From Cochleicola gelatinilyticus (GTDB lineage Bacteria; Bacteroidota; Bacteroidia; Flavobacteriales; Flavobacteriaceae): a DNA stretch of 64,000 bases. The stretch is from positions 248,001 through 312,000 of the forward strand of contig NZ_LRXL01000037.1 in NCBI RefSeq assembly GCF_001637325.1, written 5' to 3'. The position numbers were made by a program, and so were the translations under genes. Below the pieces are notes generated by a model, which saw nothing but the letters and a program-made list of their open reading frames with translations, was not told where the DNA came from and searched no databases. Below, one piece after another: positions 1 to 64,000 of the stretch. How positions within the stretch are numbered: position 1 is the stretch's first letter; each line of letters starts with the position of its first letter.

Positions 1-642
1 AAAGACACTACTATCCCGTGCAATAATTGTTTTATTTGTTATTTCTAATTGAGCATCTAGTGCAAGCAACTGATAATACGTGGCAGCAATGTTGGCTACC
101 AAGGCAGTTTTAACGGCTTTATGCGCTGCAACCGATTGTAAATATCTCGCTTCTGTTGCTCGTTTGTTACTTCGTATTTTACCCCAGATATCTGCTTCCC
201 AAGATAATGATCCAGAAAGTTCAAATTGATCGATATGGTCGGTACCTAAACCTCTTAAAATTGCACCTTGTTGTCCGTTTTCAGACAAGTATGATCGGGA
301 GGCGGATGCATTTGCCGAAATTGTTGGGAGGTATCCTGCTTTCCCTTGTTTTAAGTAGGCTTCAGCGGCAGCCATTTGTTGAAGAGCGACGCGTATATCT
401 AAATTGTTTTGAAGCCCCTCGTTGATATACTGTTGTAGATAGGTGTCTGAAAATAAATCTTTCCATGATACCATTGCCATCGAAATACTATCGGTAGGCA
501 AATTATCTGTTCTGTACAGGTTTTCAGTTTCAGAAATTTCGGGTCGTGTGTATTCTTTAGCTACAAAGCAACTTTGCAATAAAAAAAGCATGATAACGCC
601 AAATCCAGTTCTATATAAATAAGGTTGTTTGATCATTTTCAT
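1..642 (-). CDS. TolC/OprM-like outer membrane efflux lipoprotein (partial, 3' end outside window)
   Basis: This is the outer membrane channel of the adjacent RND efflux pump. About 214 N-terminal residues are present and the reading frame is open to the left edge. The N-terminus is a lipoprotein signal with lipobox LLQSC, followed by the typical outer-membrane-factor start (YTRPE...) and the helical repeat region with SWKDLF and the QLELTNKT-like coiled segment (here LEITNKT). The chosen ATG leaves one base after the stop of the pump gene, so translation is probably coupled. An ATG two codons downstream is an equally plausible start. Family assignment (NodT/OprM type) is strong from context and motifs; the substrate is unknown. 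Confidence 0.88.
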   Translation of the reverse strand, partial: MKMIKQPYLYRTGFGVIMLFLLQSCFVAKEYTRPEISETENLYRTDNLPTDSISMAMVSWKDLFSDTYLQQYINEGLQNNLDIRVALQQMAAAEAYLKQGKAGYLPTISANASASRSYLSENGQQGAILRGLGTDHIDQFELSGSLSWEADIWGKIRSNKRATEARYLQSVAAHKAVKTALVANIAATYYQLLALDAQLEITNKTIIARDSSVF

Positions 643-643
643 T

Positions 644-3600
644 TTACAATTCGTTAGTTTCATCAATTCTTTTACTGGAGACTTTTTCCTGTAACCATTG
701 GAAAAAGATGAATAATATTGGGATTACAAAAACCCCGAGAATAGTTCCAATTAACATTCCACCCGCTGCCCCCGTACCAATAGATCGGTTACCTTCCGCA
801 CCTACACCCGAGGCGAGTACCAATGGCATAAGCCCTAGTATAAAAGCAAATGAGGTCATTAAAATTGGACGTAATCTAGCTTTGGCACCATGTATAGCAG
901 CATCTACTAGTCCTTCACCGTTTCTTCTTCGTTGTAAGGCAAACTCTACAATTAAGATGGCGTTCTTAGCCAATAACCCTACCAACATGACCAATGCTAT
1001 CTGGAAATAAATGTTGTTTTGTAGTCCGAACAGTTTTGTCGAAATAAAGGCGCCAAAAATTCCTACTGGCAAGGAAAGCAATACCGAGAAGGGTAATAAA
1101 TAGCTTTCATACTGGGCAGCCAATAAGAAGAATACAAACACTACACAAAGAATAAAAATAGTAGTTGTTTGATTCCCTGCGTTAACTTCTTCTCGTGAAA
1201 GTCCCGAGTATGCTACTTCTAGATTGGAAGGTAATTTGGAGGCTTCTTCATTAACCACCGCAATGGCATCCCCAGAACTAAAACCAGGATTGGAAGCTCC
1301 GGTAATTTTTGCTGAGTTATATAGATTAAATCGAGTGACCGATTGCGGTCCATATACACGTTTTAGGGACACAAATTGAGTAATAGGTGCCATTTCACCA
1401 CTTCCTGTTCTAATAAACAATCCATTTAGTGAATTTTCATCGGTACGATCTTCTGGTAGCGACTGAACATACACTCGATATTGTTTACCAAATCGAGCAA
1501 AATCTGCTGCGTAAACCCCTCCAATATAACCTTGAAGGGTAGAAAAAATACTGCTTACTGAAACACCTAATTTCTTTGCGACTGGAACATTAATGTCTAA
1601 TTCAAATTGAGGATACTTAGTGTTAAAAGCAGTTTGCCCATATTGAATTTCAGGATGTTGCATTAAATTTCCAATAAACTCTTGTGATGATGCATCTAAT
1701 TCCCTAACATCACCACCCGATTTGTCTAAAAGATTCACTTCGAACCCAGAGGATAATCCGAACCCTGGAATGCTTGGAGGGGCAAAAAATAAAACTCTTG
1801 CTTCAGGTATTCCGGCTGCCATTCCAAATAGCTTTCCAGTAATAGCAGCTAATGATTGATCGTCGTCTTCCCGTTCACTCCAATCTTTCAGTTTAATAAA
1901 ACCAAATCCGTAATTACTACCCCCACCGTTGATAAGACTTCGGCCGTTTACAACAGTAACAGCTTCCACACCCTCGATCTGAGAAGCATTTTTATAGACA
2001 ATATCTGTAATTTCTCTAGTTTTATCCATCGTAGAGCCTGGCGCCAATTGTACATCTAAAAATAATATTCCACGATCTTCATCGGGTACAAAACCGGTAG
2101 GAGTTGTCGTTGCCGACCACCAGATTCCAACCCCAGCGAGAATTAGTATAATAACTGTAATTGCTTTGTTTTTATATAAAAAACGCAACGACCGTCCATA
2201 TCGCTCGGTAGTGGCATGAAACCCACTGTTAAAAGCACTATAAAACCGTTGTAGAAAATTCTTCTTCTTATGTTCTTCGTCATGCGATTTTAAGAATAAA
2301 GCACATAGCGCCGGACTTAAGGTTAGGGCATTTAAGGCGGAAATTAAAATCGCCACAATTAATGTCACCCCGAATTGTTCATAAAATACGCCGGTAGGAC
2401 CTTGAACAAAAGTTACCGGAACAAATACAGCAGCCATTACCAACGTTATAGAAATAATAGCTCCCGATATTTCATGCATCGCATCGAGGGTTGCTTTTTT
2501 TACGTTTTTCTCTCCTTCATCTATTTTAGCGTGCACAGCTTCAACTACTACAATGGCATCATCGACTACAATACCAATGGCGAGAACTAATGCGAATAAG
2601 GTGAGTAGGTTGATGGAGTATCCAAATAAATTTAGAAAAAAGAAAGTTCCCACAATAGATACTGGAACAGCAATCGCTGGGATTAGAGTCGATCTAAAAT
2701 CCTGTAAGAAAATAAAGACTACTATAAACACGAGAATAAATGCTTCAATAAGGGTGTGAGTCACTTTTTCGATAGAGGCATCTAGAAATTCATTCGTATC
2801 GAAAGGAATTACTACTTTCATTCCCTTTGGGAAATCTTGTTCTAGGCGATCTAATTCAGATTTTATAGTTTCGATAATTTCCTGTGCATTCGAACCAGCG
2901 GTTTGAAAGATCCCCATATTCACACTTGGATAGCCATTGGTGGTCCCGCTGGAAGCATACGATTGTGCATCGAGTTCGATCCCTGCCACATCTTTAAGTC
3001 GGAGATATTCACCATTTTCTAACGCTTTAATAATGATGTTACTGTATTGTTCTTCGGTTTTAAATCGCCCACTATAGGTGATCGAATATGAGAATGTTTC
3101 TCCAGCATTTTCTCCTAAAGAACCTGCTGAGGCTTCTAAACTTTGCTCCCGTAAAGCTGCTGTAATATCTGAAGGATTAAGTCCGTACGCTGCTAATTTT
3201 TCTGGTTTTAACCAAATACGCATCGCATAATCCTGTTGTGAAAATACGTTCACATTTCCCACACCATTTACACGCTGTATAGACGGAATTACATTAATCT
3301 TTAGATAATTTTGAATGTACGTCGCATCGAAATCTTCGTTTTCAGAATAGAACGACATAAACATTAAAGCAGAGGTTTGTTGCTTTTGGGTAAGAACACC
3401 AGATTGCACCACTTCTTGGGGTAATAAAGGGTTTGCTCTTGCAACTCGATTTTGTACGTTTACAGCTGCAATGTCGGGGTTTGTGTCTTGATCGAAATAC
3501 ACAGTAATTTGCGCTGATCCAGTATTGGAGGCGGTAGATGTTATATAAGTCATTCCTTCGACACCATTTATTTGCTCTTCAATAGGAATGATGACACTCT

Positions 3601-3775
3601 CCATTATAGTTTCTGCACTAGCACCAGCATAATTAGCTGTTACCGTAATCGTAGGAGGTGCAATATCGGGATATTGTTCTATGGGCAACGTGGTTAATCC
3701 CAGAACCCCTAGAATCACAATAATGATCGATATTACTGTCGATAGAACAGGTCTTTCTATAAATGTTTTTAACAT
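644..3775 (-). CDS. RND efflux pump permease, HAE1 family (AcrB/MexB-like)
   Basis: Proton-driven inner membrane pump of a tripartite drug or toxin efflux system. The length (1043 aa) is that of the family. The N-terminus (MLKTFIERPVLSTV) and the periplasmic entry segment LPIEQYPDIAPPTITV are typical of HAE1 pumps. The paired aspartates that carry protons are present in the TM4 motif GIVVDDAIVVVE, and a second half with 6 more membrane segments ends near residue 1030. It lies 18 bases after the membrane fusion protein and 1 base before the outer membrane channel, all on one strand. Substrate range cannot be read from sequence. Confidence 0.96.
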   Translation of the reverse strand: MLKTFIERPVLSTVISIIIVILGVLGLTTLPIEQYPDIAPPTITVTANYAGASAETIMESVIIPIEEQINGVEGMTYITSTASNTGSAQITVYFDQDTNPDIAAVNVQNRVARANPLLPQEVVQSGVLTQKQQTSALMFMSFYSENEDFDATYIQNYLKINVIPSIQRVNGVGNVNVFSQQDYAMRIWLKPEKLAAYGLNPSDITAALREQSLEASAGSLGENAGETFSYSITYSGRFKTEEQYSNIIIKALENGEYLRLKDVAGIELDAQSYASSGTTNGYPSVNMGIFQTAGSNAQEIIETIKSELDRLEQDFPKGMKVVIPFDTNEFLDASIEKVTHTLIEAFILVFIVVFIFLQDFRSTLIPAIAVPVSIVGTFFFLNLFGYSINLLTLFALVLAIGIVVDDAIVVVEAVHAKIDEGEKNVKKATLDAMHEISGAIISITLVMAAVFVPVTFVQGPTGVFYEQFGVTLIVAILISALNALTLSPALCALFLKSHDEEHKKKNFLQRFYSAFNSGFHATTERYGRSLRFLYKNKAITVIILILAGVGIWWSATTTPTGFVPDEDRGILFLDVQLAPGSTMDKTREITDIVYKNASQIEGVEAVTVVNGRSLINGGGSNYGFGFIKLKDWSEREDDDQSLAAITGKLFGMAAGIPEARVLFFAPPSIPGFGLSSGFEVNLLDKSGGDVRELDASSQEFIGNLMQHPEIQYGQTAFNTKYPQFELDINVPVAKKLGVSVSSIFSTLQGYIGGVYAADFARFGKQYRVYVQSLPEDRTDENSLNGLFIRTGSGEMAPITQFVSLKRVYGPQSVTRFNLYNSAKITGASNPGFSSGDAIAVVNEEASKLPSNLEVAYSGLSREEVNAGNQTTTIFILCVVFVFFLLAAQYESYLLPFSVLLSLPVGIFGAFISTKLFGLQNNIYFQIALVMLVGLLAKNAILIVEFALQRRRNGEGLVDAAIHGAKARLRPILMTSFAFILGLMPLVLASGVGAEGNRSIGTGAAGGMLIGTILGVFVIPILFIFFQWLQEKVSSKRIDETNEL

Positions 3776-3793
3776 ACCGTAGGTGCTTTAGAT

Positions 3794-4927
3794 CTATTTA
3801 AATAAGGTTTTAACAGGTTTTGCAATACTGTCGAAAGGTACTTCCTGTGGTTGTATCGGGGTATTGTTTCGTAACTTCGTTATTCCTTTAACAACAATTT
3901 TATCTCCCTCTTCTATACCCGATTTAAGAACATAAAGATTACTTGTCTTATCGCTAATCTCAATAAGTGATTGGACGGCTTTATTGTCTTCGCTAACCTT
4001 ATACACAAATACTTGTCCTTGTTGTTCGTACGTCGCAGATTGGGGTATAACAAATGCATTTTCGTAGACTATAGGCACTTTAATCGTACCACTATTGCCA
4101 TTGGTAATTAACTGATTGGGATTGTCGAAAACCGCTCTAAAGCTAACTGTTCCTGTATTAGGATCTATTTGTCCAGTGACCGTTTCAAGGGTTCCTTGCT
4201 GCTGAAATGTTTGTCCATTAGCTAACAGTAATTCTACATTTGGAAAATTCTCTATTTTCTTCTGAAGATTTTCTCCATCGGTATTTTGTAAAAAATCCAA
4301 ATAATCTGTTTCATTCATTGAAAAATACGCATAGACTTTAGCAATGTCTGAAACCGTTGTAAGAGGTTTGGCACTAGTAGCACTTACTAAAGATCCCTCT
4401 CTATAAGGGATAGCACCAACAAATCCGTCGACAGGACTTTTTATAGTTCCATAATTAATAGTTGCCGAAACACTGTTATATCCTGCTTTCGCTTGTGCAA
4501 GCTTTGCTTTAGCAGTTTCTAGTTGCACATTGCTAATAATATTCTTTTCGACCAAAGGTATAAGCTTGTCTACTTCAACTTGAGCCGCGTTAACATTCGC
4601 TTTGGCTGCGGCAGCGTCTTGTGATAAGGTTTGCGTTTCTAATTGAAACAACCTTTGTCCTTTTCGTACTTTCTCTCCCTCATCAACCAATACTTTTTGA
4701 ATGTATCCCGATACTTTTGCGCGAACCTCACTATTAATAACGCCTTCAATGGTGGTTGGGTAGGTTGTATATGCCGTGACAGTTTTTTTAGGCACTGTAG
4801 CCACTTGGAAAGGAGCAGCTTCTTCTTGACTAGACTTGGATGCTTCTGCATTTCCATTGGCGCAACTACTCAAAATGAGTATAAGCATACCGAGTACCGA
4901 GAATTTGTATAAATGGTTTAATTTCAT
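3794..4927 (-). CDS. RND efflux membrane fusion protein (AcrA/HlyD-like lipoprotein)
   Basis: Periplasmic adaptor that joins the RND pump to the outer membrane channel. The 377-aa protein has a lipoprotein signal with lipobox LSSC (Cys22). Next come a lipoyl half-motif (VSGYIQKVLVDEGEKVRKGQ), a short alpha hairpin (about residues 100-150), the second lipoyl half (IKSPVDGFVG), and a beta-barrel and membrane-proximal domain ending in GIEEGDKIVVKGITKL. This order is that of AcrA-type adaptors. The gene follows the regulator by 10 bases and precedes the pump by 18 bases, so it is in the same operon. Confidence 0.95.
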   Translation of the reverse strand: MKLNHLYKFSVLGMLILILSSCANGNAEASKSSQEEAAPFQVATVPKKTVTAYTTYPTTIEGVINSEVRAKVSGYIQKVLVDEGEKVRKGQRLFQLETQTLSQDAAAAKANVNAAQVEVDKLIPLVEKNIISNVQLETAKAKLAQAKAGYNSVSATINYGTIKSPVDGFVGAIPYREGSLVSATSAKPLTTVSDIAKVYAYFSMNETDYLDFLQNTDGENLQKKIENFPNVELLLANGQTFQQQGTLETVTGQIDPNTGTVSFRAVFDNPNQLITNGNSGTIKVPIVYENAFVIPQSATYEQQGQVFVYKVSEDNKAVQSLIEISDKTSNLYVLKSGIEEGDKIVVKGITKLRNNTPIQPQEVPFDSIAKPVKTLFK

Positions 4928-4937
4928 AGCGCTATAT

Positions 4938-5441
4938 TTATTTATTTTGCTCTTGGTTTGATTGTTCTATTTTTTGCTTTAAAATGGTGATTGACCGTAT
5001 GGCATCATCGAGGTAATTAATATAACTATCATGAAGATCGAGGTTAAATTGGTCTTCTTTACTTAAATAGTTATTGGCATTTAACTTGTATTCTTTTACT
5101 TCTGTGTGTAATTCTTTTTGTTGTTGCCATACGAGCAACATATCATTAATCCCTTGTAGAAAGGAGTCATTGTTTATTGTGAAATATTTTTTTCGATCTC
5201 CGGTTTTTGTAAAATATTCAATTTTCTTAATTCCTTGTAGATGTGTTAAGTGAGTAGATATCGTACTTTTACTAGCACACAACTCAGAAACAAGATCTTC
5301 GAAAGTTGTTCCTTTTTTTCCTGTAAGAACTATGTAAGCTAAAATACGTGCAGCAACAGGAGCGAGATTATCTTTCTTTTCGAAATGAACTCCCATCTTT
5401 TCAACTAAGATATTTTTTTGCGCTACTAATTTCTTTTCCAT
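4938..5441 (-). CDS. GbsR/MarR-family transcriptional regulator of the efflux operon
   Basis: A 167-aa DNA-binding protein with a winged helix (about residues 24-95). The recognition-helix region reads ELCASKSTISTHLTHL and the wing contains KTGDRKKYF. The C-terminal third is helical and probably dimerises. It is the first gene of the efflux operon, so it is probably a local repressor that also controls itself. Supporting this, a TCGGTT...AACCGA inverted repeat sits directly behind its -7 element. The ligand is unknown. The assignment to the GbsR/MarR group rather than classical MarR rests on the GTTFEDLV-type helix and the length, and is an inference. Confidence 0.85.
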   Translation of the reverse strand: MEKKLVAQKNILVEKMGVHFEKKDNLAPVAARILAYIVLTGKKGTTFEDLVSELCASKSTISTHLTHLQGIKKIEYFTKTGDRKKYFTINNDSFLQGINDMLLVWQQQKELHTEVKEYKLNANNYLSKEDQFNLDLHDSYINYLDDAIRSITILKQKIEQSNQEQNK

Positions 5442-5461
5442 GATTTTTAAATATTACAACA

Positions 5462-5469
5462 CAAAGATA
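5462..5469 (-). promoter_or_regulatory. -7 promoter element of the efflux operon
   Basis: TATCTTTG read on the minus strand fits the Bacteroidetes TAnnTTTG consensus. It lies 21 bases upstream of the regulator start codon. No clear -33 TTG was found. Confidence 0.6.
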
Positions 5470-5472
5470 TGA

Positions 5473-5491
5473 TCGGTTCTGAAAAAACCGA
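5473..5491. promoter_or_regulatory. Inverted repeat, candidate operator of the efflux regulator
   Basis: Perfect 6-bp arms TCGGTT and AACCGA are separated by 7 bases. The repeat lies just upstream of the -7 element, where RNA polymerase would sit. A dimeric MarR-type repressor bound here would block the efflux promoter. The pairing is seen directly; the operator role is inferred. Confidence 0.5.
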
Positions 5492-5689
5492 ACTTATCGA
5501 AGTTAAATAGATGTTAATTGTGAAATGTCTTCATTATTGAATAAAAAAATACTTCTTAAGTGACTGATGCTTAAAAAGTAAATAAGTATTAGTGCTGAAT
5601 GTATTTTATGTAAAAAGAACCCGTCATATAGAATAGTGAATAGAGTTAAAGGTTCTATATATCTGGTGTTACTAACTAATAGAAAAATT

Positions 5690-5722
5690 AAAAGCCTGTA
5701 AGTTTTATACATACAGGCTTTT
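5690..5722 (-). terminator. Rho-independent terminator of the catalase gene
   Basis: Perfect 11-bp stem (AAAAGCCTGTA / TACAGGCTTTT) with an 11-base loop, followed on the minus strand by TTTTAATTTTT. It lies 23 bases past the catalase stop codon. Confidence 0.8.
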
Positions 5723-5745
5723 AGTGTGGTAATTATTGCATTAAT

Positions 5746-7887
5746 TTAAACCGCAATAGAATCGGCAATTTTCATTCGATCCCAATTTCTATGTTTCGAA
5801 ATAGCGGAAACAAAATCTTCTGGTTTTTTACCAATAAATATCGCTTTATCATCTTTATATTCTGCTACAGCGGTCTCATCTATTAGTGATTCAGCTTCAG
5901 AAGAAGCAGCAATCGCTTTGCAGTGCTTAAAGGCTTCATTAGTAAACTTAATGTATTTAGAATGTTTCAGTAATTCGGTTACAGACTTCTTTCCACCTGG
6001 CACATATACAGCATCGAATAAAACACTTTCCGTAGTCATAATAGACGCATCAACCTTATGCTCCATATCGGTATCGCACTTAATAGTTCCCCCATGTGGT
6101 GCAATTAGTTGTACTACAGCTCCTTCTTTTTCGAGGGTAGTTTTCATCTTTTTATACTCTTTCATAGAAAATCCATCTGCAACTAGGAACGCAATCTTTC
6201 GAGTAGCAATGCTGTCGAATTTAGTGTTCGACTGGCTCAAGGCAGGGTCTTTATCTAAGTAATTCTTTTTCTTGCCGGGTTGGTGTTTTTTAACATCTGC
6301 ATCGGCGCCTATTGCTTGATTAATAGGTTGATCTATCTTACTAGGGATTTTCATTCCCAGACCTTTCGCTACTTTTTTAGCCAAATCTTTATCGATTTGT
6401 TGGATAAGCCACAACATTCTTTCTTTTATATGATCATGCATACATTTTCCAAGTTCGAACGTATAGGCATCGGCAACGTGTTGTTGTTCCCAGTCTGCTA
6501 GACTACGGTAAAATAGAGCAGGTTGTGAGAAATGATCACTAAAACTTTCACTTCTTCCGCGAATTTTTTTAGCGTCAATTCGTTCTTGATACGAATCGAA
6601 AGCGCCTTCAGAAATCTTGGATAAATGTGGACATCCTCCGCTTAATGTATTTGGAAAATAGGCTGTTTGACCTTTTGGGATATCCATCTGCATATGTCCG
6701 TCACGTTGATTATTATGCGTAGGAGCTACAGGTCTATTAATTGGGATCTGGTGAAAGTTAGGCCCTCCTAATCGTGATAATTGAGTGTCTCGGTACGAAA
6801 ATAACCGTCCTTGTAATAAAGGATCGTTTGTAAAATCGATTCCCGGCACAATGTGTCCTGGTAAAAACGCAACCTGTTCGGTTTCAGCAAAGAAATTTTC
6901 AGGGTTTTTATTCAAGGTCATTTTCCCGATGATCTTTACAGGAACCATTTCTTCTGGAATCAATTTCGTTGGGTCGAGCAGATCGAAATCATATTTATGT
7001 TCGTCTTCTTCGGGAACAACTTGAATTCCGAATTCCCATTCTGGATACTGTCCTGCTTCAATGGCATCCCAAAGATCACGTCTATGGAAATCGGCATCGG
7101 CTCCATTAATACGAACCGCTTCGTCCCACGTAACTGAATGCACTCCCAATACTGGTTTCCAATGAAACTTCACGAAATGCGCTTTTCCTTCTTTGTTTAT
7201 TAATCGAAATGTATGAATTCCAAATCCTTCCATCATTCGTAAGCTACGAGGAATAGCCCGGTCACTCATCGCCCAAATATGATTGTGTAGGGTTTCGGTA
7301 GCATGCGAGACAAAGTCGTAAAATGTATCGTGAGCTGAGGCAGCCTGCGGAATTTCTTTATTAGGCTCTGGTTTTACCGAGTGAATAAGATCTGGAAATT
7401 TCATGGCATCCTGAATAAAGAAGATTGGCATGTTATTACCAACTAGATCCCAAGTTCCTTCTTCGGTATAAAATTTTACAGCAAAACCCCTTACATCACG
7501 AGCCAAGTCGGGAGACCCTTTAGACCCCGCCACGGTAGAAAAACGTACAAATACGGGTGTTTTTCGTTTCGTATCTGTAAAGATTCCGGCTTTACTATAT
7601 TCTTCTATGCTTTCATATAATTCGAAATATCCATGTGCCCCGCTTCCTCGAGCATGTACGATTCGCTCTGGTATACGCTCGTGATCGAAATTGGTGATTT
7701 TCTCGCGAAGAAGAAAATCTTCTAATAGAGTAGCACCGCGTTCTCCCGCCTTTAAAGAATTATTAGTATCGTTTACCTTTAATCCTTGGTTGGTTGTTAA
7801 TGTAGTATCTTTTACTTCTTTCTCAAACTGTTTTAGATCTTTGATCTTTTGTGTTTCTGTTGTCTTTTTCTTGGTCTGTTTTTTCAT
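5746..7887 (-). CDS. katE: Large-subunit catalase (HPII/KatE type) with C-terminal DJ-1/PfpI-like domain
   Basis: Decomposes hydrogen peroxide to water and oxygen using heme. The 713-aa length is that of clade 2 catalases. The distal His78 (RIVHARG), Asn151 (VGNNMPIFF) and proximal heme ligand Tyr365 (RLFSYRDTQ) are all present. After the core (to about residue 500) comes a flavodoxin-like DJ-1/PfpI domain (about 560-700, starting [11 protein letters not shown] and including YVPGGKKS), as in E. coli HPII. The lysine-rich N-terminus shows no export signal, so the enzyme is probably cytoplasmic. It is a single-gene unit with its own terminator. Confidence 0.97.
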
Positions 7888-8113
7888 AGTTGTATAGCAT
7901 TTTCCTTAAAATTAAATGAATTATGCAGGATTTCTTAACGCTTTGATAAAAGTTTAACTATAGTAGATTATTATAGCTTGATTAAACACAAGTAGACATG
8001 TATTTGCGCTAATCCTAATCGTAAATGAAACATTGAGTACGGATTTTAGGACCATTAAATGTTCATTAACAGGCAAGACTTAAGTAAAGTAAAAAGAGAG
8101 TATTGTTTTATAA

Positions 8114-9313
8114 TTACCTACCAAACTTATAAAAGTCTAAAAACACATGCGGATCGTTCTCTATGCTAGGTAGTATCGCTTCCATGCCCATTACACTAAA
8201 GGTAATTCCATTGCCTCCAAAACCTAAAATGTAATGTTCGTTTTTATCTAATTCGGGTCGTCCCATATATGGAAGTCCGTCGTCGGTTTCGCCAAAAGTG
8301 CCCGCCCACGAATAATCTAACACAAATGGGATGTCTGGAAAGCATTTCTGAAACGATTTTACTAATGCTTTTTCTTTCTTCGGAAGGAGTGCGTCTCTTT
8401 TCGTAGCATTTTTAAAATTCTCGTCACCGCCTCCCATTATAATTCTGTTATCTGCGGTGGGGCGAAAATATAAATAGGGACTATTGGTATTCCAGTAAAT
8501 GATATTTTTAAATTGCTTCGGAAGGGTTTCGAAGGCTTCTGAAGCTAGGGCATAGGTGCTCTTTAAAGAAACAATGTCTTCTTTTAATGTATTGGTACTT
8601 TCAAAACCAGTACAATGCACTACATGATCTGTTGTTATTTTATGTCCTTGGTTGGTTGTTATTTCAACCGATTCTGAAGCATGATGAATAGTATGTACTT
8701 CTGTTCTATCATAAATTTCAAGTCCTTTTTCTGAACAATATTTTAAAAGATCATTAGCTAATTTATAGGCATCCATAACCGCACCCGATTTGGATTCAAT
8801 AGCTGCGTAGGCTTTAAGCCCTCTTTTATCCAGTTGTTTTTTGTCGATCCATTTTACATTAAACCCATGCTCTTTGCGACATTCGTATTCTTTCCGAAGA
8901 AACTCCAAATCTTTTTTGGCAGAACAGAAGTATACACTTTTAGTAAATTCAAACTGACAGTCTGATGCTATGGTATCGATAATTTCCTTGAGCTTTGTGA
9001 TGGAAGATTCACATTCCCGATAACTGGAAACAGCACAGGTAAGTCCGCGTTGTTCGATAAGTTCGTGCAAGGGAACATCTATTTCATATTGAAGCATCGA
9101 AGTGCTGGCAGCGCTGCTTCCGTTACAAATATCTCGACGTTCTAAAAGTATAACCTTTTTCCCTTCTTGTAAAAGTTGATAGCTTATTAGTGCACCAGTG
9201 ATACCTCCTCCAATCACAACAATTTCTGTGCTTTTTGATTCTCGCAATGAGGGGTAGCTTTTTGGAAGCGCATTTTTAATGAGCCAATAAGGCTCGTTGG
9301 AGCGTATGTCCAT
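8114..9313 (-). CDS. FAD-dependent oxidoreductase, DAO (glycine/D-amino acid oxidase) family
   Basis: A 399-aa flavoenzyme with an N-terminal Rossmann motif (GGGITG, residues 35-40), an acidic residue closing the first beta-alpha-beta unit (LLERRD), and the C-terminal FAD-contact segment GFGGNGITFSVMG. The WAGTFGETDDGLPYMG segment is typical of DAO-family enzymes that oxidise amines or amino acids, such as the gamma-glutamylputrescine oxidase group. The substrate cannot be named. It is a monocistronic gene on the minus strand, with no terminator-like hairpin found after it. Confidence 0.85.
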   Translation of the reverse strand: MDIRSNEPYWLIKNALPKSYPSLRESKSTEIVVIGGGITGALISYQLLQEGKKVILLERRDICNGSSAASTSMLQYEIDVPLHELIEQRGLTCAVSSYRECESSITKLKEIIDTIASDCQFEFTKSVYFCSAKKDLEFLRKEYECRKEHGFNVKWIDKKQLDKRGLKAYAAIESKSGAVMDAYKLANDLLKYCSEKGLEIYDRTEVHTIHHASESVEITTNQGHKITTDHVVHCTGFESTNTLKEDIVSLKSTYALASEAFETLPKQFKNIIYWNTNSPYLYFRPTADNRIIMGGGDENFKNATKRDALLPKKEKALVKSFQKCFPDIPFVLDYSWAGTFGETDDGLPYMGRPELDKNEHYILGFGGNGITFSVMGMEAILPSIENDPHVFLDFYKFGR

Positions 9314-9767
9314 ATGTTATTAAATTTATTAGTTATGATAGTACAGTTACGCTTTTCTTCTTTTAGAATCTATTTGAGCGCAAATCAAAACAAATTATTT
9401 TCAAGCTTATGACAAATAATTTTACATGTTCTTCATAGTATACAATAATAAAACAATGTCCCTTTAAATAATAAAGATAGGAGGGTACCTTCTTTAGTCA
9501 ACGTTCAAACTGAATTAAATGTAGGAAATACAGTGTTTATTACCATTCCGCCAAATTTTATTAAGCAACTTTATTTACATGAATCATACTTATTAGTTCG
9601 CCGTATTTTTAAGTTAAGGTACGTAAAGTTAAAGGGAGTATGCCTCTTGTTTATTGCGATTTGTTTTATTTAACAATCAATTATAAATTTTCAGAAATTG
9701 GAATATGTAATGTCTGCTTTTACTCAGGTTAATTGGTATTTGTAACTTTGAGGTTCAATACACGATT
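9314..9767. other. Gene-free stretch between divergent oxidoreductase and nitroreductase genes
   Basis: This AT-rich divergent promoter region contains no convincing open frame. It holds an AT-only 9-bp inverted repeat (AAATTATTT at 9392-9400, AAATAATTT at 9414-9422) and the nitroreductase -7 element at its right end. Nothing else was recognised. Confidence 0.5.
9743..9750 (+). promoter_or_regulatory. -7 promoter element of the nitroreductase gene
   Basis: TAACTTTG is a perfect TAnnTTTG match, 17 bases before the start codon. Confidence 0.6.
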
Positions 9768-10406
9768 ATGGCATCAGAAATAATAGAGAAATTGCAATGG
9801 CGATATGCCACGAAAAGTTTTGATACCTCGAAGAAACTTTCCGAAGAGAAAATCCAAATAATTAAAGAGGCTTTTAATTTAACCGCAACCTCCTATGGTT
9901 TGCAACCTTTAAAGTTAGTAGTTATTAGCAATCAAGACTTAAAAGAACAACTTGTGTCGTTAACGATGCAACAAAAACAAGTAGCAGAAGCATCGCATGT
10001 ATTAGTTTTTTGTACTGAAACTGCTGTAACATCAACTTACATTAAAGAGTATTTTGACGCTGTCGAGAAGGCACGTGATACCCCGCGGGCAGTATTAAGT
10101 CCTTTTGAAACTTTTTTAATAGATTCTTTTTCGGGCAAATCGCAAGAAGAAATAAACGAATGGGCGGCGAGGCAAGCTTATCTAGCCATGGGAAATTTAC
10201 TTACAGTTTGTGCCTTAGAAGAAATTGATGCCTGTCCAATGGAAGGATTTGAAGCAAAGAAGTACGATACTTTTCTCAATTTAACCGCGCAAGGGTTGCA
10301 ATCGGTATTAGTAATGGCGATTGGCTACCGTTCTCAGGATGATTTCTTTTCATCGATGAAAAAAGTGCGACGTGGAGTGGAAAAAGTTGTTTTAGAGATG
10401 AAGTAA
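9768..10406 (+). CDS. NAD(P)H-dependent nitroreductase family oxidoreductase (NfsB-like)
   Basis: FMN-dependent reductase of the nitroreductase superfamily, 212 aa as expected. It begins with WRYATKSFDTSKKLSEEK, the FMN phosphate-binding R-x-x-T/S-K-x-F segment of this family. It continues with the NLTATSYGLQPLKLVVI helix-strand unit and ends with the YRSQDDFF...KKVRRGVEKVV tail. Likely roles are reduction of nitroaromatics, quinones or aldehydes with NAD(P)H; the physiological substrate is unknown. It converges on cbpM with only 7 bases between the stop codons. Confidence 0.88.
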   Translation: MASEIIEKLQWRYATKSFDTSKKLSEEKIQIIKEAFNLTATSYGLQPLKLVVISNQDLKEQLVSLTMQQKQVAEASHVLVFCTETAVTSTYIKEYFDAVEKARDTPRAVLSPFETFLIDSFSGKSQEEINEWAARQAYLAMGNLLTVCALEEIDACPMEGFEAKKYDTFLNLTAQGLQSVLVMAIGYRSQDDFFSSMKKVRRGVEKVVLEMK

Positions 10407-10413
10407 CATTTTT

Positions 10414-10713
10414 TTACAAATCGTCTTCGTATAAGCGTAGTCTGTTTTTTAAAGCAGTCATTTCAGATTGCATTGTGTCTACTCGTTCTAATAAATTAAA
10501 TATTACGTCGATGCCTTCAGGATTAATATTAAGATCACGGTGCATACGAATCATTTTTTCTACAGTAGGTACTTCATCTATATGAATATAGAATTCTTCT
10601 TTTTGTCGTGTAAGAGCAATCAATCCAAGTTCTTTTAAAGTAGCTACAAAAGAAACTTCTACATTATAGGACGTACATATGGGGGTTATTGCGATTAACT
10701 GTTTAGTGCTCAT
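10414..10713 (-). CDS. cbpM: Chaperone modulator CbpM
   Basis: Small (99 aa) MerR-HTH-like protein that in E. coli binds and inhibits the J-domain of CbpA. The sequence has the predicted form: a short N-terminal winged-helix part, the EVPTVEKMIRMHRDLNINPEGIDVIFNLLERV core and a coiled C-terminus. Its start codon lies inside the end of the cbpA gene (11-base overlap), so the two are translationally coupled. The pairing with cbpA makes the call secure. Confidence 0.88.
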   Translation of the reverse strand: MSTKQLIAITPICTSYNVEVSFVATLKELGLIALTRQKEEFYIHIDEVPTVEKMIRMHRDLNINPEGIDVIFNLLERVDTMQSEMTALKNRLRLYEDDL

Positions 10714-11614
10714 GGTCCTTTATATTTTTAAGTGCTTCAAATAATTCTTTTTCTTTTTCTGAAAGCTGTGTTGGAACTTTCACTTTGTAGGTGATGTACA
10801 GATCTCCAAATTGTCCTTCTTTTTTATACTTCGGAAACCCTTTCCCCTTTAACTTTATTTTAGAGTCGGTTTGAGTACCAGGCTTAACGCTTAATTTTAC
10901 TTTTCCATCGAAGGTAGAAACTGTAATGTCTCCACCTAAAACTGCTGTAACCACATCTATAGATACATCACTATAAAGGTCACTTTTTACTCTTCTAAAT
11001 CGTGTGCTATTTTTAATAGCGAACGTAATGTAGAGGTCTCCTTTTGGTCCTCCGTTGATACCCGCACCCCCGTGGCCTTTAATTTTAATTACTTGTCCGT
11101 TCTCTACACCCGCAGGGATGGTAATACGAATATTTTTACCATTCACTGTAAGAGTTTGTTTTTGGGTAGTATAAACTTCCTTTAGATCGAGTTGTACTTC
11201 AGCATTGTAATCTTGGCCTTTAAAGGTTGTACTACTGCGCGAACCTCCGCTAGTTCTCCCACCAAACATCGACTCAAAGAAATCTGAAAAATCTCCACCG
11301 CCAAAATCGGCTCCTGTAAATCCTCCTTGAGAGGAATATTGCCTTTGCTGTTCTTGCTGTTGTTGTCTTGCTTTTTTTATATCGTCTGCATGTTTCCAAT
11401 CTGCTCCGTATTCGTCGTATTTTTTTCTATTTTCAACATTTCCGAGCACTTCATGCGCTTCGTTGACCTCTTTAAATTTTTGCTCTGCTGTCGAGTCATT
11501 TGGATTTACATCGGGATGGTATTTTCGAGCCATTTTCCGATATGCTTTCTTAATGTCACTCTGACTTGCGGACTTAGAAAGACCTAGGATTTTATAATAA
11601 TCTATATATGCCAT
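10703..11614 (-). CDS. cbpA: DnaJ-family co-chaperone CbpA
   Basis: Hsp40 co-chaperone that stimulates DnaK. The 303-aa protein has an N-terminal J-domain with the HPD motif at residues 33-35, a Gly/Gln-rich linker with GGFTGADFGGGDF repeats, and two DnaJ C-terminal beta domains. It has no cysteine-rich zinc finger, so it is CbpA type rather than DnaJ itself. The frame is open upstream to 11650, but the start at 11614 (MAYIDYYKILG) is preferred. It matches the family N-terminus, and a TAACTTTC -7 element lies between the two candidate starts. Confidence 0.93.
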   Translation of the reverse strand: MAYIDYYKILGLSKSASQSDIKKAYRKMARKYHPDVNPNDSTAEQKFKEVNEAHEVLGNVENRKKYDEYGADWKHADDIKKARQQQQEQQRQYSSQGGFTGADFGGGDFSDFFESMFGGRTSGGSRSSTTFKGQDYNAEVQLDLKEVYTTQKQTLTVNGKNIRITIPAGVENGQVIKIKGHGGAGINGGPKGDLYITFAIKNSTRFRRVKSDLYSDVSIDVVTAVLGGDITVSTFDGKVKLSVKPGTQTDSKIKLKGKGFPKYKKEGQFGDLYITYKVKVPTQLSEKEKELFEALKNIKDHEH

Positions 11615-11634
11615 TGGTTTTTTTGCTTGTCTTT

Positions 11635-11642
11635 GAAAGTTA
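11635..11642 (-). promoter_or_regulatory. Possible -7 element of cbpA-cbpM
   Basis: TAACTTTC on the minus strand differs from TAnnTTTG only at the last base and lies 20 bases before the preferred cbpA start. It argues against the upstream start at 11650. Confidence 0.45.
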
Positions 11643-11688
11643 CAAAACAAGCCTAGGAATTAAAATCAATTAAGAAAAATTTAGCACC

Positions 11689-11801
11689 AAATGACGATGC
11701 TTTTAAAACTGAAAAATTGTCACTTATAAATTGATTATGAATGAAATAATGTCATTTAGATGGGTTGATAATTTATGTTTTTAACCAAAAATATGTCATT
11801 T
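11689..11801. repeat. Four GTCAYTT repeats in the cbpA-hsp20 divergent promoter region
   Basis: GTCAYTT occurs four times within 113 bases: inverted at 11689-11695, and direct at 11719-11725, 11751-11757 and 11795-11801. The last copy ends one base before the hsp20 -7 element. They may bind a shared heat-shock regulator; this is inference. Confidence 0.45.
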
Positions 11802-11802
11802 T

Positions 11803-11810
11803 TAACTTTG
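11803..11810 (+). promoter_or_regulatory. -7 promoter element of hsp20
   Basis: TAACTTTG, a perfect TAnnTTTG match, 77 bases before the hsp20 start. Confidence 0.55.
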
Positions 11811-11887
11811 GTATTTCATTTGCTTTTTAACAAGTGTGCTACCAAGCAGCACGATTAAAATTAAGTTTAATTTAAAACTAGTGTAAT

Positions 11888-12319
11888 ATGAAACTTACAA
11901 AAAGAAACAGCTCGTTGATGCCGAATGTCTGGAATCAATTACATGATGATGATTGGTTTAGACTCCCCGACACTTTTAAACAAGGAGCAAGTATGCCTGC
12001 TATAAATATTAAAGACAATGAAAACGAATTTATAGTGGAGCTAGCAGTACCCGGAATGAAACGGGACGATTTTAAAGTAGATGTAGATAACGATTTGTTA
12101 ACCATTTCTGCGGAAGAAAAAAATGAGCGTATTGAAGAAGATGCAACGTATACTAGAAGAGAATTTAGTTATAGCTCATTTAAGAGATCGTTCAATCTTC
12201 CAGAATTGGTTGATGAAGATAACATCACTGCGAATTACAAAGATGGTGTATTAGGAGTTGTTATTCCAAAGAAAGAAGAAGCAAAACCAAAACCACCAAA
12301 ATCTATTGAGATTGCCTAA
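11888..12319 (+). CDS. Small heat shock protein, Hsp20/alpha-crystallin family
   Basis: ATP-independent holdase that binds unfolding proteins. The 143-aa sequence contains the alpha-crystallin domain (about residues 35-135) with the conserved AVPGMKRDDFKV strand, a dimerisation segment with the ERIEEDATYTRREFSYSSF loop, and the A-x-x-x-n-G-V-L signature (ANYKDGVLGVVIPK). The C-terminal IEIA tail is a short version of the I-x-I anchoring motif. It is divergent from cbpA-cbpM, so the two chaperone units probably share control. A strong terminator follows directly. Confidence 0.95.
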   Translation: MKLTKRNSSLMPNVWNQLHDDDWFRLPDTFKQGASMPAINIKDNENEFIVELAVPGMKRDDFKVDVDNDLLTISAEEKNERIEEDATYTRREFSYSSFKRSFNLPELVDEDNITANYKDGVLGVVIPKKEEAKPKPPKSIEIA

Positions 12320-12320
12320 C

Positions 12321-12346
12321 AAAAAGCGGGATACTTCCCGCTTTTT
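12321..12346 (+). terminator. Rho-independent terminator of hsp20
   Basis: Perfect stem AAAAAGCGGGA / TCCCGCTTTTT with a 4-base loop, directly after the hsp20 stop codon. It is nearly symmetrical, so it could work in both directions. Confidence 0.85.
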
Positions 12347-12377
12347 CACTGTTGTTTAAAATATAAAAAGAGTTGAA

Positions 12378-12854
12378 ATGAAAACACTATTTTTTATGGC
12401 AGCTTTTACAGCAAGTCTGGTTAGCTGCACTGCACAAGAAACAAAACAAGACCGAGATGCCTCACAAAACAGTCAAGTTGAAGCTTCAGAACCTCAAGGA
12501 AGTTGGACTGTTAACAAAGAATTTGATGAACAAGGAAATCTAGTTAAGTATGATTCTATATATTCTTATTCATATGGGAGCGTTAATGGAAAACCGATGC
12601 CATCAAAATCGATGGACAGTATCATGAATTTATTTCAAGATAATTTCAATCAAGGCTTTCCATCTATTAGTGAAGACCCTTATATGAGTTCATTTTTTAA
12701 TGGGCCTAAAAATTTAGGGGGAGGTTTCGATATGAATGCACGTTTAAAGCATATGGATTCGGTTCAGAAATTATTTATCGATCGTTTCTTTAATAATCAG
12801 ATGCCACATTCAAAACCTGTAGAAGATCCAAAATTGGAACATCAGAGAATCTAA
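12378..12854 (+). CDS. Predicted lipoprotein of unknown function
   Basis: A 158-aa protein with a lipoprotein signal (MKTLFFMAAFTASLVSC, Cys17). The rest is polar and has two imperfect repeats of a short S/K-M-D-S-I/V-x-x-L-F unit (MDSIMNLFQDNF near residue 79; MDSVQKLFIDRF near residue 134). No family was recognised. It lies between two terminators downstream of hsp20, so it may be co-expressed by read-through or have its own promoter. Confidence 0.7.
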   Translation: MKTLFFMAAFTASLVSCTAQETKQDRDASQNSQVEASEPQGSWTVNKEFDEQGNLVKYDSIYSYSYGSVNGKPMPSKSMDSIMNLFQDNFNQGFPSISEDPYMSSFFNGPKNLGGGFDMNARLKHMDSVQKLFIDRFFNNQMPHSKPVEDPKLEHQRI

Positions 12855-12887
12855 AAAGAAGACCTCCCATTGTGGAGGTTTTTTTAT
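12855..12887 (+). terminator. Rho-independent terminator after the lipoprotein gene
   Basis: ACCTCC / GGAGGT stem with a 6-base loop followed by a run of T, immediately after the lipoprotein stop codon. Confidence 0.8.
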
Positions 12888-12932
12888 GTCTAAATCTATC
12901 GTTTAACACTTTTCGATACCATGCGCAACCCT

Positions 12933-12940
12933 TATCTTTG
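12933..12940 (+). promoter_or_regulatory. -7 promoter element of the DegT-type aminotransferase
   Basis: TATCTTTG, a perfect TAnnTTTG match, 45 bases before the start codon. Confidence 0.55.
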
Positions 12941-12985
12941 TGATGTATCTATCAAAAGAATAAGTATTAATTATATATAGAAAGT

Positions 12986-14197
12986 ATGCCAGGATTCGAA
13001 ATATTTGGAGCAGAAGAACGCAAACAGGTTAATGATGTATTAGAAACAGGAGTACTAATGCGGTACGGTTTCGACGGAATGCGTAACAATCATTGGAAAG
13101 CCAAAGAGTTTGAAACTGCCTTTGCGGAACGCATGCAATCTGCCCACTGTCAATTAGTATCTAGTGGTACTGCTGCGTTAACTATAGCGTTGGCATCTGC
13201 TGGAGTTGGAGCAGGGGATGAAGTAATTATGCCCACCTTTACTTTTGTAGCCAGTTTCGAATCGATTATGATGTTAGGAGCTGTGCCTGTTTTAGTTGAT
13301 ATCGATGATACCCTTACCTTAGACCCAAAAGCTGTAGAAGCAGCCATTACGTCTAAGACTAAATGCGTAATGCCTGTACACATGTGTGGTTCCATGGCAG
13401 ATCTAAAAGCTCTAAAGTCAATTTGTGAGGCACATAATTTATTACTCTTGGAAGATGCGTGTCAGGCAATAGGAGGTACCTTCGAAGGAAAACCTCTAGG
13501 GAGTTATGGCGATCTCGGATGTTTTTCGTTCGATTATGTAAAAACGATTACCTGTGGTGAAGGAGGAGGTATTATTACCAACAATGAAAAATATGCGATT
13601 AATGCAGATCAATATCAAGATCATGGACATGACCACGTGGGCAACGATCGGGGTGCCGAAACACATCCTACTTTAGGATATAATTTTCGTATTTCTGAAT
13701 TAAATGCTGCGGTCGGTCTTGCACAACTCGATAAACTTGATGGGATTTTAAAGCTTCAGAAGAAACATTATACTTACATGCGGGAAGCATTAGAATCTGT
13801 CGATGGAGTTACTTTTAGAAGGGTTCCCGAAGGAGGCGTAGAAAATTATTCTTTTCTGAATTTCTTTCTCCCTACGGAAGCATTAGCCCAAAAAGTACAC
13901 AAAGCACTTTCTGAAGCGGGGGTAGATGCCTGTTTTTATTGGTATACAAATAACTGGCATTACATAAATGGATGGGAGCACCTTCGTGATTTAAAAGCGA
14001 TGGGTAATCTGCCTTCAGAAATAAAACAACAAATGCAACAGCTAAATGAAACCGATTTCTCTAAAAGTGATGCATGGATGGGCCGTACTGTTTCTTCTTT
14101 AGTAAAGATTGGTTGGAAAGAAGCTCAGGTTAAAGAACGTGCTGAAAAAATGAAACAGGTAGTTTCAGAAATTCTTAGTACCGAACGTATTCAGTAA
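12986..14197 (+). CDS. DegT/DnrJ/EryC1/StrS-family sugar aminotransferase
   Basis: PLP-dependent aminotransferase acting on a keto-sugar nucleotide or related sugar, 403 aa. The PLP Schiff-base lysine is Lys186 in SFDYVKTITCGEGG; LLEDACQAIGG and LGYNFRISELNAAVGLAQL are further family signatures. The N-terminus (MPGFEIFGAEER) and the tyrosine/tryptophan-rich CFYWYTNNWHYING segment suggest the KdnA group, which makes 8-amino-Kdo for LPS, but this was not verified. There is no neighbouring KdnB-type dehydrogenase or LPS gene to support it. The end overlaps the end of the convergent ribB gene by 23 bases. Confidence 0.82.
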   Translation: MPGFEIFGAEERKQVNDVLETGVLMRYGFDGMRNNHWKAKEFETAFAERMQSAHCQLVSSGTAALTIALASAGVGAGDEVIMPTFTFVASFESIMMLGAVPVLVDIDDTLTLDPKAVEAAITSKTKCVMPVHMCGSMADLKALKSICEAHNLLLLEDACQAIGGTFEGKPLGSYGDLGCFSFDYVKTITCGEGGGIITNNEKYAINADQYQDHGHDHVGNDRGAETHPTLGYNFRISELNAAVGLAQLDKLDGILKLQKKHYTYMREALESVDGVTFRRVPEGGVENYSFLNFFLPTEALAQKVHKALSEAGVDACFYWYTNNWHYINGWEHLRDLKAMGNLPSEIKQQMQQLNETDFSKSDAWMGRTVSSLVKIGWKEAQVKERAEKMKQVVSEILSTERIQ

Positions 14198-15323
14198 TTT
14201 CAAGTCCATAGCCAATCATCCCGACGCGTTTGGTTTGCTCACTATTAGAGACAAGACGAATTTTATGAATTCCTAAGTCGTGTAATATTTGGGTTCCAAT
14301 ACCAAAGTCTTTACTATCCATCATAATACCAGGAGCTTTAGCCACTTCGTTATCTTTCTGAATTTCTTTTAATGTTTTTAAACGGCTAAGTAAATTGAAA
14401 GATTGACTTTGCTGATTTATAAAAACAATGGCTCCTTGTCCTTCCGAATTTATTACATTAAACATATCGTCTAATTTTTTATCGGCATCGTTTGTCAGCG
14501 TTCCAAGGATGTCGTTATTTACAAGTGTAGAGTTTACGCGTACTAATACAGGTTCGTTTGCTTTCCAGTGACCTTTGGTTATGGCAATATGTACTTGATC
14601 GTTGGTAGTTTGTTGGTACGCCCGTAATCTAAACGCTCCAAATTTTGTATTAATATTAAAATCCTCCTTCTTTTCGATTAAGGAATCATGCTCCATGCGA
14701 TACGCTACAAGAGCTTCAATAGACACCAATTTTAAATCGAATTTTTGTGCTACTTCTACTAAATGAGGAAGTCGTGCCATTGTGCCGTCTTCATTCATGA
14801 TCTCAACGATTACACCCGCTGGTTTTAAACCTGCCAAGCGAGCAAAATCAATAGCGGCTTCGGTATGCCCAGTTCTTCTTAATACTCCGCCGTCTTTAGC
14901 TTTTAGTGGAAATATATGTCCTGGTTTGCTTAATTCATGCGGCTTTGTTTTTGGATCAATAAGAGCTTGCACGGTCTTTGCTCGATCGGAAGCTGAAATA
15001 CCGGTAGTAACTCCCTTGCCCTTCAGATCGACCGATATTGTAAAAGCCGTCTCCATAGGGTCGGTATTGTTTCCAGTCATCATTTCTAACTCTAATTCTC
15101 TGCAATGGGTTTCAGTAATAGGAGCGCAGATAAGTCCGCGGCCATGCGTCGCCATAAAATTGATAATTTCGGGGGTAACCTTTTCAGCAGCAGCAAGAAA
15201 ATCACCTTCATTCTCACGATCTTCATCGTCTACTACAATAATTACTTTTCCGTTTTTAATATCTTCAATGGCTTCTTCAATAGTATTTAACTGAATAGAA
15301 GTACCGTTTAGCGTTGCAGTCAT
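14175..15323 (-). CDS. ribB: 3,4-dihydroxy-2-butanone-4-phosphate synthase with degenerate GTP cyclohydrolase II domain
   Basis: The first domain (residues 1-205) makes the four-carbon riboflavin precursor from ribulose-5-phosphate. It is intact, with the acidic motif VVDDEDRENEGDF, the HGRGLICAPI segment and RRTGHTEAAIDFARLAG. The second domain (about 206-382) aligns with GTP cyclohydrolase II but has lost the catalytic parts: HSECLTGD is NSTLVNND, the zinc motif RCDCG is TNDAD, and RQEGRG is NQQSQS. It should therefore be inactive on GTP, and a separate RibA is expected elsewhere. Own -7 element upstream. Confidence 0.93.
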   Translation of the reverse strand: MTATLNGTSIQLNTIEEAIEDIKNGKVIIVVDDEDRENEGDFLAAAEKVTPEIINFMATHGRGLICAPITETHCRELELEMMTGNNTDPMETAFTISVDLKGKGVTTGISASDRAKTVQALIDPKTKPHELSKPGHIFPLKAKDGGVLRRTGHTEAAIDFARLAGLKPAGVIVEIMNEDGTMARLPHLVEVAQKFDLKLVSIEALVAYRMEHDSLIEKKEDFNINTKFGAFRLRAYQQTTNDQVHIAITKGHWKANEPVLVRVNSTLVNNDILGTLTNDADKKLDDMFNVINSEGQGAIVFINQQSQSFNLLSRLKTLKEIQKDNEVAKAPGIMMDSKDFGIGTQILHDLGIHKIRLVSNSEQTKRVGMIGYGLEITEYVRY

Positions 15324-15341
15324 AGCTTAGAATTAAGGGTG

Positions 15342-15349
15342 CAAAGATA
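15342..15349 (-). promoter_or_regulatory. -7 promoter element of ribB
   Basis: TATCTTTG on the minus strand, 18 bases before the ribB start codon; perfect TAnnTTTG match. Confidence 0.6.
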
Positions 15350-15442
15350 CGCAATGTGTTTAGAAGTAGTGGTTGTGTATAAAAATTTAACCCGCTTTTT
15401 AAAAATGAATTTCAGAAGGAATTAAAAATAAATAGGCTGTGC

Positions 15443-16888
15443 TTATGGAAGGGTTTTATCTTTTTTCTTAAACCACTTTGAGAAGCGTTGAAAAAAGGCG
15501 TCGAAGTCTACAATTCCTTGGTCTGTTGTAGCGCGGTAGGTTAACCAAATTCCTAATGGGAGCATGATAACGGTACTAAGCCAAGTGGCAATAAATGGAT
15601 GTAATGTACCATCTTCGGCGCTATTTTTGGCGAAAATTCCTATAAAATGATACGTTAAGAACAGAAGAATGGCAATAACCATAGGAAGTCCCATTCCCCC
15701 TTTACGAATAATAGCCCCCAACGGTGCTCCTACAAAAAAGAGAATGATACAGGCTGCCGCAAGTACCCATTTTTCATGTAGTGCCATTTCATATTTATTG
15801 AGTCTTTTGGTTTTAACCTGAAACTCTTTCTTCTTTGCTTGTACCGACTGAATGCTACCTCTCACGTTATTTAATGCCATCGAAATCACACCCGATTGTT
15901 TGTTTTCAACATCGAACACATCAATGACCGATTGTATGGTATCTACTGCGACTGTATCTTTAAGTTTTGTCATTTTAAACTTAGAAACCCCACTCCGATA
16001 ATACATGTTATCTGAAAAAGCAGAAATATCCTTGCTGTAACTTTTTGATAACGAATCGATCTCTACAAAAAGTTCGTTGATCTTATACATATTCTGGTTT
16101 GTAAGCTCGTTCTCTTTGTCAACATCGGTATCGTTCAAGGCCGTAAGGTCAATGTTTATTGCGTAGGTAGAGAAGTAGCTTTTAGCGAAGGGTTTAGATC
16201 GTTGTTTGGCAGCAGTAGTTGCTTGAATATCTTCGTAGTAGTTTCCATCTTTTAAAATTAGGGATAGCGTATTGCTTCCCTCTTCACTAGCAAGTTCCCC
16301 ATCGTTGGCTATAATTACCGTATAGTTTCCGCTAGGACGTTTTGGGTTCTTTTTATGAATTACAACGTCTTTTAAAAACTGATCCCGATCACCACTTTTT
16401 TCCGAAACTTTAATATTAAAATCATCACCTATCTGGCTAAACTGCCCTTCGGCAATTACCATCGACGGACTTACTTGTGCAATATTTCTACGTAAATTCA
16501 GCCATTTGTATTCAGAATAAGGAATTACATTGTTTGCAAAAAAGAACGCTGTGACACTCAATAAAAGAATAAAGACCATCAAACTTCGCATGGCGCGCTG
16601 TAAAGAGATACCATTCGCTTTCATGGCAGCAAATTCGTATTTCTCTGCAAAGCTTCCGAAGACCATTAATGAGGTGACAAGTATTGTTAAAGGAAGTACC
16701 AGTGGCATGAGTCGCGGGGAGACATACCATAGAAATTTTAGAACGATCCAGATGTCGAGTTCTTTTCCAGCCAATTCAGAAATGTACAGCCAGATCGACT
16801 GCAGGACGAAAATAAACATCAAAATAATGAAGACGCTAAAAAACGTCTTCAAGTAAGTGGTGAGTATATATCGATCCAGTATTTTCAC
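15443..16888 (-). CDS. LptF/LptG-family permease (YjgP/YjgQ)
   Basis: Inner membrane component of the LPS transport (Lpt) ABC system. The 481-aa protein has the family order: three N-terminal membrane helices (about residues 12-120), a long periplasmic beta-jellyroll part (about 125-370) and three C-terminal helices (about 380-465). The N-terminal MKILDRYILTTYLKTF is characteristic. The start is GTG, and it overlaps the TAG stop of lolA (TAGTG), so translation is coupled to the preceding gene. Whether it acts as LptF or LptG cannot be decided here. Confidence 0.9.
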   Translation of the reverse strand: MKILDRYILTTYLKTFFSVFIILMFIFVLQSIWLYISELAGKELDIWIVLKFLWYVSPRLMPLVLPLTILVTSLMVFGSFAEKYEFAAMKANGISLQRAMRSLMVFILLLSVTAFFFANNVIPYSEYKWLNLRRNIAQVSPSMVIAEGQFSQIGDDFNIKVSEKSGDRDQFLKDVVIHKKNPKRPSGNYTVIIANDGELASEEGSNTLSLILKDGNYYEDIQATTAAKQRSKPFAKSYFSTYAINIDLTALNDTDVDKENELTNQNMYKINELFVEIDSLSKSYSKDISAFSDNMYYRSGVSKFKMTKLKDTVAVDTIQSVIDVFDVENKQSGVISMALNNVRGSIQSVQAKKKEFQVKTKRLNKYEMALHEKWVLAAACIILFFVGAPLGAIIRKGGMGLPMVIAILLFLTYHFIGIFAKNSAEDGTLHPFIATWLSTVIMLPLGIWLTYRATTDQGIVDFDAFFQRFSKWFKKKDKTLP

Positions 16889-17529
16889 TAGTCCAGCGAA
16901 TTAATGTAGTAGCCGTCTTTTTTGTATTTAGCCTCGTCAAAGGTAAATAAGGTTTTTGAAACCGGTTGATTTGTTTTAAAAGAGTTTACTGTAAATGTAT
17001 ATTTTGTTCCTTTTGCATCTGTTTGAATAAGTTTATAGATGTGCTTGGTCTGAACGTCAACACCCAAAAGAATGTCTTTTATTTCAGCATTTGAGTCGAT
17101 AGGAATTAATTTTACAAACTGAATTTTGCGTCCTTTTACATTCTGCTCAATATCCATTTTATAGGTATATCCTTTTTCATAGAAGGTAAGCATTTTTGAA
17201 GGTGTGATCTCTTTATCGTCTTGAGCATTATAATTCGATATCGTAACTTCTTCATCTTCTGGTACGATCGTGTATATTTTTTTTCCGTCGAACATTCGTG
17301 TCGTACCCAACATATTTAAAACATATTTATCGCCTACTAAGGTTACGTCGCCTCGAGTTTCCTGATTTACATTTTCTTTAGTGTTGTTCAAATTATATTT
17401 AAAATCGATAAAAATATTATCATAGCTTTTTGCCTTTGCAGACACTTCTTTTAAAAAGGTCTTGGCATCCTGAGCTTGGAGTAGCGTAGTAGCAAAAAGT
17501 GCGAAACAAATTAGTGCTATTTTTTTCAT
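16888..17529 (-). CDS. lolA: Outer membrane lipoprotein carrier protein LolA
   Basis: Periplasmic chaperone that carries lipoproteins to the outer membrane. The 213-aa protein has a signal peptide (MKKIALICFALFATTLLQAQ) and an incomplete beta-barrel of the LolA/LolB type, with the repeated strands FIDFKYNLNN, GDVTLVGDKYVLNMLGTTRMFDGKKIYTI and the closing KTNQPVSKTLFTFDEAKYKKDGYYI. It begins 10 bases after ftsK and its stop overlaps the GTG start of the lptF-like gene, placing two envelope-transport genes in one unit. Confidence 0.9.
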   Translation of the reverse strand: MKKIALICFALFATTLLQAQDAKTFLKEVSAKAKSYDNIFIDFKYNLNNTKENVNQETRGDVTLVGDKYVLNMLGTTRMFDGKKIYTIVPEDEEVTISNYNAQDDKEITPSKMLTFYEKGYTYKMDIEQNVKGRKIQFVKLIPIDSNAEIKDILLGVDVQTKHIYKLIQTDAKGTKYTFTVNSFKTNQPVSKTLFTFDEAKYKKDGYYINSLD

Positions 17530-17539
17530 TTTAAAGTTT

Positions 17540-19915
17540 TTAATTTTCGTTATCTAATAGTTGGTTTAATGCTTCTAAGGTTGGAACGAGTACTTGTCTG
17601 GCTTTACTTCCTTCAAACGGTCCTACAACTCCGGCTGCTTCTAATTGATCAATAATTCTTCCTGCTCGGTTGTAACCTAATTTTAATTTTCGTTGTAAGA
17701 GAGAAGCAGAACCTTGTTGAGCAATTACTAATACTTCGGCAGCTTCCCGGAACAACTTATCTCGTTCGTCGATATTATTATCAAGATTTGTGCCACCTTC
17801 TTCCCCAACATACTCGGGAAGTAAGTGTGCATCTGGATAGGCTTTTTGTGATCCTATAAAGTCTGTAATGTCAGCAACTTCGGGAGTATCTACAAAAGCA
17901 CATTGAATACGCGTAAGATCATTTCCTTGGGTATATAACATGTCTCCACGACCAATAAGCTGATCGGCACCCGAATTGTCTAGAATGGTTCGTGAATCTA
18001 TTTTACTGGTCACTCTAAACGCAATACGGGCAGGGAAGTTGGCTTTAATGATCCCTGTAATTACATTAACCGAAGGTCGTTGCGTGGCAACAATTAAGTG
18101 AATTCCAATAGCACGGGCTAATTGTGCCAAACGGGCGATAGGTGTTTCTACTTCTTTTCCAGCAGTCATAATTAAGTCGGCAAATTCATCGATCACTAAT
18201 ACGATATAGGGCAGGAATCGGTGTCCGTCGTTCGGATTTAATTTACGGTTGCGGAATTTGGTATTGTATTCTTTAATATTTCGACACAATGCATCTTTTA
18301 AAAGATCATACCGTGCGTCCATTTCAATACAAAGTGAGTTTAACGTATGTACTACTTTGGTGGTGTCGGTAATAATGGCCTCATCAGTGTCGGGTAATTT
18401 TGCGAGGTAGTGACGTTCAATCTTATTAAAAAGGGTTAACTCTACTTTTTTAGGATCGACCAACACAAATTTTACTTCTGCAGGATGTTTTTTATAAAGT
18501 AAAGAGGTTAAAATAGCATTCAGCCCAACCGATTTACCTTGTCCTGTAGCACCCGCCATTAATAAGTGAGGCATTTTAGCAAGATCGACCACAAAGGTTT
18601 CGTTGCTAATTGTTTTTCCCATAGAAAGGGGTAATTCCATTTCTGCGTTCTGAAATTTTGGTGAAGCAATCACCGATCGCATCGATACAATTTTAGGATT
18701 CTTATTAGGAACTTCAATACCGATGGTTCCTTTTCCGGGAATAGGTGCAATAATACGTATTCCTAATGCCGAAAGTGATAGTGCAATATCGTCTTCTAGG
18801 TTCTTAATTTTTGAAATCCGTACACCGGCATCGGGAACAATTTCATACAGGGTAACCGTCGGTCCTACTGTCGCTTTTATATTTGCAATACCAATCTTGT
18901 AGTTATTTAGGGTTTCTACAATACGGTTTTTATTCTCTTCTAGTTCTGCTTGATTAATGGTGATTCCCTGTCCTTTAGTATAATCTTTTAAAAGATCGAT
19001 CGTTGGGAATTTATAATTGCTAAGTTCTAGGGTTGGGTCGAATTCTCCGAAATCTGAAACCAATTTTTTGCTTAGATCACCTTCTACAGTTTCTTCTTCT
19101 ACGGTTTGCTCAACCTCCATCTCCACATCGTCTTCGGAAGATTTTAGAATGAGTTTTTCTAGTGGATCATTTTTAATTTCTTCTGAAGTAGTTTCAGAAA
19201 AGGGAGTAGGTGCTTCTGAAGCTTCAGTCGTGGTATGAGCTTCTACGACTGTTTTTTCATAATCGGTTTGATCGATGGTTGATTCCGAAGCATCTTCCGA
19301 AGAAAAATCGGAAGCGATCTCTGTTTTCTTTTTATTAAAATACGCAATCACTTTTTCGGGTGTGATTTTTAGGCGTACCACCAAATAAATGATTGCTAAA
19401 AATGCCATAACTAAAATGGCGCCAATAAGCCCTAAGTAATCTTGTAATAGATCGTTAATTTCGAACCCGATCACCCCACTTAAAATAGAATTTGTGGTGG
19501 TGAAAAATCCGAAGAATACCGAAATCCATATCATTAATAAGACACCCCAGAACCAAAATCGTTTAAGAGCCGTCTTTGTATAATCGAAAAAGAAATAGAT
19601 TCCAGTAAGTGCTATAAGTACTGCTAGAATAAATGCGGCAATTCCGAAACCGTCATAAATAAAAAAATGTCCCACATTGCTACCAAATTTATTAAGCCAA
19701 TTTCGGGTTTCCAATTCTCTTTCAGAAAGATTTCCCAGCGCACTTTGATCTGCCTGCCAGTTAAAAAAGAATGAAATAAATGAAAAGAGTAGTGCGGTTC
19801 CTAGCAAAAATAAAAAACTGCCTAAAATAATCTTTTGCTGTTTGGTAAGAGCAAAGGATATTTTCTTAGCAGGCTTCTTGGTTTTTTTAGATGTTGATTT
19901 CTTTTTTTTCGCCAT
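17540..19915 (-). CDS. ftsK: DNA translocase FtsK/SpoIIIE
   Basis: Septum-anchored ATPase that pumps chromosome DNA during division. The 791-aa protein has a Lys-rich N-terminus, four to five membrane helices (about residues 20-190), an acidic linker, the alpha/beta motor with Walker A GATGQGKS and Walker B VLVIDEFADL, and a C-terminal gamma winged helix ending in EAAGVVGPFEGSKARQVLV. The frame is open to 19948, but two overlapping -7 elements lie within that extension, so the MAKKKKSTSKK start at 19915 is chosen. Followed by lolA after 10 bases. Confidence 0.95.
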   Translation of the reverse strand: MAKKKKSTSKKTKKPAKKISFALTKQQKIILGSFLFLLGTALLFSFISFFFNWQADQSALGNLSERELETRNWLNKFGSNVGHFFIYDGFGIAAFILAVLIALTGIYFFFDYTKTALKRFWFWGVLLMIWISVFFGFFTTTNSILSGVIGFEINDLLQDYLGLIGAILVMAFLAIIYLVVRLKITPEKVIAYFNKKKTEIASDFSSEDASESTIDQTDYEKTVVEAHTTTEASEAPTPFSETTSEEIKNDPLEKLILKSSEDDVEMEVEQTVEEETVEGDLSKKLVSDFGEFDPTLELSNYKFPTIDLLKDYTKGQGITINQAELEENKNRIVETLNNYKIGIANIKATVGPTVTLYEIVPDAGVRISKIKNLEDDIALSLSALGIRIIAPIPGKGTIGIEVPNKNPKIVSMRSVIASPKFQNAEMELPLSMGKTISNETFVVDLAKMPHLLMAGATGQGKSVGLNAILTSLLYKKHPAEVKFVLVDPKKVELTLFNKIERHYLAKLPDTDEAIITDTTKVVHTLNSLCIEMDARYDLLKDALCRNIKEYNTKFRNRKLNPNDGHRFLPYIVLVIDEFADLIMTAGKEVETPIARLAQLARAIGIHLIVATQRPSVNVITGIIKANFPARIAFRVTSKIDSRTILDNSGADQLIGRGDMLYTQGNDLTRIQCAFVDTPEVADITDFIGSQKAYPDAHLLPEYVGEEGGTNLDNNIDERDKLFREAAEVLVIAQQGSASLLQRKLKLGYNRAGRIIDQLEAAGVVGPFEGSKARQVLVPTLEALNQLLDNEN

Positions 19916-19937
19916 GAAAGTGGGTTGTAATCTATCG

Positions 19938-19953
19938 CAAAAATACAAATATA
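19938..19953 (-). promoter_or_regulatory. Tandem -7 promoter elements of ftsK
   Basis: On the minus strand two adjacent TAnnTTTG matches occur: TATATTTG (19953-19946) and TATTTTTG (19945-19938). They start transcription close to 19930 and so support the ATG at 19915. Confidence 0.5.
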
Positions 19954-20081
19954 GAACGGGACAAGCTACATAAAATTTTGTAAAACTGGCTGCTTTTTCT
20001 TGCTGAAATGAACAGATGAAGGTACTGGTTTTTTAATCTCTAATTGGCAAGCAATACGTTGTTATAATGGTTTAAACATTA

Positions 20082-20102
20082 TAAAATTACCGGTTAATTT
20101 TA
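20082..20102 (-). terminator. Possible weak terminator after dgkA
   Basis: AT-rich 8-bp inverted repeat (TAAAATTA / TAATTTTA) around CCGGT, 23 bases beyond the dgkA stop codon. The stem has no GC pairs, so activity is uncertain. Confidence 0.3.
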
Positions 20103-20124
20103 TGCTGCTTTTTATAGGAACCCG

Positions 20125-20484
20125 TTAAAATTTAGGGATATAAATAATGCAGGCGATAATTACAGCAGTTAATGCTGCTATAAATACCGCACCTGCAGCA
20201 ACGTCCTTTATATATCCTATTTTGCTGTGATAGTCGGGATGAACAAAGTTCGCAATTTCTTCTGCAGCTGTATTAAGCCCTTCTATACTCATAACAAGCC
20301 CTATAGCGATAAATTGAAACATCCATTCTGTCGTGGAAATATCGAAATAAAATCCTGCGATGGTAACAATCACTGCGATGACAGTCTGCACTTGTATACT
20401 TGCTTCGTTTTTAAGCAGTAAATAAGCACCTTTAAAAGCATATTTAAATCCTTTAATTCGTTTGCCTAAAAAGGAGTTCCACAT
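20125..20484 (-). CDS. dgkA: Diacylglycerol kinase family membrane protein (DgkA-like)
   Basis: Small integral membrane lipid kinase, 119 aa, phosphorylating diacylglycerol or undecaprenol. Three membrane helices and the family signature are visible: the N-terminal amphipathic RIKGFKYAFKGAYLLLKNEASIQ, the catalytic IEGLNTAAEEIANFV helix and KIGYIKDVAAGAVFIAAL. Sequences of this length and form in Gram-positive bacteria are undecaprenol kinases, so the lipid acceptor is open. It starts one base after tpx ends, so the two form an operon. Confidence 0.9.
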   Translation of the reverse strand: MWNSFLGKRIKGFKYAFKGAYLLLKNEASIQVQTVIAVIVTIAGFYFDISTTEWMFQFIAIGLVMSIEGLNTAAEEIANFVHPDYHSKIGYIKDVAAGAVFIAALTAVIIACIIYIPKF

Positions 20485-20485
20485 G

Positions 20486-20986
20486 TTATAGTAGTGTTTT
20501 TAGCGCAGAAAGGTAGTCGGGTTCTTCTCCTATTTCTGGAACTTGTTGCGAATGAATCACGGTACCAGTTTCATCTAATACGACTACAGCTCTAGAATGA
20601 AATCCCTCCATAGCGCCAGTCGTCATTTGCAGTCCGTAAGTTTTTCCAAAATCCCCTGTTTTAAAGTCGGATAGGTTTGTCACATGTTCAACACCTTCAT
20701 CGTCTGCGAAACGCTTCAATGCAAATGGTGTATCTCGAGAAATGCATAATACGGTGGTATTTTTAAGTCCGGTTGCTTTCTCATTAAATTTTCGTACCGA
20801 AGTCGCACATACGTTTGTATCGATACTGGGAAATATATTAAGAATCACTCTTGACCCTTTATAATCTTCGAGTGTTTTAGTTGATAGATCGGTTGCTTTA
20901 AGTGAAAAGTTTGGGGCTTTATCCCCTTTCTTCGGAAGTGTACCGTTAGTTTCAACGTTAGTTCCGCTAAGTGTTATGTTTGACAT
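20486..20986 (-). CDS. tpx: Thiol peroxidase Tpx lacking the usual resolving cysteine
   Basis: Thioredoxin-fold peroxidase of the Tpx family, 166 aa. The peroxidatic cysteine is Cys60 in FPSIDTNVCATSVRKF, and the SRDTPFALKRF segment follows. In E. coli Tpx the resolving cysteine follows this segment (RFCGAEG); here the residue is alanine (Ala94, RFADDEG). The only other cysteine is Cys81 (VLCISRD). The enzyme may thus use a one-Cys mechanism or another partner. It lies upstream of dgkA by one base. A TATTTTTA element at 21015-21008 may be its -7 box. Confidence 0.93.
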   Translation of the reverse strand: MSNITLSGTNVETNGTLPKKGDKAPNFSLKATDLSTKTLEDYKGSRVILNIFPSIDTNVCATSVRKFNEKATGLKNTTVLCISRDTPFALKRFADDEGVEHVTNLSDFKTGDFGKTYGLQMTTGAMEGFHSRAVVVLDETGTVIHSQQVPEIGEEPDYLSALKTLL

Positions 20987-21151
20987 TGCTGAGTTTTTTG
21001 TGAAAAGTAAAAATACAGATTCCTTTCTGGAAAGAATTATAATAAGATGCTAAAATATACCCGTTACTTAAACTGAAACTGTTTAAGCTAAAATTGAAAA
21101 TAAAGATGATTGCATGAAGTAACAAGGTTATTAATATGCGTACTCTAAAAT

Positions 21152-21188
21152 AAAAAATCCCTTTCCATACATGAGGAAAGGGATTTTT
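21152..21188 (-). terminator. Rho-independent terminator of the peroxiredoxin gene
   Basis: Long stem AAAAATCCCTTTCC / GGAAAGGGATTTTT with an 8-base loop, 36 bases past the peroxiredoxin stop codon. Confidence 0.85.
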
Positions 21189-21223
21189 AAAGAATTTAAA
21201 AACTGTAGTGGTACAGTTTAAAA

Positions 21224-21868
21224 TTAATTTAAGTGTTGTGTTAGATATTCAGCAACGCCTTCACGGTCTGCATTCATAGCGCTTGAACCTTCTTGCCAAT
21301 TTGCTGGACAAACTTCACCATTCTTTTGAACATGTGTATATGCATCGATCAAGCGAACAAATTCTGCAACGTTTCTTCCGAGCGGCATGTGGTTTACACT
21401 TTCATGAAATACAGTACCTTCTTCATCGATAAGGTATGTTGCACGGTATGTTACGTTATCTCCATCGACCATAACATTTCCTGTTTCATCATCGTAACGT
21501 TCATTAGTGATGTCTAAAATACCCAATTGCGATGATAAGTTCCTGTTGCTATCTGCAATTATAGGGTACGTTACTCCTTGGATACCACCATTATTTTTAG
21601 GGGTGTTTAGCCATGCAAAATGTACCTCTGGTGTATCACAAGAAGCACCAATTACGAGCGTATTTCTTTTTTCGAAATCTGCCATTGCAGATTGAAACGC
21701 GTGTAATTCTGTTGGACAAACAAAAGTAAAATCTTTTGGATACCAGAAAAGTAATACTTTTTTATTCTCTTTTTGAGCAGTTTCTAAAATATTAATTTTC
21801 TTCGTGATGCCTGTTTTATCGGTAACATCGACTGAAATATTCGGAAATTTTTTTCCTACAAATGCCAT
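21224..21868 (-). CDS. 2-Cys peroxiredoxin (AhpC/TSA family)
   Basis: Reduces hydrogen peroxide, alkyl peroxides or peroxynitrite using thiols. The 214-aa protein has the peroxidatic Cys51 in FTFVCPTE and the resolving Cys187 in GEVCPANW, so it is a typical 2-Cys enzyme. Its LNTPKNNGGIQGVTYPIIAD segment is typical of the AhpC branch. No AhpF is next to it. It forms its own unit with a promoter and a strong terminator, next to a second peroxidase (tpx) on the same strand. Confidence 0.95.
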   Translation of the reverse strand: MAFVGKKFPNISVDVTDKTGITKKINILETAQKENKKVLLFWYPKDFTFVCPTELHAFQSAMADFEKRNTLVIGASCDTPEVHFAWLNTPKNNGGIQGVTYPIIADSNRNLSSQLGILDITNERYDDETGNVMVDGDNVTYRATYLIDEEGTVFHESVNHMPLGRNVAEFVRLIDAYTHVQKNGEVCPANWQEGSSAMNADREGVAEYLTQHLN

Positions 21869-21904
21869 AAATTTTTATATTTTTTAGTTCTTGTTTTCAG
21901 CGTG

Positions 21905-21912
21905 CAAAATTA
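21905..21912 (-). promoter_or_regulatory. -7 promoter element of the peroxiredoxin gene
   Basis: TAATTTTG on the minus strand (perfect TAnnTTTG), 36 bases before the start codon. Confidence 0.5.
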
Positions 21913-22033
21913 CTTATATATAGTGGGAATTCAAACCAGATCTACTTCAAATATTTATATCGTAATAAAGAAAATATATCGGAGTGATTTCCGAAGAAAT
22001 AAAAAGTAAAACGTAATCTTTATGTGACTATTT

Positions 22034-23509
22034 CTAGGCTGTTTTAGAAGTAATTGTCTGTCGGATCTTTATTTTAAACGCGGCAAATAGTAACGTCATG
22101 AACGGACTAAGCCAGTTGAAAATTGCGAAGATAAAATATTCTCCGACACCTACGCCTAAAACTCCGCTTTGGTAGGCACCGCAAGTATTCCAAGGAATTA
22201 ATACCGATGTAACCGTTCCTGAATCTTCTAATGTACGCGAAAGATTTTCGGGAGCTAAACCACGATCTTTGTACGCTTTTTTAAACATTTTGCCAGGAAT
22301 AACCAATGCGAGATATTGGTCTGAAGCGATAATATTTAATCCTAGGCAACTAATTACCGTACTAGCAAACAAACCAAAAACCGATTTGGCGTAGGAAAGT
22401 AATACTTTAGTAATACGTGATAATGCACCAATGGCATCCATAATACCTCCAAAAACCATAGCGCACATTATTAAATATATGGTCCATAGCATACCTTTCA
22501 TTCCGCCCGAAGAAAAGAGATCGTTTAATTTATCATTTTCAGTTACAATTGCCGTGTCTGTAACTATAGCATTAAAAATAGCAGAAAAATTTGAATCACT
22601 AAGTTGTTGTAAAATCTGTGGCTGATAGATAAAAGCCACAACAATAGCGGCGAGAACTCCAGTCGCTAATGCGATTAATGGTTTTGTTTTAAATAGTATA
22701 AGTACGATTACTATGGCTGGGACAACAAACAGCCATGGGGTAATGGTAAAAGTTGCAGCGATAGTTGAGAGCAAATTACTTATATCTGCATTTCCACTGG
22801 TATCTACAGAAAAGCTCATAATTGTAAATGCAATTAAAGTGATCACAATAGTTGGCACCGTAGTAAATGCCATATACCGTATATGGGTAAAAAGATCGGT
22901 TCCTGCCATAGCAGGTGCTAAATTGGTAGTGTCACTTAAAGGTGACATTTTATCTCCAAAATAGGCGCCCGATATTACCGCACCAGCAATCATTCCACCA
23001 GATATTCCAAGTGCAGTACCAATACCTATTAATGCAATACCTACAGTCGCTGAAGTTGTCCAGCTACTTCCAGTCGCAATAGAAATAATTGCGGCAATCA
23101 CCACAGAAGCAGGTAGAAAAATTTCTGGACTTAATACTTGTAAACCATAATAGACCATTGCTGGAATTACACCACTAATAAGCCATGTTCCTGCAAGTGC
23201 ACCTACGAGAAACAAAATCATTATAGGAACAAAGACGCTTTTTAAATTTTCAAAAATTTCTTTTAGCATAATTGCAATAGAAATCCTATTAAAAAATCCT
23301 ACAACAGCAGCTACAGCACCTCCTAGTAATAAGATTAATTGATTAGAGTATTCACCTAGCCATTCTCCATCTTTGAAGAAAATATTATAAGCTAGCATTG
23401 CCATTAAGATAACTACGGGGACAAGAGCTTCCCAAATACTTAATTCGTTATTGTCTATAATCTTCTGATCTTCAATATCGATTTCTGAAAGATTCTCTTT
23501 ATCCTGCAT
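22034..23509 (-). CDS. nhaC: Na+/H+ antiporter NhaC family
   Basis: Integral membrane sodium/proton antiporter, 491 aa with about 11-12 hydrophobic segments. Family features include SIATGSSWTTSATVGIALIG, AGAVISGAYFGDKMSPLSDTTNLA (the conserved charged loop of NhaC) and the C-terminal LIPWNTCGAYQSGVLGVG. It suits a marine or salt-exposed cell that extrudes Na+. Monocistronic; upstream lies a divergent gap before the secreted-protein operon. A TACATTTC element on the minus strand at 23534-23527 may be part of its promoter. Confidence 0.93.
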   Translation of the reverse strand: MQDKENLSEIDIEDQKIIDNNELSIWEALVPVVILMAMLAYNIFFKDGEWLGEYSNQLILLLGGAVAAVVGFFNRISIAIMLKEIFENLKSVFVPIMILFLVGALAGTWLISGVIPAMVYYGLQVLSPEIFLPASVVIAAIISIATGSSWTTSATVGIALIGIGTALGISGGMIAGAVISGAYFGDKMSPLSDTTNLAPAMAGTDLFTHIRYMAFTTVPTIVITLIAFTIMSFSVDTSGNADISNLLSTIAATFTITPWLFVVPAIVIVLILFKTKPLIALATGVLAAIVVAFIYQPQILQQLSDSNFSAIFNAIVTDTAIVTENDKLNDLFSSGGMKGMLWTIYLIMCAMVFGGIMDAIGALSRITKVLLSYAKSVFGLFASTVISCLGLNIIASDQYLALVIPGKMFKKAYKDRGLAPENLSRTLEDSGTVTSVLIPWNTCGAYQSGVLGVGVGEYFIFAIFNWLSPFMTLLFAAFKIKIRQTITSKTA

Positions 23510-23823
23510 GTGAAGTATTTTAATTCGAAATGTAATGTTACGATTTTGTTAACTCGTATGCAAATGCGTGTTAAAGAAGTGGTGCCATTTGGCACAACAG
23601 ATAATCGATTCAATAATACATAAGGAATCATGGTTTAAAATAGATTTATTTTTATCAAGATGCTTTTAATCGTTTGTTTTATAGATAATTACAATTAATT
23701 ATCCGTTGTATTACACATGTTACATATCTCCTGCTTTCCGTTACATACGTCCTTATGAAAATGATAGGTTGTAATTACTTTGCTTGCTGAAAATAAGCGT
23801 GTTAATCATTTAATGAAAACCTC
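23510..23823. other. Divergent intergenic region between nhaC and the secreted-protein operon
   Basis: No gene is visible. TTACTTTG at 23775-23782 (one mismatch to TAnnTTTG) lies 41 bases before the first secreted-protein gene and is the likely -7 element of that operon. No strong palindrome was found. Confidence 0.45.
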
Positions 23824-25437
23824 ATGAAAACAATTTTTACTTTACTCGTAATATGCTGCATTGCTACTAGCAGTCTTTCGCAAAACGGTATCAATTACAA
23901 AGCTGTTGTTAAGGATGGTGACGGTAACATTGTAGCAAACGATTTAATTGCGGTTCGATTTACTATTAATGAAGGTGCTCCTGAGGGTACAACAGTTTAT
24001 CAAGAAGATCATTCGCCGAGCACAGACGAAAATGGTCTTGTAATAATAAATATTGGAGAGGGGAATCCATCGATAAATTTATTTGAGGATATAGACTGGG
24101 CAGCTAATCCTCATTTTCTGAATGTTCAAATTAATACAGGCGATGGGCTAACCGATATGGGAACAACCCAATTTAAATCGGTGCCCTATGCTCTTTCGGC
24201 ACCCGATACATCTAAATGGGAAGATAATGAAAATGGAATTTACCGACTTAACGGTAATGTCGGTATAGGTACAAGCAATCCAATTAGAAAGTTCGATGTG
24301 TATAATGAAGATGAAGATGTTACTGCACTATTCCAAAACTTTTATGCCGGGAATCAGGCGAAATATGGAATTTATAATTCATTAACCCCCGCAGGTACTT
24401 CAACAAAATATGGCTTTTACAATACAGTAGGGGCGACTAACTCTACGAGTTCAGCGTTTGGAATTTACAATACTTTATCCACTACGGGAGCAACTGGAAA
24501 TATGTACGGTATTTATTCTTTAGTTTCTGGTAATGGTACAGGATCTCATTATGCGCTTTATGGATATGCCACAGGTGCAGGTAACTACGGGGTTTATGCC
24601 TATAATAATAGCCCAGATGGTTATGCGGCTTATTTCAATGGAAATGTAAGAGCTACCCAAAGGTTGGTTGTGGGAACAGGTGTGCCTCTCGATGGTCTTA
24701 CCATTGCAAGTAAAGATCTGTTCCTAAGAAATACAAATTATACTACAATTAGAGGGAGATATTCTGGATCAGGAACTGGTGGTGAAATCGAACTGTATAT
24801 GGGAAATAAGCCTTCTCCTACCAATAGTGAGAGTGGGTTTAGAACACTTCAATTACAGGCATCTGAAACTTCAAGCACAGGTTCACAAATAAATTTGTAT
24901 AAGGCCGACGGATCATTGGGTATTTCCTTAGATGGAGATTTCTTAGGATTAGGACGTGTCATCACTCAGGAAATTGAAGTTACCGGAGGAGATCTTGCCG
25001 AGTTCTTTAAAGTCAATCCAGGAAATGCTCACAATAACCAATTAAGACCTGGAGTGTTGTTGTCAATCGATGAAAGCAATCCCGGTGACATGATCATAAC
25101 CACCGAAGCATACGATAGAAAAATCGCAGGAATTATCAGTGGAGCAAATGGAGTTAAACCCGGATTACTCATGGGTGGAAGTCTTGCTGAAGAAGAGGAA
25201 AGAGCAATAGTACAAGCAAATCAATTTCCAATTGCACTTGCTGGTAAAGTATATGTTTATGCGAACACCGAAAACGGAACCATAAAGGCAGGGGATATGC
25301 TCACATCGTCTTCGATTCCCGGTTATGCAATGAAAGTAACTGATTACGAAAGAGCCCAAGGAGCCATCATTGGTAAAGCCATGACTAGTTTAGAATCGGG
25401 TAGCGGTTTTGTATTGGTTCTCGTAACCTTAAAATAA
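23824..25437 (+). CDS. Secreted fibre-like protein with GINYKA-type N-terminal domain (operon gene 1)
   Basis: A 537-aa protein of unknown function with a signal peptide (MKTIFTLLVICCIATSSLSQ). Residues about 20-130 form a domain (NGINYKAVVKDGDGNIVAND...HFLNVQINTGDGLTDMG) shared with the next two genes. Next come a VGIGTSNP segment as found in tail-fibre-like proteins, about six imperfect repeats around Y/F-G-I/F/V-Y-N, and a C-terminal module (about 390-537, IAGIISGANGVKPG... GAIIGKAMTSLESGSGFVLVLVTLK) seen in many uncharacterised secreted proteins. No catalytic motif and no T9SS sorting domain. First gene of a five-gene unit. Confidence 0.8.
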   Translation: MKTIFTLLVICCIATSSLSQNGINYKAVVKDGDGNIVANDLIAVRFTINEGAPEGTTVYQEDHSPSTDENGLVIINIGEGNPSINLFEDIDWAANPHFLNVQINTGDGLTDMGTTQFKSVPYALSAPDTSKWEDNENGIYRLNGNVGIGTSNPIRKFDVYNEDEDVTALFQNFYAGNQAKYGIYNSLTPAGTSTKYGFYNTVGATNSTSSAFGIYNTLSTTGATGNMYGIYSLVSGNGTGSHYALYGYATGAGNYGVYAYNNSPDGYAAYFNGNVRATQRLVVGTGVPLDGLTIASKDLFLRNTNYTTIRGRYSGSGTGGEIELYMGNKPSPTNSESGFRTLQLQASETSSTGSQINLYKADGSLGISLDGDFLGLGRVITQEIEVTGGDLAEFFKVNPGNAHNNQLRPGVLLSIDESNPGDMIITTEAYDRKIAGIISGANGVKPGLLMGGSLAEEEERAIVQANQFPIALAGKVYVYANTENGTIKAGDMLTSSSIPGYAMKVTDYERAQGAIIGKAMTSLESGSGFVLVLVTLK

Positions 25438-25469
25438 ATTCAGTTCATTAATACAAAAAACTTGCGATT

Positions 25470-26456
25470 ATGAGAATGAGATTAACTTTAATAGGTGCGA
25501 TTTTAATCTGCGGTATCTGCTTTTCGCAGCAAGGCATTAATTACAAAGCCGTTGTAAAAGACGGTAGCGGAAACATTGTCGCCAACGATCTTATCGCTGT
25601 TCAATTCACCATACTGGATGGAGCAACCACAGTGTACGGAGAAACTCACACCCCAACGACCAATGAGAATGGAATCATCATTTTAAATATCGGCGAAGGG
25701 GCACCAATTGGAGCAGGAGACTTTTCGACCATCGATTGGAGCAGTGCAAATCACTTTCTTAACGTGCAGATTAATACCGGTGACGGATTAACAGACATGG
25801 GAACTACGGCATTTAAAACAGTTCCCTACGCTAAGGTCGCAGATGTCGCCAAATCACTCGAAAATCCTCTTTGGATAAAAAATAGTGCAGATAGAATTTC
25901 CTATAACGCTGGAAATGTAGGGGTAGGAGATTCAAATCCTTTAAGTCCTTTCTCAGTGATTCAGTCAACTGGAATTGAAAATACCATGCGCTTGGAAAGT
26001 CGGGACCATCCGGCAGGAAAAGATTTATTAGAGTTACAGATACCATCAGGCTCGCCGGCTACCTCTCAATTTATAGAAATGCAAAATGGTAGTGAAATTG
26101 TTGCTGCGGTCAACGCTGATGGCTCGGCTCGATTTAAATCTGTGCAATTTGAAGATAATTCGGTTCAAACCACCGCAGCTATCGGGCCGCGGGCATTTGG
26201 TTTTATCCAGTCTAGTGGGAACATCACTTCAGGATCAGGCAATTTCACTGTAGAATGGGTTGCAGCATTAAATCGTTATGAAATAACCATATCTGGTATT
26301 AATTATTTCTATCGCAATTTTTCAACGTTTATAACAACAGTTACTTCTAATGTTGTAAGAAGTCGGATAACCAGCAACCTCGGAAAAATAGTGGTGTATT
26401 TATACAATGCATCTGGAGCACCACTACAAGGCGAATTTCAATTTATAACCTTTTAA
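25470..26456 (+). CDS. Secreted protein with GINYKA-type N-terminal domain (operon gene 2)
   Basis: A 328-aa protein with a signal peptide ending in CFSQ. Its N-terminal domain (about residues 20-125) is clearly homologous to that of the neighbours on both sides: GINYKAVVKDGSGNIVAND and HFLNVQINTGDGLTDMG are almost unchanged. A VGVGDSNP segment follows, then a separate C-terminal beta-rich module (about 245-328) beginning RAFGFIQSSGNITSGSGNF, resembling the C-terminal heads of fibre proteins. No enzyme motif or sorting domain was seen. It lies 32 bases after gene 1. Function unknown. Confidence 0.78.
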   Translation: MRMRLTLIGAILICGICFSQQGINYKAVVKDGSGNIVANDLIAVQFTILDGATTVYGETHTPTTNENGIIILNIGEGAPIGAGDFSTIDWSSANHFLNVQINTGDGLTDMGTTAFKTVPYAKVADVAKSLENPLWIKNSADRISYNAGNVGVGDSNPLSPFSVIQSTGIENTMRLESRDHPAGKDLLELQIPSGSPATSQFIEMQNGSEIVAAVNADGSARFKSVQFEDNSVQTTAAIGPRAFGFIQSSGNITSGSGNFTVEWVAALNRYEITISGINYFYRNFSTFITTVTSNVVRSRITSNLGKIVVYLYNASGAPLQGEFQFITF

Positions 26457-26488
26457 TACGCTTTATAAACCAACTAAAAGTTACCTCT

Positions 26489-27730
26489 ATGAAAACCAAC
26501 CTCACATTTTTTTTCTTGTTCATTTTTTCTGCTATAACCGTAGCCCAGCAAGGAATTAACTACAAAGCTATTGTTAAAGACGGAAGCGGAAGCATAGTCG
26601 CCAATGATCTTATTCAAGTGCAATTCGCAATTCTTGAAGGAGCGACCTCAGTATATTCTGAAACGCATTCACCAACAACAGATGCCAACGGACTCATTAT
26701 TCTCAATATTGGGGAAGGGACTCCCATTACCGGAACCTTCGACGCCATCGACTGGGCGAACGATGCACATTTTCTTAATGTACAGATAAATACAGGCGAC
26801 GGATTAACTGATATGGGAACCACCGAGTTTAAGACAGTTCCCTATGCCATTACATCGGGAGATGCTGTGTTTAAAAAAGACGGTGATAACGCCTTTAAAG
26901 AAGATGGGAATATAGGTATTGGAACTGCAGATCCGACGGAACAACTTCATATTAATGATGATACCGATGCCAGAATGCTGTTAAGTGCTAATAATACATT
27001 TAACAGAACTTCGATGCGATTGGAAAACGGAGATGCCGGAGGCACTCATTCTTATTTTAAAATCGAAAACTTTAACGATCAACTTCGTATTGGGGTCGAT
27101 AGTGATTTAACCGCAGGAACAGGTTATAATGATATAGTAACTATTTCAACTTCGGGTAATATTACTACAGATGGTGCATTACGATTGGGAACTGGACCTC
27201 TAATATCTGAATTTTCAACAGACGGAACACTCTCTGGGAACAGTTCAAATGCAGTTCCAACAGAGAGTGCGGTTAAAACTTATGTGGACAATATGGTAGG
27301 AACAGAAGAAAAGAGTATTATTATTCCTGCCACCGCTTTTACAGGTAATACTAACGTAAACCCGATAATCCTACAAAATTTCGGTGCGTTCGCTCAAAAA
27401 ACGACTGGAAATGGTTTTTTAGTGGCGCCCTTAATATTACCTGAAGGCTCCACGGTCACGTCGATGCGGTTTTTCTTAAGGGATGGAACGTATTTAGGAA
27501 ATGAAAACTTGCAAGCTTCCTTATTGAGAGGTCTGCGAACTTCCACCATTTTTTCGATTCAATTTTCTGTATCCACTTTTGGTGGATCTACCTCTGGGTT
27601 TATAGAAACCTATGATACAGACTTTACCATTCTCAACGATTATCAATATGTTATTAGAATATCACCAACTTCAACCTGGACACATCCAGATATGGGAGTT
27701 TGTGCAGTAGAAGTGACCTACATTGATTAA
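26489..27730 (+). CDS. Secreted protein with GINYKA-type N-terminal domain (operon gene 3)
   Basis: A 413-aa protein with a signal peptide (MKTNLTFFFLFIFSAITVAQ). The N-terminal domain (about residues 20-125) is the third copy of the one in genes 1 and 2. It is followed by NIGIGTADPTEQLHIND, a fibre-type middle part, a short helical AVPTESAVKTYVDNMVG segment (such segments often precede trimeric heads), and a C-terminal domain (about 275-413) unlike those of genes 1 and 2. It lies 32 bases after gene 2. Function unknown. Confidence 0.78.
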   Translation: MKTNLTFFFLFIFSAITVAQQGINYKAIVKDGSGSIVANDLIQVQFAILEGATSVYSETHSPTTDANGLIILNIGEGTPITGTFDAIDWANDAHFLNVQINTGDGLTDMGTTEFKTVPYAITSGDAVFKKDGDNAFKEDGNIGIGTADPTEQLHINDDTDARMLLSANNTFNRTSMRLENGDAGGTHSYFKIENFNDQLRIGVDSDLTAGTGYNDIVTISTSGNITTDGALRLGTGPLISEFSTDGTLSGNSSNAVPTESAVKTYVDNMVGTEEKSIIIPATAFTGNTNVNPIILQNFGAFAQKTTGNGFLVAPLILPEGSTVTSMRFFLRDGTYLGNENLQASLLRGLRTSTIFSIQFSVSTFGGSTSGFIETYDTDFTILNDYQYVIRISPTSTWTHPDMGVCAVEVTYID

Positions 27731-27756
27731 TTAACGAAATTATTAAAACTACTAAA

Positions 27757-28620
27757 ATGAAAATACAAATCACATTATTCAGCATATTTCTATTCTCTTT
27801 CTTCGGAAATGCACAGAGCATCGAAAAATTCAGCATCGATAGCGGAGGCGCTTCCGAAGCAAACGGAAACATTCAAATTCTTTACACCTTAGGGGAAGTG
27901 AATGTACAGGAACTTAGTGCAGGAAATATTCAGATTTCTGAAGGGTTTATCACCTCGGTTTCGTTACAACTTTCTATAAACCCTAAAGTCTTTTTGCAAG
28001 GTCCTCTTTTGGCGCCAACAACACCAAGTCTTATGAATGATGATCTACGTATCGCGACGGTGATCCCCACTACAAGTCCGTACCCCGATGGATTAACCTG
28101 TAATGCTTCAGTTTTTACACCAACAGGCCCTAATGCGATTGTTGATTGGGTTTTTGTAGAATTACGAAATGCTTCAGACAGAACGAATGTAATTGAAGCG
28201 CGATCAGCCTTACTACAAAGAGATGGCGATGTGGTTGATGTTGACGGTACCTCCGCAGTATCATTTACATCGGCTGCTGCAAGCTATTATGTTTTAGTAA
28301 ATCACCGAAATCACTTAGGGGTTCTAAGTGCAAATCCGATAGCGATTTTAGGAACGACAGCTGTAGATCTTAGTTCAAATCCTTCAGATGTATTTGGAGG
28401 CACTAATGCGGTAGCCAATATGGGCGGCGGGAACTATGCAATGTTCGGAGGGGATGTCAACGGCAATGGGCAGGTTCAGAATAGTGATCTTACGGCGATT
28501 GTACTACTATTGGGAAGTTCGGGATATTCCGAAGGAGACCTCAATTTAAATGGTCAAGTTCAAAACAGCGACATCAACAACACTGGAAATCCTAATCTAG
28601 GAAAAGGAGAACAATATTAA
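27757..28620 (+). CDS. Secreted protein with dockerin-like C-terminus (operon gene 4)
   Basis: A 287-aa protein with a signal peptide (MKIQITLFSIFLFSFFGNAQ). A short first domain (IQILYTLGEVNVQELSAGNIQISEGFI) is a module often found near the start of T9SS-dependent proteins. The middle part (about residues 85-210) is beta-rich. The end has two Ca-binding-like loops (GDVNGNGQVQNSDL and GDLNLNGQVQNSDIN) of dockerin type, then PNLGKGEQY. No catalytic motif. It sits 26 bases after gene 3 and 40 before gene 5. A role in protein-protein docking on the cell surface is possible but inferred. Confidence 0.75.
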   Translation: MKIQITLFSIFLFSFFGNAQSIEKFSIDSGGASEANGNIQILYTLGEVNVQELSAGNIQISEGFITSVSLQLSINPKVFLQGPLLAPTTPSLMNDDLRIATVIPTTSPYPDGLTCNASVFTPTGPNAIVDWVFVELRNASDRTNVIEARSALLQRDGDVVDVDGTSAVSFTSAAASYYVLVNHRNHLGVLSANPIAILGTTAVDLSSNPSDVFGGTNAVANMGGGNYAMFGGDVNGNGQVQNSDLTAIVLLLGSSGYSEGDLNLNGQVQNSDINNTGNPNLGKGEQY

Positions 28621-28660
28621 TACTCATTTAAATACATCACTAACCTTAAAAACTAATTTT

Positions 28661-30919
28661 ATGAAAACTAAAATACTTGTAACATTAATAGTGCTGTGCA
28701 GCTTTGGGCTGGCGGCTCAAGACATCCATTTTACGATGGATAATGCCCGAATAACAAATGACGGGGTCGACGACTTTTATGAAGCCGATATTTATATGGA
28801 AAGTAGTATAGATTTTAAACTGGGATCGGGACAGATCTACTTTACCTATAACGAAGCTGCCTTTGGTCCTAATATTTCAGACAATGGTAATTTTGATTAT
28901 TTGCAACCAGATGGTTCGATCTTAGCGGAAGCTTATGGGTTTCCAGCGTACAAAGATTTTATTCAGAATGATAATACCACTTTTAGAGTTTCAACTGCCT
29001 TTCAACAAGGAGTGAGCAGTGGAACCATTACAGAGAACAATGTTACTGCTATGCCAAAGCATTTGTTCAGTATTAAAATTCGCTATATTGATGCGGCACA
29101 GGATCCAACTATTTGTTTTGAAACACAACCCGTTTTTCTAGACCAGTTTTACACTGCCTGCGGACCAGAAACAACTGGATTTCCCAATTGTACTAATGAG
29201 CCTGGTATTCAGTTATTCAATGATACATTCGACTGTGCTGGAGCAACTTTACCTGCTGGTTGTGCCGGTGTTACTACCTATACAATCGCGGGAGGGTGGG
29301 ACAACGGAACTCCCGATTCCACAATGGAAGCTGTCATTTCTGAAAACCTTTCAACAGGCGGTCTTTCTATTGAAGCATGTTCCCTAACGGTTATGGAAGG
29401 AGCTATTTTAACAATACAAACAGGAGATTATCTAAGAACTGAGAATGATATTATCGTAGATGGAGATTTACGTGTTGCTCATGGAGCCAGTGTAGTGCAG
29501 GTTGAGAATAGTGCTGTTGTAATAAACAATGGTTCGATTTTGGTTCAGAAAGATTTAGATAATATTGAGAACAGAGGCTTTGCGTTAGCATCAAGTCCTA
29601 TGACCACTGAGACACAAGCTGCTTTTGGAGCACCGATTCAATTCAGAAATCATATCACAGCAAATTTTAGTCCGAACGAAGATGTGGAAGCGAATTTTCC
29701 AGGCGCTGGAAACTTTGCTGATGACAATGGAAATAACTGGATGACTTACGATGGAATGATGAATCCAGGGGAAGGCTATCTTGTCATGCCCCAACAAACG
29801 GCAGAAATTCCTGCACCGGCAGATTATACTGCAAACTTTGATGATGGAACTCTCAACAACGGAATCATATCTTTTGAAGTTGAATACAACGGAACCCAAA
29901 ACGCAAGTATGAATGTGTTAGGAAATCCATATCCTTCTGCAATCGATGCCGACCTATTTATAGCAGAAAACGAGATGATCGAAGGCTTGTATTTTTGGGA
30001 GCACCTTACCTCACCAAGTACCACTTATGAAGGTTACAATCCAAGTAATTATAGTATGGGAGATATCTCCATGTATAGTACGGTAATGGGAGGTAATCCT
30101 GCAGCAAACGGTGGTGCTACACCTAATGGATTTGTACCATCGGGAGAAGGTTTTGCGGTAAAGGCACTTGTGGCGGGATCGGCAGAATTTAATAATGCAA
30201 TGCGTGTAACTGGAAATAATGATGTTTCAGGACGTCTATCTTTAGTGGAGCGTGATCGAGTTTGGCTCAATGTTTTTAACGAGACCCATGGTTTGGGGAG
30301 TACTTCATTACTTGGTTTTTCTGAGATTACTTCGGAAGGATTCGATCCAGGCGCTGATATTATACGGTTAGCTACTCCGGTATCTTTATATCAAGAGTTG
30401 GAAACAGGGGAACAATTGGGAATTCAGGGACGTGAAGCATTTACTTCGGAAGCGATTGTGCCTTTCAGTTTTGCAACTCAAGTGGAAACATTAGAATCGT
30501 ACCGTATATCGATCCATGATTTAGATGGAACTTCTATATCTGAAGCTACTGTGTACCTCATCGATCATACCGCAGACATCATTACAAATTTAAATGAACA
30601 ATCGTATGCATTTACGGCTACAGCAGGAACGTACAGCAATCGATTCTCTATAGTATTTGAAGATAGAACATTAGGAGTGTCTAGTGGTACTTCTGAAGCT
30701 GTTTTGATATATCCAAATCCAACCCAAGATATCTTATTTATTAAGACACCGAATACGCAAATTAAAACGGTTGAAGTATTCGACATTCGGGGAAGAAAAG
30801 TGCAACAGAACTCTAATGTGATAGATCAACTCAATCTTTCTAATTTAAAATCGGCAGTGTATTTTGTAAAGATCACGACCGACACCGAAACCCTTATTAA
30901 ACGAATTATAAAAGAATAA
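28661..30919 (+). CDS. T9SS-exported surface protein with C-terminal sorting domain (operon gene 5)
   Basis: A 752-aa protein with a signal peptide (MKTKILVTLIVLCSFGLAAQ). The N-terminal part (about residues 20-140) resembles a module that precedes adhesin regions. It is followed by beta-repeat sequence with GDYLRTENDIIVDGDLRVAHGA (filament-type strands) and long Asn/Gly-rich regions including NVLGNPYPSAIDADLFI. The last 75 residues are a T9SS type A sorting domain (IYPNPTQDILFI ... GRKVQQ ... VYFVKITTDTETLIKRII). It is therefore probably exported across the outer membrane and attached to the surface. A terminator follows. No enzyme motif. Confidence 0.85.
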   Translation: MKTKILVTLIVLCSFGLAAQDIHFTMDNARITNDGVDDFYEADIYMESSIDFKLGSGQIYFTYNEAAFGPNISDNGNFDYLQPDGSILAEAYGFPAYKDFIQNDNTTFRVSTAFQQGVSSGTITENNVTAMPKHLFSIKIRYIDAAQDPTICFETQPVFLDQFYTACGPETTGFPNCTNEPGIQLFNDTFDCAGATLPAGCAGVTTYTIAGGWDNGTPDSTMEAVISENLSTGGLSIEACSLTVMEGAILTIQTGDYLRTENDIIVDGDLRVAHGASVVQVENSAVVINNGSILVQKDLDNIENRGFALASSPMTTETQAAFGAPIQFRNHITANFSPNEDVEANFPGAGNFADDNGNNWMTYDGMMNPGEGYLVMPQQTAEIPAPADYTANFDDGTLNNGIISFEVEYNGTQNASMNVLGNPYPSAIDADLFIAENEMIEGLYFWEHLTSPSTTYEGYNPSNYSMGDISMYSTVMGGNPAANGGATPNGFVPSGEGFAVKALVAGSAEFNNAMRVTGNNDVSGRLSLVERDRVWLNVFNETHGLGSTSLLGFSEITSEGFDPGADIIRLATPVSLYQELETGEQLGIQGREAFTSEAIVPFSFATQVETLESYRISIHDLDGTSISEATVYLIDHTADIITNLNEQSYAFTATAGTYSNRFSIVFEDRTLGVSSGTSEAVLIYPNPTQDILFIKTPNTQIKTVEVFDIRGRKVQQNSNVIDQLNLSNLKSAVYFVKITTDTETLIKRIIKE

Positions 30920-30940
30920 TAGGTGGTTATTTAAATGAGG

Positions 30941-30976
30941 AAACCGCTATCGGAAGTAATTCTGGTAGCGGTTTTA
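30941..30976 (+). terminator. Rho-independent terminator of the five-gene secreted-protein operon
   Basis: Ten-bp stem CCGCTATCGG / CTGGTAGCGG (with two or three G-T pairs) and a flanking A run and TTTTATTTT tail, just after gene 5. No comparable hairpin lies between the five genes, supporting one transcript. Confidence 0.75.
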
Positions 30977-31088
30977 TTTTAACCTATGTTGCTATTCGCA
31001 AGAGATGGAGGATCTAATAAATTAAGTTAGCACAGCCATAATAAATTAATTTTCCTGTTGAGACAAACATGTAGATTGTTTATAAGTC

Positions 31089-32294
31089 TTATGCTTTTAA
31101 AACTCCAACCTCTACCATGCATTCGCGCATCATGTTAAAGGTGCGTTCAATATCGTTATCCAATCCGATAGAAAAACGAATTAAGCCATCTGAAAGCCCC
31201 ATTTCGGCTTGCTCTTGCTCTGGTATTTCCGAAGAAGTAGAAGATCCCGGTGCGCTAAATAATGTTTTGTAGAACCCTAGACTCACAGCTAAATAACCGA
31301 GATTACGTTCTTGCATTAACTCCATTAACTCATTTGCTTTGTCGAGGCTTCCTACGTCGAGCGTTAACATTCCGCCATAACCATATTCTTCATTCATCAT
31401 CGATTTAAATAATTCGTGTCCAGGATGTGATTTTAAACCAGGGTATACGGTTTTAATTTTTTCCTTTTGAAATCTTTCAGCTAAATACAAAGCATTCTTA
31501 CTATGTTGTTTAATTCGTATATGAAGCGTTCTTAAGTTTTTCATAATAGATGCCGCTCGCATACTGTCCATGGACGCGCCCAAAAGCATACTGGCTCCAT
31601 CATTTACATTCCGAAGGGTATCTATTAATTCTTGTGTGCCGCAAACAACACCTCCCATGGTATCACTGCTTCCATTAATAAATTTAGTTAAACTGTGTAA
31701 CACCACATCAGCACCTAATTTTGCAGGAGAAATGTTTAAGGGTGAAAACGTATTATCAACTAATAACTGAAGATTGTACTTTTTGGCAATTTTAGCAAGA
31801 CCTTTTATGTCTGCAACCTCAAGCAACGGATTACTAACAGATTCACAGTATAAGACTTTTGTGTTCTTGGTAATTGCAGCTTCAACAACATCGAGCTTAG
31901 TAATATCTACAAACGATGTGTGGATGTCCATTCGAGGGGCAAAGTTTTTTAAAAAGGCGTACGTACCCCCATAAATCGTTCGGCTGGAAACCACATGATC
32001 GCCCGCTTGGCAGAACTGTAAGATTGTGGGGGTGATAGCTCCCATACCACTAGCTGCAACATTAGCGGTTTCGGTTCCTTCCATAGCGGCCAAAGCTTCC
32101 CCTAAATATAGATTAGAGGGAGTAGAGTGACGAGAATACAAATAACAGCCGTCCGCATTCCCTTCGAAAGTATCGAACATGGTCTTTGCACTTAAAAATG
32201 TGTAGGTGGATGAGTCACTAATCGAGGGATTTACACCTCCAAATTCACCAAAATATTGAAGGTCTTGAATGTTGTCTGCGGGATTGAAAGCCAT
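31089..32294 (-). CDS. Cys/Met metabolism PLP-dependent enzyme, methionine gamma-lyase-like
   Basis: PLP enzyme of the cystathionine gamma-synthase fold, 401 aa. The PLP lysine is Lys204 in LHSLTKFING, with LLVDNTFSPL before it and YSRHSTPSN at the phosphate-binding site. Methionine gamma-lyase from Pseudomonas has YGCT around its active-site Tyr114/Cys116. Here the segment is TIYGGTY (Tyr108, Gly110), so the methionine-specific cysteine is missing. Sulfhydrylase or cystathionine lyase/synthase activity is therefore possible. The divergent Lrp regulator next door suggests amino-acid-responsive control. Confidence 0.87.
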   Translation of the reverse strand: MAFNPADNIQDLQYFGEFGGVNPSISDSSTYTFLSAKTMFDTFEGNADGCYLYSRHSTPSNLYLGEALAAMEGTETANVAASGMGAITPTILQFCQAGDHVVSSRTIYGGTYAFLKNFAPRMDIHTSFVDITKLDVVEAAITKNTKVLYCESVSNPLLEVADIKGLAKIAKKYNLQLLVDNTFSPLNISPAKLGADVVLHSLTKFINGSSDTMGGVVCGTQELIDTLRNVNDGASMLLGASMDSMRAASIMKNLRTLHIRIKQHSKNALYLAERFQKEKIKTVYPGLKSHPGHELFKSMMNEEYGYGGMLTLDVGSLDKANELMELMQERNLGYLAVSLGFYKTLFSAPGSSTSSEIPEQEQAEMGLSDGLIRFSIGLDNDIERTFNMMRECMVEVGVLKA

Positions 32295-32456
32295 ATCTTT
32301 AAAAAATTTAATTTTGTTTGGTAAAACTACACAGGCGTAGTCTGTTTATCAATAGAGATGGTTATTTTTAGTTGATAAAACTAGAATTATATATTATTTA
32401 CGAAATTTTATCTAAACTAATATGGTTTTCCGTATTTTTCAGAAAAATTTTCTTTT

Positions 32457-32918
32457 ATGCAATTAGATGCTATCGATACGTTGTTGCTTCGTTATCTTCA
32501 GATAGATGCAAAGCAGACTAACAAAGAATTGTCTTCAAAACTAAATCTTTCGGTCACTGCAGTTTATGAACGTATTAAAAAATTGGAACGTAACGGTATT
32601 ATTAAGAACTACGTAACGCTATTAAATTCAGAAAAAGTTGGATTAGGTTTTATGGTGTTTTGTCATATTAAATTAATTCAGCATTCAAAAGAACACCTTA
32701 CAAAGTTCGAAGCTGAGGTAAATACTTTAGATGAAGTGTTAGAATGTTTTCATGTAAGCGGGGAATACGACTATCTTTTAAAAGTGATGGTTCGTGATAT
32801 GGCGCATTTCCGTAGCTTTATGGTGACAAAATTAACTACCTTACAACATGTTGGAAGCACTCAAAGTTCTTTCACAATTAATGAGGTTAAGAACACCACA
32901 GCAATAACGTTCTCATAA
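32457..32918 (+). CDS. Lrp/AsnC-family transcriptional regulator
   Basis: A 153-aa regulator with an N-terminal HTH (about residues 5-60, LDAIDTLLLRYLQIDAKQTNKELSSKLNLSVTAVYERIKKLE, quoted here in outline only as the start LDAIDTLLLRYL and the recognition helix SVTAVYERIKKLE) and a C-terminal RAM ligand-binding domain (about 70-145, including HVSGEYDYLLKVMVRDM). Proteins of this family sense amino acids. It is divergent from the methionine gamma-lyase-like gene with 162 bases between, so that gene is the likely target. The CPBP protease gene follows after 2 bases. Confidence 0.93.
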   Translation: MQLDAIDTLLLRYLQIDAKQTNKELSSKLNLSVTAVYERIKKLERNGIIKNYVTLLNSEKVGLGFMVFCHIKLIQHSKEHLTKFEAEVNTLDEVLECFHVSGEYDYLLKVMVRDMAHFRSFMVTKLTTLQHVGSTQSSFTINEVKNTTAITFS

Positions 32919-32920
32919 TA

Positions 32921-33556
32921 ATGCCAACCAAAAATTATTTACTTACAGAGTTTTTTCTGCTTTTTGTAGTACTTCCAGTGAGTTTTGCCTTGCCATATGC
33001 ATTTTGGATAAAGGCAGGGCTTACCATTGCAGGATTTGTTTATATCGTGTTTATCTTAAAGCGGTCTAAAAATATTCAGTTTCGTGTAAAAAAGCATCTT
33101 CCGTGGAACCAATTTTGGAAAAGGATCGGCATAACATTTTTATGTGTTATAGTGAGTACCACTTTGTTCGTTTATTTTACGGAGTTTAACGCACTCTTCT
33201 TTGTTCCTCGCAACCACCCTGGACTTTTTGTGCTCATTCTTTTAATTTATACATTTCTATCGGTGTGGCCGCAAGAGATTATTTATAGAACGTTCTTTTT
33301 TGAACGGTATGAGTTGTTGTTTCAAAGTAAAGCGCTCCTTGTTTTTATAAATGCTATTATCTTTTCACTTGCACATTTATTTTTTAGAAATACACTGGTA
33401 CTTGTATTAACGTTTATTGGGGGACTTATTTTTGGTACTACTTATTTAAAATATCGTTCTACAACTTTGGTGAGTATTGAACATGCACTTTATGGAAATT
33501 GGCTTTTTACAGTAGGTATGGGACAAATGTTGGCTTTTCCAGGAATGGAGGCGTAA
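32921..33556 (+). CDS. CPBP-family intramembrane metalloprotease (CAAX protease-like)
   Basis: A 211-aa membrane protein with about six hydrophobic segments. The family motifs are present but altered: motif 1 reads QEIIYR (Gln118, Glu119, Arg123) where the usual form is EExxxR; motif 2 is FSLAH (His152); motif 3 has His188 and Asn193 (EHALYGN). Family members cleave prenylated or membrane proteins, and some act in bacteriocin immunity. The first-glutamate change may reduce activity. It follows the Lrp gene by two bases, so the pair is co-translated; the functional link is unclear. Confidence 0.82.
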   Translation: MPTKNYLLTEFFLLFVVLPVSFALPYAFWIKAGLTIAGFVYIVFILKRSKNIQFRVKKHLPWNQFWKRIGITFLCVIVSTTLFVYFTEFNALFFVPRNHPGLFVLILLIYTFLSVWPQEIIYRTFFFERYELLFQSKALLVFINAIIFSLAHLFFRNTLVLVLTFIGGLIFGTTYLKYRSTTLVSIEHALYGNWLFTVGMGQMLAFPGMEA

Positions 33557-33647
33557 TTGTATAAAATTTATTCAATCTGTTTTTATGTAGTGAAGGAAGC
33601 TATGATAATATCTGTAAACATAATTTTTAAACTCTTAAACAGTATCG

Positions 33648-33655
33648 TACCTTTG
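33648..33655 (+). promoter_or_regulatory. -7 promoter element of lpdA
   Basis: TACCTTTG, a perfect TAnnTTTG match, 56 bases before the lpdA start. Confidence 0.6.
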
Positions 33656-33711
33656 TGCTCTAATTCTAAAACTTCAGTAGCGAAGTTCACTTTTAATTAA
33701 AAATCACCACT

Positions 33712-35112
33712 ATGTCAAAATATGATGTTGCTGTAATAGGTTCCGGTCCTGGAGGATATGTAGCTGCCATTCGTTGTGCCCAATTGGGAATGAAAACTGC
33801 TATAATAGAAAAATATAATACCTTGGGAGGTACGTGTCTCAATGTTGGATGTATTCCAAGTAAGGCCTTGTTAGATTCTTCTCATCACTACGAAGATGCA
33901 ATCAAGCATTTTGAAGACCATGGGATTGAGATTCCAGGAGAAGTAAAGATCAATTTTAAAAAGATGATCGAACGAAAAGGTGCTGTGGTAGAACAAACCA
34001 CCAAAGGAATCGAATTTCTTATGAATAAAAATAAGATCGATGTTTTTACAGGAGTTGGTGCTTTTAAAGATGCTACTCATATTGAAATTACCGGAGATAA
34101 AAATGAAACCATAGAAGCTGCTAATACCATTATCGCAACTGGAAGTAAGCCGGCAACGCTTCCGTTTATTAAAATTGATAAAGAACGTATTATTACTTCT
34201 ACCGAAGCATTAAGCTTAAAAGAGATTCCGAAGCACATGATCGTGATTGGAGGTGGTGTTATTGGTCTTGAATTAGGGCAAGTATACCGTCGTTTGGGAG
34301 CTGAAGTTTCTGTAATAGAATATATGGATCGAATTATCCCTACAATGGATAGTGCGCAAAGTAAAGAGCTTACTAAAGTGATGAAAAAACAAGGAGTGAA
34401 GTTTTATCTTTCCCATAAAGTTTCAGCCGTTTCGAAAAAGAAGAATGAAATTACCGTAACTGCAACCGATAAAAAAGACAAAGAGGTAACCTTTACAGGA
34501 GATTATTGTTTGGTTTCTGTAGGACGTCGTGCTTTCACTGAAGGATTAAAACCTGAAAATGCCGGAGTAAAAATAACCGAGCGTGGACTCGTGGAAACAA
34601 ATGAGCACCTACAGACTAATGTGAAAAACATTTATGCTATTGGAGATGTTGTGAAAGGAGCAATGTTAGCACACAAGGCTTCAGAAGAGGGAACATTGGT
34701 TGCTGAAATTCTAGCGGGACAGAAACCCCATATCGATTATAATTTAATTCCGGGAGTAGTATACACGTGGCCTGAGGTTGCTTCCGTAGGGAAAACAGAA
34801 GAGCAATTGAAAGAAGCTAAAGTTTCATATAATTCTGGTCAGTTTCCAATGCGAGCTTTAGGAAGAAGTCGTGCTAGTGGTGATACCGACGGATTTGTAA
34901 AAATTCTTTCCGATAAAGAAACCGATGAGGTTCTAGGGGTACATATGGTAGGCGCACGAGTTGCCGATCTTATTGCTGAAGCGGTTGTTGCTATGGAGTT
35001 TAGAGCCAGCGCTGAAGATATTGCTAGAATGAGTCATGCACACCCAACGTATGCTGAAGCTGTTAAAGAAGCTGCACTTGCTGCAACGGGAGATCGTGCA
35101 CTACATGTATAA
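33712..35112 (+). CDS. lpdA: Dihydrolipoyl dehydrogenase (E3)
   Basis: FAD/NAD-dependent E3 subunit of the pyruvate, 2-oxoglutarate and branched-chain 2-oxoacid dehydrogenase complexes and the glycine cleavage system. The 466-aa protein has the FAD motif GSGPGG (residues 10-15), the redox disulfide Cys42/Cys47 in GGTCLNVGCIPSK, the NAD motif VIGGGVIGLELG and the C-terminal catalytic HAHPTYAEAVKEA. The long form with a full dimerisation domain is complete. It is a single-gene unit with its own promoter and a strong terminator. Confidence 0.97.
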   Translation: MSKYDVAVIGSGPGGYVAAIRCAQLGMKTAIIEKYNTLGGTCLNVGCIPSKALLDSSHHYEDAIKHFEDHGIEIPGEVKINFKKMIERKGAVVEQTTKGIEFLMNKNKIDVFTGVGAFKDATHIEITGDKNETIEAANTIIATGSKPATLPFIKIDKERIITSTEALSLKEIPKHMIVIGGGVIGLELGQVYRRLGAEVSVIEYMDRIIPTMDSAQSKELTKVMKKQGVKFYLSHKVSAVSKKKNEITVTATDKKDKEVTFTGDYCLVSVGRRAFTEGLKPENAGVKITERGLVETNEHLQTNVKNIYAIGDVVKGAMLAHKASEEGTLVAEILAGQKPHIDYNLIPGVVYTWPEVASVGKTEEQLKEAKVSYNSGQFPMRALGRSRASGDTDGFVKILSDKETDEVLGVHMVGARVADLIAEAVVAMEFRASAEDIARMSHAHPTYAEAVKEAALAATGDRALHV

Positions 35113-35137
35113 GTTGTAAATTAAGAGTTATTAAAAA

Positions 35138-35176
35138 TAAAAAAGCTGGTTGAAATTTTTCAACCAGCTTTTTTTA
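35138..35176. terminator. Bidirectional terminator between lpdA and the fibre-like protein gene
   Basis: Perfect stem AAAAAGCTGGTTGAAA / TCAACCAGCTTTTT around a short T-rich loop. A and T runs on both sides serve lpdA (plus) and the convergent gene ending at 35193 (minus). Confidence 0.85.
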
Positions 35177-35192
35177 TGTGCGGGGGGTATTT

Positions 35193-36383
35193 TTAAAAAT
35201 CGATTACCGAAAAAGTAAATTCTAGGTCAATATCTTCTTTGGCAGTACCACCATTATCACTATCTCCTATATTCACTCGAAAGCCAGTAGTTTGTCGGTT
35301 TAAATAGGTGATACCTGGGTCGTCATAATCACAGTCTCCAGCATCATTACAATCGGCCGATGCTAAATTAATAATATAGTTATTACTACTTCTTGGACTT
35401 GAAAAAGTTACTTGGTAATTTCCTTTGTTTATTCTTGATACAGTGGCTCCATAAATTTTTAAGGCATTTCCATTACCTTCCACCAATCCTGCAGCAACTG
35501 TAATAGGTCCCATAGGTGCATTGCTGATATTTCCGTGAGAGTCACTATATAAGGCACCACTACCTAAATTACGAACTCGAATATTTCCTGCTACATCCAA
35601 TATTTCGGTAGGTTCTTGTGTTCCAATTCCCATCTTTCCATCATTCTTTACTACCACCCTTGTTAGCTGACTTGTAGAACCTGCAGGTGTTGTATTTAAG
35701 ACAAATTTTGAAGGGGCACTTCCTGGTGTTGCCAGTCCATCGATATAAAAACGAAACCCTCCTGTTTCTTTAATCCCTGTTCCGTCATGGGTTTTAACGA
35801 TGATAGACCCTATTTCTTGATTGGCGTTTGTAAATGCAGCGGGTGCGTCTAATGTTCCTCCAGTATTGAATAAAATTATGTTTGGAGGATTTGTATTTGC
35901 ACTAGTAATTTGAAAGTCGTTATCTCCTGGCCCTTTAAATTCAAAACGTTCTACAGGTGTATCGGTACCAATTCCAACTTTCCCGGAATCTGTAATAATA
36001 ACATCTGTACCGCTTAATTTTGCTTGAGAAGCATAGATAAGAGGTTCTCCAGTTGAACTGAAACCATCTTTCCACTCTTCAGCACCAACCGAGATCCAAC
36101 GATTTTCTGGAGCATGCCAGTAATGAAATCCTGTATTAAAAGTTCCCACAGGAGCTGTTAAGTATACTAACATTCCATTTTGATCATGTCCTGGATCTGT
36201 TTCTGGAAATTTAGAAACTCTTGGGATTAAGATTCCATCATTGCTTGCAGGATTTGAAGGGTCGGAGGCTTGAATATCCAACATGCTCATTGGAGATGTA
36301 TTTCCAATACCAACTTGAGCTTTCGTTAATGTGGTAAAAAATAATGTAAAAATAGCTAGAATAGCAAGAGTAACATTTTTCAT
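35193..36383 (-). CDS. Secreted fibre-like protein, paralog A of a tandem pair
   Basis: A 396-aa protein of unknown function with a signal peptide (MKNVTLAILAIFTLFFTTLTKAQ). Residues about 24-250 (starting VGIGNTSPMSMLDIQ, with FHYWHAPENRWISVGAEEWKDG and two VGIGT/MGIGT segments) are nearly identical to the neighbouring paralog. The last 145 residues differ completely and include a beta-rich end (ATVSRINKGNYQVTFSSPRS ... DLEFTFSVIDF) resembling fibre head domains. No enzyme motif and no T9SS sorting domain. Own -7 element and a conserved upstream inverted repeat. Confidence 0.78.
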   Translation of the reverse strand: MKNVTLAILAIFTLFFTTLTKAQVGIGNTSPMSMLDIQASDPSNPASNDGILIPRVSKFPETDPGHDQNGMLVYLTAPVGTFNTGFHYWHAPENRWISVGAEEWKDGFSSTGEPLIYASQAKLSGTDVIITDSGKVGIGTDTPVERFEFKGPGDNDFQITSANTNPPNIILFNTGGTLDAPAAFTNANQEIGSIIVKTHDGTGIKETGGFRFYIDGLATPGSAPSKFVLNTTPAGSTSQLTRVVVKNDGKMGIGTQEPTEILDVAGNIRVRNLGSGALYSDSHGNISNAPMGPITVAAGLVEGNGNALKIYGATVSRINKGNYQVTFSSPRSSNNYIINLASADCNDAGDCDYDDPGITYLNRQTTGFRVNIGDSDNGGTAKEDIDLEFTFSVIDF

Positions 36384-36412
36384 AAGTAGGTGTTAATTTG
36401 GGTTAACAATAG

Positions 36413-36420
36413 CAAAGGTA
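36413..36420 (-). promoter_or_regulatory. -7 promoter element of fibre-like paralog A
   Basis: TACCTTTG on the minus strand, a perfect TAnnTTTG match, 29 bases before the start codon; the matching element of paralog B is at nearly the same distance. Confidence 0.6.
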
Positions 36421-36511
36421 ATTTTTATTCCTATATCAAATCAAACCTTAACACTACGAAAGACTATATATTCGTTTAAGTGGATTTTTAAATCGATGAA
36501 ATGCATAATTA

Positions 36512-36530
36512 TGTAATACTTTGATTACAA
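36512..36530. promoter_or_regulatory. Inverted repeat upstream of fibre-like paralog A
   Basis: TGTAAT and ATTACA arms around ACTTTG, 129 bases upstream of the start. The same arrangement occurs 130 bases upstream of paralog B. Candidate regulator site; role inferred. Confidence 0.45.
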
Positions 36531-36596
36531 ATACTTTGAAAAAATCACATTTTAATCGTTTAAAGTATGTTTTTGCCGTTTAATTAAAACGCCTTT

Positions 36597-37784
36597 TTAC
36601 TTTATTATTTTAATATTCCAGTTTCGAGTGCTTGGAGAAATTGCGGAAGAGGATTGTCTAATATTAGAAACACGAACGGTAACTGTATTGGGGGCGCTTA
36701 CATAACAATTCCAAACTAAATAATCTTCCATTCCACCGTGTGGTGAACAATTACAAGCATCTCCAACAACAGCATTACTAACAGCTACGTCTACATCAGC
36801 AAAACGTCCTTTGTTAATCGGTGGAAAACTTAAGGGGATTGTTACCGAAGTCCCTTTCATAACAACTTCGCGTAAGGTTCCAGCAGTTAGATAAAAGTTA
36901 TTACCGTCGTATTCAATGGTACCTGCTTCTGGGGTGTTTAATACGGGGCCTGCCGTAAATTTTAAAGGAGCATTATTGGTAGTTCCCCCTTTTAACTGCA
37001 GCACGGCTTTTGGATCTTCAACACCAATACCTGTATTTCCGTTACTACGAATGGTCATTCGTGTGCGTTGCTGTGTAGATCCTTCTGGAGTTGTATTTAC
37101 AACAAATTTTGAAGGCGTACTACCTGGAGAAGCCAATCCATCTATATAAAAACGAAATCCACCTGGTTCTCTAATTCCAGCGCCATCATGTGTTTTTACA
37201 ATTACCGATCCTATTTCCTGATTCGCATTCGTAAAAGCGGTAGGGGCATCAAGCGTACCTCCGGTATTATATAAAATTACGTTTGGAGGATTGGTATTGG
37301 CACTTGTTATTTGAAAATCGTTATCTCCAGGGCCTTTAAATTCGAAACGTTCTACGGGAGTATCGGTTCCAATTCCTACTTTTCCTGAATCTGTAATAAT
37401 AATGTCTGTTCCACTTAACTTTGCTTGAGATGCATAGATAAGAGGTTCTCCTGTACTGCTAAATCCGTCTTTCCACTCTTCGGCTCCTACAGAGATCCAT
37501 CTGCTTTCTGGAGCATGCCAGTAGTGAAATCCCACATTAAAAGTTCCAACAGGGGCTGTTAAAAACACCATCATTCCGTTTTGGTCATGTCCTGGATTTA
37601 CGGCTGGAAATTTAGAAATACGTGGAATTAAAATCCCGTCATTATGAGACGGATCTGAAGGGTTGGATGATTGGATGTCTAACATGCTCATTGGTGATGT
37701 ATTTCCAATACCCACCTGGGCTTTTATTTGTACAGAACCTAGAAGAGTGACAACTGCTATAAGAGCAAACGCAATAGTTTTCAT
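36597..37784 (-). CDS. Secreted fibre-like protein, paralog B of a tandem pair
   Basis: A 395-aa protein of unknown function with a signal peptide (MKTIAFALIAVVTLLGSVQIKAQ). Residues about 24-250 match paralog A nearly residue for residue, although many codons differ at synonymous positions. The C-terminal part (about 260-395) is unrelated to that of A. It contains a GTIEYDGNNFYLT segment, common in fibre proteins, and a cysteine-containing end (GDACNCSPHGG, VWNCYVS). No sorting domain or catalytic motif. It has its own promoter, 213 bases upstream of nothing but paralog A's region, so the pair are separate units. Confidence 0.78.
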   Translation of the reverse strand: MKTIAFALIAVVTLLGSVQIKAQVGIGNTSPMSMLDIQSSNPSDPSHNDGILIPRISKFPAVNPGHDQNGMMVFLTAPVGTFNVGFHYWHAPESRWISVGAEEWKDGFSSTGEPLIYASQAKLSGTDIIITDSGKVGIGTDTPVERFEFKGPGDNDFQITSANTNPPNVILYNTGGTLDAPTAFTNANQEIGSVIVKTHDGAGIREPGGFRFYIDGLASPGSTPSKFVVNTTPEGSTQQRTRMTIRSNGNTGIGVEDPKAVLQLKGGTTNNAPLKFTAGPVLNTPEAGTIEYDGNNFYLTAGTLREVVMKGTSVTIPLSFPPINKGRFADVDVAVSNAVVGDACNCSPHGGMEDYLVWNCYVSAPNTVTVRVSNIRQSSSAISPSTRNWNIKIIK

Positions 37785-37814
37785 AAGTAGAAGTTAATTT
37801 GGGTTTAACTGCGG

Positions 37815-37822
37815 CAAATGTA
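37815..37822 (-). promoter_or_regulatory. -7 promoter element of fibre-like paralog B
   Basis: TACATTTG on the minus strand, a perfect TAnnTTTG match, 30 bases before the start codon. Confidence 0.6.
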
Positions 37823-37912
37823 AAAAGTACTTCTATGTATTCTCAAAAATTCTAAATGCTAATTTTAAAATAATCGTTTAAATGAAAATTATTTTAGATT
37901 AAGTGTAAAAAA

Positions 37913-37932
37913 TTGTAATATTTTAATTACAA
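37913..37932. promoter_or_regulatory. Inverted repeat upstream of fibre-like paralog B
   Basis: TTGTAAT and ATTACAA arms around six AT bases, 130 bases upstream of paralog B. It corresponds in sequence and distance to the repeat upstream of paralog A. Confidence 0.45.
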
Positions 37933-37935
37933 GAT

Positions 37936-37956
37936 TATTGTTGAAATTCAACAATA
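37936..37956. promoter_or_regulatory. 21-bp perfect palindrome
   Basis: Arms TATTGTTGAA and TTCAACAATA flank a single central A. It lies about 150 bases upstream of paralog B and 170 upstream of pabB, with no T tract after it, so it looks like a protein-binding site rather than a terminator. Confidence 0.45.
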
Positions 37957-38082
37957 GTAGATAAAATGCATAATTTATCGGCAAAATACACCTCATTTTG
38001 TTTAATAGTTAAGTTTTTCCATTGAACATTAAGGCCAAAAAGGAAGTTGATTCAATTCTGTTTATACTTCCTAAATTTTAAA

Positions 38083-38090
38083 TACTTTTG
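38083..38090 (+). promoter_or_regulatory. -7 promoter element of pabB
   Basis: TACTTTTG, a perfect TAnnTTTG match. Transcription would begin near 38095-38098, after an in-frame ATG at 38093, which favours the ATG at 38126 as the true start. Confidence 0.55.
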
Positions 38091-38125
38091 AGATGGTTTT
38101 TAGTCGCTACATTCCAATACTATTT

Positions 38126-39430
38126 ATGAGAGTCGTCAATACCTATAAGATACCCTTTTCTAGTCAGCTTACTGCTAAGATTCTTCTTTGGGCACAACAG
38201 TTTGAAGAAGTAGTTTGGCTCGATTCGAATGCCTATCAACAATCACATGGTACGTATTTGGCAATACTTGCTGTGGATGCACTTACAGCAATTCAGACCG
38301 ATCATTTTGGAGCTTTCGATGCGTTGAATGAATATCAAACTAAGACGAACGATTGGTTGTTTGGATATCTCACATACGATCTTAAAAATAGCGTAGAACA
38401 ATTACACTCTAAAAATCACGATGGGCTTCAGTTTCCCGATCTCTATTTTTTTCAACCCAAAAAAGTGTTTTTGTTTTCAGAAAATGAAGTCGAATTACAC
38501 TATCTAAATATGGTTGATGACGAACTGGAAACCGACTGGAATGAAATCCTTTCAACCCAATTGAAAAACCCTTCAGAAGAATTTAATAGTGAAACACCAG
38601 TAAAAATTAAGGTAAGAACTTCGAAAGATAGTTATTTTGAGAAGGTCACTACCATGCTTCAGCATATTGAACGAGGTGATATTTATGAAGCAAATTTTTG
38701 TCAAGAATTTTATTCCGAAGCAACAAAAATCAACCCATTACGAGTCTTTCAGCATTTAAATAGTATTTCCCACCCGCCCTTTGCTGCTTTTCTTAAAATT
38801 AAAGATAGATACGCACTTTCGGCATCACCAGAGCGATACCTGCAAAGAAAAGGGGATGTAGTTATTTCTCAGCCTATAAAAGGAACTGCACCGAGATTGA
38901 ACGATCCCGGTGAAGATGCTGCGATGGTACAGCAACTAATTTCCGACCCTAAAGAGCGCAGTGAAAATATTATGATCACCGATTTAGTACGAAACGATTT
39001 GTCTCGAATTGCAAAGAAAGGAAGCGTTGAGGTAGAGGAACTTTGTAAAATTTATTCTTTTGAACAGGTGCATCAAATGATTTCTACTATAACATGCAAA
39101 GTAGATCCGGAAACTTCGTCGGTTTCAATTTTAAAAAATACATTTCCTATGGGAAGCATGACAGGAGCCCCTAAGGTTTCTGCTATGAAAATAATTGAAG
39201 AGTTAGAAGACGCCAAACGCGGTTTGTATAGTGGAGCAGTAGGATATTTTGCTCCAAATGGGGATTTCGACTTTAATGTAATTATAAGAAGTATTCTTTA
39301 TAATGCCGACCAAGATTATGTTAGTTATTCGGTAGGAAGCGCTATTACGGCAAAATCGATTCCAGAAAATGAATATGAAGAATGTTTACTGAAAGCAAAA
39401 GCGATGCGGGAAGCTTTGATGCATAAATAA
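38126..39430 (+). CDS. pabB: Aminodeoxychorismate synthase component I (PabB-like)
   Basis: Chorismate-binding enzyme that makes 4-amino-4-deoxychorismate for folate synthesis, with a glutamine amidotransferase encoded elsewhere. The 434-aa protein has the chorismate-binding core with SQPIKGTAPR, DLVRNDLSRIAKKGSVEVEEL and the signature GSMTGAPKVSAMKIIEELE. The N-terminal half is shorter than that of anthranilate synthase (TrpE), which favours PabB; no trp genes are nearby. The frame is open from 38093, but the promoter position favours the MRVVNTYKI start. Transcribed alone or just ahead of tilS (112 bases). Confidence 0.87.
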   Translation: MRVVNTYKIPFSSQLTAKILLWAQQFEEVVWLDSNAYQQSHGTYLAILAVDALTAIQTDHFGAFDALNEYQTKTNDWLFGYLTYDLKNSVEQLHSKNHDGLQFPDLYFFQPKKVFLFSENEVELHYLNMVDDELETDWNEILSTQLKNPSEEFNSETPVKIKVRTSKDSYFEKVTTMLQHIERGDIYEANFCQEFYSEATKINPLRVFQHLNSISHPPFAAFLKIKDRYALSASPERYLQRKGDVVISQPIKGTAPRLNDPGEDAAMVQQLISDPKERSENIMITDLVRNDLSRIAKKGSVEVEELCKIYSFEQVHQMISTITCKVDPETSSVSILKNTFPMGSMTGAPKVSAMKIIEELEDAKRGLYSGAVGYFAPNGDFDFNVIIRSILYNADQDYVSYSVGSAITAKSIPENEYEECLLKAKAMREALMHK

Positions 39431-39515
39431 ACAAAAAGTCTAGAATTTCTTTTGTTACTCTTTTTCCTTTTTTAATTCGTTTTTAATTTCCATTTCGCCT
39501 TCCCCTTCCATTTCG

Positions 39516-39523
39516 TACCTTTA
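39516..39523 (+). promoter_or_regulatory. Possible -7 promoter element of tilS
   Basis: TACCTTTA, one mismatch to TAnnTTTG, 19 bases before the TTG start of tilS. It would give a short leader. Confidence 0.45.
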
Positions 39524-39542
39524 CTACTTTTAATAAAAAAGA

Positions 39543-40889
39543 TTGCAAGCAAAATTAACGACCCATCTCGCTAAAAATTTTCTTTTTCTGAAAGGAAAAA
39601 AACTTCTTATTGCCTGTAGTGGGGGTGTGGATAGTGTGGTGCTTGCACATCTCATGCATCGGGTTGGTTACGTAACCGGAATTGCGCATTGTAATTTTTC
39701 ATTGCGCGGAAAAGAAAGTGACGGAGATGAGGCATTTGTTCTTGATCTGGCGGAACAATTATCAGTACCTGTTTTTACTGAAACATTTGATACCATAAGG
39801 TACGCAAAAGACCAGCATCTTTCAACCCAAATGGCTGCAAGGGAATTACGCTATCGGTGGTTCGAAGAACTTCTGAAAGATTTTAAGTACGATTATGTAC
39901 TCACCGCACATCATGCCGATGACGATCTGGAAACATTTTTAATTAATCTATCACGAGGAACGGGCCTTCGCGGGTTAACCGGAATTCCAGCAATAAATGA
40001 TCGCATTATCCGGCCTTTTTTACCCTTTTCATCTAAACAGATTTTAAATTTTGCTAAGAAAGAACATTTATATTGGCGAGAAGATAGTAGCAATGCAGCT
40101 ACAAAATACCTTCGAAATGCATTGCGTCACGAGGTAATTCCTAATTATAAGAAAGTCACAAAAAACACGTTGCAACAAGTTCAAAAAACGCAGCAATATT
40201 TAAAGAACAGTCAGTCATTAATAGATGACTACATGGTCTTGATTTATAATTTAGCAGTAACTGAAAATTTTGATGGGTATACGATACACCTTCAAAAATT
40301 AGAGGAATTACCAAACAAAGAAACGGTATTATATGAACTGCTTCAGTCGTTTGGCTTTACAGATCACAAAGCTGTTATCGATCTTTTAACAGCACAAAGC
40401 GGAAAGCAAGTTTTTTCAAAAACCCATCGACTTCTTAAAGACCGAGGAGTGTTTATTCTTACTAAAATTAAAGCTTCAGAAGACATAGAATCAAAATTTA
40501 ATGAATCGGATAATAGGAGTGAGCATTATTTTATTCAGAATTCAGAAAAAAAAATAACGCAGCCCATCGCATTAACCATTATTCCTACCGATAAAGTGGG
40601 ATACCTTGATACAAATACGATATACATAGATCAAGATAAAATCGACTTCCCTTTAGTGCTTCGAAAATGGGAAGAAGGAGACGTATTTCAGCCTTTTGGA
40701 ATGAAAGGAAAAAAGAAATTGAGTAAGTTTTTTAAAGATGAAAAGTTATCTTTGGTAGCGAAGGAAAATGTTTGGCTGCTTTGTAGTAACAATCAAATTA
40801 TTTGGGTGGTTGGTTACAGAGCCGATGAACGTTTTAAAGTAAGTACAACCACCCAGCGAATATTAGAAATTAAACTTTTAGATACTTAA
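39543..40889 (+). CDS. tilS: tRNA(Ile)-lysidine synthase TilS
   Basis: Essential enzyme that attaches lysine to C34 of the CAU-anticodon tRNA-Ile so that it reads AUA. The 448-aa protein has the PP-loop SGGVDS (residues 26-31), HHADDDLETFLINLSRGTGLRGLTG and the C-terminal lysidine domain (LRKWEEGDVFQPFGMKGKKKLSKFF). The start codon is TTG: no ATG in frame fits the family N-terminus, and the PP-loop lies at the usual distance from it. DsbD follows after 4 bases. Confidence 0.95.
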   Translation: MQAKLTTHLAKNFLFLKGKKLLIACSGGVDSVVLAHLMHRVGYVTGIAHCNFSLRGKESDGDEAFVLDLAEQLSVPVFTETFDTIRYAKDQHLSTQMAARELRYRWFEELLKDFKYDYVLTAHHADDDLETFLINLSRGTGLRGLTGIPAINDRIIRPFLPFSSKQILNFAKKEHLYWREDSSNAATKYLRNALRHEVIPNYKKVTKNTLQQVQKTQQYLKNSQSLIDDYMVLIYNLAVTENFDGYTIHLQKLEELPNKETVLYELLQSFGFTDHKAVIDLLTAQSGKQVFSKTHRLLKDRGVFILTKIKASEDIESKFNESDNRSEHYFIQNSEKKITQPIALTIIPTDKVGYLDTNTIYIDQDKIDFPLVLRKWEEGDVFQPFGMKGKKKLSKFFKDEKLSLVAKENVWLLCSNNQIIWVVGYRADERFKVSTTTQRILEIKLLDT

Positions 40890-40893
40890 TTTT

Positions 40894-42870
40894 ATGAATA
40901 AAAATATAGTCTCTCTATTTCTCACGCTATTTACATGCCTCTCTGTTTTTTCTCAAATAATTGAACCCGTTAAATGGAGTTCAGACATAAAAGAGCTTGG
41001 AGATAATACCTACGAATTAATATTTAAAGCAGAGATTGAAGATGGATGGTATCTTTATACACAGAATGTGCCTGAAGGTGGTCCCATTGCCACCTTGTTT
41101 TCTTTCGAAAATGAAAATGATGCGTTTAAATTGGTGGGAGATGTAGTTGAGAGTAAATCGAAATCAAAATTCGATAAGATTTTTGAGATGGATCTTTCTT
41201 ATTTCATGGACAGTGCCACGTTTACACAAAAAATTGAGGTGTTAGACCCATCCTTGGCGTTGATTAAAGCATCGGTAGATTTTCAGTCCTGCGATGATGA
41301 AAAGTGTATTTTTGAATTTTCAGAGTTTGAAATACTATTGCCGAATTCAGCAGCTTCTAAAGGTGAAAATATTACGCAAGATAGTAAAGATAAAAAAGGA
41401 ACGCCTTCTAAGGCGGCCAGTAGTACAGATGGCGATGCAAGAGGATTGTGGACCATTTTCTTATTGGCATTTATCTCTGGGTTTGCAGCCTTATTAACAC
41501 CCTGTGTTTTCCCGATGATTCCCTTAACGGTAAGTTTTTTTACCAAGCAAAGTAAAACCCGTGCAACCGGGATTCGAAATGCTATTATGTATGGTCTCTT
41601 TATTATTGTAATCTACGTGTTATTGGGGACTGTTGTAACCACGATATTCGGGGCAGATTCACTAAACGCACTGTCGACGAATGTATGGTTTAATATTCTT
41701 TTCTTCCTTCTTTTAGTAATTTTTGCGATCTCATTTATGGGAGCGTTCGAGATCACACTACCACAATCATGGGCAAATAAAGTAGACAGTAAAGCCGATA
41801 AAGGTGGGATTGCTGGTATCTTTTTTATGGCATTGGCTTTGGCAATTGTGTCTTTTTCGTGTACCGGTCCTATTGTGGGCGGGTTGTTAGTAGAAGCAGC
41901 ATCGAAAGGCGGAATTGCTCCTATAATCGGAATGCTTGGTTTTTCATTGGCAATAGCGCTTCCCTTTACATTATTTGCCATATTCCCGGGGTGGTTAAAT
42001 TCACTTCCTAAAAGTGGTGGTTGGCTAAATACTGTAAAAGTTGTTTTAGGGTTTTTAGAACTCGCTTTTGCTTTTAAATTTTTATCACAGGCCGATCTAG
42101 TTATGCAGGCGCATTTATTAGAGCGAGAAGTTTTTATAGCGATCTGGATTGCTGTTTTTGGCGGATTGGCTTTGTACTTACTGGGTAAAATAAAATTACC
42201 TCACGACGGTCCTCTGCCTCATATATCGGTAGGAAGATTAATGCTAGGGTTGGTAACGCTTAGTTTTGTTTTTTACCTTATTCCAGGTCTCTGGGGGGCA
42301 CCACTAAAACTGATCAGTGCTTTTCCACCACCGTTGGAATACAGTGAATCGCCTTATGGTGTAGGATTTACAAAATTAGGGACTTCGGGAACTGCTTCAG
42401 AATCGGAACTTCCAGAAGGGGCACATTTAATGGCGCCACACGACATACTTTCATTTCACCATTATGATGACGGACTTAGATACGCAAAAGAAGTAGGAAA
42501 ACCGGTTATGATCGATTTTACAGGTTGGGCTTGTGTAAACTGTAGAAAAATGGAACAGAATGTATGGCCAGATCCATCGATCTTACGAATTTTAAAGAAT
42601 GATGTAGTATTAATTTCTCTTTATGTAGATGATAAACGAGAACTTCCCGAAGAAGATAAATATACTAGCCTCGAAACAGGGAAAAAAATTAAGACCATAG
42701 GAAACCTTTGGAGCGATCTGCAAATAAAAAGGTATAAGGCTAATGCCCAGCCATTTTATGTGTTAATGGATCATAATGAGAAAAACCTTATAGAACCCGT
42801 AGGATATACTCCCGATGCGGAAGAATACGAAGCATGGTTAACAGAAGGAATTAGTAAATTTAAAAAATAA
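40894..42870 (+). CDS. dsbD: Thiol:disulfide interchange protein DsbD-like
   Basis: Inner membrane protein that carries electrons from cytoplasmic thioredoxin to the periplasm. The 658-aa protein has all three domains. After a signal peptide comes an N-terminal DsbC-like domain with a cysteine pair (SCDDEKC). Eight membrane segments follow (about residues 185-475) with the transport cysteines in LLTPCVFPMIPLT and SFSCTGPIVGG. The C-terminal thioredoxin domain has WACVNC. All six redox cysteines are therefore present. It lies 4 bases after tilS and 3 before the CocE-type gene. Confidence 0.94.
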   Translation: MNKNIVSLFLTLFTCLSVFSQIIEPVKWSSDIKELGDNTYELIFKAEIEDGWYLYTQNVPEGGPIATLFSFENENDAFKLVGDVVESKSKSKFDKIFEMDLSYFMDSATFTQKIEVLDPSLALIKASVDFQSCDDEKCIFEFSEFEILLPNSAASKGENITQDSKDKKGTPSKAASSTDGDARGLWTIFLLAFISGFAALLTPCVFPMIPLTVSFFTKQSKTRATGIRNAIMYGLFIIVIYVLLGTVVTTIFGADSLNALSTNVWFNILFFLLLVIFAISFMGAFEITLPQSWANKVDSKADKGGIAGIFFMALALAIVSFSCTGPIVGGLLVEAASKGGIAPIIGMLGFSLAIALPFTLFAIFPGWLNSLPKSGGWLNTVKVVLGFLELAFAFKFLSQADLVMQAHLLEREVFIAIWIAVFGGLALYLLGKIKLPHDGPLPHISVGRLMLGLVTLSFVFYLIPGLWGAPLKLISAFPPPLEYSESPYGVGFTKLGTSGTASESELPEGAHLMAPHDILSFHHYDDGLRYAKEVGKPVMIDFTGWACVNCRKMEQNVWPDPSILRILKNDVVLISLYVDDKRELPEEDKYTSLETGKKIKTIGNLWSDLQIKRYKANAQPFYVLMDHNEKNLIEPVGYTPDAEEYEAWLTEGISKFKK

Positions 42871-42873
42871 CAA

Positions 42874-44724
42874 ATGAAGAACATTGCTTTTATACTAGCT
42901 TTAGTAGGTTGTTTCAATTTCGTAATAGCTCAGGATGCAGATGCAGACTACGCAAAAAATAACTACACCAAAACCGAGACATATATAACGATGCGTGACG
43001 GTGTAAAACTGTTTACAGCTATTTATACGCCAAAAGATACTTCAAAAAAATATCCAATCCTTTTTCAACGTACTCCGTATAGTTGTCGCCCCTATGGAGA
43101 AGATCAGTTTCGATCTAAAGTTGGTCCAAACGAATTTATGATGAAAGAAGGAAATATAGTTGTTTATCAAGACGTACGTGGACGTTGGAATAGTGAAGGT
43201 GTGTACGATAACATGCGAGCTTATATTCCAAATAAGACTGGGAAACAGGTAGATGAAGCTAGTGACACCTACGACTCAATCGAATGGCTTGTAAATAATG
43301 TGCAGAATAACAACGGTAACGTGGGTATCTGGGGAATCTCGTACCCAGGCTTTTACTCAACATATTCCTTGTTAGACGCTCATCCCGCATTAAAAGCAGT
43401 ATCGCCGCAAGCGCCCATCGGTGATTTCTTTTTCGACGATTTCCACCACAATGGAGCCTACTTATTAAGTTACTGGAGAGCGACTACGGTTTTTGGATAT
43501 GAAAAGACAAAACCAGTAAAAGAGGCTTGGTATTCAAGTCCCGAACTTGGTACTGAAGATCAGTATCAATTCTTTTTAGATGCCGGTCCGTTATCGAATC
43601 TTGACAAATATTACAAAGAAGATAATGTGTTTTGGCAACAATTAAAAGAACATCCAAATTACGATGAATTTTGGCAGTCACGTGGCATTATTCAGCATTT
43701 AAAAAATATTAAACCAGCTGTAATGACGGTAGGAGGGTTGTTCGATGCGGAAGATCTTTATGGTCCGTTTGAAACCTATGAGAATATTGAAAAAAACAGT
43801 GACACTTATAACACCGTTGTTTTTGGTCCGTGGAGTCATGGAGATTGGGCGCGTGATAAAGAACGACAAGCAATTGGGAATGTTTATTTTGGTGATTTTA
43901 TTTCTAGAGACTTTCAGCGTGATATCGAAACCAAATTTTTTAATCATTTTTTAAAGAACAACGGAAAGGGAGAAACGGGTTTGCCAGAGGCATATATGTA
44001 CGATACAGGAAGCAGAGCTTGGAAATCGTATACAGAATGGCCTCCAAAACAGGCAGAAAAGAAAACATTTTACCTTCAGAATGGTGAAGATCTTTCAGAA
44101 CAAGCGGGTAGTGCCACGGCTTTTTCAGAATTTATTAGTGATCCTAAGAAACCGGTTCCGTATTCCGAAGACATTAAAATGGTGTTTACACCAAGAAAAT
44201 TCATGACCGATGATCAACGGTTCGCAGCTCGACGTCCCGACGTGCTTACATTTGAAACACCGGTGCTTACGGAAGACATGAAAATGACCGGGGATATTAT
44301 GGCAAAATTAAAAGTTGCTACTACTGGTACTGCTGCCGACTGGGTGGTAAAAATAATAGATGTGTACCCGCACGATGCACCCGATTACGAAGAAACCCAA
44401 GAGTATTTAAAAATGAGCAATTACCATATGTTAGTACGCAGTGAAGTGATGCGAGGTCGATTTAGAGATAGTTTCAGCGATCCGAAGCCTTTTACTCCAA
44501 ACGAGAAAACAAATGTAACGGTAAAACTACAGGACATTCATCATACTTTTCTGAAAGGACATAAAATTCAGATTCAGGTGCAGAGTACATGGTTTCCGTA
44601 TATCGACTTGAATCCGCAAACCTATGTTCCTAATATTTTTGAAGCGAAAGAAACCGACTTTAAAAAACAAACACATAAGGTATTCGAAGACTCTTCTATA
44701 GAGTTTATGATGCTTAAGCAGTAA
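42874..44724 (+). CDS. CocE/NonD-family exported hydrolase (X-Pro dipeptidyl-peptidase-like)
   Basis: Serine hydrolase of the alpha/beta fold, 616 aa, with a signal peptide ending in VIAQ. The nucleophile serine is in the elbow GISYPG; the oxyanion region RTPYSC and the DVRGRWNSEG segment precede it; an acid (GGLFDAEDLYGP) and a catalytic histidine (GPWSHGDWARD) follow. The C-terminal third is the jelly-roll X-Pro dipeptidyl-peptidase C-terminal domain ending IQVQSTWFPYIDLNPQ. Members hydrolyse esters, beta-lactam acyl side chains or peptides; the substrate here is unknown. Co-transcribed with dsbD (3-base gap). Confidence 0.9.
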   Translation: MKNIAFILALVGCFNFVIAQDADADYAKNNYTKTETYITMRDGVKLFTAIYTPKDTSKKYPILFQRTPYSCRPYGEDQFRSKVGPNEFMMKEGNIVVYQDVRGRWNSEGVYDNMRAYIPNKTGKQVDEASDTYDSIEWLVNNVQNNNGNVGIWGISYPGFYSTYSLLDAHPALKAVSPQAPIGDFFFDDFHHNGAYLLSYWRATTVFGYEKTKPVKEAWYSSPELGTEDQYQFFLDAGPLSNLDKYYKEDNVFWQQLKEHPNYDEFWQSRGIIQHLKNIKPAVMTVGGLFDAEDLYGPFETYENIEKNSDTYNTVVFGPWSHGDWARDKERQAIGNVYFGDFISRDFQRDIETKFFNHFLKNNGKGETGLPEAYMYDTGSRAWKSYTEWPPKQAEKKTFYLQNGEDLSEQAGSATAFSEFISDPKKPVPYSEDIKMVFTPRKFMTDDQRFAARRPDVLTFETPVLTEDMKMTGDIMAKLKVATTGTAADWVVKIIDVYPHDAPDYEETQEYLKMSNYHMLVRSEVMRGRFRDSFSDPKPFTPNEKTNVTVKLQDIHHTFLKGHKIQIQVQSTWFPYIDLNPQTYVPNIFEAKETDFKKQTHKVFEDSSIEFMMLKQ

Positions 44725-44739
44725 TTCGAATTTTATGCT

Positions 44740-45180
44740 ATGAAAAAAAGCACCTCGATTATATTCGGTTTTTGTTTAATTATTATCCTCGGATATGGAT
44801 GTAAAAATTCTACCAGAAAAGATAGTAAAGAAGCCAATAGCGCTACATCTAAAATAACCACATATTGTTTTCGAAATGAATTCCCTTTTAAAGAGGAGCC
44901 TTTAAAAAAGGACATTCAGGAATTAGTATTAACGGTCGAGGGAGATACTGTAAAAGGAGATTATAACTGGTTGCCTGCTGAAAAAGATCAACGCAGAGGA
45001 ACTTTAACTGGAAATATTGTAAATGATATTATTGAAGCCGAATACATTTTTATGCAGGAGGGGATGAAAGATACGGTGGAAATAAAAATCTTTATTACTG
45101 ATGAATCTGCAGAAATTTCTGGGGGAAGCCCTGAATTGGGATTAACTGCATCTCTTAGAAAAGTTGACTGTAACGAGTAA
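44740..45180 (+). CDS. Small lipoprotein of unknown function
   Basis: A 146-aa protein with a lipoprotein signal (lipobox LGYGC, Cys21). The remaining part is a small beta-rich domain (residues 40-145) with LVLTVEGDTVKGDYNWLPAEKD and LTGNIVNDIIEAEYIFMQEGM, a pattern of strands and turns like that of small lipocalin-like or META-type domains, but no family was fixed. It is the last gene of the tilS-dsbD-hydrolase unit (15-base gap) and is followed by a bidirectional terminator. Confidence 0.75.
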   Translation: MKKSTSIIFGFCLIIILGYGCKNSTRKDSKEANSATSKITTYCFRNEFPFKEEPLKKDIQELVLTVEGDTVKGDYNWLPAEKDQRRGTLTGNIVNDIIEAEYIFMQEGMKDTVEIKIFITDESAEISGGSPELGLTASLRKVDCNE

Positions 45181-45296
45181 TTAAGTTAACGAGTAAATAT
45201 AATAGGTTATATAACTTCAGAATAAATAAAGCTTCGTGCTGTTATAGTGCAGGTTTTTTAAACAAATCTACGTAGTGTAAAACAGGTTAAAAAAAT

Positions 45297-45326
45297 AAGC
45301 GTCTCAATTTTCATTGAGACGCTTTT
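45297..45326. terminator. Bidirectional terminator between the lipoprotein gene and the T9SS amylase gene
   Basis: Perfect 12-bp stem AAGCGTCTCAAT / ATTGAGACGCTT with a 4-base loop, A run before and T run after. It separates two convergent units. Confidence 0.85.
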
Positions 45327-45479
45327 AACAAACCTAACTTAGTAAATTTTATAATGTATTGATTAAACTTTCTATCCCCACAAAAAATTAACCTCAATAC
45401 ATATTCACTAATTCATGAATCAAATATAAGGTGGTATTTCAGTTTTTACTATACGTACTTACACGTATTTTATTTTTCA

Positions 45480-48293
45480 CTATTGTTTTATAAGCTTCAA
45501 AACGTATGTAAAGCCTTCATTTTTAAGATGTAAAAAATACAATCCTGTTGAAAGACTTTCTATCGAAATTTCAGAATTTAATGAGTAATCTTGAATTGAT
45601 TTAATTAAAGTTCCCAAACTGTTATATATTTTTACTTCAGAAAAATTTCTTGATAGATAAATTTTATTTTTAGCAGGGTTGGGATATAAAGTAAAATTAG
45701 CTTTATTTGGTTCTGGAGTTTCAAGTAATGAAGTTTCATTAGCAAATAAAAGATATTCACCGGGTTCTAATAAAATAGGTGCGTTTATATTGGTTACCTC
45801 AAAAGTGCTTCCGTCGTACATATTGTGCCAAGTACCCGTTTCTTGAAATTGAGGATCGATCGATTGCGGAACCACACCAAAGTTTCCTAAAATAGTAACA
45901 TATTTTATTTCGTCCCCAGTGGCAGAAAGATCCTGTAACTGAATTTTTTTCAAGCCATTATCATTGCCAACATCTAATGTGAAATCTGTTGTCCTAAAGA
46001 TGGAATTAAGCTGTGTGATTTTAATAAACTGGCTCCAAGCCGTGTAAACTTTTCTACGGTTGCTTCCATTAGCATATCCTATTTCAAAAGGAATCGGTTT
46101 CGGATTCACGCGACACCCTGGATCAATGGTTCCGTCTTCACAATAATTAATACTAAAATCGTAGCCTAGTTCTCCAAACTGCCAGATCATTTTAGGTCCG
46201 GGAATGGTAAAGTAAAAAGCACCGGCTAATTTTAGGCGATCTAGAGCGGTTTCCAAGTTTTTTACGTTGTAACTTCCATTGCTGTTTCCAAATTCCAAAT
46301 TTTTATAATTAAGCCGTTCTTCATCATGACTTTCCATGTAACCCACTCCAGAAGGTGTTTCCCATCCTCGATTTAGATACGATATTGAAGAGAAATCTGA
46401 AGTTGTATTGTACCCCATCGTAGCTTCGTTGTAATTGTAGTTATGATTGGTCCAAACCAACATACCCGGTTCGTCGGGAGCTGTGGTGCTTCGGTATTCA
46501 ATAAGTTCTGTTTCTTCGGAATTAGGAGCAAAATGTTCAAGAATGACATACGCTGAAGGATCTTCGGTACGAATTTCGTCGTACATGCGTTTCAACAAAG
46601 CAATTCGAGCAGCGTCGTAAGCTCCTCCATCTCCAGGTGTATTTGTAAACCCTTTTGTAAAATCGAATCGGTATCCATCGATCTTAAATTCCTCCAACCA
46701 GTACGCATTCATACGGTCTACATACGCTTGTGTGGCTTCCGATTCATGATCCATATCGTTAAAGAATTGAAATACGGGATTTGGATCACTTACGTTAAAA
46801 AACGGATTTTCCGCTGTTGGTGTTCCGGTATAACACCCATTACAATCGTTCCACATTCTAAAATACGGATTTTGTCCTGTGGCATGGTTATATACCACAT
46901 CTAGAATTACTGCGATTCCGCGCGAATGACAATCATCGATAAAAGCTTTAAAACTGTTTTTAGTTCCGTAGTACTTATCCAGCGCCATGTGAAACGATGG
47001 GTTGTACCCCCAACTAATATTGCCGTCGAATTCGTTTACAGGTAGTAACTCGATTGCATTTACATTAAGGTCTGCAATATAATCTAAACGGTCTGAAAGT
47101 GCTTCATAACTGTGCAGAGCATCGAAATCACGGATTAATAACTCATAGATTACAAGCTCTTCCTGTTTTGGACGCTCAAAGTTGGTAGTTTGCCATTCGT
47201 ACGGCGTTTCATTAACCACAAACCAGCTTACCGCATCGATTGTTTTTCCGGCAGGGTATTCCGGTCTGTTGGGAAAGGTAGTCTCAGTGATAAATACATC
47301 ATTAAATTCATCTAAAATAGCGGTAGAGTAGGGGTCTGCTATTTTTATTTCAGCATCTACTACGTACTGAAAAAGTACATTTGTATCCCCTGCATCAAGA
47401 TCGTTTAAAGTGATCCAGAAGCGGTCTGTTGTTGTGTCTTTATTCAGAAGAAATTCATTAGTTAACCGCCAGTTATTATCATTAAAATTTCCTGTTACAT
47501 GCACAAAATCTTTAAAGGGCGCATACAGCACAAGTGTTGCTGTGGAAGAGTCGTTTGGGTCGAGATTAATTCCGTCTTTCATACCTGCAGGTACTGGTAA
47601 TTCCTGTGGATCTGGGGTAAGTAGGACGTTGAATGTTTCAGAAATTACTTCTCCGCTAATAGGTTCGGTAATTACAAGTTCAAAAAAGATATCTTCGGAA
47701 ACAACATACGAATTAGAATAGTTTGTAATTCCATTTTGTGCGGGTTGCGCAGTACCATTGGCTAGTAGCTGAAAATTTGCCGGTACTGAAGAAACCGCTT
47801 CGATTTGAATAGAAGTTCCCGGATTCACAATTGTGTTTTCTTCTGAAGGTGTAATAAGCGAGGTTTGAAACGTTCCTACTTCTACCAAATGATCTTGTGT
47901 TTTTCGGTCTCCGTTGCCCATATTACTTCCGTCTTTCGCTTTGGCGAGCATTCCCATCCTGCCAATAGCTGAATCGTTATAAAAATCGGAAGGAGTTAAC
48001 GTATAGGAATAGGTATCGTTTCCATTATCGGTAAATTTCTGTACTTCATTCGAGTTCGTCCATTCGCCATTGGTAGGTGAATCTCCAGCAGGTTCATCGT
48101 TTTCATCGAAATACCATGCCCATAAATAGATATCGGTTTCACCCCATATGGATGGATCAATATTAGATACAGTAATGGTGATTTCCTCATCTGCATTAAA
48201 TGTAGCTGGTGTGATCGTAAACGTTGCATTTTGAACCTGTGCATTCCCCATAAACGGAGCAAGTACAAAAAGAATATAGAGTATATTTTTCAT
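45480..48293 (-). CDS. T9SS-exported GH13 alpha-amylase family protein
   Basis: Extracellular alpha-glucan hydrolase, 937 aa. A signal peptide (ending GNAQ) is followed by two beta-sandwich regions (about 20-235), a CBM48-like domain (about 240-345) and the GH13 barrel with nucleophile Asp544 (GYRFDF), acid/base Glu586 (ILEHFAP) and Asp657 (ESHDEERL). The last 70 residues are a T9SS type A sorting domain (LYPNPAKNKIYL ... LYFLHLKNEGFTYVLKLIKQ). It lies 86 bases after the susE-like gene, with a hairpin terminator between, and acts before SusCD import. Confidence 0.95.
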   Translation of the reverse strand: MKNILYILFVLAPFMGNAQVQNATFTITPATFNADEEITITVSNIDPSIWGETDIYLWAWYFDENDEPAGDSPTNGEWTNSNEVQKFTDNGNDTYSYTLTPSDFYNDSAIGRMGMLAKAKDGSNMGNGDRKTQDHLVEVGTFQTSLITPSEENTIVNPGTSIQIEAVSSVPANFQLLANGTAQPAQNGITNYSNSYVVSEDIFFELVITEPISGEVISETFNVLLTPDPQELPVPAGMKDGINLDPNDSSTATLVLYAPFKDFVHVTGNFNDNNWRLTNEFLLNKDTTTDRFWITLNDLDAGDTNVLFQYVVDAEIKIADPYSTAILDEFNDVFITETTFPNRPEYPAGKTIDAVSWFVVNETPYEWQTTNFERPKQEELVIYELLIRDFDALHSYEALSDRLDYIADLNVNAIELLPVNEFDGNISWGYNPSFHMALDKYYGTKNSFKAFIDDCHSRGIAVILDVVYNHATGQNPYFRMWNDCNGCYTGTPTAENPFFNVSDPNPVFQFFNDMDHESEATQAYVDRMNAYWLEEFKIDGYRFDFTKGFTNTPGDGGAYDAARIALLKRMYDEIRTEDPSAYVILEHFAPNSEETELIEYRSTTAPDEPGMLVWTNHNYNYNEATMGYNTTSDFSSISYLNRGWETPSGVGYMESHDEERLNYKNLEFGNSNGSYNVKNLETALDRLKLAGAFYFTIPGPKMIWQFGELGYDFSINYCEDGTIDPGCRVNPKPIPFEIGYANGSNRRKVYTAWSQFIKITQLNSIFRTTDFTLDVGNDNGLKKIQLQDLSATGDEIKYVTILGNFGVVPQSIDPQFQETGTWHNMYDGSTFEVTNINAPILLEPGEYLLFANETSLLETPEPNKANFTLYPNPAKNKIYLSRNFSEVKIYNSLGTLIKSIQDYSLNSEISIESLSTGLYFLHLKNEGFTYVLKLIKQ

Positions 48294-48308
48294 AGAAAAG
48301 TTGGATTA

Positions 48309-48348
48309 AAATAAAAAGAGGAAGAGATCAATATGAACCTTCCTCTTT
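48309..48348 (-). terminator. Terminator or attenuator between the susE-like and amylase genes
   Basis: Perfect 10-bp stem AAAGAGGAAG / CTTCCTCTTT with a 14-base loop. On the minus strand it is followed by a T-rich tail (TTATTTTAA). It lies inside the susC-susD-susE-amylase series and could reduce or condition amylase transcription. Confidence 0.7.
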
Positions 48349-48379
48349 AAGCTTAACAAAATTATGAATTAGCAATTTT

Positions 48380-49531
48380 TTATTGTAATTCGAGGGAGTA
48401 GGTATATGCTCTGGGATTGCTTAGATCGATTGTGATTAAATAAGTTCCACTTTCAGGAACAGCAATATCACCTCCGCCAAATACAAGATTATTATCGTCG
48501 CCTTCACCCATATTAATATCCCATGCATCATTCGCTCGGAATTTAATACGTAATACATTTTCTGCATCATCAGGGTCTACTCCTGCAACTAAATTGGTTG
48601 TGATTGTCCAAATTCGGGTAGTGGTATCAAAAGACATAGGTACACTAGCGTTCCATCCCGAACCATCTCCGGTTAGTCCGTTCCCAATAATTCCCCAATC
48701 TGTTTTAGTTGCAGAATAGGTAAGGTCGGTTGTATTTGCGTTGAGTAAGTAATATCCTTCACCATCTGGCACACCACAGTTTCCTTCGTCTTCAAGTGCC
48801 AATATTTGTGTGTAATTTCCATCAATTCCTGAAGCGTCACCATAATCAGGGTTCCCCCACATAAACGCACCATCGGCATTCGGTTCAACCAGTTTAAACA
48901 TGTCGATTAAATATACGAACCCTTCATAATTAGTGTTTCCAATGTCTTCAGATTGTAAATAAGGTACAAAAGGTACTCCAGAGTTTTCGTCAGGGTTCCA
49001 ATCTTGGTGTGGTCCTGGTACTGCTAATCTTGGTAATGCAGCTTCTTCATCTTCCGTAGTTTCAGGAAGCACCAGTACTAAACCTACAGCATCTGAAAAT
49101 GTTTCAAGACCACCGGCACCTACATATCCTCGCAAGCGCATGTAAATCGTTCCAGTGTTAGGTGCATCGGTAGCAGGATCATTATCTAATCCGATTTCCG
49201 AAGCATACCCTAATAATTGTCCTACAGTTACACCAAGCTCGGTTGAAGTGGTGGTTCCCACCGAAATAACTTCGGTAAAATCTGATGTGTTTGATTTTTC
49301 AAGATCATAAGAAACATTTGTTTCTGTTCCAAAATCGGCGGCATTCCAAGTAAAACGCTCGGCAAGGTTTCCGGCAGTAGCATTGGTTAATACATATTCT
49401 GAAGAGGTCGTATTGGTGAAGGCAAGTCCATCTGCCTCTTGCGCTGTAAATATAACATCATCCTCTGTTTCGCATGCATTGAAAGCAACTAAGGCAACCA
49501 AGGCACATAGTATAATTGATATTTTTTTCAT
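48380..49531 (-). CDS. SusE-like starch-binding outer membrane lipoprotein
   Basis: Surface glycan-binding lipoprotein, 383 aa. The lipobox is FNAC near residue 19, followed by acidic residues (ETEDD), a common surface-export signal in Bacteroidetes. The N-terminal part (about 25-150) is an Ig-like SusE domain (FTWNAADFGTETNVSYDLEKS). The C-terminal part has two repeated beta domains, of the SusE/SusF starch-binding type (ILALEDEGNCGVPDGEGYYLLN; WNASVPMSFDTTTRIW). Located 22 bases after susD, so in the same transcript. Confidence 0.88.
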   Translation of the reverse strand: MKKISIILCALVALVAFNACETEDDVIFTAQEADGLAFTNTTSSEYVLTNATAGNLAERFTWNAADFGTETNVSYDLEKSNTSDFTEVISVGTTTSTELGVTVGQLLGYASEIGLDNDPATDAPNTGTIYMRLRGYVGAGGLETFSDAVGLVLVLPETTEDEEAALPRLAVPGPHQDWNPDENSGVPFVPYLQSEDIGNTNYEGFVYLIDMFKLVEPNADGAFMWGNPDYGDASGIDGNYTQILALEDEGNCGVPDGEGYYLLNANTTDLTYSATKTDWGIIGNGLTGDGSGWNASVPMSFDTTTRIWTITTNLVAGVDPDDAENVLRIKFRANDAWDINMGEGDDNNLVFGGGDIAVPESGTYLITIDLSNPRAYTYSLELQ

Positions 49532-49553
49532 TTTATTTTTACTTTAAATTATA

Positions 49554-51146
49554 TTAATAACCTGGGTTTTGTTCTAAGTTGGTATTTACACCAATATCTG
49601 TTGCCGGAATAGGCATCACGTCTCTAAAAGCTTCGGTAGTTGCTCCTTGTGGTACGTTTCCTTTGAAAGGCCAAATACCTTGATCTGAGAATTGTCCAAA
49701 ACGAATAAGATCGGTTCTTCTGTGACATTCCCAGTGTAATTCACGGGATCGTTCCGAAAGTAGAAAATCAAGTGTAAGATCTGAGTTAGTTATGTTCCCG
49801 TCGGTATTTCCGTAGGCTCTTTCACGAAGTTCATTAACATAGTCTACTGCAGTACCAAGGCTTCCACCACCACCGCGAACTACTGCTTCCGCATACATTA
49901 AGTATACATCTGCCAATCGGAACATTGGGAAATCGGTGTCGGGATGATCTCCCGGATCACTTCCCGGGTTTCCGTCTACATCAACATTTCGGTATTTAAT
50001 TACAGCATATCCATCTGTAAAATCTGATATGTCATCGATCTCTTTTGTTTGTCCGTCTGTATAAAAATTAGCACGTCCATCTGCAGAATTTTCTTCCCCT
50101 TCAAATTGCTCTACAAAAGTTGATGTGGTTCGAACTCCTGCCCAGCCACCATTGATTCCGAAAAAATCAGGATCCATAGAACCTCCTACGGGGGCGTGTA
50201 CCATAAATGTCATTCCTCCAAACGATTGTGTGTTTAAACCATCAAATGGAATCGCAAAAATTGTTTCCTGTTGTGAACCATTGCTGTCATTGTCTGCAAG
50301 AAAGAGGTTTCCGTAGGGAACCTGAGCAATACTATATCCTGCACCAATTGTTCTTTCGGCGTACGTTATTGCATCATTATATCTAGCAGAGCCTGTATAG
50401 ACTTCCGCATTTAAATATAGTTTGGTTAGCAAGGTCCAGACAGCTGCCTGATCTGCACGACCGTATTCATTTTGTTTTGCTCCAATGATCTCATCCTCTA
50501 TGGCTAATAATTCACTTTCGATGTAAGTAAATAAATCGGCTCTTTGAATTTGCTCTGGAAGAAAAGCTCCCACAGGATCTTCTTCAGTAACAAAAGGAGG
50601 GTTTGCATATAAGTCCATCGTATGCCAATAGGTGAGGGCTCGCATGAAACGCGCTTCTGCACGGTAATTCTCTATCTGCGTTCGTAATTCACCAGTTACG
50701 CCTCTCCCATCTAAAAGGTCGGGGGTGGTTTGTCTAAGGAATTCATTACACAATGCTACCTGATAAAGAAATCGAGTATACATGGTTCGAATAAATTCAT
50801 TACCAGCCGTCCAGTTCTGGTAGTGTAGATCACGAAGTGTTCCATCATTCCAGGCGATGAGTGCTTCGTCTGTAGTTAATTCTTGCATCGACCAATATAG
50901 GCGCATGTAGTTGGAGAAACCTTCGTCCAGTCCTTCAAGATCGGGATTTCCCGCTGGTCCTTCTTGACCGCTTAATGACAATCCTGCGTAGATCTTAGCT
51001 ATAAAGGCTCTGTAAGAAGCCGGATCATTAAAAACATCGGCAGAAGTATCTCTATCGTCTTCCGGTGTTAGTTCTAGGTCTTTTTCACAGGACACAAATA
51101 CGAGTGTCAAGCAAAAAACAAAGAGTATTTTTTTAATAGTGCTCAT
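49554..51146 (-). CDS. SusD/RagB-family outer membrane glycan-binding lipoprotein
   Basis: Lid lipoprotein of a SusCD importer, 530 aa. The lipobox is FVSC (near residue 20). The helical TPR-type core has the family markers: YRAFIAKIYAGLSLSGQEG, ALCNEFLRQT, EARFMRALTYWHTMDLYANPPFV and the C-terminal RELHWECHRRTDLIRFGQF. It binds oligosaccharides, here probably malto-oligosaccharides given the surrounding amylases. Fifteen bases separate it from susC. Confidence 0.96.
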   Translation of the reverse strand: MSTIKKILFVFCLTLVFVSCEKDLELTPEDDRDTSADVFNDPASYRAFIAKIYAGLSLSGQEGPAGNPDLEGLDEGFSNYMRLYWSMQELTTDEALIAWNDGTLRDLHYQNWTAGNEFIRTMYTRFLYQVALCNEFLRQTTPDLLDGRGVTGELRTQIENYRAEARFMRALTYWHTMDLYANPPFVTEEDPVGAFLPEQIQRADLFTYIESELLAIEDEIIGAKQNEYGRADQAAVWTLLTKLYLNAEVYTGSARYNDAITYAERTIGAGYSIAQVPYGNLFLADNDSNGSQQETIFAIPFDGLNTQSFGGMTFMVHAPVGGSMDPDFFGINGGWAGVRTTSTFVEQFEGEENSADGRANFYTDGQTKEIDDISDFTDGYAVIKYRNVDVDGNPGSDPGDHPDTDFPMFRLADVYLMYAEAVVRGGGGSLGTAVDYVNELRERAYGNTDGNITNSDLTLDFLLSERSRELHWECHRRTDLIRFGQFSDQGIWPFKGNVPQGATTEAFRDVMPIPATDIGVNTNLEQNPGY

Positions 51147-51161
51147 AGCTTATACTTTTTA

Positions 51162-54071
51162 TTAATACGTGAAATTTAATCCAAGAACAAATCCTCTTGG
51201 TCTTGGGTAAAAATTATTGTCGATCCCATTACTAATCTCAGGGTCTAGACCGTCGTATTTTGTAATGGTAAATACATTTGTTGCTGTGAATGAAGCTCTA
51301 AACTGAACTTCTTCCATTGGAAATAGGTAACCAATAGACATGTTGTCCATTTTTAAGAAGTCTGCTCTACTAATATAATAATCTGAAAACAATTGCGGAT
51401 CATTAAAATTTGATTCGAGAAGATTTTTACTTCCGTTTTTATAGAAATTTCCAGGAGGGCTTAACAATTCTTCATAGAAAGCCGTATTAGAATCTACATT
51501 GTTATACACGTAGTTTCCTAAACTTCCACGAAGTGTAAATCCGAAATCGAAATTTTTATAACTCATGTTCGAAGTAAATCCTAAGTACACATCGGGAGTT
51601 GCTTTTTTATAGGCTTGTCTATCAGCTTCAGTAATTTGATTATCTCCGTTTACATCAACGTATGCCCCTTCAATAGGATTTCCTTCCGAATCGTATACCT
51701 GTCTGAAAACAAAAAATGTAGTTGGGTCAAATCCAGGTCTCCACAATTGAATGTTATTACCTACCCCTCCGGCAATTCCCCCTTGTGGGATAAAGAAATC
51801 TGGGTCGCCACTTAAATTCAGTTTTGTGATTTCTACTTCCTGAAGTGTTGCATTTGCGTTTAAATCCCAGTTAAAATTGTCGTTGCTAACTACCGTAGTG
51901 TTTATTCCTAATTCAACTCCACGACTCAATGTCTCTCCTACATTTGTGGTTAGTAAGTCGGAAAGGTTCGACCCTGCTGCCGTTGGAATTCTAGCCAAAA
52001 GATCTTCAGTCTCTCGGTAATATCCATCGAGCGTTACATTAAAGGCATTGTTTACAAAGCCAATATCAAGACCCACATTATATTGTGTGGTTTCTTCCCA
52101 TTTCAGATTCTCGTCGAATTCTTCTGGGCGTAAGGTATTTTGGAACGTATCACCAAACTGTACACTTGCAGAAGATTGTCCCGGAGAGTAAATTCCAAGA
52201 TACCCGTAATTTGTTCCTATTTCTTGGTTCCCTGTAACTCCGTATCCGGCACGAAGCTTCAGATTAGAAACTGCATTCGAATCTTTTAAAAATTCTTCAT
52301 TACTAATTTTCCATCCTATAGAGGCTGCGGGAAAATTACCCCAACGGTTCTCTTTTTTAAAACGTGAAGATCCGTCACGACGATAACTTGCCGACAGTAA
52401 ATACTTATCTGCGATATCGAAACTTACCCTTCCGAAGTATGATTCTAACGAATTTCGGTTTATAGTAGTAGGATCGGTTTCTAGCATGCCATTTCGTGTT
52501 TCCGTAAGATCGGAAAGCACATAAAACTCCTGATAAGAGTGCCCTGCGGTAACATCGTATTCGGTATTTGCAGTAGCAATTGTGTTTTTATAATTTAGAA
52601 TAAGGTCTAAGTTGGTGTTTCTGTTAAACCCGGTATAGTATTTTTGAAACTGTCCATTTTGCTGTGTTGCAGAACGACCCTCAACAAATTCACGTCCATC
52701 GATCTCAGAATAATCAAAACCAGCGTTCGAAATAAATTTCAATTCGGGTAAAAAGTGAAACCGATACTCGGTATTTAAGTTCGTAATGTTTCGTTTATTT
52801 CGAGCTTTTTCATCATTTTGTTCTAACAATGCTACAGGATTTCGAGGAGACAGGGCTTCTGGGTTACCGTTGGGTTGAGTAAATTCAAAATAACCTCCAA
52901 AGGCTCCACCTTGTCGAATGGGTTGCGTAGGATCGAAAACAATTGCATTTCCTATAGCTCCGGTATCTGCATAAAAATTGTCATCGAAACTTCCTTTTGT
53001 AGTAAGGGCGAATTTAAGATGATCGTCGAAAAGACTTGCGTTTAAGTTTACATTTAAAGCATTTCTACGGTAAAGGTCTTTCCGAAGAATCCCTTGTTTG
53101 TTGGTATTGTTATAATTAATGCGGTAGGAAAAATTCTCGAAACCTTGCGAGAAAGTAAGGTTGTGAATGCCACCAACTGCGGTGCGATATATTTCATCCT
53201 GCCAGTCGGTAGTTGCATTCCCTAATAACGAAGGATCTGCTCCGTTTTCATTTATGAGGGTTCTAAACTCATCGGCAGTAAACACATCTACATAATCGAT
53301 TGCTTCATCGATAGAAACTTGAAAACCGTATTCAATTTTAAACGGGGCTCCTTTTTTTCCTTTTTTAGTGGTAATTAAAACTACTCCGTTAGAAGCTCGA
53401 GAACCGTAGATTGCAGTTGCAGAAGCATCTTTTAAAATTACAAAATCTTCAATTTCGTTTGGGTTGATCGAATTTAACTGGTTTCGAACCCCTTGAACGC
53501 CACGCTGATCTAATGGAATACCATCTACAACAATAAGTGGAGAATTATTTGCCGATAACGACGAACCTCCACGAATTCTAATTTCAGATCCTTCTCCAGG
53601 AGCACCACCACTACTGGTAATACGTACTCCGGCAGACTTCCCAGCTAGTAGTTGATCGGGAGATACAATCGCACCTTTATTAAATTCTTCCGAAGAAACT
53701 TTTTGAACCGCGCCGGTAGCATCTTGTTTGGTAGTAGACCCGTATCCAATTAAAACAACTTCGTCTAATAAAGCGGCATCTTCATTTAAAGCAATAGATA
53801 AAGTACTTTGCCCTGAGAAATTAATTTCTTGAGGTTCAAAACCAACATAAGAAAATACCAATACATCGCCGGTAGCTACTTCCGATAGTGTATAATTTCC
53901 GTCGAAATCGGTAGAGGCTCCGTTCGTAGTTCCCTTTACAACAACGTTTGCTCCTGGAATTGGTAACCCTGATGCACTTTCAGTAATCGTCCCTGTAACA
54001 GTAGATTGTGCAAAAAGGCTCAATGGTAGTAAGAACAATACAAGCAGAGCGCTTTTTAGAATATGTTTCAT
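51162..54071 (-). CDS. SusC/RagA-family TonB-linked outer membrane transporter
   Basis: TonB-dependent importer that forms the barrel of a SusCD pair, 969 aa. After the signal peptide (ending LFAQ) there is a carboxypeptidase-like regulatory domain (about residues 23-110, VTGTITESASGLPIPGANV), then the SusC linker and TonB box region (LDEVVLIGYGSTTKQDATGA), the plug (to about 235, with IRIRGGSSLSANNSPLIVVDG) and a 22-strand barrel ending in LGLNFTY. First gene of the minus-strand arm of the alpha-glucan locus, downstream of a LacI-type palindrome. Confidence 0.97.
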   Translation of the reverse strand: MKHILKSALLVLFLLPLSLFAQSTVTGTITESASGLPIPGANVVVKGTTNGASTDFDGNYTLSEVATGDVLVFSYVGFEPQEINFSGQSTLSIALNEDAALLDEVVLIGYGSTTKQDATGAVQKVSSEEFNKGAIVSPDQLLAGKSAGVRITSSGGAPGEGSEIRIRGGSSLSANNSPLIVVDGIPLDQRGVQGVRNQLNSINPNEIEDFVILKDASATAIYGSRASNGVVLITTKKGKKGAPFKIEYGFQVSIDEAIDYVDVFTADEFRTLINENGADPSLLGNATTDWQDEIYRTAVGGIHNLTFSQGFENFSYRINYNNTNKQGILRKDLYRRNALNVNLNASLFDDHLKFALTTKGSFDDNFYADTGAIGNAIVFDPTQPIRQGGAFGGYFEFTQPNGNPEALSPRNPVALLEQNDEKARNKRNITNLNTEYRFHFLPELKFISNAGFDYSEIDGREFVEGRSATQQNGQFQKYYTGFNRNTNLDLILNYKNTIATANTEYDVTAGHSYQEFYVLSDLTETRNGMLETDPTTINRNSLESYFGRVSFDIADKYLLSASYRRDGSSRFKKENRWGNFPAASIGWKISNEEFLKDSNAVSNLKLRAGYGVTGNQEIGTNYGYLGIYSPGQSSASVQFGDTFQNTLRPEEFDENLKWEETTQYNVGLDIGFVNNAFNVTLDGYYRETEDLLARIPTAAGSNLSDLLTTNVGETLSRGVELGINTTVVSNDNFNWDLNANATLQEVEITKLNLSGDPDFFIPQGGIAGGVGNNIQLWRPGFDPTTFFVFRQVYDSEGNPIEGAYVDVNGDNQITEADRQAYKKATPDVYLGFTSNMSYKNFDFGFTLRGSLGNYVYNNVDSNTAFYEELLSPPGNFYKNGSKNLLESNFNDPQLFSDYYISRADFLKMDNMSIGYLFPMEEVQFRASFTATNVFTITKYDGLDPEISNGIDNNFYPRPRGFVLGLNFTY

Positions 54072-54106
54072 GTGTTTTTAAGTTGTTAATTTGCAATAAG
54101 TTATGC

Positions 54107-54124
54107 ACTGTATTTATACTTCCT
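54107..54124. repeat. 18-bp exact repeat, copy 1 (susC promoter region)
   Basis: ACTGTATTTATACTTCCT, 36 bases upstream of the susC start and read on the strand opposite to susC. An identical copy is at 55428-55445 before the MFS gene. It contains a GTAT-TT-ATAC dyad. Confidence 0.5.
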
Positions 54125-54183
54125 TGGAATCAAATTTAACGTAATTTAAATAAGAATTTAACAGTTTCTTAATACGAAAGCTT

Positions 54184-54199
54184 ACGAAAACGTTTTCGT
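54184..54199. promoter_or_regulatory. LacI-type operator candidate between susC and the lacI-type gene
   Basis: ACGAAAACGTTTTCGT is a perfect 16-bp palindrome with the central CG typical of LacI/GalR-family operators. A similar half site (TACGAAAGC, 54173-54181) lies exactly 10 bp before the left half (TACGAAAAC, 54183-54191). The divergent LacI regulator gene next to it is the obvious binder; binding is inferred. Confidence 0.65.
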
Positions 54200-54302
54200 G
54201 TTGATAAGTTTATAAATTTTAACATATTGCTCGTATTTAGCGTAAATACTTGCCTTATGAATAATTTTAATATTTCAATTTTACTAAATCCTTAATTTCA
54301 TA

Positions 54303-54310
54303 TATCTTTC
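54303..54310 (+). promoter_or_regulatory. Possible -7 element of the LacI-type regulator gene
   Basis: TATCTTTC, one mismatch to TAnnTTTG, 22 bases before the start. It is flanked by an inverted repeat AATTTCAT (54294-54301) / ATGAAATT (54314-54321). Confidence 0.4.
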
Positions 54311-54332
54311 AAAATGAAATTCACCCATACCC

Positions 54333-55376
54333 ATGCAGAAACTAACGTTAAAGAAAATTGCTAAAGAACTAGATGTTTCAATATCCACAGTATCAAAGGC
54401 TTTAAGCGATAGTCACGAGATTAGTAAGGACACCCGACAAAAGATCCAAGCGTTCGCAAAATTGTACAATTACCGTCCCAATAATATTGCACTCAGCCTC
54501 AAGAATAAAAAAACAAAGACACTGGGAGTCATTATTCCCGAAATCGTGCATCATTTTTTTACAACCGTAGTGAGTGGAATCGAAAAAGTAGCAAACGAGC
54601 GCGGATACAACGTAATTATTGGGCTTTCGAATGAATCTTTTAGTAAAGAAGTTATTAATATGGACATGCTCGCAAATGGGAGTATCGATGGATTTATTAT
54701 TTCAGTAGCTAGAGAAACACAACTTAAAAAAGACTTTCACCATTTACATGAAACAATTAATCAAGGAATGCCTATTGTTATGTTCGATAGAGTACTGCCC
54801 GAAATAGCGTGCGATAAAGTGGTGGTAGATGATGCCGAAGGTGCCAGAAAAGCCGTTCTCAATTTAATAGATGCGGGGTGTAGAAATATAGGAATTATTA
54901 CTACGGAAGACCATGTAAGCGTAGGTAAATTACGAACTGGTGGATATGAAGCCGCATTAAAAGAACGCAACATTCCTTTAGATGAAGGGTTTGAATTAAA
55001 ACTGAAGGATGAATTAAATGAAGAAGAGAACATTGAAGAATTAGCAAAAGTAATTGCCACCTACCTGAAAGATCATCCTGCAATCGACGGAATTTTTGCT
55101 GTCAATGAAATTTATGCACTCTCGGCTATGAAAGCAGCTCGTTATCTTGGAAAGCACATTCCTAAAGACCTTAAAGTCATTGGTTTTACCGACGGAATGC
55201 TATCTAAATACGCAACCCCAAGCCTAACCACGGTTAGTCAGCACGGAAAATTACTCGGTGAAAAAGCCGCTTTTTTACTTATAGAACGACTTGAAAAAGA
55301 TCATTTAGAGCCACCTTTCGAAACCATCATCGTAGAAACCGAACTCGTAGAACGCGAATCCACTAAGCAATTTTAA
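54333..55376 (+). CDS. LacI/GalR-family transcriptional regulator of the alpha-glucan locus
   Basis: A 347-aa regulator. The N-terminal HTH (KKIAKELDVSISTVSKAL, residues 7-24) and hinge helix (RPNNIALSLKNKKTKTLG) match LacI. A periplasmic-binding-protein-like sensor domain (about 62-340) follows. It lies between susC (divergent) and the MFS/pgmB/GH65 genes (same strand) and next to a perfect LacI-type palindrome. The likely inducer is maltose or a maltose metabolite, from context only. 150 bases separate it from the MFS gene. Confidence 0.94.
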   Translation: MQKLTLKKIAKELDVSISTVSKALSDSHEISKDTRQKIQAFAKLYNYRPNNIALSLKNKKTKTLGVIIPEIVHHFFTTVVSGIEKVANERGYNVIIGLSNESFSKEVINMDMLANGSIDGFIISVARETQLKKDFHHLHETINQGMPIVMFDRVLPEIACDKVVVDDAEGARKAVLNLIDAGCRNIGIITTEDHVSVGKLRTGGYEAALKERNIPLDEGFELKLKDELNEEENIEELAKVIATYLKDHPAIDGIFAVNEIYALSAMKAARYLGKHIPKDLKVIGFTDGMLSKYATPSLTTVSQHGKLLGEKAAFLLIERLEKDHLEPPFETIIVETELVERESTKQF

Positions 55377-55400
55377 CATACAATTTTTAAAAAAAAAGTA

Positions 55401-55408
55401 TATCTTTA
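55401..55408 (+). promoter_or_regulatory. Possible -7 element of the MFS-pgmB-GH65 unit
   Basis: TATCTTTA, one mismatch to TAnnTTTG, 118 bases before the MFS start. If used, the 18-bp repeat would fall in the leader. Confidence 0.4.
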
Positions 55409-55412
55409 CACC

Positions 55413-55504
55413 TTCGAAATATCAATAACTGTATTTATACTTCCTACCCTAATATAGTTTTGATATCTCATAATAGCTACTTTCGGTAGCCATTTCGAAA
55501 TATC
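55413..55504. repeat. 11-bp direct repeat TTCGAAATATC flanking the MFS leader
   Basis: TTCGAAATATC occurs at 55413-55423 and 55494-55504, 81 bp apart, each around a TTCGAA palindrome. A small GCTAC/GTAGC hairpin (55476-55490) lies between them. Function unknown. Confidence 0.35.
55428..55445. repeat. 18-bp exact repeat, copy 2 (MFS promoter region)
   Basis: ACTGTATTTATACTTCCT, identical to 54107-54124 and 81 bases upstream of the MFS gene start. A partial 12-bp match (TTTATACTTCCT) also occurs at 38061-38072 before pabB. Confidence 0.5.
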
Positions 55505-55526
55505 GAAGTCTTAAAAAACTTTCGGT

Positions 55527-56972
55527 ATGCAAAAACCTAAATTAAAATTTTGGGACATCTGGAACATGAGTTTCGGATTTCTAGGTATTCAGTTCGGATT
55601 CGCTTTACAGGGATCTACCATGTCACGAATTTTCGAAACACTGGGAGCCGATAAAGACAGCATTCCATTTCTTTGGATCGCTGCTCCATTAGCTGGATTG
55701 CTAGTACAGCCCATCGTTGGTTATCTAAGTGATAACACTTGGCATAAAACACTGGGACGTCGTCGTCCTTTTTTCCTGCTAGGAGCGATTTTAAGTTCGA
55801 TTGCACTCTTGGTAATGCCGTATTCTTCAGAAGTTTGGATGGCCGCAGGTTTACTTTTAGTACTCGACGCTTCAATCAATATAAGCATGGAGCCGTTTCG
55901 TGCTCTGGTTGCCGATAAACTTCCCGATTCACAACGCAGTTATGGTTTTGTGGTGCAAACACTTATTATTGGTGTTGGTACTTGGGTTGCGAGTAACCTT
56001 CCGAAGTTTGTAAATAATACCTTAAATGTTTCTAACGAAGCTGCGCCAGGAGTAGTTCCTCCCAGTGTAAAAGTGGCGTTTGCTATTGGTGCTGTTGTAT
56101 TTATTACGAGTATACTGGTTACTATTTTTACCACCAAAGAATATACTCCCGATCAAATGACTGCCTTTGGAGAAGGGGAAGAAGGGGCTGAAAAGAAAGG
56201 AATGATCGCAACTATTTTAAGTACTTATGCGCTTATGCCAACGGTAATGAAGAAATTAGGAGTAGTTCAATTTTTTTCTTGGTTTGCATTTTTTGCCATG
56301 TGGACCTTGGCGAATCCCGCACTCACTACACATATTTACAACGCAGGAAAACCAGATATCGCTCAATTTGCCCAAATCGATGACGAAGGAACTCCATTAG
56401 TAGATACCGAGCGAGTAATACTATTTAAATCAGACCAATCCAAACTCGAGTACACAGAAAAAGATAAAGCCTATAATGAAGCAAGTGACGACGTGGGGTC
56501 TAAAATGGGAATCTACGGACTTACCTCTATGCTCTTCGCGTTATTACTCACATTTTATACGGCGTATAATAGTATTAACCGCAAATACGTGCACATGGGA
56601 TCGCTAATTCTGGGAGGCATCGGATTTCTAATTATGTTCTATATTCCTGGACAGCCAGAATATCTATTTGTTTCTTTCTCCCTTATAGGAATTGCATGGG
56701 GAAGTATTCTCTCGATGCCTTATGCAATGTTGTCAAGTTCAGTAAATCCCAATAAAATGGGACTTATGATGGGAGTTTTTAACATGTTTATTTGTATTCC
56801 GCAGATCCTTGCCGCAGTAGGAGGTGTGGTTTTTCTACATAAATTAATAGGCGACGAAGCCATTCATGCTATGACCATAGCCGGAATCTTTTTAATACTT
56901 GCAGGACTTTCTAATTTATTGATCGTCAATAAAAAAGCAATAACCTATCAACCTTCAATAGACAATGAATAG
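55527..56972 (+). CDS. MFS sugar transporter, probable maltose permease (SLC45/GPH-like)
   Basis: Inner membrane permease of 481 aa with 12 predicted membrane helices. Conserved segments: FWDIWNMSFGFLGIQFGFALQGSTMSR at the start (shown here only as FWDIWNMSFGFLGIQFGF), GYLSDNTWHKTLGRRRPFFLLGA (A-type loop with R-R-R-P, the SLC45-like sugar/H+ symporter mark) and GIAWGSILSMPYAMLSS. Coupling to a maltose phosphorylase and pgmB supports maltose as substrate. It overlaps the pgmB start by 8 bases. Confidence 0.88.
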   Translation: MQKPKLKFWDIWNMSFGFLGIQFGFALQGSTMSRIFETLGADKDSIPFLWIAAPLAGLLVQPIVGYLSDNTWHKTLGRRRPFFLLGAILSSIALLVMPYSSEVWMAAGLLLVLDASINISMEPFRALVADKLPDSQRSYGFVVQTLIIGVGTWVASNLPKFVNNTLNVSNEAAPGVVPPSVKVAFAIGAVVFITSILVTIFTTKEYTPDQMTAFGEGEEGAEKKGMIATILSTYALMPTVMKKLGVVQFFSWFAFFAMWTLANPALTTHIYNAGKPDIAQFAQIDDEGTPLVDTERVILFKSDQSKLEYTEKDKAYNEASDDVGSKMGIYGLTSMLFALLLTFYTAYNSINRKYVHMGSLILGGIGFLIMFYIPGQPEYLFVSFSLIGIAWGSILSMPYAMLSSSVNPNKMGLMMGVFNMFICIPQILAAVGGVVFLHKLIGDEAIHAMTIAGIFLILAGLSNLLIVNKKAITYQPSIDNE

Positions 56973-57654
56973 TAAGGGATTTATATTCGATCTAGATGGC
57001 GTGATCGTCGATACAGCAAAATATCATTTTTTGGCGTGGAAAAAATTAGCCGAAACCATTGGTGTAACATTTACTGAAACAGAGAACGAACAATTAAAAG
57101 GTGTGAGCCGAGTGCGTTCCCTAGAAAAGATTCTTGAATGGGGCAACAAAACCCTTGATCAGGATACCTTCATGGAGCTAATGGCACGTAAAAATAACGA
57201 TTACTTAGCCTATATAAATACCATGAACACCTCAGAGATCTTACCAGATGTTACACGGGTATTATTATTTCTGAAAGAACAAAACCAGCGAATTGCTTTA
57301 GGATCGGCGAGTAAAAATGCCAGGGCGATACTTAAAAAGGTAGCTCTTTTTTCAAATTTTGAAGCCATTGTAGACGGCACGAATGTGACAAAAGCCAAAC
57401 CCAACCCAGAAGTATTTCTGAAAGCTGCCCAACAATTAGGAATCAATGCTGAAAAATGTATCGTTTTTGAAGATTCGGTAGCAGGAATTCAAGCCGCTAA
57501 TACTGCAGGGATGATCAGTATCGGAATTGGAAACAAAGAAATTCTTTCTGAAGCAACCTATGTTTTTAAAAATTTCACCGAAATGTCCAACGAATTTTTG
57601 CTGGAATTAATCGTATTAAGTAATGAAAAACACCTCGATTCCCCAAAGAGGTAA
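56965..57654 (+). CDS. pgmB: Beta-phosphoglucomutase
   Basis: HAD-superfamily enzyme converting beta-glucose-1-phosphate to glucose-6-phosphate. The 229-aa protein has the catalytic FDLDGVIVDT motif (nucleophile Asp9, acid/base Asp11), the cap domain with LKGVSRVRSLEKIL (family signature), the phosphate-binding GSASKNA and the Mg-binding EDSVAGIQAA. It overlaps the MFS gene by 8 bases and is followed by maltose phosphorylase, which supplies its substrate. Confidence 0.96.
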   Translation: MNSKGFIFDLDGVIVDTAKYHFLAWKKLAETIGVTFTETENEQLKGVSRVRSLEKILEWGNKTLDQDTFMELMARKNNDYLAYINTMNTSEILPDVTRVLLFLKEQNQRIALGSASKNARAILKKVALFSNFEAIVDGTNVTKAKPNPEVFLKAAQQLGINAEKCIVFEDSVAGIQAANTAGMISIGIGNKEILSEATYVFKNFTEMSNEFLLELIVLSNEKHLDSPKR

Positions 57655-57700
57655 TTCAAACAAACCAATAAATACAGTACCCATTAAAAAGGGCATAGAT

Positions 57701-60007
57701 ATGAATCAGGATTATATACAAACAGACGAATGGTCGATCCTCGAAGAAGGATTTGATGTGAATCACGTAAAAGCTTCAGAAAGTCTATTTAGCATTGGTA
57801 ACGGTGCGATGGGACAACGGGCCAACTTCGAAGAAACGTATACCGGCCCGACCTTTCAAGGAAGTTATATTGCGGGTGTGTATTACCCCGACAAAACGCG
57901 TGTAGGGTGGTGGAAGAACGGATATCCCGAATACTTCGCAAAAGTATTGAATGCCCCGAACTGGATCGGGATCGATGTAACGGTCAACGGTGAGTCGTTA
58001 GATTTGTATACATGTAAAAATGTTCAAAATTTCCACAGAGAGTTGAATATGAAAGAAGGCTTTTACCTTCGTTCTTTTGAAGCTACCTTGCAAAATGGTA
58101 GTTCGGTACGTGTGGAAAGCACCCGAATTTTAAGCCTGGACCTGGATGAATTAGGAGTAATTTCTTATAAAGTCACTCCCTTAAATGGTTCTGCTACTAT
58201 TACCCTTTCCCCATACCTAGATGCCGGAATCACCAATGAAGATACCAACTGGGATGATGCATTTTGGGATACACTTGAAGTAAAAGAAGCGCAGGAGCAA
58301 GGCTTTATTCGTTCGCGTACCATGAAGACCGATTTCAACATCTGTACCTTTATGCAGTCGAAGTTGTTCCTCAACGACAAAGCGATCGAAGCTTCAAAAG
58401 CTTCAGAAGTAACCGATACTAAAATAGGCTTCAAATATGCTATAAAAGTTTCAGAAGGAGAAACCCTTACGCTTCATAAATTTGCGGGATATGTAACCGA
58501 TATGAATCATAAGAAATCGGAACTTATTTCCGCAGCTAAAAAAACCTTAGAAAAAGGAGTGGCGCTCGGGTATTCAGAAATAAAAAAACTTCAGAAACAA
58601 TCCTGGGAGAAGATCTGGGAAATGGCAGACATTACCATCGAAGGAGATTCTAAAGCACAACAAGGAATTCGATTCAATATTTTTCAGTTAAATCAGACCT
58701 ATTTAGGGAAAGATGCCCGTTTAAATATTGGACCGAAAGGTTTTACTGGCGAAAAATACGGCGGAAGTACTTATTGGGACACCGAAGCGTATTGCATTCC
58801 TTTTTATATGGCAACCAAAGATCAGGAGGTGGCTCGAAATCTTTTGGTATATCGGTACAATCATCTGGAAAAAGCAATCGAAAATGCGGCAAAACTAGGC
58901 TTTAACAAAGGTGCTGCATTGTACCCGATGGTAACGATGAACGGGGAGGAAAGTCATAACGAATGGGAGATCACTTTCGAAGAAATTCACCGCAATGGAG
59001 CTATTGCGTATGCGATTTACAATTACATTCGATACACGGGAGATACCGCATACATGCACGAAAAGGGGTTGGAAGTGGTCATTGCGATCGCACGTTTCTG
59101 GAAACAACGGGTTACTTTTTCTGAAAACAAAGGGAAGTATATGATCCTAGGCGTAACCGGACCGAATGAATATGAAAATAATGTAAACAACAACTGGTAC
59201 ACCAACTATCTTGCTAAGTGGTGTTTGCAATATGCTGCCGAACAGGTAGTAGCGACCGAACGAGATGCGGCTTCTGATTTTGACCGTATTCTTAAAAAGG
59301 TAAAGCTTACTTCGGAAGAAGTTTCAGAATGGAAAAAAGTAGCTGCTAATCTATATTTTCCGTATTCTGAAGCACACAATGTATACCTGCAGCAGGACGG
59401 GTTTTTAGATAAAGAACTGGTGCCTGTTTCAGAGCTTGACCCCTCGCAGCGACCTATTAACCAGAAGTGGTCCTGGGATCGTATTTTACGTTCGCCTTAT
59501 ATCAAACAAGCCGATGTATTGCAAGGATTCTATTTTTTTGAAGATGATTTTTCTACAAAAGCGATCGAACGTCATTTTAATTTCTATGAACCTTTTACGG
59601 TGCATGAATCTTCGTTATCTCCTTGTGTTCACAGTATTCAAGCAGCCAAATTAGGGCGAATGGACCAAGCATATAACTTTTACTTGCAGACGTCTCGTTT
59701 AGATCTTGACGATTACAATAAAGAAGTAGAAGAGGGATGTCATATTACCAGTATGGCAGGAACTTGGATGAGTATTGTGGAAGGATTCGGAGGCATGAGA
59801 ATTAAAAATAACATGCTTTCTTTTGAACCTAAGATCCCGAAGCAATGGAAATCGTATTCGTTTAAAGTGAATTTTCGGGGACGCATTGTTACAGTTTCAG
59901 TTTCACAAGACGGACCTTCATTTACGGTATGTCCGGGCGGGGCATTTCAAATTTTAGTCAACGGAAAAGAAATGGAAATTTCGAACAATCAAACACAAAC
60001 AGCCTAA
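57701..60007 (+). CDS. Maltose phosphorylase, glycoside hydrolase family 65
   Basis: Phosphorolyses maltose to glucose and beta-glucose-1-phosphate in the cytoplasm. The 768-aa protein has an N-terminal beta-sandwich, a helical linker and the (alpha/alpha)6 barrel. The general acid is Glu490 in TGPNEYENN; other markers are GEESHNEWEITFEEIHRNGA and the phosphate-site SLSPCVHSIQAAKLG. The frame is open from 57623, overlapping pgmB, but the start at 57701 (MNQDYIQTDEWSI) fits the family and is preferred. It overlaps the next gene by one base (TAATG). Confidence 0.95.
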   Translation: MNQDYIQTDEWSILEEGFDVNHVKASESLFSIGNGAMGQRANFEETYTGPTFQGSYIAGVYYPDKTRVGWWKNGYPEYFAKVLNAPNWIGIDVTVNGESLDLYTCKNVQNFHRELNMKEGFYLRSFEATLQNGSSVRVESTRILSLDLDELGVISYKVTPLNGSATITLSPYLDAGITNEDTNWDDAFWDTLEVKEAQEQGFIRSRTMKTDFNICTFMQSKLFLNDKAIEASKASEVTDTKIGFKYAIKVSEGETLTLHKFAGYVTDMNHKKSELISAAKKTLEKGVALGYSEIKKLQKQSWEKIWEMADITIEGDSKAQQGIRFNIFQLNQTYLGKDARLNIGPKGFTGEKYGGSTYWDTEAYCIPFYMATKDQEVARNLLVYRYNHLEKAIENAAKLGFNKGAALYPMVTMNGEESHNEWEITFEEIHRNGAIAYAIYNYIRYTGDTAYMHEKGLEVVIAIARFWKQRVTFSENKGKYMILGVTGPNEYENNVNNNWYTNYLAKWCLQYAAEQVVATERDAASDFDRILKKVKLTSEEVSEWKKVAANLYFPYSEAHNVYLQQDGFLDKELVPVSELDPSQRPINQKWSWDRILRSPYIKQADVLQGFYFFEDDFSTKAIERHFNFYEPFTVHESSLSPCVHSIQAAKLGRMDQAYNFYLQTSRLDLDDYNKEVEEGCHITSMAGTWMSIVEGFGGMRIKNNMLSFEPKIPKQWKSYSFKVNFRGRIVTVSVSQDGPSFTVCPGGAFQILVNGKEMEISNNQTQTA

Positions 60008-61857
60008 TGAACTATTATATCACATTTCTTATTGTATGTATTTCAAGTACCGTTTTTGCTCAGATTGATCGTCTGGAACCTCCATTTTGGTGGGCAGGTA
60101 TGGAACATAATGAAGTACAGTTGGTTTGCTACGGAAACAACATCGCAGCGTACGAAGTAGCTTCCGAAGATTTAAAAATCCTCGAGGTGAAGAAGGTTGA
60201 AAATCCGAACTATCTTTTTATTACTATCGACTCCAAAGACAAAGCAGCGGGTACCTATTCGCTGTATTTCGATAATGGAAAGAATCAGCCGTTCCGAAGA
60301 AATTACGAACTAAAAACAAGAACAGCGAATTCCGCACAACGAGAAGGCTTCGATTCGAGCGATGTAATATACCTTCTCATGCCCGACCGGTTTGCGAATG
60401 GAGATTCATCAAACGACAGCACATCTAATACTGTTGAAAAAGTTGACCGTTCTAAAAATGGCGGAAGACACGGAGGCGATATTACTGGAATAATTAATAA
60501 CCTCGATTACCTAGAAGACTTAGGAGTAACAGCACTTTGGAGTACGCCTCTTCTTGAAGATAATGAACCCACATATAGTTATCATACTTACGCACAGAGT
60601 GATTACTATAAGATCGACCCACGCTTCGGCTCGAATGAAGACTACAAAGAGCTCGCAGATAACATGCACAAACGCGACATGAAATTAATCATGGACTACG
60701 TCACCAATCATTGGGGCAGCAAACACTGGATGATTCAGGATCTCCCAATGGAAGATTGGATTCATTATTGGGAAGACGGAGATCGTTCCGGTTTTAAACG
60801 AAGCAACTACCGAATGACCACACAGTTCGACGGCAATGCTTCTGCAATAGATGCACAGGGCTGCATGGACGGTTGGTTCGATACCACGATGCCCGATATG
60901 AATCAGGCGAATCCGTTGGTTTTAAATTATATGGTTCAAAACGCGATCTGGTGGATCGAATACGCGGGACTCGACGGGTTTCGAGTGGATACCTACTCCT
61001 ATAACAACAAAGAAGCGATTGCAACATGGACCAAAGCGATTATGAACGAGTATCCCAACTTTAATATTATGGGAGAGATCTGGATGCACGATCAGGCACA
61101 GATCTCCTATTGGCAAAAAGACAGTAAAATAGGGGCGATCGATAACTTTAATTCCGGATTGCCCACGGTGATGGACTTTACCCTACACGATGCTATCTCA
61201 GCGATGTTTAATGAAGATCCAGCATGGGATAAAGGCTTTATTCGTGCCTATGATAATTTTACCAACGATTTTCTCTATCCAGATACGAACAATCTCTTGG
61301 TTTTCGCCGGAAACCATGACACCAATCGTATTAATGAGATCTACAAGAGCGACCTCGATACCTATAAACAGATCATGACACTCATTTTTACTGTACGCGG
61401 TATCCCTCAAATTTATTACGGGGACGAGATAGGAATGACAGGAAACAAAGAAACGCTGGGCGACGGCGATATTCGAAGAGATTTCCCTGGTGGCTGGTCT
61501 GGTGATGCACAAAATGCTTTTACACAGCAAGGAAGAACAGAGTCTCAAAACGCCTATCATAATTTCACGAAGAAACTACTCAATTGGCGAAAAGAAAAAG
61601 AAGTTATGCATACAGGTGAATTCCTGCATTACATTCCGTTCGACGATGTATATGTATATTTTAGATACAACGATGCAGAACGTGTCATGGTTGTTTTAAA
61701 TAATACTTCGGAAGAAAAAACAATAGCGTTAGATCGTTTTTCGGAAGGATTAAACGGTGCCACCTCGGGATACAATATTATTTCTGAAACAAAGATCACC
61801 TTTTCTGAAACCATGACAGTACCAGCAAAAGGAAGTATGATTATAGAACTCAAATAA
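60007..61857 (+). CDS. Periplasmic GH13 neopullulanase/cyclomaltodextrinase-like amylase (SusA-like)
   Basis: A 616-aa GH13 enzyme with signal peptide (MNYYITFLIVCISSTVFAQ) and no lipobox, hence probably periplasmic. It has a cyclomaltodextrinase-type N-terminal domain (about 22-110, LEPPFWWAGMEHNEVQLVCYG) and the barrel with nucleophile Asp328 (GFRVDT), acid/base Glu357 (MGEIWM) and Asp438 (GNHDTNR). It would trim imported malto-oligosaccharides to maltose and glucose. The ATG overlaps the GH65 stop codon (TAATG), so translation is coupled; the longer frame from 59929 is rejected. Confidence 0.94.
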   Translation: MNYYITFLIVCISSTVFAQIDRLEPPFWWAGMEHNEVQLVCYGNNIAAYEVASEDLKILEVKKVENPNYLFITIDSKDKAAGTYSLYFDNGKNQPFRRNYELKTRTANSAQREGFDSSDVIYLLMPDRFANGDSSNDSTSNTVEKVDRSKNGGRHGGDITGIINNLDYLEDLGVTALWSTPLLEDNEPTYSYHTYAQSDYYKIDPRFGSNEDYKELADNMHKRDMKLIMDYVTNHWGSKHWMIQDLPMEDWIHYWEDGDRSGFKRSNYRMTTQFDGNASAIDAQGCMDGWFDTTMPDMNQANPLVLNYMVQNAIWWIEYAGLDGFRVDTYSYNNKEAIATWTKAIMNEYPNFNIMGEIWMHDQAQISYWQKDSKIGAIDNFNSGLPTVMDFTLHDAISAMFNEDPAWDKGFIRAYDNFTNDFLYPDTNNLLVFAGNHDTNRINEIYKSDLDTYKQIMTLIFTVRGIPQIYYGDEIGMTGNKETLGDGDIRRDFPGGWSGDAQNAFTQQGRTESQNAYHNFTKKLLNWRKEKEVMHTGEFLHYIPFDDVYVYFRYNDAERVMVVLNNTSEEKTIALDRFSEGLNGATSGYNIISETKITFSETMTVPAKGSMIIELK

Positions 61858-61965
61858 AATACGATACGTTTAAAAATTTAGAATTTAAAAGTGAAGATCA
61901 TTCGAAAACCTCCCGATACATCGATTTGATAGTCCATTTACACTATTTATTTAAAAAGAAGGATC

Positions 61966-64000
61966 ATGAAACTAACGACCACGCTACTAGTACTGAATAT
62001 CCTATTATTCAGCGCTTGCAAAAAAGAAACTGAAATCGCAAGTTTCTATGAGCCCTCCATAATCGACGGAATGGCCACTCCGGTGTACCTCAATGAAAAC
62101 AGCGGAGACATTTTATTAACCGACTATTTTTTAGATACCAATGCGATCGACTCTATAGCACCAAGCCAATATTACGATGCGGTCTTGGCTTCCGATAAAA
62201 AAACGGTACGGTATAAAATGGGGGATACTACGCCTTATGTAACCAATTTAAGAATCTGGACGGGAAACATTCCAAATGATATCCCTTTATTTAAAACCGA
62301 CAAGCGATTGTTGGAAATTAGTGTTCCTGATGCTGATAAAACGTATACCGATTTAAAAATTAAAGGGCAATTTAGCAATTGGGAAACACAATCCATGAGC
62401 TATAAAGAGGGGGTCTGGAATTTCTCGATGCAGGCAACTCCAGGAGAACACCAGTATGTATTAATTAATGACGGAAAAGAAATGAGCGATCCTTATAATG
62501 ATCGTTCGGTTTCTAATGGAATGGGTGGAACCAATTCGGTGGCTTCGTTACCAACAAACGAGGACAAGATTCCCGCTATAGAAACCCATAAAATTACTGA
62601 AGATGGATTCACTCTCACAACATCGGCCCCTACCGATCATGTGATTGCGTATTTAAATAACCAATTAATTCCTTCAGAAAAGGTTTCAATTTCTGAGAAT
62701 TCCATATCTATTACAATTCCTTCAGATACCAATCCACGCTCTCACGTTCGTGTATATGCTGGAAATTCCTTCGGAAGAAGTAACGATGTATTGATCCCCC
62801 TTTCCGAAGGGAATATTGTTACCGATGCTTCCCAATTAAACCGAAGCGATTTTAGAACACAGATCATGTATTTTTTAATGGTCGATCGTTTTAAAGATGG
62901 CAATCTAGAAAACACACGTAAAGTGGCTAACGACAGTATTTTGCCAAAAGCGAATTATTACGGAGGGGATCTACAGGGTGTTTTAGACAAGATCAATGAG
63001 AATTATTTTTCAGATTTAGGAATTAACACCATTTGGCTGTCTCCAATCACCCAAAACCCAGAAGGTGCCTACGGCTTGTGGCCCGATCCATTGACCAAAT
63101 TTTCTGGATATCACGGGTATTGGCCCATTAGCAATACGAAGATTGATGATCGTTTTGGTGACGAAACCGTTTTTAAAGAACTCATTGCAAAAGCGCACGC
63201 TAAAGGAATGAATGTTATTTTAGATTACGTCGCAAATCATGTTCATGAGGAGCACCCATTATACAAACAACATCCCGATTGGGCAACCGAATTGTATTTA
63301 CCTGATGGCAGTTTAAATACCGAACGTTGGGATGACCACCGTTTAACCACTTGGTTCGATACGTTTATGCCTACACTCGATTTCAGCAAACCGGAAGTAG
63401 TAGAAAAAATGACCGATTCGGCAGCCTATTGGGTCACCAAATACGATTTAGATGGTTTTCGGCATGATGCCACCAAACACATTCAATTAGAATTTTGGCG
63501 CACGCTCACCAGGAAAGTAAAAGAGCGAACCGATCGTCCCGTGTATCAGGTAGGGGAGACTTATGGAAGTCCGGAGCTAATACGAAGCTACATCAATACC
63601 GGGATGCTCGACGCACAATTCGATTTTAATTTATACGATGCAAGTGTCAATGCTTTTGCAACCGGCGATTCTTTTGAGCGTCTCGGCAATACCTTGGAGC
63701 AAGGATTACGCTATTACGGCGATCATCACATGATGGGAAATATTACCGGAAACCAAGATCGGGCTCGTTTTATTAGTTATGCATCTGGTGATGTGCGGTT
63801 TGATGAAGATGCAAAAAAGGCGGGTTGGACCCGGGAGATTAAAATGAGTGATACCACTGCGTATAACAAACTAGCCATGTTACAGGCTTTTAACCTCACC
63901 ATACCTGGAGTTCCTTGTATTTATTACGGCGATGAATATGGAAGCATTGGTGGAAACGATCCCGATAACAGAAAGATGATGCAATTTGATGGATTAGACG
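61966..64000 (+). CDS. GH13 alpha-amylase surface lipoprotein, SusG-like (partial, 3' end outside window)
   Basis: 678 codons are visible. The N-terminus has a lipobox (LLFSAC, Cys18). Residues about 20-290 are beta-rich N-terminal domains. The GH13 barrel follows, with VDRFKDGN, ILDYVANHVH, nucleophile Asp501 (GFRHDA), acid/base Glu531 (VGETYG) and Asp598 in a GNQDRARF segment. The usual NHD of GH13 is NQD here (Gln597). It is likely anchored on the outer membrane, where it degrades polymers before SusCD uptake. It starts 108 bases after the preceding gene; the stop codon is outside. Confidence 0.94.
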   Translation, partial: MKLTTTLLVLNILLFSACKKETEIASFYEPSIIDGMATPVYLNENSGDILLTDYFLDTNAIDSIAPSQYYDAVLASDKKTVRYKMGDTTPYVTNLRIWTGNIPNDIPLFKTDKRLLEISVPDADKTYTDLKIKGQFSNWETQSMSYKEGVWNFSMQATPGEHQYVLINDGKEMSDPYNDRSVSNGMGGTNSVASLPTNEDKIPAIETHKITEDGFTLTTSAPTDHVIAYLNNQLIPSEKVSISENSISITIPSDTNPRSHVRVYAGNSFGRSNDVLIPLSEGNIVTDASQLNRSDFRTQIMYFLMVDRFKDGNLENTRKVANDSILPKANYYGGDLQGVLDKINENYFSDLGINTIWLSPITQNPEGAYGLWPDPLTKFSGYHGYWPISNTKIDDRFGDETVFKELIAKAHAKGMNVILDYVANHVHEEHPLYKQHPDWATELYLPDGSLNTERWDDHRLTTWFDTFMPTLDFSKPEVVEKMTDSAAYWVTKYDLDGFRHDATKHIQLEFWRTLTRKVKERTDRPVYQVGETYGSPELIRSYINTGMLDAQFDFNLYDASVNAFATGDSFERLGNTLEQGLRYYGDHHMMGNITGNQDRARFISYASGDVRFDEDAKKAGWTREIKMSDTTAYNKLAMLQAFNLTIPGVPCIYYGDEYGSIGGNDPDNRKMMQFDGLD

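Follow-up and report, generated by a model that had tools for sequence, protein, structure and literature searches.

We propose that five consecutive genes in the window (the whole 64,000-nucleotide stretch of Cochleicola gelatinilyticus DNA that was analysed) encode a three-tier, non-covalent surface display, in which fibre proteins would be held by an adapter and the adapter, through a dockerin-cohesin contact, by a T9SS anchor; we consider this reading fairly probable. We refer to genes 1-3 as H1-H3 (fibres), to gene 4 as D (adapter) and to gene 5 as C (anchor). According to this model, the product of gene 5 would be exported by the T9SS, with its sorting domain attaching it to the outer membrane, and the cohesin-fold domain at its N-terminus (C1) would act as a socket into which the C-terminal X-like and dockerin-like module of D would plug, probably with Ca2+. 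At the other end of D, the DN domain would hold the common base of the fibres from genes 1-3, which are probable trimers like the mosaic adhesive trimers (MAT) of Bdellovibrio, with their unrelated C-terminal tips pointing outward. The tips would bind different targets, be they glycans, cells or surfaces, and swapping the tip while keeping the base would yield several specificities on one holder. An earlier note on this DNA had described a multi-part surface structure whose other members may attach to the sole protein bearing a sorting domain or travel by another route. Such a structure is supported by our results, with the sorting domain on gene 5 only and the other proteins probably attached to it, and the cohesin-dockerin-like pair improves on the earlier view by offering an explanation for the attachment to the last protein.

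The five ORFs follow one another on the plus strand across positions 23824-30919, separated by intergenic gaps of 32, 32, 26 and 40 bp, and their coordinates bear out the co-directional series with gaps of 26-40 bp described earlier. The single terminator said to close the series was recovered as a stem followed by a U-tract (Table 1), an element that was absent from the list returned by a consensus scan for terminators. All five proteins bear a signal peptide ending before Gln20, which matches in 5 of 5 cases the Gln that the Bacteroidetes Q-rule predicts after the signal peptide (PMC5837995). Gene 5, already taken to be T9SS-sorted, displays the features of a T9SS type A cargo, with PF18962 above the cut-off, a TIGR04183 match and a Q-rule signal peptide. 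The host genome encodes a T9SS PorU-type sortase and SprA and contains 57 T9SS sorting-domain matches. Across the whole genome we counted three H base domains, one D module and one C1 domain, all of which lie inside the operon. We also considered a cellulosome and rejected it, the operon having no enzyme or CBM domain and the genome having one D and one C1.

Table 1. Features of the five-gene operon and its terminator (positions are those of the window).
Feature	Position	Strand	Evidence
H1, 537-aa putative fibre protein, long tip region	23824..25437	+	NF053851 Bdello_MAT_N E 9e-6, below cut-off
H1 putative base domain	23884-24201	+	
H2, 328-aa putative fibre protein, short tip region	25470..26456	+	NF053851 E 7e-7, below cut-off
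H2 putative base domain	25530-25841	+	
H3, 413-aa putative fibre protein	26489..27730	+	NF053851 E 2e-8, below cut-off
H3 putative base domain	26549-26854	+	
H3 phage tail-fibre-like stretch	27191-27334	+	phrog_9851 tail fiber E 5e-9
D, 287-aa putative adapter: signal peptide, DN domain, X-like Ig domain, dockerin-like loop pair	27757..28620	+	
DN domain (D residues 20-67), proposed fibre dock	27814..27957	+	
X-like Ig domain (D residues ~69-231)	27961..28449	+	AF2 pLDDT mostly above 85
Dockerin-like duplicated loops of D, DVNGNGQVQNSD and DLNLNGQVQNSD, end NLGKGEQY	28453..28617	+	PF00404, profile search
C, 752-aa putative anchor: cohesin-fold domain, middle region, T9SS type A sorting domain	28661..30919	+	
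C1, predicted cohesin-fold domain	28721..29251	+	AF2, Foldseek, VIA
T9SS type A C-terminal sorting domain of C	30707..30910	+	PF18962 7e-16, TIGR04183 7e-16
Intrinsic terminator, 16-bp stem and U-tract	30940..30975	+	fold z -6.4

The cohesin identity of the N-terminal domain of gene 5 was proposed from sequence, ahead of the structure model. Searched against the PDB with Foldseek, the AlphaFold (AF2) model of C1 (pLDDT 88, pTM 0.85) returned 13 matches at E<=0.001, all 13 of them cohesins (best E 7.5e-5), and comparison by VIA gave 50 rows, again 50 of 50 cohesins, headed by 3l8q_C (Z 11.7, rmsd 3.8, 147 aligned). By prediction, C1 adopts the cohesin beta-sandwich fold. The Pfam cohesin model gave no match in nine C1 relatives at E<=10, and the C1 profile matched no PDB sequence; because C1 is devoid of a Pfam cohesin match, we name it a cohesin-fold domain and not a Pfam cohesin. 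One relative, encoded on the minus strand (L112:3818-11602), is a 2594-aa protein that resembles a scaffoldin, with four C1 domains, three of which score equally with a period of 939 bp, along with Cu-binding_MopE motifs and a T9SS tail; it adjoins a D-C1-T9SS fusion protein.

The earlier description of gene 4 as dockerin-like agrees with the duplicated loops and with a match of D to PF00404 (Dockerin_1) at 17.3 bits, under the cut-off of 22.9. At E<=0.1 the same model matched 18 of 52 D relatives, and the loop duplication is visible in the GKGEQ-type relatives. The top PDB matches of the D profile, 2b59_B and 5k39_B, are type II X-dockerins, matched weakly (E 0.013), and the best Foldseek match of the D model, likewise weak, is 5k39_B (E 0.0098); by VIA, X-dockerins did not rise above background (Z 4.4-4.6, rmsd about 4, about 104 aligned). 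The AF2 model of D has high confidence in the Ig-like domain and low confidence in the dockerin part. After its second loop, D in the window reads INNTGNPN, and nearly all its relatives are hydrophobic at the TG position (INNLLNPN type). Given these residues in place of hydrophobic ones, the second dockerin helix of this particular D may be weak or degenerate, and the two unusual residues are a reason for caution in trusting a dockerin-cohesin model.

The relatives of D were collected from 79 loci, and a census covered 397 family genomes. Across the 79 loci, the D module also forms the C-terminal end of proteins 600-3200 aa long, after which a small T9SS-tailed protein of ~270 aa often follows. 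These long dockerin-tailed proteins carry M60-like peptidase, FG-GAP, leucine-rich or sortilin-type repeats (L121:4980-9107, L123, L117, L006:9874-12327, L012, L004:9988-13824), a variety which indicates that the dockerin-like tail serves very different cargo.

The pairing of D with a downstream partner was analysed by subtype, G-type D modules ending in GKGEQ and LP-type modules in xLP. Among the 397 genomes, G-type D occurs in 13, C1 in 15 and both in 13 (Fisher 1e-22), and LP-type D occurs in 29, a second anchor family named C2 in 26 and both in 26 (Fisher 1e-37), values that ignore relatedness and gene adjacency and are inflated because adjacent genes are co-inherited anyway; the 15 C1 genomes represent 15 genera. 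Subtype matching and gene fusions are independent of these values. C1 is encoded directly after G-type D in 18 of 25 cases and C2 directly after LP-type D in 37 of 44, with 0 crossed pairs, and four relatives have D, C1 and the T9SS tail fused into one protein. From this adjacency, fusion and subtype pairing, we infer that D and C1 bind each other as dockerin and cohesin. Alternatively, C1 could be a generic beta-sandwich and the D module a generic Ca-binding tail, the two being regulatory neighbours that do not bind each other. Matches to beta-sandwiches are indeed common and the VIA Z score of the X-like domain is only about 4.5, but such generic modules hardly account for a C1 fold list whose top consists purely of cohesins, for subtypes that pair without crossing, for the four D-C1-T9SS fusions or for a protein in which C1 is repeated four-fold, and we judge this explanation quite improbable.

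The C2 proteins are made of about 170 aa plus a T9SS tail and lie directly downstream of LP-type D (L011, L018, L027, L030, L060 and the 26 census genomes). Comparison of the C1 and C2 profiles gave no detectable homology. C2 may be a second cohesin subtype. One census genome (G319) has six D matches and one detected C1, so several dockerin-tailed proteins may share a single anchor.

D and H might cross the outer membrane on their own or be carried by gene 5. As neither D nor H has a sorting signal, C could be an export carrier to which D, and H via D, would bind in the periplasm before riding piggy-back through the T9SS. This is a variant of our preferred explanation and both can hold at once. 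None of the 133 D proteins outside the fusions and none of the 31 H proteins has a T9SS type A tail, as the carrier role would predict; in the fusions, D precedes C and the tail, and a single tail would then export both. Many genomes, however, have H without D or C, and tail types of the T9SS other than type A were covered only by Pfam scans of 19 proteins; we find the carrier role rather unlikely.

The three H proteins have in common an N-terminal domain of ~105 residues following the signal peptide, with 61-77% amino acid identity, that ends near residue 125. Alignments between the three genes are confined to about bases 53-369 by blastn, and those between the proteins to residues 1 to about 160-190 by blastp, in agreement with the earlier claim of one N-terminal domain common to three genes with unrelated C-termini. 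No common relative was found for the C-terminal parts of H1-H3, the last part of which shares nothing among the three. The MAT N-domain model NF053851 scored 34 bits on H3 against a cut-off of 60, with only its first half matched (positions to about 78 of 162), and it was matched by 22 of 24 H relatives with a best E of 4e-13. These matches suggest that H1-H3 are most likely fibre proteins related to the MAT of Bdellovibrio. Because of the homology to the constant N-domain and variable tips of MAT, the shared domain is most likely the fibre base and the variable parts the tips. The earlier note had named these parts head and tails: its division into a shared domain and variable ends stands, but its naming is to be corrected, since homology places the "head" at the base of the fibre and the "tails" at its tips.

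In a Pfam scan, H relatives with the same neighbours were found to carry YadA-head repeats, Peptidase_S74 and C1q/TNF tips, all of which come from trimeric proteins; by analogy, the H fibres are probably trimeric, and adhesion would be their function. Neither H1 and H3 as queries nor a profile of the H base domain retrieved anything meaningful from PDB sequences. Two candidate assignments were discarded, Pfam Big_1 for the base domains, whose score was far below the cut-off, and Peptidase_G2 (PF11962) for the H1 tip, which had no match anywhere in the genome. The H base domain is present in 164 of the 397 family genomes.

The link between fibres and adapter was traced through gene order and domain content. 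At least 16 of the 31 short D (up to 400 aa) in the census lie directly after an H gene versus 4 of the 61 long D, and the gap between H and short D is 3-7 bp in several loci. Of 26 short D, 20 have the DN domain, against 0 of 92 long D. Sixteen of the 21 DN proteins are H-adjacent versus 8 of the 92 long D, an association that is in part due to the DN profile being seeded from H-adjacent D (its eight seeds were picked beside H genes; of the other 13 DN proteins, eight adjoin H). H is present in 36 of 42 genomes with D versus 128 of 355 genomes without D. Being almost exclusive to H-linked dockerins, the DN domain is likely the fibre dock, and the putative contact between DN and fibre would join the fibres to the adapter.

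The same gene order, H-D-C, was found elsewhere in Flavobacteriaceae, in four loci (L005, L011, L018, L116) and in about 12 census genomes, one of which has four H genes. The earlier view is contradicted in part by the H family, whose occurrence in the 128 genomes without D shows that the modules exist independently as well and implies that H does not need the D-C holder to get to the surface or to work. In two loci (G008:C64:51025-60448 and L129) a fibre gene comes after the D-C pair; the gene order is therefore not fixed. One may then ask whether the D-C pair is genuine and displays D only, the H proteins being mere co-expressed neighbours with a surface route of their own. The genomes that have H without D speak in its favour, as does the presence of the D module at the C-terminus of long proteins unrelated to H. 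This alternative is nevertheless difficult to reconcile with short D following H so often and at times so closely, with a DN domain that is special to short D and absent from long D, and with the enrichment of H in D genomes, and we deem it unlikely. We favour the three-tier arrangement, with the fibres docked on D.

The pairing of a dockerin plug with a cohesin socket is best known from cellulose-degrading bacteria. Cohesins, dockerins, MAT-like fibres and T9SS anchoring are each already known. A literature search for a diverged cohesin-dockerin pair that holds fibres, with matched subtypes, found none among the papers it covered, and a search on T9SS and cohesins found no T9SS-anchored cohesin of Bacteroidota among the papers naming both. 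Bacteroidetes genomes, or their cellulolytic members, have been stated to be without cohesins and dockerins (PMC5831590; PMC6247017). It is conceivable, at somewhat less than even chances in our estimation, that Bacteroidota own a general, unrecognised T9SS cohesin-dockerin system with several mutually exclusive subtypes, in which dockerin-tailed proteins lacking any sorting signal are exported or held by dedicated T9SS-sorted cohesin partners, the system being used for adhesive fibres and for very large surface proteins. If so, the Bacteroidota pair would have been overlooked because its sequences diverged. Such a system would explain how numerous large surface proteins of flavobacteria are held although they lack a sorting signal, and its pairs, each matched by subtype, would provide new orthogonal protein connectors. 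It would also be a candidate answer to a question of the MAT field, namely what holds the conserved fibre base.

The putative D-C pair resembles the cellulosomal type II cohesin/X-dockerin pair in the predicted cohesin fold of C1, its location on a putative surface anchor protein and the existence of a multi-cohesin relative, and D may resemble a type II X-dockerin in that a predicted Ig-like domain precedes its two dockerin-like loops. The D-C pair differs from the cellulosomal pair in its sequence identity of about 10%, the absence of a Pfam cohesin match, the T9SS anchor and the cargo, which would consist here of adhesive fibres or giant surface proteins, in an operon without cellulases or CBMs. 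A scaffoldin-like protein of Cloacimonadota combines tandem cohesins with a T9SS-type C-terminal domain from which surface anchoring was inferred (PMC8542988), and here too a conserved C-terminal domain would anchor cohesins at the cell surface; that case, however, belongs to another phylum and involves detectable modules and enzymes, whereas the modules described here are missed by sequence models and would have fibres as cargo. Gene 5 is like other T9SS type A cargo in its sorting domain, in a genome with SprA and a PorU-type sortase, but T9SS cargo normally has its own sorting domain and four of the five proteins here are without one. In the Bdellovibrio MAT proteins, a constant N-domain is thought to lie near the cell and the adhesive tips are variable (PMC10769870). 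In the H proteins, likewise, the signal peptide is immediately followed by a conserved beta-rich N-domain and the C-terminal tips vary, and their wider family includes S74, TNF-like tips and fibre repeats as MAT do. Unlike MAT, they match only the first half of the N-domain model, below the cut-off, and while the surface partner of MAT is unknown, the H proteins would come with a dedicated adapter and anchor.

Follow-up and report, generated by a model that had tools for sequence, protein, structure and literature searches.

The stretch of Cochleicola gelatinilyticus DNA analysed here (64,000 nt, contig NZ_LRXL01000037.1, positions 248,001 to 312,000; hereafter the window) comes from a Flavobacteriaceae genome of 3.39 Mb. 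Two genes for putative secreted fibres lie in tandem on the minus strand, gene B (36597..37784, 395 aa) followed by gene A (35193..36383, 396 aa), and sit between two plus-strand genes which, from their sequences, we take to be pabB (38093..39430, aminodeoxychorismate/anthranilate synthase component I-like) and lpdA (33712..35112, dihydrolipoyl dehydrogenase). These two conserved genes form the boundaries of the slot. Gene A is the member of the pair proximal to lpdA, and a perfect, terminator-like 17-nt inverted repeat (35139..35174) is located between the stop codons of gene A and lpdA. All other features given below are on the minus strand. As read from the translations, both proteins have a signal peptide of residues 1-22 (36318..36383 in A and 37719..37784 in B), which ends in KA before Q23 and is followed by QVGIG. 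Such KA-before-Q ends fit the Q-rule of Bacteroidetes signal peptides. The signal peptide is followed by a head (residues 23-245; 35649..36317 in A and 37050..37718 in B) and by a tail, which comprises residues 246-396 in A (tail A, 35196..35648, with a tip domain of approximately 105 residues) and residues 246-395 in B (tail B, 36600..37049, with a tip domain of approximately 85 residues). Scans of A and B against Pfam and NCBIfam gave no family at the curated cut-off and no C-terminal domain of the type IX secretion system, the Pfam scan returning two weak matches under the cut-off. No toxin, immunity gene or processing domain was seen adjoining the pair.

The two proteins are clearly related (BLASTP E 4e-164), and their heads are 86.7% identical over residues 21-245. 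The preliminary description of this DNA had called the shared parts almost the same, which is slightly too strong, since the signal peptides diverge more than the heads and the identity along the head ranges from 62% to 98% per window; at the DNA level, a 300-nt repeat between the genes displays 80% identity. The similarity stops near residues 245-262. Beyond that point the tails are unrelated, as had been proposed: when the profiles of tail A (31 rows) and tail B (23 rows) were aligned by hhalign, the probability was 0.14%.

Over 228 codons the heads of A and B differ with a pS of 0.62 and a pN of 0.09 (Jukes-Cantor dN/dS approximately 0.07), with synonymous change close to saturation and few replacements. 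The differences are thus mainly synonymous, the head is under strong constraint and the pair is old, in line with the preliminary description. The latter had offered homogenisation by gene conversion as an alternative explanation. Recent conversion of the heads finds no support, because no tract of low pS was detected in the head, where seven windows reaching as far as residue 225 gave pS values of 0.53-0.79; together with the overall pS of 0.62 this also indicates that the duplication is not recent. Older gene conversion may nevertheless have taken place.

The shaft-forming part of the head appears to be a beta-helix of the kind found in phage fibres, and its nearest solved relatives are the mosaic adhesive trimer (MAT) fibres of Bdellovibrio. 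In sequence searches with phmmer, both proteins matched the Bdellovibrio fibre 8oml (E 1.7e-8 for A and 3.4e-7 for B), and further matches were obtained to 8on4 (A and B) and 8ol4 (A alone). In a Foldseek search with the monomeric model of the gene B protein (mean pLDDT 78.6, pTM 0.47), the best 8 of 449 matches were Bdellovibrio Bd1334, Bd2439 and Bd2133 (E 8.4e-10 to 8.1e-7), followed by the L-shaped tail fibre of phage T5 and Bd3182. The global superposition of the model on these top 8 matches was poor (TM 0.17-0.29 by query, rmsd 14-20 Å). VIA-align gave Z 12.8 to Bd1334 over 219 residues (rmsd 8.6) and Z 8.7 to the T5 fibre over 96 residues (rmsd 2.2).

MAT fibres are described as proteins of approximately 1000 aa in which one end is conserved and used for mounting, whereas the other is diversified and serves recognition; a beta-rich domain of approximately 130 aa common to all members follows directly after the signal peptide, and Bd2133 and Bd1334 have 75% identical N-termini and exchanged C-termini (PMC10769870). 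In their layout, A and B resemble them in having a signal peptide, a conserved N-terminal part, the beta-helix shaft, for which the phmmer match to 8oml and the Foldseek top 8 argue, capping loops resembling VG-x-x-P-x-x-x-L, and a replaceable C-terminal tip, which here is one of two unrelated beta-sandwiches. The capping-loop consensus is printed as V-G-G/N-{pi}-X-X-P-X-X-X-L (PMC10769870). Three loops in A, VGIGNTSPMSML, VGIGTDTPVERF and MGIGTQEPTEIL, were compared with it by eye: the spacing is off by one residue, V is replaced by M in the third copy, and L by F in the second. The last of them lies at the head/tail junction of A (35598..35633), and a similar motif resembling the consensus, TGIGVEDPKAVL, lies at that of B (36999..37034). 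The N-terminal domain (approximately 80-100 aa after the signal peptide) is common to about 10 ORFs of the host genome (12 matches), which echoes the MAT repertoire. There are also clear differences: A and B are approximately 395 aa long and come from another phylum with no known predation, they have no S74 tips (no S74 domain was found in the host genome) and their tip folds are not identical to those of the solved MAT tips. The paralogs are in tandem in one conserved slot, the tips are exchanged across genera, and headless tip genes occur. Membership in the MAT family is not claimed, as the size differs and the homology of the N-terminal domain is putative.

Both tails are predicted to be small beta-sandwich tips, which resemble the ends of phage tailspikes and the H-type lectins with middling scores. 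The model of tail A (pLDDT 80.7, pTM 0.69) aligned with the end of the phiAB6 tailspike (Z 8.4, rmsd 3.4, 92 residues), and with discoidins, SLL-2 and the Helix agglutinins at Z 6.1-6.7; the matches to discoidins, Helix agglutinins and BclA spanned Z 5.2-6.7. Tail B matched the end of a Klebsiella phage depolymerase (Z 8.1), the heads of R-pyocin fibres (Z 6.0-6.2) and the Helix agglutinins (Z 5.2-5.4). The Helix agglutinins, representing the H-type lectins, were tied with other beta-sandwiches for both tails (Z 6.1-6.3 for tail A), and neither A nor B matched the H-type lectin family in the Pfam scans. Since Z values of 5-8 are common for unrelated sandwiches, the tips are assigned here at the level of the fold class alone. 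The compact sandwich is shared with Helix agglutinin, discoidin I/II and the R-pyocin fibre heads (Z 5-7), with no significant sequence match to the A or B tips. A library of viral protein models yielded 66 matches to tail A (E <= 0.001), which included tail fibres of marine phages.

Receptor-binding or adhesion fibres had been suggested already in the preliminary description. Fold and sequence relatives agree with such a function, the binding itself being predicted. It could also be argued that the tails are mere caps for folding and trimerisation with no ligand, their exchange being nearly neutral because any stable trimeric beta-sandwich will do. The same fold class ends the tailspikes of phages HK620 and Sf6, which are among the matches. 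In these two tailspikes the sugar site lies away from the C-terminal end. Furthermore, the NS74 tips of MAT fibres are described as folding independently of the shaft (PMC10769870). We nevertheless consider this explanation unlikely: tail A keeps the pattern IGDxDNG / DDPGIxY across 31 rows from diverse fibre contexts, which exceeds the apparent need of a generic cap, and the H-type lectin and discoidin matches bind sugars.

In the named genome collection the head was found in 19 loci; at E <= 1e-40 it is present in 19 of the 397 genomes covered for the family and in 14 of the 237 genera that these represent. Where the fetched stretch reaches that far, the head gene is usually adjoined by lpdA and/or pabB; the exceptions, which are too short or lack a match to one or both flanks, include loci L012, L014, L016, L022 and L024. 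Head distances track lpdA distances (Mantel r = 0.68, 0/5000, 21 rows), and the heads follow the host lineage. Tail B is found in 16 of the 397 genomes, all of them among the 19 that carry the head, while the remaining three have tail C (G086), tail D (G189) or an interrupted tail A gene (G201). As tail B distances track head distances (r 0.63), tail B may be a stable partner of the head. Matches to tail A are more widespread (44 of the 397 genomes, 35 of the 237 genera), and in these genomes the tail is mostly C-terminal on unrelated proteins, some of them collagen-like and some with an open frame of 2000-3000 aa, which makes it a mobile tip.

The likeness to phage fibres and tailspikes (the T5 L-shaped fibre, the ends of phiAB6, Pam1 and HK620, and marine phages) extends from the shaft fold and the capping loops to the C-termini, which resemble the tips of tails A and B. 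The pair might be regarded as what is left of a tail-fibre module from a prophage or a tailocin. The PHROG tail-fibre profiles phrog_9942 and phrog_18345 match the shaft, and relatives of tail A at 33% identity are present in 65 Flavobacterium columnare phage records. Unlike phage fibres, however, each protein has a signal peptide, and the genes occupy a chromosomal slot with no adjoining phage genes and with housekeeping flanks in most of the loci reaching that far. In addition, the heads follow the host tree, and neither the head nor tail B was found by tblastn in any phage record. A phage remnant is thus highly improbable. The scan of viral contigs with tail A gave no relative; with the gene B protein it gave four loci, which match in the EAGxxEYDG stretch before another tip.

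Tails have repeatedly been exchanged across genera in the pabB-lpdA slot, for which the support is good. A head tree was built from 37 heads (29 with tail B, six with tail A, one each with tails C and D), from which second retrievals of a genome already included (L026, L030-L033, L035, L036 and L043-L047) and the distant own-genome paralogs L003-L005 were excluded. On this tree, tail A needs six changes, at least five of which are forced by well-supported branches. With shuffled labels 5.7 changes are needed on average, and the clustering of tail types on this tree thus does not exceed chance. The two heads of the window (winA and winB) are sisters (100/100). The head of Patiriisocius marinistellae carrying tail A (L017_A) pairs with the tail B head of P. 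marinus (L022_B; 97/87), and the head of the Marixanthomonas-like L009 with tail A is placed beside those of L011, L015 and L034 with tail B. The lpdA tree has the same groupings, L009 with L011/L015/L034 and L017 with L022. The approximately unbiased (AU) test on the heads rejected the grouping of winA with L017_A (p 1.8e-43), of the six A heads with one another (p 1.1e-7) and of the four A2 heads with one another (p 0.0015), these p values being optimistic as the groups were named after the tree had been seen. In the tail A tree, contrary to the heads, winA is sister to L017 (99/94), and the tails form two clades, A1 and A2, each of which is scattered over the lpdA tree.

The same exchange is visible at the DNA level. 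Between L009 and L015, and between L017 and L022, identity is lost where the head ends and is restored at the stop codon and on the lpdA side; L010 and L028 display a similar, more diverged drop and return. The content of the slot varies also within genera. Among the seven genomes of genus g54, two have B only, B is accompanied by a headless tail A gene in one and by an interrupted headless gene in another, one has the head with tail A, and two are without a match, one of these being only 55% complete. Of the 11 genomes of genus g76, B and A are present in one each, and the other nine have neither. Fixed tails with no exchange, named in the preliminary description as the pattern contradicting its claim, were looked for in this comparison of the locus across species and were not found; unrelated tails on orthologous heads in one slot, the AU rejections and the mosaic breakpoint of gene A described below all speak for the exchange that it had proposed. 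A shufflon or another invertible mode of exchange found no support at the swap borders, where no convincing pair of inverted repeats was detected.

Gene A is a mosaic. When compared with gene B and L017_A, it has 60 B-like and 10 L017-like sites up to residue 217, and 2 B-like and 9 L017-like sites in residues 218-258, a shift for which only 1 in 10000 shuffles was as extreme. The gene is therefore B-like and, after residue ~217, like the Patiriisocius A gene, with the informative-site counts placing the switch zone at residues 217-244 (35652..35735). Part of this signal could also arise from unequal rates close to the tip. The boundary precedes the loss of similarity between the tails by some 10-40 residues; the end of the shaft and its capping loop thus seem to move together with the tip. 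Headless genes are present in L011 and L019 and encode a signal peptide, a single VG(I/V)NTT repeat that leads into LDVNG, and tail A. They occupy the place of gene A, between B and lpdA, and their tails are in the same A1 tail clade (100/96). They are possible donors of tips or, in reverse, beheaded products.

The same observations may be read in another way. An ancestral pair of head+A and head+B could have been subject to concerted evolution, the heads being converted within each genome and copies being lost, with no movement of tails between genomes. In the window and in Halomarinibacterium both A and B are retained, the gene with tail A being the one nearer to lpdA, and the tail A proteins of the window and L017 have the capping loop GIGTQEP and LDVAGN in common, unlike the headless genes, which suggests that head+A may predate both. 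Moreover, a mosaic such as gene A is what a converted head is expected to look like, and tandem ancestors with homogenisation and differential loss could yield the same trees. Against this, the comparison of heads A and B shows no tract of low pS, genus g54 has four states among the five head-bearing of its seven genomes, and clades A1 and A2 are both scattered over the lpdA tree, so that the losses would have to be many. Concerted evolution with loss accordingly deserves serious consideration, while falling short of being probable. As to the direction of the exchange, tails may have moved onto heads or heads may have been homogenised onto old tails, either way.

The leaders of A and B both contain a short hairpin, with the loop CCCAAA in A (36391..36408) and ACCCAAA in B (37792..37810), CCCAAA being located 19 nt ahead of the start codon. 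The motif CCC[AC]AA occurs within 45 nt upstream of 27 of the 38 family members, and in the window it precedes 2 of the 43 ORFs of at least 150 aa, namely genes A and B. Second tandem copies and headless genes lack it. Pairing between the hairpin arms exceeds that of shuffled arms (90 vs 64.5, 0/5000) in 22 distinct sequences, which derive from 25 of the 27 loop-motif regions, the near-duplicates L015 and L029 being removed. Covarying arms were observed (e.g., GATAA/TTATC, GTTAA/TTAAC and GAAG/CTTC), and several rows have little arm pairing under the simple rule (e.g., L009, L010, L013, L021 and L023). A hairpin model, A6, was made from seven rows picked for a 7-nt loop, with winB included and winA left out; owing to this selection its pair counts lean towards structure. 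Genome-wide, the leader sites of A and B were its best matches (E 4.7e-4 and 0.10), the next ones having E values of 0.115 and up and being mostly away from gene starts. The hairpins are predicted to fold weakly (-1.9 to -5.4 kcal/mol), and Rfam gave no family match in the window. The hairpin is possibly an RNA element or a DNA operator.

Taken together, A and B are probably MAT-like surface fibres whose receptor-binding tips change through recombination where shaft and tip meet. They would be short fibres of one design, built like those of Bdellovibrio and presumably trimeric: a Sec signal peptide would be followed by an N-terminal domain that attaches the fibre to the cell, then by a shaft of beta-helix type, in which the capping loops read VGIGTxxPxxxL, and finally by a replaceable C-terminal beta-sandwich tip, which would bind a surface glycan or protein. 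Carrying a signal peptide, they would be displayed on the cell surface. Two copies would allow two binding specificities to be shown on the same mount. Tips and shafts would have been recombined near the last capping loop within the pabB-lpdA slot. In related genera this slot contains a headless tip gene, which is a plausible donor. A broader proposal, in which this slot is a fixed socket of Flavobacteriaceae chromosomes devoted to tip exchange, with vertically inherited mounts gaining receptor-binding tips by recombination close to a common capping-loop motif, headless secreted tip genes serving both as donors and as short fibres, and a private leader hairpin co-regulating any fibre that occupies the slot, is tentative and rather doubtful.

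Rhs, CDI and other polymorphic systems likewise combine a conserved N-terminal part with an exchanged C-terminal part and have headless C-terminal parts nearby. In A and B, by contrast, the exchanged part looks like a binding tip, and no toxin or immunity gene was seen beside the pair. Our literature search on the locus and on MAT-like fibres in Bacteroidota found no description of the locus. Chimeric MAT fibres, with tips exchanged between paralogs, are known from a predatory bacterium. The same logic would now be seen in marine flavobacteria, in a single locus that is readable from genus to genus and reveals exchange events with their breakpoints as well as a possible donor of tips. Its natural alleles make the change of bacterial fibre binding a testable question.

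Both tandem secreted fibre genes of Cochleicola gelatinilyticus, A and B, are preceded by a covarying leader hairpin (window positions 36391-36408 and 37792-37810, respectively, both on the minus strand), the loop of which carries the sequence CCCAAA 19 nt 5' of the start codon. Within this genome the hairpin is almost restricted to the two genes, and across genera it is found in the majority of the family members that occupy the first position. The QVGIG..LD N-terminal domain is common to approximately eight further ORFs of the same genome (L003, L004, L005, L111 and L114-L117), which continue into other C-terminal parts; L004 and L005 have their own type of C-terminal end in common.

In Halomarinibacterium, the chromosomal site between pabB and lpdA holds three fibre genes (L006, 1208-5119, plus strand), of which two have tail B on a head of a more distant type and the third ends in tail A. 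Headless secreted tail A genes of approximately 150-170 aa share this site with an adjoining gene composed of head and tail B at three loci (L011, 5255-5794, plus strand; L019, 5189-5779, plus strand; and L103, where a frame change interrupts the headless gene).

The tail A tip also terminates other proteins (L052-L077), including collagen-like GxT/GxQ repeat proteins and open frames of 2000-3200 aa. Tail A has matches in 65 Flavobacterium phage records, and a 33% relative, annotated as a free-standing hypothetical protein, is encoded by phage V156 (ASD52783.1; L102, 5956-6399).
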